Positions 1 to 28,575 of a stretch of DNA of 28,575 nt are shown piece by piece. The stretch lies in the IMG/VR virus record IMGVR_UViG_3300021091_000313, positions 1 to 28,575 of that record, one strand, 5' to 3'. This DNA is from a virus. Positions within the stretch are counted from its first letter, which is position 1. Each line of letters opens with the position of its first letter. Under the pieces are notes generated by a model. The model saw only the letters and a program-made list of their open reading frames with translations, ran no database searches and was not told the origin of the DNA. The position numbers were made by a program, and so were the translations under genes.

Positions 1-732
1 TGCGCTCTCTAAACGATTGCCATAATCACTTGCTAAAAACAAAACCTCAGCCTGTTTTTCTCTATTTAGACTTGAAATTGCTTCCATATTTCCTAAACCA
101 ATTCTTCCTCCTGTTGCCATATCAAGGGCTGATTGTTTGGCAAGTCTTGCAGTCCAAAGTTGTTCTTCTAAAACTTCTTCTTCTTTTGGATCACTCATTA
201 CATCAATAATTTTTCTACCATCAGGTAGGTATGCTTCTGGTGAATTGTTAAATTCTTCAATCAATTCGAAAAACTGATCTCTTTCTTTTGAAACATCTTC
301 ATATCTTTGTCTGCTAATTTTTAAAACTCTTTGTTTTCTTTCAAGTTCTATTTGAAGAAGTTCTTTTTCTAATTCATCGGTTTCTTCATTTATTTTTTTC
401 TGAATAATTTTACACTCTGTTTCAATTTTTCTTTTATCAAAATTTAAATTGATAAGTCCTTCATCACGAACTCTAAGTTCAATGATAAGTTGCTTTAGTT
501 TTGCAAATGGAGTTACTTGAGCATCACCAACAAAATGATTCATCTTAAACTTCGTCATTTGAAATTCACGATTGTGTGCATATTGCAACAAATCTTTTTG
601 ATGATCACTCAAAGATTCAACATCTGAATCTCCTAATGGTATTAAATCTTGTTCACTTTTTAATGATTTAGAATTTTTTAAATATCTGTCTGAAAGCGAA
701 TTATAAAAATCTTTATCGACCAAACTTGTCAT
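1..732 (-). CDS. Coiled-coil phage protein, 3' end outside the window (unrecognised function)
   Basis: This frame is open from an ATG at 732 down to base 1, giving 244 codons, and continues beyond the left edge. The start is supported by GAGG about 8 nt upstream on the minus strand. The protein is charged. Residues roughly 75-155 are rich in K, E, L and R and look like a long coiled coil. The part after it (residues about 160-240) contains PDGRKIIDVM and an ARLAKQSALDMATGGRIG-like stretch. There is no signal peptide, membrane segment or enzymatic motif. It lies directly downstream of two fibre-like genes on the same strand with a 31-nt gap, so it is probably co-expressed late. From memory, similar unnamed proteins occur in other marine T4-like phages. 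A structural or fibre-assembly role is only an inference from position. Confidence 0.8.
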   Translation of the reverse strand, partial: MTSLVDKDFYNSLSDRYLKNSKSLKSEQDLIPLGDSDVESLSDHQKDLLQYAHNREFQMTKFKMNHFVGDAQVTPFAKLKQLIIELRVRDEGLINLNFDKRKIETECKIIQKKINEETDELEKELLQIELERKQRVLKISRQRYEDVSKERDQFFELIEEFNNSPEAYLPDGRKIIDVMSDPKEEEVLEEQLWTARLAKQSALDMATGGRIGLGNMEAISSLNREKQAEVLFLASDYGNRLESA

Positions 733-763
733 GTTTTTTTCCTCAAAAAATAATAAATTAAAA

Positions 764-2119
764 TTACTCAGTCCAATGTGTAGTTCCTGAACTTCTTCCA
801 CCAATAGATCCAGTTGGTGCACCTGGATTCGCTGGGACATTAAATCCAGCAGGCGTTGCGGCGCTGGCACCAAAGCCCATATAGTATCCACTATTTGTTG
901 GATAGATAAATTTTATACAGTCAGTTTTTTGTGCGCCATCATAGTGGCCCATAACATATCCCCAAACTTGACCCATGACCATATTTTCCTCACCATAAGG
1001 GTTAATACCACCTTGACCAATACCTGGTTTTGCTACGGTTGTATATGAATCGCTTGCAAATGTCCATACACGGAAATTAATACCTCCATTATAACTACCT
1101 TCATTTCCCATGTAGCCTTTACCTAGTTTTGTTGGCATACCTTTTTGCTGACCAGAAACTACTGGGAATGTAGGTACGGCACTTGGCGCATCTGTTCCCA
1201 TGTTAAATTTTAGAGCCGTGCCGCCCCAAACAAGAACTGTGGTGTTATCGCCTTGAGTTGAACCCGTACCTGTAGCCGTGGCGGGCTCGCCCCCAACATT
1301 ATTTGATGCGGCTCCTAGCGCAACACAAGTTTCTGTGGAAAATGTATACTTATCAACTGTGACATTGCCGCCACCAAATAAATATGCTCTTTCGTTTAAG
1401 ACCCAACTTGTTGCAAGATCATCTTTAGATGTTGTGTGATTTCTTGGCACAGCGTGTGCCTGAGCCGTTTCCGTGTTCATATTAAAAACTTCAGTTTTAT
1501 TTGATCCCGCGCCCGCCGCATCGTTGGTACCAAAGCAATATGCTCTTGTTCTACTACATGCGCCCGCAGTATATTGTGTTGCAGTTCCAATTAAGTCATT
1601 TAAGTTTGCTGTTGTATCAGTAGAATATGTCATTCTATGAACATTTCGAAATGGAATTGAATTAATGTACCCACCTGCAATGTAACCTTTAGACAAAATT
1701 TGTTTAAATTCAAAAGGTACTGATAATGCAATAGAATATGCTCTATCAGTTACATGCAATCCTGTTGCGTCTATAGCACGAACGGTAAAGTTATAAGTTG
1801 CATCTTCATTCCATGAAGCAACTGTATATGCACCTGTAATTTGTCCAGTAGCCGAATTAAGAGAAAATCCTGGAGGAAGAGAACCGCTTGCAACCGTAAA
1901 TAAAAAAGGTCCGCTAAAGAATGGGTCAATCACATCTCTATCACCACTTACAGTATTTTGTGTAACTCCAGCAATGTTAACTGAGTTACCACTTAGCGTG
2001 GATGTTCCTAGTGATCCCGCCGCACTACTTGTTGGAGCATCACTTCCAACTACACCAGGGTGAAATGCTCCACGCCCGGTGATGATTGCTGATTTACCTG
2101 CCGAACTGAAAATTGGCAT
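764..2119 (-). CDS. Putative tail fibre / host-contact protein with Ig-like (He_PIG-type) and Kelch-like repeats
   Basis: The product is 451 aa. Residues about 66-133 match the pattern of a putative Ig (He_PIG-type) domain: SGSLPPGFSLNSATGQITG followed by a beta-rich YNFTVRAIDATG segment. From about residue 144 there are Kelch-like units with G-rich beta turns (KGYIAGGY, RAYCFGTND, RAYLFGGG, KGYMGNEGSY, WGYVMGHYDG), spaced about 50 aa apart and each followed by an element such as VFNMNTETA or KYTFSTETC. Proteins of this build are common as fibre or adhesin components in marine T4-like phages. AAGGGG lies about 9 nt upstream of the ATG on the coding strand. It follows another fibre-like gene by 19 nt. 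The coding DNA contains unusually GC-rich patches (around 1240-1580) compared with its neighbours, which suggests module exchange. Binding of a host surface sugar is an inference. Confidence 0.8.
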   Translation of the reverse strand: MPIFSSAGKSAIITGRGAFHPGVVGSDAPTSSAAGSLGTSTLSGNSVNIAGVTQNTVSGDRDVIDPFFSGPFLFTVASGSLPPGFSLNSATGQITGAYTVASWNEDATYNFTVRAIDATGLHVTDRAYSIALSVPFEFKQILSKGYIAGGYINSIPFRNVHRMTYSTDTTANLNDLIGTATQYTAGACSRTRAYCFGTNDAAGAGSNKTEVFNMNTETAQAHAVPRNHTTSKDDLATSWVLNERAYLFGGGNVTVDKYTFSTETCVALGAASNNVGGEPATATGTGSTQGDNTTVLVWGGTALKFNMGTDAPSAVPTFPVVSGQQKGMPTKLGKGYMGNEGSYNGGINFRVWTFASDSYTTVAKPGIGQGGINPYGEENMVMGQVWGYVMGHYDGAQKTDCIKFIYPTNSGYYMGFGASAATPAGFNVPANPGAPTGSIGGRSSGTTHWTE

Positions 2120-2138
2120 TTTTATTTACCCCTTCAAA

Positions 2139-4058
2139 TTAACCGTATTGTGACAATTGACCAAGAACTGTCCAAGCGCCAGCACTTGTTCGAATGAGAG
2201 TGAACACAACAATCTCAGTTTTGTTTGCGGTAAATGTTGGCGTTATACCACCAGCATATTTAATTGTCTGTGCGACACCAGCAATTTGAACACCAGAAAT
2301 ATCATATTTTGGACTGCCTTGTGTAATGATCAATGTCATCGCATGAACACGGGAAACAGTTGTTGGCACATTTGTAAAGTTTGGTGTAAAGTTTGCGGTT
2401 GGTGTAACTGCAAATACAGTACCGCTTTCGTAGTTAAATGTTGTTACTCCGTTACCTGTAATGTTGCTTGTGACTTCAGCAACGGATTCTGTTGTGAGAA
2501 GACCAGTAATTCTTGCGTCAGCAACAACAAGTTCGCCGCCGATGTGTGTATTGCCTGCGACACCAACACCACCAGAAACTACAATCGCACCAGTTGATGT
2601 TGAAGTTGATGCAGTATCGTTTGTTGCACGAATAAGCCCACTTCCGTAAATGTCGCCAGAAACACCAACACCACCTGTAACAATAAGTGCGCCTGTCGTA
2701 TTGCTTGAAGAAGCAGTAGTGCTTACAATTTTTGCTTCACCAACCTGGACTGTTGCATATACTAGATTTGGATCAGTAAAGTCTACTGTGTTTGCTGGTA
2801 GAATGGCTGTGTTTGCAAAAACTTTGAATGTGCCGTTGTCGGATGCGTCACGAACAAAACCAGCATATTTTTCAACACCATCTGTATATTCACCAACAAA
2901 ACCTAAGTCAAATGTGTCTGCGGCGTTGTTTTGACCAACAAAAATGATTGGGCTATCAACTGTCAATGATGATGTTGAAACTGTATTACCGCCACCGCCA
3001 AGTGTAATTGTACCTGTAATCGCTACATTACCACCAACATTCAAGTTACCACTTAGACCAATACCACCATTTACAACAAGAGCACCGGTTGAAGTGTTTG
3101 AAGATTGAGTAGGAATTGAAATAAGAACTCTTAGGCCTGGATCAATGGTCATCTGCGTATTGTTCGCAGGATCATCAAAGCCGTTTGCTGAGAAAAGAAT
3201 TTTGTTGCCTGTACCGTTACCACCAGTACCGATTACTAAGTCACCAGAGTGAACTGTGCCTTCTGGTGCTTGATAGAGCAAGTAGCCATCGTCTGCTTTT
3301 GTGACACCGTATTGGGCTGCGGCATAGTTAGAAGAGTTAATACCCATAGAAGCCCAACCTTGTGCGCTATTACCCACATCATTCATTGCAATAAATTCTG
3401 CATATGCATCTTCGCCATCGTTAATATTGACTACTGCATGATCGCTTGCGGCATCAACATCGTCTACCGAAATTACGCGGTGAATTGAAAGGTCTTCATC
3501 TACGGTTGTTGCCCAACTTGCTAATAAATTAGCGCCAACATCAACTCGATTTTCTGCGTGAATGTCATAAGAATCAATTCTTGATACTGCGCCAGAAAGT
3601 GCAATATTTCCTGTTGATTGATAAACGCCGTTTGCATTTAGAGTAATTAGATTGTTACCAATAATTGCATTTCCGTAAACATTTAGATTACCAGATGTGG
3701 CATTTGCAACAACCTTGTCTGCACCGCCAACTGTAAGATTGCTTGTAACCGTAGTAACATTTAGATTGGCAACATTGAGTGTGTTTGTCCCGGTTGTATA
3801 TGTAAGATCGGCGTCATCTAAGAGATAACTCGTTGCATTTGCAAACGGAATGCGAGTGGAAGTAAGTCCGTTGTGAATAATATTGTTTGCATTTAACACA
3901 TTTGCAGTAATTGTAGAACCTGAAATGCCTGCTCCGCCACCACCACCTGTAATTGTGTTTAGCGTAGATTCTAAACTGTCAACTGTGTTCGCCGCATTGT
4001 TATATGCTGAACGAAACTCATTGAAAGTATTAGTTAATTGAATTTGGGTTTGTGGCAT
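2139..4058 (-). CDS. Tail-fibre-like virion protein with repeated TGA(L/I)VV-GG-G modules
   Basis: The product is 639 aa. The N-terminal 35 residues are helical (NEFRSAYNNAANTVDSLEST), followed by a poly-Gly linker at about 38-44. Three copies of a short module, NTSTGALVVNGGIGLSGN and relatives, lie at about 318-345, 449-472 and 482-508. Residues about 381-414 (LGFVGEYTDGVEKYAGFVRDAS and on) and 197-305 resemble modules seen in structural proteins of marine T4-like phages. The last 100 residues form a beta-rich tip domain ending in WTVLGQLSQYG. The composition (T, N, G, V, A; no Cys) is typical of trimeric fibres. A purine-rich GAGAGAGAG run precedes the ATG. The gene sits between a small coiled-coil gene and the Kelch-like fibre gene. 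It is a fibre or fibre-connector candidate; the receptor is unknown. Confidence 0.85.
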   Translation of the reverse strand: MPQTQIQLTNTFNEFRSAYNNAANTVDSLESTLNTITGGGGGAGISGSTITANVLNANNIIHNGLTSTRIPFANATSYLLDDADLTYTTGTNTLNVANLNVTTVTSNLTVGGADKVVANATSGNLNVYGNAIIGNNLITLNANGVYQSTGNIALSGAVSRIDSYDIHAENRVDVGANLLASWATTVDEDLSIHRVISVDDVDAASDHAVVNINDGEDAYAEFIAMNDVGNSAQGWASMGINSSNYAAAQYGVTKADDGYLLYQAPEGTVHSGDLVIGTGGNGTGNKILFSANGFDDPANNTQMTIDPGLRVLISIPTQSSNTSTGALVVNGGIGLSGNLNVGGNVAITGTITLGGGGNTVSTSSLTVDSPIIFVGQNNAADTFDLGFVGEYTDGVEKYAGFVRDASDNGTFKVFANTAILPANTVDFTDPNLVYATVQVGEAKIVSTTASSSNTTGALIVTGGVGVSGDIYGSGLIRATNDTASTSTSTGAIVVSGGVGVAGNTHIGGELVVADARITGLLTTESVAEVTSNITGNGVTTFNYESGTVFAVTPTANFTPNFTNVPTTVSRVHAMTLIITQGSPKYDISGVQIAGVAQTIKYAGGITPTFTANKTEIVVFTLIRTSAGAWTVLGQLSQYG

Positions 4059-4101
4059 ATTTTCTCTCTCTCTTATCTAAAATTGGTTGACAAGGGGTAA
4101 T

Positions 4102-4344
4102 CTAAACTTTGTTTGTGATTGCTAAAAGCAGTTTCTTAATCTCACAAAGATCGTCTTTGAGACCGCAAATTTCTTCTTTCATTCGATTAAACTCTTGGAC
4201 ACTCTCTGTGTGTCGTTGTTTTTGCATCTTGTATTTTATCAATCCGTTCATATCTGTATTTAACAAGGCTTTCGAATGAGCATCTCGTTCTGTGAAACCT
4301 AAGACTTTTTCTCTTAATTCTAATCGTTTCATGTATTTATACAC
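4102..4344 (-). CDS. Small coiled-coil protein (unrecognised)
   Basis: The product is 80 aa from a GTG at 4344, or 76 aa (MKRLELREK...) from the ATG at 4332. The ATG is preferred because AAGG lies about 12 nt upstream of it but directly abuts the GTG. The protein is charged and mostly helical. Residues about 45-75 (VQEFNRMKEEICGLKDDLCEIKKLLL) show a heptad-like pattern with two cysteines seven residues apart. No family is recognised. It lies between the 2054-aa structural gene (9-nt gap) and the fibre gene (43-nt gap), as small accessory or assembly proteins often do. A perfect TATAAATA overlaps the start region, so transcription may also begin here. A fibre-assembly or trimerisation role is possible but only inferred from position and size. 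Confidence 0.75.
   Translation of the reverse strand: MYKYMKRLELREKVLGFTERDAHSKALLNTDMNGLIKYKMQKQRHTESVQEFNRMKEEICGLKDDLCEIKKLLLAITNKV
4334..4341 (-). promoter_or_regulatory. T4-type late promoter element TATAAATA (candidate)
   Basis: A perfect TATAAATA on the minus strand overlaps the start of the small coiled-coil gene. In T4, late transcription uses this -10-like element with the gp55 sigma factor. Initiation would fall close to the 4332 ATG, so it may mainly serve the fibre gene at 2139-4058. The 8-mer is not rare in AT-rich DNA, so confidence is moderate. Confidence 0.4.
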
Positions 4345-4353
4345 CTTTTTATC

Positions 4354-7300
4354 TTATGCTAAGGCAATCACTCGTAAATCTTTAATTTTTGGTGCGACTG
4401 CCGTGTTGGTTGACAAGAATACCACCTTAATGGCAAAGTATTTAAATCCACTAAACGACCTGCCGTCTGGTGTTGTGTATCCAATTGAGTTATTTAGAAT
4501 ACGATAAATCTCTTGACTTGATGCAGTTGTTGCATAAGCAGATTCTACTGTCAAAAATGTGTTATTAACAATTGAAGCAATGCGTCTTTGAAGTCTTGAT
4601 GTACCAACGGCAATTTCGGCGCCCACTTGTAACTGTTCTAGGAAGACTGTGTTTGCACCAACAACATCTACAGAGCCATTTGTAATTGAAACTCTACCAG
4701 TTAGAAGTCTAGAACCACCAGTTTTCTTAGAGGTAGGAACAATGTATTTTTCTTCATTGTATGTTGAGGCATCTTGATTGGTTGTAGATGTACCATCAAG
4801 TGTCATTTCATTGTAGAATTTAAAGTCAAATGGATCGGTATCACTTTCACTCAATACTTTATAGTAAACTTTAATGTTAGTACCTGGTGGTCGATTAACA
4901 CCAAGATATGCAACAATGTCAGCCGCTTCAAATCCGTCATTTAATTCAACCACACGGGTAATATATCGTGTAAGAGATGAATATGGTCCTGTTGGATTTT
5001 CTTCTGCTTTACTAATAACAGTAACGCCAGAACCATTTGTTGTGAAGTTATTTTTAACTGTAAGATGATTGTTGTTTGTAACAGATGCAATTTGACGATA
5101 TTCTTCACCAAACAATGCGTATTCACCAACATCGATTTCAGTAGTAAATTGAGTGCCAACACCAGCAACAATATTATTACCACTAGAATCATACAATACT
5201 GTTCCAGTTAATTGATTAAAGGTTGAATTATTAACAATGGTTTGTTCCAAATAAGTACGCATTCTCTCTAAGTCAATATATGGAGATACATTGGCATTCT
5301 GCGTAACCATTGTTGCTCTTACAGTAATTGATTTATCTACAGGAAGATTTGATATTTCATTATCCGTATTTGCAAGCAGTTGGATTGCTGGCAATTGAAT
5401 GCGTTCAAGATTCTTCACACCATTGAATGTGCTAAGTGTAAATGATCCATCAGCAGTTCTACCTTCAAATATAATATTTGATTTTGGTGTTGTTAGATTT
5501 TCAATGTTCAATGAATATGCATTATATGAAAAATTTCCACCAGTATTTGCCCATGGCTTGTTCTGTAGAACAACAGTCGCAGGCGTTGTGCTGAATCTTG
5601 CAGTTCTTAATTTAAATTTGACATCCTGATTCTGTCTTGGTATCCATGTGAAATCGTTTGCTGAGGTAAACAACATACCCGTTGCTGGTTGTTCAGTAAT
5701 TCTCAGATTAACTTCTGGATTGGTAATGTCAAACTCACCAAGTGTCGCAACAAACACATTGAAGTCTGTCACATTACCATCAGGTTTTGCAACCCAACAA
5801 TATTCTACACCAGGAGGCAAGAAGATTGGATTTGCAAATGTAAATGTGGTGTTTGCAGTACTGTTATTACTTAATTTAATTTCATCGTGTTCTCGCCTTG
5901 CAACTTCACCACCAATTACGCTTCGTGTTGGAAAGCCATTTAGCATTTCACGAATTTCGCAAGTCACACCTTTCTTAGCGGTGTCTGGTGCTTTTGTTTT
6001 GAAGTACAAGTCTAGTGAAGTAACATACACACCTTCTGGATATGTTTCTTCATCAATATAGAAACTTTGTGAGAGTGGGTCATACCATTGGCGAAGAACT
6101 GTTCTTGTTGTTTCATCTCTAAGTGTAACTCTTCTTGTTGTGCCATCACCCCTAAGTGTTTGATTTGCAAAACCATTAAATGTAAATGGTCTTGTATTGA
6201 CAACATCATAACCTTTTGTAACAGATGTACCTTGTGCAAAAATAGATTGTGTTGCAAGTGTGCTTGCTTCTGAAACATTGTCTGTTGGGCTGTCGGTCAA
6301 TCTAAATGATCTTTGACCAACATAGAATTTTCCTTCTGGAACTCTAAAGACACCAATTACTATGTTGCTTCTTACAGTAAGATCATTAAGAGCACCACGG
6401 GTATATTTTGATGCATCAGCCTGAAGAATACCATTTGTATCAAATAGATTAAACAAACTATTTACATCAGCACCAGTTTTTAATGTGATTTGAGCGCAAT
6501 TTGCAGTTACATCTTCACCATCAAAGAACGCATAAAGTTTTGCACCATCTTTCATACCTTGTGAAATAAACACAAAATCTCTTGGACGCATGAAGTGCTT
6601 GACACTAATATCTGCTACACGCTCGGTTACAGAATTGATTGCCTCATTAGCAAGTGTAAAGTTTGCTTGAATTTCATTGAGTGTTTGGTTTTGTGTAGTA
6701 ACTGTTCTTGTATCTCGAAAGTCAGTAACCAAAGTACCACTTCTACTACTACCGGTTGTTGATGTGACTGTGGTAACAGGAGTTTCACCAACCCAATGTC
6801 TTAGATGTGGGGCAACAACGGTGTTCCAAGAATTTGTCAATGCTCTAAAGTTATCTGTAATACCTGTTAAGTCTACTACTGAGTTTGCCTCTGGTCTAAA
6901 AGTTGTATCGATCCAGTTATCTGTTGCTGGAACAATTGTCATGTCACCAGACCAAGTAAATGTAAGTTCTTGTGCAAGGTTGATTGTTGTAGAAGCAAAT
7001 GGCTGATTAATGAAATCTTGTTCAGTATAGTTTACATATACTTTTCTACCAGGTGTCTTTTTAAAGTTTGTAGATGATCCTTCATTTAAAACAAGTTCTA
7101 CTTGAACCTCATTGTTTGCATAGGCAGTAGCGTAATTTCCTCTAGTATCAATTCTAACTCTGTTGCCATCAGGATTAAACACATCATGAATGTTATGCCC
7201 TCTGAATGAATCTACAAGAATACCATTTTTGAAACGATCAAATCCATCGTTGTCAACTTCAACTTTAGTTTGCGCTTGTTTTTCTAGTTCGCTAAGTGTT

Positions 7301-10300
7301 GCGTAGTATTCAATCTGTTCAATACGCTTATTCATTCTACCAATTTCACGCATTGTAAATCTACGATTCTTATAAGAATCAATACGAATATCAGTCGCAA
7401 GAGATGGATAAACAGGAATTGTAATCTCTGCTAATTCTAGTGTGTCTGGAATTGATGGTGGTGGAGATGAAAGAGGATAGCCAGGAGAACCATCATTGAT
7501 TCCCAGCGCACCATTTTCATCAATGAATAGTTTTGCTTTTCTACCTTTGTAATAAATCAAGTCTGAATCAAAGTTTGATGCTGGTGTTGGAAAGTGTAAG
7601 CCACCAGTTGGAATCTGATATGCTCCAGTATCAATTGGATTGGTGTTTGGGCTGGCTGCCGCTTTGATTGGTCTAAAATCAAGACAATCACGAAGACTAA
7701 ACAATTCACCAGTTCTAATTGATCGATAAGAAGGAACTTGTTCAGTTCGAATTGTTGTACTTGTTGTTGTAATATCATTGACTGGATACGAATCAAATGA
7801 AAGATATCCAATACCTTGTGAAGTATCGTGTGTAAAGTGATCAAAAACAACAAGAAGATTTCCTGTTGGTTTTATACCAATGTTTGGTGTAATTGTTCCG
7901 TGTTCGTATGAAGTATCTCTTTGACCATTGTCAAGAGTATATAAACTTGTAACATCTGTATTGCTTGTTGTTGCAGTTACACCAAAACCACTTGATTGAT
8001 AAACTGCACGAATTTGATAAATGTCACCATATCCTAATCCATATGGACCAACAAGCCCATTTGGATGTGTGTTTGGATTGATTTGAACTTCACGGCTTGC
8101 GTTAAGTGTTTTACGAGTTTCTCTTGCATTTGCACGATCCATAATTACTGAAACTCTTGCGGCAAAACCTGAACCAATGCTAGTAATTAGCCCAGTTTCT
8201 TTTAAATCAATGTCAACTGTTTGTGGTGGAGAACCTGTTAATACTGTTCTATTAGCGCCAGTTGATCCAATGCCTGAAAGTTTAATTGGGCGCCCAGCAG
8301 GAAATACTTTGTAAATTGGCTGATTGCTTAGTGTTGATGAAAATGCTGAAGCAACAGTCAAAACAGCACTATTTGTAATTGAAGTAATAATTCTGTCTTG
8401 TGAACCAACACGAATTACATCACCAACTTGAAATTGTGTTGTAAATAATGTTGTTGCACCAGGTAAACTTGAAACTGTAGTGCTACCGCTTGTTACATTC
8501 GCAGTACCAGTAAGTGCGCTAGTGTTTGCAGTATTTGTTGGTATTACAAGATAATTTGTATTCTTAAGCCCTTCAGTTGCACCAGAAGAAAATGTTTCAT
8601 TCAAGTCTGTGGTAGCAAGTGTTACTGCACCAAAGCCGTTAAAGTTTGCAGGAAATTCTTTTCTAAATTGAAATCCTGATTCTACATTGTTATTGTCATC
8701 ACGAATTGTTCGAATACCAGTGTATGGAAGTTTAAAAATAGATGATTCAAATGCAGTTTCTTTAAGTGTCGCATTACCCAATGTATCAACGACCACATCA
8801 GCAAATCGATTTGGAAAACTACCGCCAGTATCATAGAATGCACGAACATCTTGAAATCTCTTGCCTTGATTCATTGCAATGTCATAGATGTATAAATCAT
8901 ATTTTGCATCAGCAGTACCAACTGTACCTGACACATACTCAATTGCTCTCACTCTTGCTTCACCAATTTTTGTTCCAGTAAGTGTTGTGGAACTAAAACT
9001 ATTATTTGAAATTGCTTGTTGTGCAGTATCGTAAAGATCAATCTTTGTTGATTCCATGAAGTCCCATGTGCCAACAAGTTCTTTAACAGGAATGTAACTA
9101 CCAATAATAATTGAAGTTTTTACCTGTTCAACATACTGTGTGTCAGTACCTTTTCGTACTGGTGTAAAAATTTTCGTGAGAAGTTCGTTTCTATATCCTT
9201 TGACATAAGAAACAAATGGATCAGTTTCAATGACAAGCAATTGATTGTTGCCATTTTCTGCAACAGTAAACTTACCACCGTTGTCATTGATTCTTAGATG
9301 TTCACGAATAAAAATTCTTGGATCAGAAAGTGTGTAGTTTCCTGATTCTTCAAATGTTCTTTTAGCAAGTGCATCTTCTAATTTGCTTTCTACTTGCTCT
9401 GTAAATTTCTTTGCAATGCTACCATTGATAACTTCGGTGATTGGTACAAATTCTGATTCGTCTGTTACTGCATCAACTTCTACTTTTGCAAGAACAGTAT
9501 CAATTTTAAGTCGATCAGCGCCAAGTGCTTGGAAGTTTGGTGTGCCTTGTGCATTGTCAAGAAGTGTTTGATCATCAACAGTATCAATAAATGTTTTAAC
9601 TGGAATTACACCAACTTTATATGATGGCTTGTTTGTATACTTGTCAAGAACAATTGTTTGACTATCATGCTTAACAAAGTGGTCAGCCACATAGATTGTT
9701 CCATCAGCAATTGTATATTTGGAACCATATTCAAATGTTTCTTGTGTAGCAAGCCCTTCATCTACAATTGTGAAGGTTGCTCTAGATGTTACAGTATTTG
9801 CGTATGCAGTATTTGGAGAATCTGCAATGTCATCAATGAGTACAAAAACTCTTTCGTTATTTTCAAATTTTGAAGATGTTCTCTTATCATAAAGCGCACC
9901 CACATTCATAGTAATAATGCCACCATTAGAACCTTGTGTGTTTGCAGTAAATGGAACAGTATCAGGAGAACCCACAAGATCACCAACGAATACTCTAAAT
10001 TCGGATGTAAGTGGGTCCTGATAGAATGCTTTGATAATTCCGCTATTGCCAGAATTAAATGTGATGGTATTACCTAAAGTAATAAATGATCCGGTAGCGG
10101 CAACACTTAGAATGACAGAGCCAGTTGATTCATAGTTGATGAAAAGAGTTTTTGGATCTTCGCCTTCAAGTTCGGAGACAAGACCAACATAGGCACGGCA
10201 ACCAGTGTTCGCACCTACAACTCTTTGACCGACAAACTCATCAATATCAACTTCAACAGAGTTAAACTCAGTTTGAAGTTTTACATACTCCATTCTTAAG

Positions 10301-10518
10301 TCTAAACTCTGTTCGCATCCATCAACAATTGATCCTTCACTAAAAAAGTATTCAGCAAAGCGTTGAATCTGCTTTTGCTGATAAGTCTGCATTTGTGTGA
10401 GTTCTCTAGCCTGGACTGCTCGACCAGGTCTATAGAGAACTCTTACATACTTTTTATCTTCATCATAATCGTCAAAGTATGGACCAATATTTAAATCTAC
10501 ACCACCGGGATTTGACAT
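4354..10518 (-). CDS. Giant baseplate/fibre-associated virion protein, DUF4815-like (2054 aa)
   Basis: This is the largest gene in the window. The N-terminus (NIGPYFDDYDEDKKYVRVLYRPGRAVQARELTQMQT and on) matches my memory of DUF4815-type proteins, large structural proteins common in marine T4-like phages. A helical segment (LELAEITIPV through RIEQIEYYATLSELEKQAQ) lies near residues 1030-1095. Three copies of a beta module of about 70 aa lie near residues 667-739, 1768-1838 and 1934-2006. Each has the pattern G-T-V, G-T-xF, VG-x-I-VG, R-I-SI-NN, LTV, I-YR. The gene comes straight after gp8, where T4 carries gp9/gp10/gp11, so a role in the baseplate periphery or fibre attachment is likely, but there is no clear gp10 homology. 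Two AAAGGGT motifs lie just upstream of the ATG. The frame is intact throughout. Confidence 0.88.
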   Translation of the reverse strand: MSNPGGVDLNIGPYFDDYDEDKKYVRVLYRPGRAVQARELTQMQTYQQKQIQRFAEYFFSEGSIVDGCEQSLDLRMEYVKLQTEFNSVEVDIDEFVGQRVVGANTGCRAYVGLVSELEGEDPKTLFINYESTGSVILSVAATGSFITLGNTITFNSGNSGIIKAFYQDPLTSEFRVFVGDLVGSPDTVPFTANTQGSNGGIITMNVGALYDKRTSSKFENNERVFVLIDDIADSPNTAYANTVTSRATFTIVDEGLATQETFEYGSKYTIADGTIYVADHFVKHDSQTIVLDKYTNKPSYKVGVIPVKTFIDTVDDQTLLDNAQGTPNFQALGADRLKIDTVLAKVEVDAVTDESEFVPITEVINGSIAKKFTEQVESKLEDALAKRTFEESGNYTLSDPRIFIREHLRINDNGGKFTVAENGNNQLLVIETDPFVSYVKGYRNELLTKIFTPVRKGTDTQYVEQVKTSIIIGSYIPVKELVGTWDFMESTKIDLYDTAQQAISNNSFSSTTLTGTKIGEARVRAIEYVSGTVGTADAKYDLYIYDIAMNQGKRFQDVRAFYDTGGSFPNRFADVVVDTLGNATLKETAFESSIFKLPYTGIRTIRDDNNNVESGFQFRKEFPANFNGFGAVTLATTDLNETFSSGATEGLKNTNYLVIPTNTANTSALTGTANVTSGSTTVSSLPGATTLFTTQFQVGDVIRVGSQDRIITSITNSAVLTVASAFSSTLSNQPIYKVFPAGRPIKLSGIGSTGANRTVLTGSPPQTVDIDLKETGLITSIGSGFAARVSVIMDRANARETRKTLNASREVQINPNTHPNGLVGPYGLGYGDIYQIRAVYQSSGFGVTATTSNTDVTSLYTLDNGQRDTSYEHGTITPNIGIKPTGNLLVVFDHFTHDTSQGIGYLSFDSYPVNDITTTSTTIRTEQVPSYRSIRTGELFSLRDCLDFRPIKAAASPNTNPIDTGAYQIPTGGLHFPTPASNFDSDLIYYKGRKAKLFIDENGALGINDGSPGYPLSSPPPSIPDTLELAEITIPVYPSLATDIRIDSYKNRRFTMREIGRMNKRIEQIEYYATLSELEKQAQTKVEVDNDGFDRFKNGILVDSFRGHNIHDVFNPDGNRVRIDTRGNYATAYANNEVQVELVLNEGSSTNFKKTPGRKVYVNYTEQDFINQPFASTTINLAQELTFTWSGDMTIVPATDNWIDTTFRPEANSVVDLTGITDNFRALTNSWNTVVAPHLRHWVGETPVTTVTSTTGSSRSGTLVTDFRDTRTVTTQNQTLNEIQANFTLANEAINSVTERVADISVKHFMRPRDFVFISQGMKDGAKLYAFFDGEDVTANCAQITLKTGADVNSLFNLFDTNGILQADASKYTRGALNDLTVRSNIVIGVFRVPEGKFYVGQRSFRLTDSPTDNVSEASTLATQSIFAQGTSVTKGYDVVNTRPFTFNGFANQTLRGDGTTRRVTLRDETTRTVLRQWYDPLSQSFYIDEETYPEGVYVTSLDLYFKTKAPDTAKKGVTCEIREMLNGFPTRSVIGGEVARREHDEIKLSNNSTANTTFTFANPIFLPPGVEYCWVAKPDGNVTDFNVFVATLGEFDITNPEVNLRITEQPATGMLFTSANDFTWIPRQNQDVKFKLRTARFSTTPATVVLQNKPWANTGGNFSYNAYSLNIENLTTPKSNIIFEGRTADGSFTLSTFNGVKNLERIQLPAIQLLANTDNEISNLPVDKSITVRATMVTQNANVSPYIDLERMRTYLEQTIVNNSTFNQLTGTVLYDSSGNNIVAGVGTQFTTEIDVGEYALFGEEYRQIASVTNNNHLTVKNNFTTNGSGVTVISKAEENPTGPYSSLTRYITRVVELNDGFEAADIVAYLGVNRPPGTNIKVYYKVLSESDTDPFDFKFYNEMTLDGTSTTNQDASTYNEEKYIVPTSKKTGGSRLLTGRVSITNGSVDVVGANTVFLEQLQVGAEIAVGTSRLQRRIASIVNNTFLTVESAYATTASSQEIYRILNNSIGYTTPDGRSFSGFKYFAIKVVFLSTNTAVAPKIKDLRVIALA

Positions 10519-10554
10519 ATCACCCTTTACCCTTTAAACTGAAAACAACCAAAT

Positions 10555-11823
10555 TTAGAATTCAATAACGAGTTTTACATCCTCAATCTGGTCATTCGCT
10601 CTTGAAATTGGGCTTCTGTTTTCAACATAAAGAACATCACCTGTATATGGTGCAAGACCTGGGTTGCTAATTGCGCTAATTGTACCAGTTGCGGCAGAAG
10701 AACCACCTGTTACAGTAGCACCGTTTGCAAATGCAAGTGGTAGTGGCATGTTAACAAAGAGATGCTTGTTAGTGTTATCCCACTCAACGACAGTAGCGGT
10801 ATTAGAACCAGAAGTAACAGTTTCATCAAGTGAGAATGAAGCGTTAGCGTCTGCAACTGTGTAACGAAATGTCTGGCGATAGTTTGTCGCAAGACCACGG
10901 GTTCCTGTGCCAAACTCAAATGGGTCACGAATCAAACCGATCTTACGGAAGTCGTTAGCAGTAGAGATTGTGTTTGCTTCAGTACCATCCAAGCGCACAT
11001 TGATCATGATGAACTTGCCACCAAGTTCTTCAATTGCATTTTTACCATGACCACCTTTTGGAGGTAGAATTGCTCTGGCTGCGGCACCTGAACCACCGCC
11101 ACCTGAGAAGGAAACTTGAGCAAAGGTATAACCTGAACCTGCGGCAGTAATTGTAACTGAAGAAACTGCACCGGAGGTAATGTTTGCAGTAGCAGTAGCA
11201 CCAGTACCATCGCCAACGATAGCAACTGTAGGTGCTGAAGCAAATGCAGAACCGCCAGCAGTTACAAGAACTGTGTCAAGACCGCCATCAACTGCGGCAC
11301 CTGAAACGGTGTTATCTGTACGAACAGACATGTAATCGTTTGTCAAAAACTTCAAAGCGTCTGAAGTTGAAATTGTGTACATATACTTCCACTTGTAGCC
11401 GTCAGCAAGTGTTGCGGCAGAAGTTGAAGTACCTGTTGGCTTGATTGTAGAAGTCAAAGCACCGTTGTTGAACAAGCACTTGTACACATTGAAGTCATCG
11501 GTGAGAACATAGAAGTCATCATCAAGAATGTCTGTGTCTTGATCATCATACTGGTCATAAACAGTACCAGTAGTCCAGTCATAGCGGTCAATAACATGAA
11601 CCACATCGGTTGACTGAATACGCTTTGCCGCAATTGTATCTCTCCAAGGAATGAACTCAATGTTTGCGGTAGAGTTGGTTGGTGTTGGTGGGTTAAAATC
11701 GTCTGCGAATGGACTTGTACCACCAATGTAGAGGTACATAATTGTGTTAGCGGCTTCAGAAAACGCTTCTAGAAACTGTTCTGCGTTATGTACTCTGAAT
11801 TTACTGGTTGCAATTGCTGGCAT
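10555..11823 (-). CDS. 8: Baseplate wedge protein gp8
   Basis: The product is 422 aa and resembles T4 gp8 (334 aa), a dimeric wedge subunit. Both ends match the family. The N-terminus has ATSKFRVHNAEQFLEAF, then IEFIPWRDTIAAKRI and a VYKCLFNNG...DGYKWKYMYTIS segment. The C-terminus YTGDVLYVENRSPISRANDQ lines up with the T4 gp8 ending (YMENRPPI...MDQTEE). The extra length lies in the middle: residues about 195-265 form a G/A/T-rich beta module (GDGTGATATANI, AAGSGYTFAQVSFSGGGGSG) related to modules in the neighbouring gp7-like protein. The gene is preceded by two TATAAATA elements, so it can be expressed independently of the upstream baseplate genes. CTCC at 11831-11834 reads as GGAG on the coding strand, about 7 nt before the ATG. 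Confidence 0.93.
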   Translation of the reverse strand: MPAIATSKFRVHNAEQFLEAFSEAANTIMYLYIGGTSPFADDFNPPTPTNSTANIEFIPWRDTIAAKRIQSTDVVHVIDRYDWTTGTVYDQYDDQDTDILDDDFYVLTDDFNVYKCLFNNGALTSTIKPTGTSTSAATLADGYKWKYMYTISTSDALKFLTNDYMSVRTDNTVSGAAVDGGLDTVLVTAGGSAFASAPTVAIVGDGTGATATANITSGAVSSVTITAAGSGYTFAQVSFSGGGGSGAAARAILPPKGGHGKNAIEELGGKFIMINVRLDGTEANTISTANDFRKIGLIRDPFEFGTGTRGLATNYRQTFRYTVADANASFSLDETVTSGSNTATVVEWDNTNKHLFVNMPLPLAFANGATVTGGSSAATGTISAISNPGLAPYTGDVLYVENRSPISRANDQIEDVKLVIEF

Positions 11824-11872
11824 ATTTTATCTCCTTAAAATAGGGTGTTTGGCAATCTCTTTTATTTATATG

Positions 11873-11880
11873 AAAAAACT
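11873..11880 (-). promoter_or_regulatory. T4-type late promoter TATAAATA (proximal of a tandem pair before gene 8)
   Basis: A perfect TATAAATA reads toward gene 8, about 50 nt upstream of its ATG, in an 80-nt noncoding gap. It is embedded in a 15-bp sequence (TTTATTTATATGAAA on the plus strand) that is repeated 28 bp away. Confidence 0.7.
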
Positions 11881-11900
11881 ACCTTTGGTTTGTTTCAGTT

Positions 11901-11908
11901 TATTTATA
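11901..11908 (-). promoter_or_regulatory. T4-type late promoter TATAAATA (distal of the tandem pair)
   Basis: This is a second perfect TATAAATA 28 bp upstream of the first, overlapping the stop codon of the gp7-like gene (TAA at 11906-11904). It shares the same 15-bp flanking sequence, so the pair looks like a short duplication that doubled a late promoter. Confidence 0.6.
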
Positions 11909-14900
11909 TGAAATACTCTCGGTAAACCGATACATCATTATAATTTTCTTCTGGATTCACATTAATCTCCAGATATTGGTTGTTTGCAAGATATCTAACA
12001 AAGAACTTCTCGGTATCGGTCAATAGTGTTCCGCCTTCTCTAAAGTCTGACAAGAATTCTGTGTTCGTACCAAAAACCGATGTATTTGAACCAGTACTGT
12101 CTAAGAATGTATTTGCTTCAAAAAGAGTAATTGGGTCACCGGAAAGATTCACGATTCTGCTTTCTGCGAATCCTGGATCCAAGAATGTTACTGTACCATT
12201 TGCAAACACATTTTTACCGATGTTTCGATTGGTAAATATGTCTGTAAAGATAACGCTTCCATTTCCATAATCTTCCAATTCTTCATTTTCAACGGTTCTA
12301 ATTGGAGTTTCTGCGTATGTTTGATATTTTTGAACAAAGTTTGCTTTTCCAAGTGGAATGTAATCTTCAAATGTTGCATTAGACAATTCATCAATGGACT
12401 GATTCTGTAAAGATTCTATTAACGAACCTTTGTACTTAGAACCTAAAATTACATCAATTTTTGTTTCTTGGCTGAGTGTCAATTCTCCTTGTGTAAGACC
12501 AACAAACAAAGGATCATTTTCAATAACTCTATTTATAGGTAGAGTTTGAACGCTTGAAACGGTCTCATTAAATGAAGAAATTTCAAGTTGAATTTCACGG
12601 TCGTATGTTGCAACATCTGAGAATGAAACAACTTCTTTCAATGGTTGAATTTCAATCTCATAGTATGTTGATGGTATTTGTTTAACAAATGAATTTTGCG
12701 GTACTGTATTAAATGTAATCTCATCGTCAACAGTAATTTGATCATCGTCAACAGTAATTGTAGATGAATCAACACTTAGCGTAATAAATGTTGAAATAAG
12801 ATCATTTTGAACTTCAAAAATTGGAATATCAGCATATCGACTGTAATTTACATCTATGCTTCTTCCATGTCTTGTAGAAACATCTATTGGTCCAGAGAAC
12901 ACTTTCAACTCTATCGTCATCTCACGGTTAGTCATAGTGAGAATTTCTGAATAGAATCTCATGCGTGAATCTATGAGTAGTTGAATCTCAATCTCACGAA
13001 TGTTAAAGTCACGAACAGAATTTCCTACATCAATTGCATCTGGTGCGATCACATAATTAATGATAACTTCTTGTGGCGTAATTACTGAAACATTTGCTCT
13101 AGAAACAATATCAATTTCTGTAGTATGCACACGATTGGTCATTGTATAGATTTCACTATAGAATGCCATACGAAGATCAATTGTTTGTGGTACAATTTCA
13201 ATTTCACGAATGTTGAAGTTGAGAACACCAATGAGTGCTTGATCAATGAGAGGTGATTCTACTGTATAAGTAATACTTGTAGAAATTGTTGGTGCAACAT
13301 CAATTTCAGACTGAATATCAATTTCTGTAGTATGCACACGATTGGTCATTGTATAGATTTCACTATAGAATGCCATACGAAGATCAATTGTTTGTGGTAC
13401 AATTTCAATCTCATAATCAAAGTCTACTCTAGACAATGACTGATATCGGTAAATTATTCCAACATCTTGGAAAGTATCTTCGGCGATTGATGCAATTTGC
13501 TCATTCCCATACACACTCAATGGAATGTCAGCATACTCACCTTTAAATGGTGATGTAAATCCAGGTGGTACATCAATTTCAAGTTTCATTCTTGGAATTG
13601 GCGCAATATCAAGTTTAGGTTGAATCTTAATTACTTCATAGATGTTTGGTATTGTAGCCGTAACTGGAGGTAGAATGTAAGTTAATCTCTTCAGTCTACC
13701 AGTAGTTTGTGGAATTGGTGTTGGTGCAAATTGAACAAACTGTGGACGCATTTCAATTTCATAAGTTGTGCCTTCAAATGCAAGTGTGGCATCAATAATT
13801 GTAACGCCAGTATCCAAAGATGGCAAACGCAATCTGTCAACAAAGATTCTAAATGGTTCCAGATTGGCGGCAACTGTGACAAGAGGAAGTTCAATGTCAA
13901 CCTCAACTTTTTGATGTGTTCTTGCTGGGCTTAATGGTATAACAAATGTATCTTTAAATCTTGTGCTTGCATAAGCAGAAATTTGTTCTGATGCAATTTG
14001 CGAGATAAGAATATCATCGTATTTAATTTTATCCTGTGCAATAGAAAATATTTGAATGACAACATCACTAATTGCAGTTTCAAGAATCTGTACATCGTTA
14101 AGAACAATTTGTGCAGAAACATCTAAATGAATTTCAAGTCGGTTGACAATCTCATCAACAAATGAACGAATAAGTGGTACAGAAACAAACAATGGCACTT
14201 CTTTTTCGGTGCCAAAAGATGTTGAATCAATAACCTGTGCTTTGAGATCGGTTGAAACCAATTCAATATCAACCTCAAGCCCTTGAGTGTCAATTCTTCT
14301 AAAGAATGTTTGAACTGGAGTTTCAAATCCAGTAAAGTCTAAGAATGTATTTCCAGATAAACTAGAAATTAAACTTTCTGCAAAGAAAGAAAGTGGAGTT
14401 TCGCCGTATTGATCAGCATTAAGAAATGTGGTTTGAGTTTTAACATCATCAATATTGACTGCGGCATCAATATTCTTAACGATCTCAATTTCTCTTACAT
14501 TGAAATCACGAACCGCAAGAGGTTGCTCCATGCGAATTGGTGCAATTTCAATTTGATACTCTCTGTGCGTATCAATAATATTACTGATACCAGAAAGAAT
14601 GTAATCTAGTTCGACTGGTATTATTGGAATTGTATCAGTAGCAACATCGCTGAATGTTGGGAATAGAGCAACATCAATATAGAGATGTAATTTATTAACA
14701 ATTTCTTTAGCACTAAACTCAGCAGGTACACTAATACCTCTTTCAAATGCAATTTCACGAATGCTTAAGTTTTTATCGTCACTTGCACCAGAAGGTTTCA
14801 AGAACTTAGATATGCGTGGTTTAATTTTTTGATCAATAAACTCTGGCGTAATTTCAACTTCACGAATTGCTCCAGCAAATGGAAGATTAACACCAACAGG

Positions 14901-16934
14901 ATACAATGAAAGGAAACTGCTGAGTGCAAGTGGGCGTGGTGATTGATCAATCTGACTTTTAAATTCTGCGGTAAGAGCAATAATAGATGTAATAACAATC
15001 TCACCAAAGAACTCAAGACCAGCCGGGTGAACAGTTTCTTTTACTAACTCTTGATAGGCATTAATAATCAGACCGCTTCGAATAACATAAGAGAAGTCTT
15101 GATAGAAGAATGAGTCCTGAATAATTTTGAAACTAATTTTACCATCATCGTTAGTAAAGAATCCTCGGTTTACATTTAAACCAGAGATAATTGCTTCAAG
15201 GTTTGCATTGCCATCGCCAACTGTATTTGCGCTAACATTAGCAGAACTAAAATTAATACCTGGATTTCGAATACTAATTTCACGAATTGAACCAATGCCT
15301 ACTGCGTTATTTGCAATGTCAACTTCAACATTTGCACTTACACCTTGAATGTCATTAACTGTAAATGATGCATTTGCTCCACTTACTGTGTTTGCAGATT
15401 CAAGTGTAAGAGTAGGAAGATTATTAGATAGATATCCGATACCTAAGTTGGTTAGTTCAATTCGTAAAATTGATCCTAGATTTCCCCAATCTTCAGATTT
15501 GATTGCACTTTTAAGACCATTGACTTCTTGCTCTTGTGTTAAAACAAAATCGTCTTCAAACAAAATATTTTCTTCACCGAAAGGTGCGGTGTTACCAACA
15601 GAAGCAACTTGCCCTGCGGCACTATTGCCAGAACCACCAGTGAAAGTAAGTATTTCACCAACTGCATAATCTGTACCAGAGTTTGCAATTGTAATCAGTC
15701 TTTCTGAAAGAAGACCAATAGATTGAATTGTTGAATCAACAAGTGTAATAACTGGCGATCTTTGATAACCAAAACCACGATTTACAATTTGAATTCTGCT
15801 AGTATCACCTACTGTATAAGTATTGGCACCATCAGTTACAGTATATGTGTTTGCAATAGAAGTAACTGCAATTTGAAGATTTGCGCCAGCAGTATCAGTA
15901 TTATTAATTGAGGCTTTTGTGTTTAGTCGATATCCATATCCAGGAACATTGACTAAAATCTTATTGATTGGACCCGTACTAATTGATGAAACTTCTGCGG
16001 TTGCTTCAGCACCATCACCAGTAATTGTAATTGCTTCACCAACTGAATATCCAGAACCGCCATCGTTAATTTGAATGTCGCCAATGATACCAAAGACTTC
16101 AGTAGAAAGTCTTGATTGCAAAACATCTGCAACAGTTTCGCCGGCTTCAAATTCACCAGAAACAAGTTTTAAGTTAAATTCTGCGTACTGTACACCACCA
16201 AGAAATGAAATTGAAATGTTAACAACTGTACCAACGGCACCAGATGTTTGACCACGAATTGTTTTATTGAGAAAATCAAAAATTCCGCCAATAGGAAACG
16301 CATTTGTGTTTGTTGGAATAACACGAATCAGACTTGTCTTTTCAAATTTACCATCTGATACACGAAGCAAGTCATCGCCTGGAAAACGAATCTCAATGTT
16401 TTCATCAAAAAATGCTTTGAATAGAAAACGATATGCTTCTTCAGTAGATTTAGATTGTAACAGGTCACGAATGCGATTGTAAAGAAGTCTACGATCTGCT
16501 TGAGATGTAGATGGATATCCACTATTGACTTCATCTTTTAAAAGTTGAAAGAACTCATCGCCAGAAACATATTGACTACGAGCATCTTTAAGTCTTGCAG
16601 ATTCACGAATTACATTGTCTTTAACTAAACTGATTGTTGCAGTAGCACCAGATGTTGAGCCAGTAATCACCTCTGTTGAATCAAGAGGCAACTCAGTATT
16701 CATCACTACAACAATTTCATTTGTTCCTACAAAAAATACTGTACCTGTTGCTTTGCTATCGGCACCAGTAATCACCTCACCTTTTACAAATGTTCCTGAA
16801 ACATCTGTAAGAGTAAGTTTAGTACTCTGTAAAAATCTATAATAATCCTTTAGAAATTGTAGAAAACTCTCATCGCTTAAAGTCGGAAAAAGAGTATCTA
16901 AACTCAATGAAGGATTTGAATCGCCTTTTGCCAT
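11904..16934 (-). CDS. 7: Very large baseplate wedge-type protein in the gp7 position (1676 aa)
   Basis: It lies between gp6 and gp8, where T4 encodes gp7 (1032 aa), and has the N-terminus I associate with marine T4-like gp7-position proteins. That N-terminus has LDTLFPTLSDESFLQFLKDY, then ADRRLLYNRIRDLLQSKSTE with EAYRFLFKAFF. Residues about 40-600 carry repeated beta modules such as GGSGYSVGEAITITGDGAEA and SGTDYAVGEILTFTGGSGNS. The C-terminal 900 residues are a long series of acidic beta units built around REIEI and YEIEI motifs. Two adjacent units share a perfect 96-bp DNA repeat (residues about 1175-1207 and 1244-1276), with a third, diverged copy near 1315-1350. The name gp7 rests on gene order and size rather than clear sequence homology. 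The C-terminal repeat array is much longer than anything in T4 gp7. Confidence 0.82.
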   Translation of the reverse strand: MAKGDSNPSLSLDTLFPTLSDESFLQFLKDYYRFLQSTKLTLTDVSGTFVKGEVITGADSKATGTVFFVGTNEIVVVMNTELPLDSTEVITGSTSGATATISLVKDNVIRESARLKDARSQYVSGDEFFQLLKDEVNSGYPSTSQADRRLLYNRIRDLLQSKSTEEAYRFLFKAFFDENIEIRFPGDDLLRVSDGKFEKTSLIRVIPTNTNAFPIGGIFDFLNKTIRGQTSGAVGTVVNISISFLGGVQYAEFNLKLVSGEFEAGETVADVLQSRLSTEVFGIIGDIQINDGGSGYSVGEAITITGDGAEATAEVSSISTGPINKILVNVPGYGYRLNTKASINNTDTAGANLQIAVTSIANTYTVTDGANTYTVGDTSRIQIVNRGFGYQRSPVITLVDSTIQSIGLLSERLITIANSGTDYAVGEILTFTGGSGNSAAGQVASVGNTAPFGEENILFEDDFVLTQEQEVNGLKSAIKSEDWGNLGSILRIELTNLGIGYLSNNLPTLTLESANTVSGANASFTVNDIQGVSANVEVDIANNAVGIGSIREISIRNPGINFSSANVSANTVGDGNANLEAIISGLNVNRGFFTNDDGKISFKIIQDSFFYQDFSYVIRSGLIINAYQELVKETVHPAGLEFFGEIVITSIIALTAEFKSQIDQSPRPLALSSFLSLYPVGVNLPFAGAIREVEITPEFIDQKIKPRISKFLKPSGASDDKNLSIREIAFERGISVPAEFSAKEIVNKLHLYIDVALFPTFSDVATDTIPIIPVELDYILSGISNIIDTHREYQIEIAPIRMEQPLAVRDFNVREIEIVKNIDAAVNIDDVKTQTTFLNADQYGETPLSFFAESLISSLSGNTFLDFTGFETPVQTFFRRIDTQGLEVDIELVSTDLKAQVIDSTSFGTEKEVPLFVSVPLIRSFVDEIVNRLEIHLDVSAQIVLNDVQILETAISDVVIQIFSIAQDKIKYDDILISQIASEQISAYASTRFKDTFVIPLSPARTHQKVEVDIELPLVTVAANLEPFRIFVDRLRLPSLDTGVTIIDATLAFEGTTYEIEMRPQFVQFAPTPIPQTTGRLKRLTYILPPVTATIPNIYEVIKIQPKLDIAPIPRMKLEIDVPPGFTSPFKGEYADIPLSVYGNEQIASIAEDTFQDVGIIYRYQSLSRVDFDYEIEIVPQTIDLRMAFYSEIYTMTNRVHTTEIDIQSEIDVAPTISTSITYTVESPLIDQALIGVLNFNIREIEIVPQTIDLRMAFYSEIYTMTNRVHTTEIDIVSRANVSVITPQEVIINYVIAPDAIDVGNSVRDFNIREIEIQLLIDSRMRFYSEILTMTNREMTIELKVFSGPIDVSTRHGRSIDVNYSRYADIPIFEVQNDLISTFITLSVDSSTITVDDDQITVDDEITFNTVPQNSFVKQIPSTYYEIEIQPLKEVVSFSDVATYDREIQLEISSFNETVSSVQTLPINRVIENDPLFVGLTQGELTLSQETKIDVILGSKYKGSLIESLQNQSIDELSNATFEDYIPLGKANFVQKYQTYAETPIRTVENEELEDYGNGSVIFTDIFTNRNIGKNVFANGTVTFLDPGFAESRIVNLSGDPITLFEANTFLDSTGSNTSVFGTNTEFLSDFREGGTLLTDTEKFFVRYLANNQYLEINVNPEENYNDVSVYREYFI
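13107..13202 (-). repeat. 96-bp perfect direct repeat, copy A (within the gp7-like gene)
   Basis: This is identical base for base to 13314-13409, at an offset of 207 bp (69 codons, in frame). It encodes part of the REIEIVPQTIDLRMAFYSEI unit and the MTNRVHTTEIDI segment. Confidence 0.95.
13314..13409 (-). repeat. 96-bp perfect direct repeat, copy B
   Basis: This is the partner of 13107-13202. Sequence outside the 96 bp diverges quickly on both sides even though the protein repeat continues, which suggests recent duplication or gene conversion over an older repeat array. A diverged third unit (RMRFYSEILTMTNREMTIEL) is encoded near 12890-12990. Confidence 0.95.
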
Positions 16935-16940
16935 CTTGTT

Positions 16941-16966
16941 TATCTTCTAACTATATCTTCTAACTA
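16941..16966. repeat. 13-bp tandem duplication at the gene 6 / gene 7 junction
   Basis: TATCTTCTAACTA occurs twice head to tail (16941-16953 and 16954-16966). It covers the last codons and stop (TAG, 16949-16947) of gp6. One copy alone would also give a stop, two codons earlier, so the duplication changes the gp6 end by two residues (YS). Confidence 0.9.
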
Positions 16967-18776
16967 AACTGATTTGTGTATCGTCTGTAATGTTTACTGT
17001 AATGTCGGTGTCTTCAATGACAAGAATTTGCCCTCTAAGTGGTAGAATGTCTAACTCTGCTGGTACAACATTAATTCTAAGTGTAGTACCACCGTCTGCA
17101 AAAGCATCTGGTGCAAAGTTTGTAAGAATAATTTTTCCTGTAGTGTAATCAATTGTTCCAATATTTTGTGCAACACCTACAATGTCAGTACGAACAATAC
17201 GATAGATACGAACAATTCCGTTGTTTTCTTCTAAGAAGCAATTTGTTTGCCCTTGAAATGTAAATGAGTTTGATACGATCTGAGAAGCAATACCATATGG
17301 GAATGTGGCAGGGCGCCCTCTTGTAACTGAGTTAATTGGATTTGAAAAATTAATTTCGTATCGTGTACCAACGCCCAATTGAACTGGTATTTCTTTTCTC
17401 AAACGAACTGAAATTGTATTGTTGAGAATTGATCTTTCGGTATTGTCAATAAGTTTTGTAAGTTTTGAATAACGAAAGTATTTTGAAAATTGATTAAGAT
17501 CATCATCATTGTATTTTTTAATTGTATCAATGACTAATGACTTCAAACTTTCGCCGGTAACTGTTGAAAGTCTTGGATCATATTTCACATTTGCAGTAAC
17601 TTGTAAGTAAGTAAATTCTGGATCAACAATTTCTGTTTGTACTGTAAGAATTTTCTTTGGTTTAACGACCGTGTCAATAATTGCAGTTTTTTCAAACTGC
17701 GTAAGTGCAACACCTGTTGTTGGTCGAATTGCAATGAACACACGACCATACTGTGGTGGATCATTGTCTTCGCCACCCCATACTGCGGCAGAGCCTACAT
17801 TGGGTTGTCTAAGTATAAGTGATAGGTAATCTTCTGCGGTAACTGTTCTATTCTGTGCAGTATAAAACTTTGGTGCATTAAATCGCACACGCTCAAGTGA
17901 TTCTCTTTCCTCACCGCCTGTTGCTGGACCTTCTGCAATCCATGTTGCATTGGTTACGCCTGTAACTGTGCTAACTAAAGTTAAATTTGAAACACCATTA
18001 GCATCTGCACCATCTGAAACGATGTAATCAATTTCAACAATGTTGCCTGCATCTAATGCACGCCCAACAACATTGTCACCAAAAACCAATTCAAATTTTC
18101 CGTCTTCAACTTCTTCTAGAAAATAAGCAAGCGTTGTTCCTGTAACTTCAACTACATTTTCTGGATTGATAAACACTCTAGTTGTTGCATCAGATGAAGA
18201 AGTTTGAACACGAACTTGAATAGTTGATGTATCAACATTTGCGTTATTAATTAAAAATCTTTGATCTGGATCGTTTGGATTGACAACATATCTTTCTGTA
18301 GCAAAACGCCCTTGAACTAATTCAACCTCAGTTTCTTGATATGTGCTACCAGTTGTATTAAAAAGCGAAACTGGTTCTGGTGTCAAAAAAGCATATGTGG
18401 TGCCGTCAACTATGCCCTCAAATCTTGTGTATCTTGGCAAGTCAACACTGGTTGGAGAACCAGTTGCGGTAACAGTAATTGTGCCATAAATTCTTGCAGA
18501 TGATCTTGATCTTGGTATATAATTTAAACTTCTTGCGAGATTAACTACAGAGTTTCTTCTTTGTGCAGTTGCAAGAAAGTTTTCAGTAGCGGCAAGATTT
18601 AAATATGTTGCATTGTAGTAAGTATTATATGCAAGAACATCAAGTAAAATATTAATGCCAGAGGCATCAAAGTTTACATCAAGAAATTGATCTTGTTGTT
18701 TGAGAAATGATTTTAAATTTTCTTTGATGGTTTCAAAGTCTAACTCATCAACTCTTAAATTTGTAGGGGTCGCCAT
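16947..18776 (-). CDS. 6: Baseplate wedge protein gp6 (baseplate J-like)
   Basis: The product is 609 aa (T4 gp6 is about 660). The N-terminus LRVDELDFETIKENLKSFLK followed by DVNFDASGINILLDVLAYNT, YYNATYLNLAATENFLATAQ and RRNSVVNLARSLNYIPRS is the standard gp6/baseplate-J beginning. The middle has a typical YFLEEVEDGKFELVFGDNVVG segment and the ERVRFNAPKFYTAQNRTVTAED motif that marks the J-like core. gp6 dimers form the ring that joins baseplate wedges and receives gp25 and gp53. The gene starts immediately after the gp25 stop codon (TAA then ATG with no gap), so the two are translationally coupled. The C-terminus is altered slightly by a 13-bp tandem duplication. Confidence 0.96.
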   Translation of the reverse strand: MATPTNLRVDELDFETIKENLKSFLKQQDQFLDVNFDASGINILLDVLAYNTYYNATYLNLAATENFLATAQRRNSVVNLARSLNYIPRSRSSARIYGTITVTATGSPTSVDLPRYTRFEGIVDGTTYAFLTPEPVSLFNTTGSTYQETEVELVQGRFATERYVVNPNDPDQRFLINNANVDTSTIQVRVQTSSSDATTRVFINPENVVEVTGTTLAYFLEEVEDGKFELVFGDNVVGRALDAGNIVEIDYIVSDGADANGVSNLTLVSTVTGVTNATWIAEGPATGGEERESLERVRFNAPKFYTAQNRTVTAEDYLSLILRQPNVGSAAVWGGEDNDPPQYGRVFIAIRPTTGVALTQFEKTAIIDTVVKPKKILTVQTEIVDPEFTYLQVTANVKYDPRLSTVTGESLKSLVIDTIKKYNDDDLNQFSKYFRYSKLTKLIDNTERSILNNTISVRLRKEIPVQLGVGTRYEINFSNPINSVTRGRPATFPYGIASQIVSNSFTFQGQTNCFLEENNGIVRIYRIVRTDIVGVAQNIGTIDYTTGKIILTNFAPDAFADGGTTLRINVVPAELDILPLRGQILVIEDTDITVNITDDTQISLVRRYS

Positions 18777-19166
18777 TTATCTTACTCTTGTAGTAACGGT
18801 TGTTTCGACTGTTTGAACTCTATTGAAACCTGTCACACGATATGTAATTACAACCTTAATTCCATTTTGTTCATTTAAAGTAGATTCAATTGAAATCAAT
18901 TGAACTCTTGGTTCGTGTTCTGTGATTGCTCTTGCAATTTCTTTGTTAATTTCAATTTCTGTATCATAATCAGCATTTTCAAACAAGTAACGATCTAGGT
19001 CCACGCCAAATGTTGGTCGAAACGGTCTCGTTCCAATCTTTGTTCGGAGTAGATTAATAAGTGCCTTTTTGACTGCTTCTTCGTTTTTTGCCAGCGACAA
19101 ATCATATGTGACTGGATTTATACGAAAAATGAGTGGCACATCTTTAAAAAATACTTGTTCTGCCAT
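18777..19166 (-). CDS. 25: Baseplate wedge protein gp25 (GPW/gp25 family)
   Basis: The product is 129 aa, close to T4 gp25 (132 aa). Family features are the N-terminal FKDVPLIFRINPVTYDLSLA, the AVKKALINLLRTKIGTRPF helix, RPTFGVDLDRYLFEN, and the conserved EPR motif in ITEHEPRVQLISIE. gp25 nucleates sheath polymerisation and sits at the centre of each wedge with gp6 and gp53. The old lysozyme label for this family is not implied. The gene follows the small Hc1-like gene by 10 nt and abuts gene 6. AATAAATA, one mismatch from the late promoter element, lies just upstream, but too close to the start to be convincing. Confidence 0.96.
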   Translation of the reverse strand: MAEQVFFKDVPLIFRINPVTYDLSLAKNEEAVKKALINLLRTKIGTRPFRPTFGVDLDRYLFENADYDTEIEINKEIARAITEHEPRVQLISIESTLNEQNGIKVVITYRVTGFNRVQTVETTVTTRVR

Positions 19167-19176
19167 GATAGACTAT

Positions 19177-19362
19177 TTATTCTTTTGTTTCGGTAGTTTT
19201 GCTATCTTGAATTTCTTTTCTTCGTTCTTTAGCGGCTTTTGTGAATTCAGCAAGTGCTTTTCTTGCTCTTGTGCCTGCGGCTTTTACACCTTTATCGGTA
19301 AACTTCTCATTTTCTTTCAAGTATGTGTCAAACAAACTTACTAGCGTTTCGTGATTGGTCAT
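19177..19362 (-). CDS. Small basic Hc1 histone-like protein
   Basis: The product is 61 aa, lysine/arginine/alanine-rich and fully helical in appearance: MTNHETLVSLFDTYLKENEK, then a KGVKAAGTRARKALAEFTKA core and a charged tail (KERRKEIQDS). The core recalls the Hc1-type histone H1-like family (AAxRxRxxLxxLxKxxKxxRKEIxx), and short Hc1-like proteins occur in marine T4-like phages from memory. AAGGA lies about 8 nt before the ATG. It sits between gene 5 and gene 25, an odd place for a nucleoid-type protein. It could condense or bind DNA, be packaged, or act as a small assembly factor. Family membership is moderate confidence; that it is a real gene is high confidence because it fills the gap neatly with its own ribosome binding site. 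Confidence 0.8.
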   Translation of the reverse strand: MTNHETLVSLFDTYLKENEKFTDKGVKAAGTRARKALAEFTKAAKERRKEIQDSKTTETKE

Positions 19363-19382
19363 GGTAATAATCCTTTAAAAAG

Positions 19383-19411
19383 TTGACATTCTGTTGACAT
19401 GTGACTAAAAT
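19383..19411 (+). promoter_or_regulatory. Near-consensus sigma70 promoter, antisense to the late operon
   Basis: TTGACA (19383-19388), a 17-nt spacer and TAAAAT (19406-19411) match the bacterial consensus at 11 of 12 positions. It points rightward into the gp5 gene, opposite to transcription of the baseplate operon. GTTGACAT occurs twice with an 11-bp period (19382-19389 and 19393-19400), about one helical turn, so a protein-binding site is also possible. No plus-strand gene follows it. Confidence 0.4.
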
Positions 19412-19428
19412 AACTGTGTAGCCTTTCA

Positions 19429-20142
19429 TTATGGTTCCGGAAGTGTTTTTGCTACCTCAATTTGTGTATTCTGTGATGCATTGATTTGATCAAGATTAAA
19501 AAACTTTTGTGTAATTCCGTATGATCCTCCATTGCCACTTACAATGATATCTCCCAAAGGCGCACTCAATTGAATATTGCCATTTGCAAACATTTGAATT
19601 GACGATGAACCTCTTTGAATATTTATGATACCATTTGACGATGCTTGATGCCTAATTGTAATGTCGCTATTGGCTGACATTGTAAAGGTGTTTCGATTTT
19701 TGTGTGTTAGCGTAATTGCTTCTGAACCAACCGAATCTTGGAAATCAAGTGTGTGACCTGATCTTGTGGTAATTGAAAAACTGTTTGCAGTATTTGCGGC
19801 AGTATTGTAAAAGTTTCTTCGTTCTTTTTTATAGCGACCAAAAGAACCTGTGCCGCTTGGTACTCCTGGAAGATAGCCTAAAATCGCTGGCTCTTCTGCT
19901 TCGTCTGCATCTAAGAAGAAACCAAATACCCAATCACCTAACTCTGGTCTTGCATATGCGTTAGGTATATTTGTAGGCATGATTGTGTACGCCCATGGCA
20001 AGTCGCTGGTATCTAAACGACCAGAAGAATACTCAGGATGATAACCAAAAATACGAACCTTCGCTCTGCCTAGAAGAAGGTCATCATTGATGTCTTCAAC
20101 AACTCCAATCCACCAAACAAACCCATCTTTACCAAGAAACAT
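19429..20142 (-). CDS. 5: Baseplate central spike gp5-type protein (OB-fold, no lysozyme domain)
   Basis: The product is 237 aa. Residues 1-95 form the gp5/VgrG-type OB-fold: FVWWIGVVEDINDDLLLGRA with KVRIFGYHPE, LPWAYTIMPTNIPNAYARPE, GDWVFGFFLDADEAEEPAIL and LGYLPG. The rest has repeated short beta strands (TTRSGHTLDFQDSVGSEAIT, ITIRHQASSNGIINIQRGSS, NGNIQLSAPLGDIIVSGNGG) typical of a spike beta-prism. T4 gp5 (575 aa) carries a lysozyme domain between these parts; here it is absent, as I recall for marine T4-like relatives. The trimer would sit on gp27 as the membrane-puncturing tip. It follows the small CTS-like gene by 2 nt. A 66-nt noncoding gap separates it from the next gene. Confidence 0.92.
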   Translation of the reverse strand: MFLGKDGFVWWIGVVEDINDDLLLGRAKVRIFGYHPEYSSGRLDTSDLPWAYTIMPTNIPNAYARPELGDWVFGFFLDADEAEEPAILGYLPGVPSGTGSFGRYKKERRNFYNTAANTANSFSITTRSGHTLDFQDSVGSEAITLTHKNRNTFTMSANSDITIRHQASSNGIINIQRGSSSIQMFANGNIQLSAPLGDIIVSGNGGSYGITQKFFNLDQINASQNTQIEVAKTLPEP

Positions 20143-20144
20143 GA

Positions 20145-20375
20145 TTAACCTTTATGTTTGAAATACTGAATTCTTCTTTCTTGATCAGCAACCCATTCAT
20201 CTGATGGTTTGCCTTCACCTTTGTAGTATGCAAGAGGTTTTCCAGTTTTCTTTGAAACCAATGCCCATCGACCATCGACTTGCTTGAGTGTTTCAAGTAT
20301 CTCTGGTCCGTAAACATCTTCTTCCCACTCATCGATTGAAGCAGGAGTGCTAATGTATTGTTTGAATGTTTTCAT
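20145..20375 (-). CDS. Small protein with capsid-targeting-like N-terminus (unrecognised)
   Basis: The product is 76 aa. The N-terminus MKTFKQYISTPASIDE resembles the T4 capsid-targeting sequence (CTS) of internal head proteins (MKTYQEFI... from memory). It is followed by IDE, which fits the (I/L)xE cleavage rule of the T4 prohead protease gp21. The remainder (EILETLKQVDGRWALVSKKT followed by GKPLAYYKGEGKPSDEWVAD) is an acidic/basic mix; the VDGRWALVSKKTGKPLAYY strand-turn-strand looks like a small folded domain. Its ATG overlaps the stop of the upstream kinase gene by 4 nt and its stop is 2 nt from gene 5, so the three are coupled. A packaged, injected protein is an inference; the family is not recognised. 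Confidence 0.85.
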   Translation of the reverse strand: MKTFKQYISTPASIDEWEEDVYGPEILETLKQVDGRWALVSKKTGKPLAYYKGEGKPSDEWVADQERRIQYFKHKG

Positions 20376-21328
20376 AGATTGTCCAAGTCTTTTGTGTCTA
20401 ATGCGTCTTCTGGAACATTACTTTTAATCCAAGCGTATAATTGTTTCTTTACTTCAGCATTGTTTGTAATTTGCTTGCCTGGCTTTTTCAATGTAAGGTA
20501 CATAAAGTCACCAACGACTTTGTTGCCCTTAATGTCTTTATAGTGTTCACCTGTTTTTGGATTGACAATGAACATGGTGTTCTCTGGATTGTTGAGAACA
20601 ACATAGATTCCGCCATCGACTTCTCTTGGAAATCCTGTACGGACCAAATTGACTACTGTTTTTGCAGCGCCACGATGTGTCTTCAATAGAATGTCTTGTG
20701 GTACCACTCTTGATCTTTTTGCATTGTTTTGAATTGCAATTTCGTAGTTGGTAAGAATCCAAGTCACATGAATGTCTTTTGGTTGATAGCCAACCTTAAG
20801 TAACATAGGTATGTAATTATTCATGTCATCCATGTCTGCAAATGTAGTGTCAAAAAGAATGTTTGGTAGTGTGCCTTCTTTAGCATCACCCAAAATCAAA
20901 TCAAGTGTTTTATTTTTTGCACCTGTCGCACGAACCAATGTGTGCAACAAATAAACATGCGTTGGATTTTTCAGATCAAGGCGGTTCAGGTTAATGCCTT
21001 TATCGGTCATTTCTTTTTGAACCAAGTCTTTATCATTCACACTTAAATTTTGACCATACTTGTCAAGCAATTGTTGAGTGGTAAACTTATCTAGGCGACT
21101 GAGTTTTTGAAATGCAAGTTTCAATTCGTCAACATCACGAACTTTAAATTTGTCGCCTTCCATAAATTTGTCGATTGCAAAACCTTTACCTGATCCAGCA
21201 CCGCCTGCTAGAAAAACAATCTGCCCATATCTCTTACCATTGTTGTACATGATAAGTTTTTCTAATAGCGACTGATAGGCTTCGTAATCAGTCTGTTGTA
21301 CATATTCTGAAAATGAAAGTTTCATCAT
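20372..21328 (-). CDS. Zeta-toxin-like P-loop kinase
   Basis: The product is 318 aa from the first of two adjacent ATGs. AAGAGA lies 4 nt before the first and 7 nt before the second (21325), so MKLSFSEYVQQ is the likelier N-terminus. Residues 38-50 hold a clear Walker A (VFLAGGAGSGKGFA). DVDELK (65-70) and LFDTT (158-162, Walker B-like) follow. KRSRVVPQDILLKTHRGAAK (204-223) resembles the basic lid of zeta-toxin/Ser-Tyr-type kinases. The substrate cannot be told from the sequence. It sits between the hub genes gp27 and gp5, where T4 has nothing similar, and related P-loop proteins occur in other marine T4-like phages from memory. The N-terminus is weakly CTS-like, and LLE at 21-23 would allow prohead cleavage. 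A packaged effector, or a kinase acting late on nucleotides, RNA or nucleotide sugars, are alternatives. Confidence 0.85.
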   Translation of the reverse strand: MMKLSFSEYVQQTDYEAYQSLLEKLIMYNNGKRYGQIVFLAGGAGSGKGFAIDKFMEGDKFKVRDVDELKLAFQKLSRLDKFTTQQLLDKYGQNLSVNDKDLVQKEMTDKGINLNRLDLKNPTHVYLLHTLVRATGAKNKTLDLILGDAKEGTLPNILFDTTFADMDDMNNYIPMLLKVGYQPKDIHVTWILTNYEIAIQNNAKRSRVVPQDILLKTHRGAAKTVVNLVRTGFPREVDGGIYVVLNNPENTMFIVNPKTGEHYKDIKGNKVVGDFMYLTLKKPGKQITNNAEVKKQLYAWIKSNVPEDALDTKDLDNL

Positions 21329-21336
21329 CTATTCTC

Positions 21337-22734
21337 TTAGATTGCTTCTGCCGCAGAAAATCTATCAACAAGTGTGTCAATATCAAATCTGAGTGATCCA
21401 CGACTTAATTCTAAAGTTTTGTTATACGATTTAGGTGTTAAATAATGTCTAGCGGCAGTTACCATATACTTGCCAGAATAAACTTGATCTTCGTGTGGTA
21501 CTGGGCTTTCATAACGAATTGTTTTTGATGCCTGACTTGGTATGCTTAATTCAACAAGACTACCAGCAGAAATTTTATTTGTTGCACCAGAAACTTGCAC
21601 CACAACTCTGATACCGCTATTCAATACTGATCCATATGTATCATACTTTAACCATTCATTTTTATTTGTAATTGCATCGCTTCTTGGTTTTACAATTAGT
21701 CTTTCAATTGTTGTAGAATCATATTTTGCAAAAATATTTTTGCTATCAATAAAGCGATTGTCATAAATTGTTTTGAGATTATCTTCAGATTCATTAATGT
21801 AGTCAATCTTTGTATCTGAATAATTTTGATTAATTAAATCAAGTGTACGAATTCTTGAATTGTAAAAACCTGATTTTGTAAATGCCATATGATCAAAGTT
21901 TTGTTCTAGCCTTACATAAAATGTAGAAACATTTGATTCGCTTTCAGTTTCATCAATGTATTTAACTTTGCTTACATTTGGTTCGTAAGTAATTTTTGGT
22001 ATAGATGCATTTTTTGACCAAAAATCTTTAAGTGTATTAAAACCGATAAACACATGAGTAAAATTCTCTGATGGATTTCTTGCAAATCGTTCAAAGAATA
22101 GAAAATAATCACCATTGACACATGCTCTCTTGGCTAACATGTTGATTGCGTCTAGTGGTCTTTTACCTGGGCAAACATAAGCATTGTTTAAAAATATGTC
22201 ACTATCAGTAATTGTGAGATTTGATGTAGAAGTATCAATCTCTGAAAAAAGTTTTTTGACCACACTTGACAAACTACGATCTGAACCAAAACTTTTAAAT
22301 ACTTTTTTCTTCATTGAATTAACTGAAGACTTTGACTTAAAAAATAAATCGTATGTTCGATCATTGTTTTGAGTAAACACAACTGGCGATAAATGAGTGA
22401 CAATTAAATCGTCACGGCTAAGAATAATTTCATTTTGCCCATTTGGTTTTAATGCACGAATGGCAATTTCTTCACCGCCCGTAAGAATAAATTTTTCTAT
22501 GCCACCAACATAGTCTTTGATTCTTATTCTGCCTTCAATTGAATACTTGAAAACATCTTCAAAGACTTCGATCTCTGTAAAAACATTGCCAAGTTCAACA
22601 ATCTGTTCATTCTTCAGTTTAATACGCAAAGTGTCAAGTGTATATGTACCTTGAAAATGCACACCGGTTTGTAACTGAGGAATAAAATCCTGTTCGTTAA
22701 ATGAATTGGTATTTGGAAAATTTAAAAGGCTCAT
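21337..22734 (-). CDS. 27: Baseplate hub protein gp27-type
   Basis: The product is 465 aa (T4 gp27 is 391). The N-terminal half is a beta-rich, tube-like domain: GTYTLDTLRIKLKNEQIVEL, EIEVFEDVFKYSIEGRIRIK, GGEEIAIRALKPNG. The hub-family signature lies in the centre: VVKKLFSEI, then PGKRPLDAINMLAKRACVNG directly before DYFLFFER, as in gp27 and gpD-type hubs. The C-terminal third (HEDQVYSGKYMVTAARHYLT) is the second barrel. The gp27 trimer forms the torus that carries gp5 and matches the six-fold tail tube. The start overlaps the gp53 stop by 4 nt (ATGA), and the kinase gene follows 8 nt downstream. The assignment rests on architecture and context; overall similarity to T4 gp27 is low. Confidence 0.88.
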   Translation of the reverse strand: MSLLNFPNTNSFNEQDFIPQLQTGVHFQGTYTLDTLRIKLKNEQIVELGNVFTEIEVFEDVFKYSIEGRIRIKDYVGGIEKFILTGGEEIAIRALKPNGQNEIILSRDDLIVTHLSPVVFTQNNDRTYDLFFKSKSSVNSMKKKVFKSFGSDRSLSSVVKKLFSEIDTSTSNLTITDSDIFLNNAYVCPGKRPLDAINMLAKRACVNGDYFLFFERFARNPSENFTHVFIGFNTLKDFWSKNASIPKITYEPNVSKVKYIDETESESNVSTFYVRLEQNFDHMAFTKSGFYNSRIRTLDLINQNYSDTKIDYINESEDNLKTIYDNRFIDSKNIFAKYDSTTIERLIVKPRSDAITNKNEWLKYDTYGSVLNSGIRVVVQVSGATNKISAGSLVELSIPSQASKTIRYESPVPHEDQVYSGKYMVTAARHYLTPKSYNKTLELSRGSLRFDIDTLVDRFSAAEAI

Positions 22735-23258
22735 GTTCTTTGTGATAGTATTTCTTGTAGGTCGCTTTCAAAGCGAACAATGTATGGAAGTTCTAAAACA
22801 CGAATGCGAGCCTTTTCATCATTTAGTCTAGTTTCGTATTCGTAGAAAGTTTCTCTATATTTTGTTGTTCCAGGTAGTGTTTGCCAATATTCTTCGCTTA
22901 CAATGTCGCCATCTGATGTGTAATAAAATTTAAATCCGTTTCTTGCGGTTGCCACACTACCATATTTTTCAATGATATAGTTTTCAAATGTTGAATCATC
23001 TTTAGGCCATTGATCATAAATGTTTTCGATATTATTGACCATAAGAATAATGTACTCATAATAAGGTGTACCATACAAAAAATATGAAACTGCATCTGGT
23101 CGATCACCATTTTGTACTATGTATGGAGTGATTGCAATGGCGTTGTAGTTTTTAAGTGCCTGCTTAATCTTTGTTGAGATTGTAATGTCAACAACCTTTA
23201 ACTCAGTAAAGGGATTAATTTGATACTTAATTTTTGGATAGAAAGAATATTGTGCCAT
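22731..23258 (-). CDS. 53: Baseplate wedge protein gp53
   Basis: The product is 175 aa (T4 gp53 is 196). The pattern fits the gp53 family: FYPKIKYQI near the start, a YFLYGTPYYEYIILMVNNIE core with the NIYDQWPKDDSTFENYIIEK helix, and EYETRLNDEKARIRVLELPY near the C-terminus. gp53 clamps the gp6-gp25 complex to the next wedge in the mature baseplate. The gene is flanked by a 3-nt gap to gene 48 upstream and a 4-nt overlap with gene 27 downstream, so all three are probably translated together from the late transcript that begins near 24290. No anomaly is seen. Confidence 0.94.
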   Translation of the reverse strand: MAQYSFYPKIKYQINPFTELKVVDITISTKIKQALKNYNAIAITPYIVQNGDRPDAVSYFLYGTPYYEYIILMVNNIENIYDQWPKDDSTFENYIIEKYGSVATARNGFKFYYTSDGDIVSEEYWQTLPGTTKYRETFYEYETRLNDEKARIRVLELPYIVRFESDLQEILSQRT

Positions 23259-23261
23259 ATC

Positions 23262-24260
23262 TTATACCAATGTTGCACCTTTTGTAGCATCGTACTTAGC
23301 ATCACCAAGAGTACGGACTGTAACTTCAGATAATTGAAGTGTCATAGTTGTTTCTGTAGGAATACCATCTTCAAAGAATGTCATCTTTTGACCGCCGTAG
23401 TCTACTGCTACAGATTCAATCGCACACAATTTACTGTCGAAAAGTGTTTTTGCACCTTGTGGTGAATTGAAATCAATTGAGAATGTAGTTAGATGTGGAT
23501 AACCAAAAGTAAATGATTGAAGGGTGCCTACACTTCCTCCGATTGATATTTGTCTATTTCTTGCTGATGGTGATGATGCCACCCTAAAAGTATTAATAAT
23601 TTTAGTAATGGTTTGTGCTTCAGTTTGACTTCTTGGTCTAAACGCAATTGGCACTTGATATCGTCTAAACTGAGGACCTTTGTAAAGCAATTGTGCATAT
23701 GGATTAACTGCGGCTCTTTGAGTAAATTCTGCTTGAGATATACTATTTAAACCACCAGAAGTAAGAAAGCCTGTAGCACCAGCAAGAGATTTTTGAAGAG
23801 CATATAAAAATGCTTCTGATGCAGTAGCACCAAATTTTAAAAGGGTTTCTCCTGTAATATCAGTTGATTTTAATTCTCCACCTGCTTGTTCACCCACATT
23901 TTCCGCGCCTGCTTCGGTATAGAGTTGACCTGCCATCGTTTCCATGCCCGCTCCAAAGATTGCTTCAGTTCTAGCGTACTCAGAAAAGTTTGACACATTA
24001 AAGTTATTTGGCACACGCAATTTTACTATAGGCGAACCAGGAATAAATACTCCAAAAGCATCATAAAACTTAAACGACATTCGTGGAATGTGAAATCCAT
24101 CTTGTTGACTGTTTAATGGATACGAAAGTGTTCCAGACAAACCAGCCTCAGTATATCTTCCTATTACTTGCTGAGTGGCTCCAGAATCTTTGGTTCCAAA
24201 TTGATCGCCAACACCTGCACCGCCAACATCTGAAGTTAATGAAAAACTTGTGAGTGCCAT
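23262..24260 (-). CDS. 48: Baseplate tail-tube cap protein gp48-type
   Basis: The product is 332 aa (T4 gp48 is 364). It is the first gene of the leftward arm, 30 nt from a perfect TATAAATA. Features fit tail-tube cap proteins: an early PRMSFKFYDAFGVFIPG segment, an A/G-rich helical insert (residues about 105-180), then a beta-rich C-terminal part YKGPQFRRYQVPIAFRPRSQ through FTFGYPHLTTFSIDFNSPQG and LCAIESVAVDYGG with a final FEDGIPTETTMTLQLSEV. The FRPRSQTEAQTITKIINTFR stretch before the last sheets is characteristic. gp48 sits on the gp27-gp5 hub, wraps the end of the tape measure, and with gp54 starts tube polymerisation. Next to gene 53, the assignment is firm, though gp48 and gp54 share a fold. 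Confidence 0.9.
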   Translation of the reverse strand: MALTSFSLTSDVGGAGVGDQFGTKDSGATQQVIGRYTEAGLSGTLSYPLNSQQDGFHIPRMSFKFYDAFGVFIPGSPIVKLRVPNNFNVSNFSEYARTEAIFGAGMETMAGQLYTEAGAENVGEQAGGELKSTDITGETLLKFGATASEAFLYALQKSLAGATGFLTSGGLNSISQAEFTQRAAVNPYAQLLYKGPQFRRYQVPIAFRPRSQTEAQTITKIINTFRVASSPSARNRQISIGGSVGTLQSFTFGYPHLTTFSIDFNSPQGAKTLFDSKLCAIESVAVDYGGQKMTFFEDGIPTETTMTLQLSEVTVRTLGDAKYDATKGATLV

Positions 24261-24290
24261 CTAAATATCCTTTGAAAGGTAGTTTTCATC

Positions 24291-24298
24291 TATTTATA
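24291..24298 (-). promoter_or_regulatory. T4-type late promoter TATAAATA for the leftward baseplate operon
   Basis: A perfect TATAAATA on the minus strand, in the 45-nt gap between divergent genes and 30 nt upstream of the gp48 ATG. It is the best-placed candidate for transcription of genes 48-53-27-kinase-CTS-like-5-Hc1-like-25-6-7. On the plus strand the same bases contain TATAAT (24295-24300), but only 5 nt before the gene 4 ATG. Confidence 0.8.
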
Positions 24299-24305
24299 AT
24301 TCACT

Positions 24306-24746
24306 ATGGCATACAGAGGCAGATACAAACCAGCGAACCCACAAAAATACAAAGGCGATCCGACAAACATCATTTACCGCAGTTTACTGGAGCGTAGATT
24401 TATGGTATGGTGTGACACGAATTCCTCTGTACTTGAGTGGAACTCTGAAGAGGTGGTCATACCATACAAATCCCCAATTGATATGCGATATCATCGTTAT
24501 TTTGTAGACTTTTGGGTACGATATCGTGATCGCAATGGCAATCTTAAAGCATGTCTGATTGAAGTCAAACCTTACAAACAAACAATGGAACCAAAGAAAA
24601 AAGAAGGTTTAGTAAAGCCAACAAGGCGATATCTGAATGAAGTCATGACATGGGGCGTCAATCAAGCGAAATGGAAAGCGGCAACAGAGTATTGTTTAGA
24701 CAGAAATTGGGAATTTAAGATACTCACAGAGAAACAATTGACATAA
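24306..24746 (+). CDS. 4: Head completion protein gp4 (PD-(D/E)xK nuclease fold)
   Basis: The product is 146 aa (T4 gp4/gp50 is 150). The nuclease core is visible: E29 in NIIYRSLLERRFMVW, D68 in RYHRYFVDFW, and E86-x-K88 in ACLIEVKPY, a TnsA-like arrangement. The conserved IEVKPYKQT, the WGVNQAKWKAATEYC segment and the final ILTEKQL match the family. gp4 is needed to finish DNA-filled heads before tail joining, and may trim DNA at the portal. It heads the rightward arm. No good ribosome binding site is seen; the nearest is AAAGG about 30 nt upstream, so initiation may be weak or leaderless. Confidence 0.95.
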   Translation: MAYRGRYKPANPQKYKGDPTNIIYRSLLERRFMVWCDTNSSVLEWNSEEVVIPYKSPIDMRYHRYFVDFWVRYRDRNGNLKACLIEVKPYKQTMEPKKKEGLVKPTRRYLNEVMTWGVNQAKWKAATEYCLDRNWEFKILTEKQLT

Positions 24747-24749
24747 ATA
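24742..24749 (+). promoter_or_regulatory. Possible late promoter CATAAATA (one mismatch)
   Basis: CATAAATA overlaps the gene 4 stop codon and lies 25 nt before the ATG at 24774. It differs from TATAAATA at the first base. It would drive the rightward tail genes, which otherwise have no exact late element nearby. Weak evidence. Confidence 0.3.
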
Positions 24750-24773
24750 TATGTATTCAACAACAGGAATACT

Positions 24774-25372
24774 ATGTTAATTTTTAAGGAAATCATCTAC
24801 CAAGGTGTCAATGCAGGTCAATTGCCTGCTAGAACTGTAGCGGCTAGAAATTGGTATCGTGATGCGGCAGAACAAATCTCTGCGCCAAATCGTTTATCAC
24901 CATCAAAGGTGGTTCGATCATTTGCACAAAAAAGAAAAGTCGGCACAATGACACCCGGCTACATGTATCTGTTTAAGTATGATCCAAAAGGCAAAATGGA
25001 CTTGCCATACTACGATACTTTTCCTTTGATTTTTCCAATTGAAACATATTCAGATGGATTTTTAGGCATCAACTTTCACTATTTGCCGCATCCTTTAAGA
25101 GCAAGACTTATGGATGCAATTTACAGTACAACAACTGATAAAAACTATGACGAAAATACAAAGGTGAAGATATCTTATAGCATTCTTCTAGGGCGGCTAA
25201 ATATAAAGCGTTCAAACCAACTATAAAAAGATATTTGAACTCACATGTTCGTTCACCTTTTTTAGAAATAACTGCAATTGAATGGGATATTGCATTGTTT
25301 TTACCATTAGAAAAATTTAAGAAATCAGATAAAGAAACTGTCTGGTCAGACAGTAGAAAATTGGTACGATAA
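24774..25372 (+). CDS. Conserved T4-like marine phage protein, broken by a one-base (-1) frameshift at about 25191
   Basis: The ATG frame gives 150 aa (MLIFKEIIYQGVNAGQLPAR, MYLFKYDPKGKMDLPYYDTF, FLGINFHYLPHPLRARLMDA) and then runs into an unrelated 10-residue tail (RLNIKRSNQL). Adding one G to the GGG run at 25191-25193 joins residue 140 (Gly) to a further 59 codons: AAKYKAFKPTIKRYLNSHVR, then SPFLEITAIEWDIALFLPLE and a stop at 25370-25372. That is 199 aa, ending two bases before the next ATG. From memory, relatives in marine T4-like phages have just such a FKPxIKxYLxxHV...EWDIALFLP ending, so the longer form is the original one. Function is unknown; the position suggests head or tail assembly. 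The break could be an assembly error in a homopolymer or a true mutation. Confidence 0.85.
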
Positions 25373-25374
25373 AA

Positions 25375-25956
25375 ATGTTCAGCATAACATCATTTAAAAA
25401 CAATGTCAAGATCGTAAGACCAAATCTGTTTTATGCAGAGGTAACTTTGCCACCAACAGTTGCGGCCGCCGTAGGAGATAATAGTTTTAACAACACCTTT
25501 CGTTTTCGTTGTCAGTCAACTGAGTTTCCAGGAAGAACCATTGCAACAACCGATGACATTGCATTTGGTCCAACTGTAAAATTTGGATATGATGTAACTT
25601 ACAATGATCTCAATCTTCAAATCATTGCATCTGAAGACATGACAGAAAGAAAAGTGTTTGAAACATGGATGGACAACATTGTAACAAAATCAGGAACAAG
25701 CGGTAGTGAAGGTACTGGCGGATTTGTTCGCTATTACAATGATTATGCACAAGGAGGCAAAGTAACAATTTATCAGGTCAACGATCAAAGAGTACAACTT
25801 GCTAAGTGCGAACTCAATGGTGCCTTTCCACTTGGTATAGGACCAATGAATTTGTCATGGGAAGAGTTTGATAGTTATCAAAGATTCGCAGTAACAATTG
25901 CTTATAGATATCATGTTAATGACTTTACTCAGAAAACACTTTCTGAAATCACATAA
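25375..25956 (+). CDS. Tail-tube-fold protein, gp54 (tube initiator) or gp19 type
   Basis: The product is 193 aa. It fits the T4 gp19-like tube fold: RFRCQSTEFPGRTIATTDDI, VKFGYDVTYNDLNLQIIASE with MTERKVFETWMDNIV, YYNDYAQGGKVTIYQVNDQR, AKCELNGAFPLGIGPMNLSW and a closing AVTIAYRYHV strand. gp54 and gp19 share this fold. The true tube gene 19 normally lies between sheath and portal genes, while this one lies among gp48, gp26, gp51 and the tape measure, so the baseplate-tube initiator gp54 is the better guess. It starts 2 nt after the restored stop of the broken gene and has no clear ribosome binding site of its own, so it probably relies on translation of that gene. Confidence 0.8.
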   Translation: MFSITSFKNNVKIVRPNLFYAEVTLPPTVAAAVGDNSFNNTFRFRCQSTEFPGRTIATTDDIAFGPTVKFGYDVTYNDLNLQIIASEDMTERKVFETWMDNIVTKSGTSGSEGTGGFVRYYNDYAQGGKVTIYQVNDQRVQLAKCELNGAFPLGIGPMNLSWEEFDSYQRFAVTIAYRYHVNDFTQKTLSEIT

Positions 25957-25971
25957 TTAAGGAGAAACATT

Positions 25972-26718
25972 ATGGCTTTACCACAAATTAATACACCAAC
26001 CTTTGAATTGACTTTGCCTTCAACAGGCCAACAAGTTCGATACAGACCATTCTTGGTCAAAGAGCAAAAGATTCTTCTCATGGCTCTTGAAAGCAAAGAA
26101 TCAACTGAGATGCTTCGTGCAATTAAGCAGATCATTTCAAACTGTTCTTTATCAGATGCAGTTAAAGTTGATACGCTTCCTATGTTTGACTTAGAGTATT
26201 TCTTTCTTAGACTTCGTGCAAAGTCAATTGGTGAAACAATTGATTTAAATTTAACACACTTTGAAGGCACCAATCGAAATATGGAAGAGTGCAATCATAC
26301 AACAAAGTATTCTTTAAATTTGATGGAAGTAGAAGTTGAAAAAGATCCAGAACATCAAACCAAAATTGTTCTTGATGAAGAAAACAAAATTGGTATTGTT
26401 TTAAAGTATCCAACAATCTCACTTGCAGATAAGATGCAAAGAGCAGGTGAAGGAAAAAATCAAATGGATGTAGTTGTTGATGTTGTGTGTCAATGTATCG
26501 ATTATATTTACGATGCAGAAAACACATATCCTGCCTCAGAATCTACAAAACAAGAATTGCAAGACTTCATTAACAATCTTGGGCAAGAACAATTTGCTAA
26601 AATCAATTCATTCTTCACAACAATGCCAAAGTTAAAACATACAATTCATTGGACATGTGAAAAGTGTGGAACGAAAGATTACATTACGCTGGAGGGCATG
26701 GCAAATTTTTTCGGATAG
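25972..26718 (+). CDS. 26: gp26-type baseplate hub / tail-assembly protein (T4_baseplate family)
   Basis: The product is 248 aa (T4 gp26 is 208). AAGGAG sits 7 nt before the ATG. The family pattern is clear: FELTLPSTGQQVRYRPFLVK, then KEQKILLMALESKESTEMLR and VDTLPMFDLEYFFLRLRAKS with GETIDL. Four likely metal ligands, C107-x-H109 (ECNH) and C229-x2-C232 (CEKCG), suggest a zinc-ribbon-like site; the second pair is 16 residues from the C-terminus. The gene ends in a slippery sequence (F-F codons TTT TTC, then GGA TAG) and overlaps the gp51 frame. T4 gp26 is listed as a hub assembly protein. Here its position directly before gp51 and the tape measure suggests that it is the short form of a tail-assembly chaperone pair. 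Confidence 0.93.
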   Translation: MALPQINTPTFELTLPSTGQQVRYRPFLVKEQKILLMALESKESTEMLRAIKQIISNCSLSDAVKVDTLPMFDLEYFFLRLRAKSIGETIDLNLTHFEGTNRNMEECNHTTKYSLNLMEVEVEKDPEHQTKIVLDEENKIGIVLKYPTISLADKMQRAGEGKNQMDVVVDVVCQCIDYIYDAENTYPASESTKQELQDFINNLGQEQFAKINSFFTTMPKLKHTIHWTCEKCGTKDYITLEGMANFFG

Positions 26719-26918
26719 CCTTGTCTAGTGATAATCTGACCAATTATTACAAGACAAATTTTGCTTTAATGCAACACCATAAATATAGTTTGACTGAATT
26801 AGAAGAAATGATGCCGTTTGAAAGAGAAGTTTATATTTTACTTCTAACACAATTTATTAAAGAAGAAAACGAAAGACAAAAACAACAAGAGGCACAAGCC
26901 CGTTCAAAAAGAAGATAA
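25972..26918 (+). CDS. Predicted gp26-gp51 fusion by programmed -1 frameshift (315 aa)
   Basis: If ribosomes slip back one base at 26703-26712, residues 1-247 of gp26 continue into 68 residues of the gp51 frame (FF then RIALSSDNLTNYYKTNF). Slippage at either of the two overlapping heptamers gives the same protein. This would be the long form of a G/GT-like chaperone: the gp26 part would interact with one partner and the gp51 tail with tube or tape measure. The prediction rests on four facts seen here: the -1 phase, the two canonical heptamers in frame, the nearby purine-rich ribosome-binding-like sequence, and the lack of a good separate start for gp51. Frameshift efficiency cannot be judged from sequence. 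Confidence 0.6.
26664..26918 (+). CDS. 51: gp51-type baseplate hub assembly factor (probably made through frameshift from gp26)
   Basis: The conserved part, from about 26712, is 68 aa: RIALSSDNLTNYYKTNFALM, QHHKYSLTELEEMMPFEREV, YILLLTQFIKEENERQKQQE. This matches gp51-type proteins of marine T4-like phages from memory (NYYxTNFALMxYHKYS...ELExMxPFER). T4 gp51 is longer. gp51 is needed for hub assembly but is absent from the virion. The given start is an in-frame GTG at 26664 lying inside gp26, with no credible ribosome binding site. The next options are a TTG at 26721, 24 nt from the closest GGAGGG, or an ATG at Met 20 of the conserved part that would lose the YYKTNF motif. The first 16 residues from the GTG (WNERLHYAGGHGKFF) do not look conserved. 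The stop is 5 nt before the tape-measure ATG. Confidence 0.85.
   Translation: MWNERLHYAGGHGKFFRIALSSDNLTNYYKTNFALMQHHKYSLTELEEMMPFEREVYILLLTQFIKEENERQKQQEAQARSKRR
26691..26696 (+). promoter_or_regulatory. Internal Shine-Dalgarno-like GGAGGG before the slippery site
   Basis: GGAGGG inside gene 26 ends 6 nt before the first heptamer and 9 nt before the second. This spacing resembles the stimulatory internal SD of E. coli dnaX. The only nearby in-frame ATG (26698) would make a six-residue peptide in the gp26 frame, so a role in starting a gene is unlikely. Confidence 0.55.
26703..26712 (+). promoter_or_regulatory. Double -1 slippery heptamer A AAT TTT TTC
   Basis: In the gene 26 frame the codons are gcA AAT TTT TTC gga tag. 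A AAT TTT (26703-26709) and T TTT TTC (26706-26712) are both X XXY YYZ heptamers in the correct phase. They lie 4 nt before the gp26 stop and lead into the open gp51 frame. A weak AT-rich hairpin can be drawn downstream (8 bp, GTGATAAT at 26728-26735 with ATTATTAC at 26743-26750, one G-U pair), 15 nt past the site, which is farther than usual. Confidence 0.65.
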
Positions 26919-26923
26919 AATAA

Positions 26924-28575
26924 ATGGCAGATTTAGTCGGAAAATTAGGACAAACAATTAAAGGATCAATGTCTAGTTTTGGGTCAGGCTTTAAACAAGC
27001 CGCCATCTCAGGCAATCCTGCGCTTTTTGGTGCCGCTCTCAATGGTGTCGAGAAAGGTCTTGGTGCAATTGGAAAAGAATTTCAAAAAGACCGTGAAGAT
27101 AGAAGAAGAGACCGCCAATTCAATGAAGAAAATCAAAATGAGCAAAGAAAATTAGACAATGATATTCTCAAGTCTTTGCGTAATATTGAAAAACTTCTTG
27201 AAGCAGTTCTTGGCGGCAAAAAAGAAAAGAGTGGCACAGGTTTTCTAGGAAGTTTGCTTGCTGGATTAACTGCGGCATTAGGAAAATTTTTAGATGACAT
27301 ACAAGGTTGGGGTAAAAAAATTGTTGATTTCTTCACCAAAACTTTTGATGCCCTTGCTAAAAAATTTAATGATGCGGTAAAATTTTTAAAGAGTGGTCTT
27401 AACAAATTCATACAATTTTTTGATGACTTAATTGGTCGTTTGCCAAACCTTGGTCCTAAAATAAAACAGTTCTTTGATAACATTGGAAAATTCTTTGATG
27501 ATATTTTTAAATCAATCAGAGGAAGTAAGTTAGGGCAATTTGCTGAAGATATCATTAAAGGAATTAAAGACTTCTTTACTAATGCGTTTTCTAGATTAAA
27601 AAGTAGTGCCTTTGTTCAATTCTTTGATGACATTGTTACTGGAGTTAAAAACTTCTTTACTGATGCATTTTCTAGATTAAAATCATTTTCTCTTACTGGA
27701 TTTTTTGATACTATCGTCACAAAACTTGCAAAAGTATTTGATGTAGAGATTGATCTATTCAACAGACTTAAAAGCATTTTTCAAACAGAATTTTTTAATG
27801 GTCGCTTAATTCAAAGTTTTGATGACCTTGCAAAAGTCTTTTCTGAAACAGGAATTTTTGGTAAGTTTGCCGCAACACTTGGGCTTGTATTTGAAACACT
27901 TAAGACTGGTGTTATAGACAGAGTTATGGGCGTGTTTTCAAATATGGGTGGATTCTTTAAGGGCATTTCAGAATTTACCGGCTTAGATGATTTTATGAAA
28001 ATGACTGGTGCAGGATTAGCCAAAGCACTTAAAGCATTGCCTATTATTGGTAATTTCATAATGTTAATTGAAGGTATCTTTGCGGCATTTGATACTGAAG
28101 AAATTGCAAAAGCACTTGATAAAGAAGTGACTGAGGTAACTCTTTTCGACAGGTTTAAAGCACTCATCGCAGGCATTCTAGGTTCAATCTTTGGTCTTCT
28201 TGATTTGGCGGCAATGGCTATCAAAGCCGTATTTGATATTGATTTGACTTCTGGAGAAGATTCATATCAAAAACGAGTAACAAGATTTTTAACTTCATTT
28301 ATTTCAGATAGTTTAGAGTGGGTTGGAAGTTTCTTTCAACTGATTGGTGGTGTTCTTAAATTAGATGGCGCACAAATTAAAGATGCAATGACTAACATGG
28401 CTTTAATTGCTGGTGATTGGATTGTTAGTACAATGAATATGATGATTAAAGTGTTAAATGGTGTAAGTGGTTTCATTCTTGATAGCGTCAAAAAAGTAGC
28501 AAAGTATGTTCCAGGTGGAGAGAAACTTGTTGATTCCGTAAGAGAAGCAGTTACTATTACAGAATTAGACAATAC
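26924..28575 (+). CDS. Tape-measure-like tail protein, N-terminal 550 residues (gp29 analogue; 3' end outside the window)
   Basis: The frame is open from the ATG at 26924 to the last base (550 codons plus two bases). Residues about 50-85 are highly charged and helical (KEFQKDREDRRRDRQFNEEN and on). The rest alternates amphipathic helices and hydrophobic segments (LGSLLAGLTAALGKF, KALPIIGNFIMLIEGIFAAF, FKALIAGILGSIFGLLDLAA), as in tape measures. A 27-residue unit (K-DFFTNAFSRLK and KNFFTDAFSRLK) repeats in the middle. It follows gp51 by 5 nt with no strong ribosome binding site, so translation is probably coupled. In T4 the length-determining hub protein is gp29 (590 aa); similarity to it is not obvious, so the name is by role and position. 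Such proteins span the tail tube lumen and set its length. Confidence 0.85.
   Translation, partial: MADLVGKLGQTIKGSMSSFGSGFKQAAISGNPALFGAALNGVEKGLGAIGKEFQKDREDRRRDRQFNEENQNEQRKLDNDILKSLRNIEKLLEAVLGGKKEKSGTGFLGSLLAGLTAALGKFLDDIQGWGKKIVDFFTKTFDALAKKFNDAVKFLKSGLNKFIQFFDDLIGRLPNLGPKIKQFFDNIGKFFDDIFKSIRGSKLGQFAEDIIKGIKDFFTNAFSRLKSSAFVQFFDDIVTGVKNFFTDAFSRLKSFSLTGFFDTIVTKLAKVFDVEIDLFNRLKSIFQTEFFNGRLIQSFDDLAKVFSETGIFGKFAATLGLVFETLKTGVIDRVMGVFSNMGGFFKGISEFTGLDDFMKMTGAGLAKALKALPIIGNFIMLIEGIFAAFDTEEIAKALDKEVTEVTLFDRFKALIAGILGSIFGLLDLAAMAIKAVFDIDLTSGEDSYQKRVTRFLTSFISDSLEWVGSFFQLIGGVLKLDGAQIKDAMTNMALIAGDWIVSTMNMMIKVLNGVSGFILDSVKKVAKYVPGGEKLVDSVREAVTITELDN
27569..27684 (+). repeat. Two copies of a 27-codon repeat in the tape-measure-like gene
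   Basis: ACTTCTTTACT followed by TTTTCTAGATTAAAA occurs near 27569-27603 and again near 27650-27684, an 81-bp period. The protein units are DFFTNAFSRLK and NFFTDAFSRLK. Weaker FFD and FFDD motifs upstream and downstream suggest older copies. Confidence 0.8.

Follow-up and report, generated by a model that had tools for sequence, protein, structure and literature searches.

Are genes 26 and 51 of this uncultured lineage two genes, or one gene whose long product is made by ribosomes that slip into the -1 frame just before the gene 26 stop? The locus lies in a 28.6-kb virus record, a fragment that carries one PF12322 gene; the whole stretch of 28,575 nucleotides analysed here is referred to as the window. 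We consider it highly probable (about 0.9) that genes 26 and 51 of the window constitute one tail-assembly-chaperone (TAC) gene, with a long form produced via a -1 slip.

Gene 26 and the frame that follows it

The gene 26 product matched PF12322 (T4_baseplate) with E = 3.3e-65 and 220.3 bits, against a Pfam gathering cut-off of 24.5, and the match spanned profile positions 2-218 of 219, i.e. the full domain. It also matched phrog_150 (E = 8.1e-69). The protein shares at most ~42% identity with those of isolates, the nearest cultured relatives being Kyanoviridae cyanophages and pelagiphages. An identical gene and junction were found in a second IMG/VR contig (L001).

Gene 26 sits between the tail tube and tape-measure genes, as in other TAC loci (Table 1). 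Its 3' end reads GCA AAT TTT TTC GGA TAG, as the initial annotation had described. The extension in the -1 frame comprises 68 codons, the first being CGG at 26712 and the last AGA, which ends at 26915; a TAA stop (26916-26918) follows, and the tape-measure ATG (26924) lies 5 nt past this stop, also as first annotated. Across the relatives, an ATG ORF begins within -40 to +10 of the extension stop in 97 of 126 loci. The phrog_634 family matched by the -1-frame product is labelled 'baseplate hub assembly catalyst'. The same product aligned to positions 229-278 of 282 in phrog_150, which indicates that phrog_150 includes members with both parts in one protein. The predicted fusion is 315 aa long, with the junction ...EGMANFF/RIALSS... 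(slash at the slip point). The predicted tryptic peptide specific to the long form is DYITLEGMANFFR, and that specific to the short form is DYITLEGMANFFG.

Table 1. Coordinates of the features discussed, numbered from the first letter of the window
Feature	Position	Strand	Evidence or remark
Tail tube gene, directly upstream of gene 26	25375..25956	+	phrog_45, E = 1.1e-33
Gene 26, short form (TAC-N), 248 aa	25972..26718	+	TAG stop 26716-26718
GGAGGG, SD-like element within gene 26	26691..26696	+	SD-like 4-mer at this spot in 62/130
A_AAT_TTT, other heptamer, probably incidental	26703..26709	+	found in 31/130 relatives only
T_TTT_TTC slip site	26706..26712	+	T_TTT_TTN in phase at 130/130 dereplicated junctions
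-1-frame extension (TAC-C; gp51 in relatives' annotation)	26712..26918	+	phrog_634, E = 2.4e-30; end of phrog_150, E = 1.2e-7
Candidate downstream RNA hairpin, 8 nt past the slip site	26721..26757	+	-12.1 kcal/mol
Tape-measure gene, runs off the window end	26924..28573	+	phrog_58, E = 8e-10

An AlphaFold model of the gene 26 product had a mean pLDDT of 91.8. When this model was compared with the PDB using Foldseek, the HK97 tail assembly chaperone 2ob9 (probability 0.44, TM 0.47) and YqbN 3klu (TM 0.45) appeared among otherwise poor matches, all with E of at least 1; against viral models, it matched 'baseplate hub' proteins of many phages. A profile search of the PDB with the sequence gave no match. 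T4 gp51 is required for tail assembly and is absent from the final particle (PMC3004832). We infer a tail-assembly-chaperone role as the best assignment for the window's gene. A zinc site joining the CEKC motif at residues 229-232 with C107 is possible; the CxxC was absent in 9 of the 63 rows of alignment A2.

The predicted slip site and the -1 extension in relatives

Loci were collected from seven IMG/VR scans and from annotated isolates, giving 141 junctions after dereplication. A junction was counted as frameshift-type if a PF12322 gene was followed by a -1 extension and T_TTT_TT[C/T/A] lay in phase no more than four codons from the stop, and 130 of the 141 were of this type. The other 11 were eight T4-type genes (T4, 44RR, an RB49-like phage and RB43), two Ackermannviridae-like genes and one locus (L106) in which the gene is interrupted early. 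The slip site occurred in Kyanoviridae, Pootjesviridae and the Straboviridae of Vibrio and Aeromonas, and also in phages of Agrobacterium, Stenotrophomonas, Acidovorax, Pseudomonas and Desulfovibrio. Pelagibacter phage Mosig was considered as an exception and rejected, as T_TTT_TTN was found nine codons before its stop.

Two overlapping heptamers, A_AAT_TTT and T_TTT_TTC, both have the X_XXY_YYZ form in the 0 frame of the window, and the initial annotation had proposed both as -1 sites. Both are indeed in phase, but only one is conserved: since A_AAT_TTT was found in just 31 of the 130 relatives, we rejected it as a functional site and assigned the slip to T_TTT_TTC. The alignment of junctions that the annotation had suggested as a check thus showed T_TTT_TTN and the -1 phase to be conserved throughout.

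The pattern of variation was that of a slippery heptamer. The codon 5' of the slip always ended in T (AAT 66, AGT 37, GAT 17, TCT 9, GCT 1; n = 130). The first Phe codon was TTT in 130/130, against a gene 26 background of 1041 TTT to 504 TTC, and the last slip codon was TTC in 115, TTT in 13 and TTA in 2. Six leading bases are therefore fixed and the seventh is free (C/T/A), which is the X_XXY_YYZ signature. We claim no exact probability for this conservation because the rows are related. TTTTTT encodes Phe-Phe in both frames, so an amino-acid constraint could explain part of it. An alignment-wide search of the collection (A1) found no conserved stretch. In the window's main ORFs, in-phase T_TTT_TTN occurred four times in 8759 codons, making its presence at the end of gene 26 unlikely to be due to chance; ~0.002 occurrences would be expected within the final four codons of a single gene.

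The extension was 53-72 codons long and open in all 126 closed loci, with the +1 frame at the same junctions closing after a median of five codons. Together with the invariant heptamer, this is what the initial annotation's proposal of a pair fused by programmed frameshifting would predict. Sullivan et al. (2010, PMC3037559) noted that gp51 of cyanophages and marine vibriophages lacks some 200 residues at its N-terminus. The N-terminal part absent from such gp51 is gene 26, supplied by the predicted frameshift.

It is quite unlikely that gp51 is instead a separate short gene, translated from a start of its own (e.g. GTG 26664 or TTG 26721) or through reinitiation downstream of the gene 26 stop. 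Both codons are present in the -1 frame of the window, an in-frame ATG lies near the junction in 39 of the 130 relatives, and public records annotate gp51 in this way. However, the annotated starts differ from phage to phage, several records lack gp51, and none of the public records examined annotates a joined 26/51 gene. We scanned the -1 frame for starts, beginning at the upstream stop (or 60 nt upstream) and going on for 14 codons beyond the slip. No ATG, GTG or TTG was found before the conserved core in 41/130; a start with an SD was found in only 3/130, start positions were not conserved, and in 12/130 a -1 stop directly adjoined the slip codon. In the window itself, no SD was found for GTG 26664 or TTG 26721, and the one other usual start codon near the junction, ATG 26769, lies well within the conserved core, in keeping with the initial view that gp51 has no credible start. 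A separate gene would also leave the invariant in-phase heptamer unexplained, and the two parts are fused in T4. The same annotation had asked whether relatives keep gp51 in the -1 frame after losing the site. Only one distant group, Ackermannviridae-like and with another kind of junction, does so: a homologous -1 extension is kept, and T_TTT_TTN is absent, in Ackermannviridae T765 and IME250 and in Vibrio K475 and D504. In K475 and D504, an overlapping TAATG at the stop favours a separate start, and the junctions of all four may use a weaker slip site or a restart.

Slippage of RNA polymerase on the T run, inserting a U, would yield the same long protein. At least six T's were present at all junctions, with seven or eight in 13/130, yet the run was just six T's in 117/130. 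Six T's are shorter than the runs usually needed for transcriptional slippage. Moreover, such slippage does not require the ribosomal phase, an SD-like element at 9-10 nt or free third positions, all of which were seen, and we regard it as very improbable. We give a negligible probability to the -1 ORF being a remnant that is not translated or an error of sequencing. Gene 26 by itself does form a complete PF12322 domain, but the extension is conserved as a protein across families, was broken by stops in none of the 126 closed loci, recurs with the identical junction in contig L001 and is fused in T4.

On the frameshift reading, the majority of ribosomes would end at TAG 26716, giving the 248-aa short form. 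A minority would slip by -1 on T_TTT_TTC, with tRNA-Phe in the P and A sites re-pairing on TTT TTT, and would then read the -1 frame to give the long form (TAC-NC). The slip would probably be aided by GGAGGG upstream and perhaps by a hairpin downstream. As with lambda gpG/gpGT, the tape-measure protein would be coated by both forms while the tail tube is assembled. We found no experimental record of a fusion peptide for these phages.

Candidate stimulators

The GGAGGG element noted by the initial annotation ends 6 nt before A_AAT_TTT and 9 nt before T_TTT_TTC. An SD-like 4-mer at -18 to -5 from the heptamer was present in 62/130 junctions, compared with 0-8/130 at seven control offsets, and the motif was concentrated at -9/-10. 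The Glu codon that forms the element was GAG rather than GAA in a ratio of 41:20, compared with 761:2420 elsewhere in gene 26 (binomial p about 1e-12, overstated owing to relatedness). The element was found in 19/23 members of the window's clade and in 40/63 others, and in 3/44 S-RSM4-like cyanophages. Judging from this distribution, GGAGGG probably acts as a ribosome-pausing stimulator of the slip.

In the window, an SD-like element and a candidate hairpin occur together. The hairpin gave a z of -4.8 on a trimmed 42-nt segment and of -2.3 on an untrimmed 60-nt one. A clade-wide hairpin in the window's group was rejected, since only 68% of cells were paired and covariation did not exceed that of controls, and the fact that the structure is not kept in the clade weakens the case for it in the window. 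In S-RSM4-like phages, the 50 nt directly downstream folded better than shuffles (mean z -3.8, with 44/44 below -1.5); 94% of cells were paired, and covariation was weak.

The stimulator may have been exchanged between lineages (SD-like GAGG versus hairpin) while the slip site stayed invariant. As the hairpin is not kept across the window's clade, we offer this swap as a suggestion and not as a result. The long-form stop adjoins the tape-measure start, and frameshifting could link translation of the tape measure to the amount of long chaperone made. We hold this combined proposal tentatively, at slightly less than even odds.

T4 genes 26 and 51 and other known systems

T4 gp26 and gp51 both matched PF12322 (8.8e-64 and 3.9e-52) and matched each other (E = 2e-6). 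In T4 gp51, PF12322 covers residues 1-201 and is followed by the extension in a single frame (phrog_150 positions 13-280 of 282); the protein extends past the position that corresponds to the slip point, at which T4 gp26 ends. The two genes lie on opposite strands in T4 and in tandem in RB43. T4 thus has a short gp26 and a long gp51 as paralogous, divergently oriented genes without frameshifting, whereas the window has one gene with its extension in the -1 frame; the T4 arrangement of paired PF12322 paralogues, with the longer fused in one frame, was not found in the 28.6-kb fragment. The proposal that T4 makes its two proteins by a route other than frameshifting agrees with these findings.

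One branch separated the T4-type genes from the others (support 99/99), and the same branch received 99/97 in a tree rooted on the Ackermannviridae-like rows. The result favours an origin of T4's genes 26 and 51 in one duplication of a frameshifting gene. Frameshifting as the ancestral state is the simpler reading of the trees, with a root that is not firm. The grouping of T4-type genes with the frameshifting Straboviridae was neither shown nor rejected (p-AU 0.51), and 'derived in T4' therefore rests on parsimony. The initial suggestion that T4's separate genes are a derived or alternative state holds in that there are two paralogous genes and one split event; that the state is derived is the more parsimonious reading.

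In lambda, gpG and gpGT, as Levin in 1993 and Xu in 2004 are said to have described, are a short and a long form made by a -1 slip just before the stop. The window shares with lambda the order tail tube, TAC, tape measure and the -1 slip predicted near the stop. It differs in its different and larger N domain (PF12322), in the slip site T_TTT_TTC and in an extension of about 68 aa.

Vladimirov and colleagues reportedly found frameshifting to be conserved in several T4-like groups, with the T4 group using genes 26 and 51. The T4-like tail-assembly chaperones were reportedly identified by Vladimirov, Gautam & Davidson (2022, Virology 566:9-15, doi 10.1016/j.virol.2021.11.003). The phage Adele paper (PMC12846349), crediting Vladimirov et al. 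2022, describes poly-T stretches as established -1 signals in T4-like TAC-N genes, and some T4-like phages have short and fused-long TAC genes instead of frameshifting (PRFect paper, PMC10885494, citing Vladimirov et al. 2022). The gene family and the idea are common to those chaperones and the window. As poly-T slip and T4-like TACs are already credited to that work, the arrangement is known and not new. Phage Adele (Vandenendeviridae/Andersonviridae) has a conserved -1 TAC frameshift with a poly-T GTTTTT at the TAC-N end (PMC12846349); it resembles the window, for which such a slip is predicted, in its poly-T -1 frameshift and a -1 frame open throughout, and differs in families and motif.

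The window is a well-supported further example of an arrangement described in other T4-like phages, to which our analysis adds the identification of the heptamer under selection and a possible swap between SD-like and hairpin stimulators. The collected loci form a compact natural set for the study of a fixed slip site with changing stimulators.

Tape-measure start and variation at the junction

The next open reading frame, encoding the tape measure, begins between -40 and +10 nt from the stop of the -1 extension in 97/126 relatives, and 53 of those 97 share the same overlap. This proximity suggests that tape-measure translation may be coupled to frameshifted ribosomes.

A strong stem-loop, GCACTCTTCCA...TGGAAGGGTAC, was present in all S-RSM4-like cyanophage junctions after dereplication (44/44), and the SD-like element of other junctions was mostly missing from them. 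Four further gene-26 junctions lacked T_TTT_TTN and retained a homologous -1 extension. In two of these, from Vibrio phages K475 and D504, TAATG overlaps the gene-26 stop. Absence of the heptamer, retention of the extension and this TAATG together indicate that heptamer-less junctions likely produce the extension by another route.

Features of the junction and other genes (L-numbers, gene-26 loci of relatives)
Feature	Location	Detail
CEKC, zinc-ribbon-like CxxC	window 26656-26667	gp26 residues 229-232
Extension stop/tape-measure start	window 26916-26924	
Stem-loop	about 1-50 nt after slip site	L082 and L115-L194
Heptamer-less junctions	L092, L299	Ackermannviridae
Heptamer-less junctions	L093, L300	Vibrio phages K475, D504
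2054-aa protein	window 4354-10518, - strand	phrog_358, E=1.2e-303
Head-closure protein	window 24306-24746, + strand	phrog_218

The CxxC motif and other genes

The window's gp26 has a further Cys at residue 107. Because NPKT replaces CxxC in S-RSM4-like gp26, the putative metal site, if any, is dispensable.

Elsewhere, the gene for the 2054-aa protein, whose family is functionally unknown, adjoins baseplate wedge genes. The head-closure protein also has a Pfam match, to the endonuclease domain Tn7_TnsA-like_N (8e-26).

Gene order in RB43

In RB43 (L098, 1501-2794) the genes for the long gp51 and the short gp26 share a strand and are arranged in tandem, whereas the T4 genes are divergent; the tandem pair is possibly an intermediate of the gp26/gp51 duplication.
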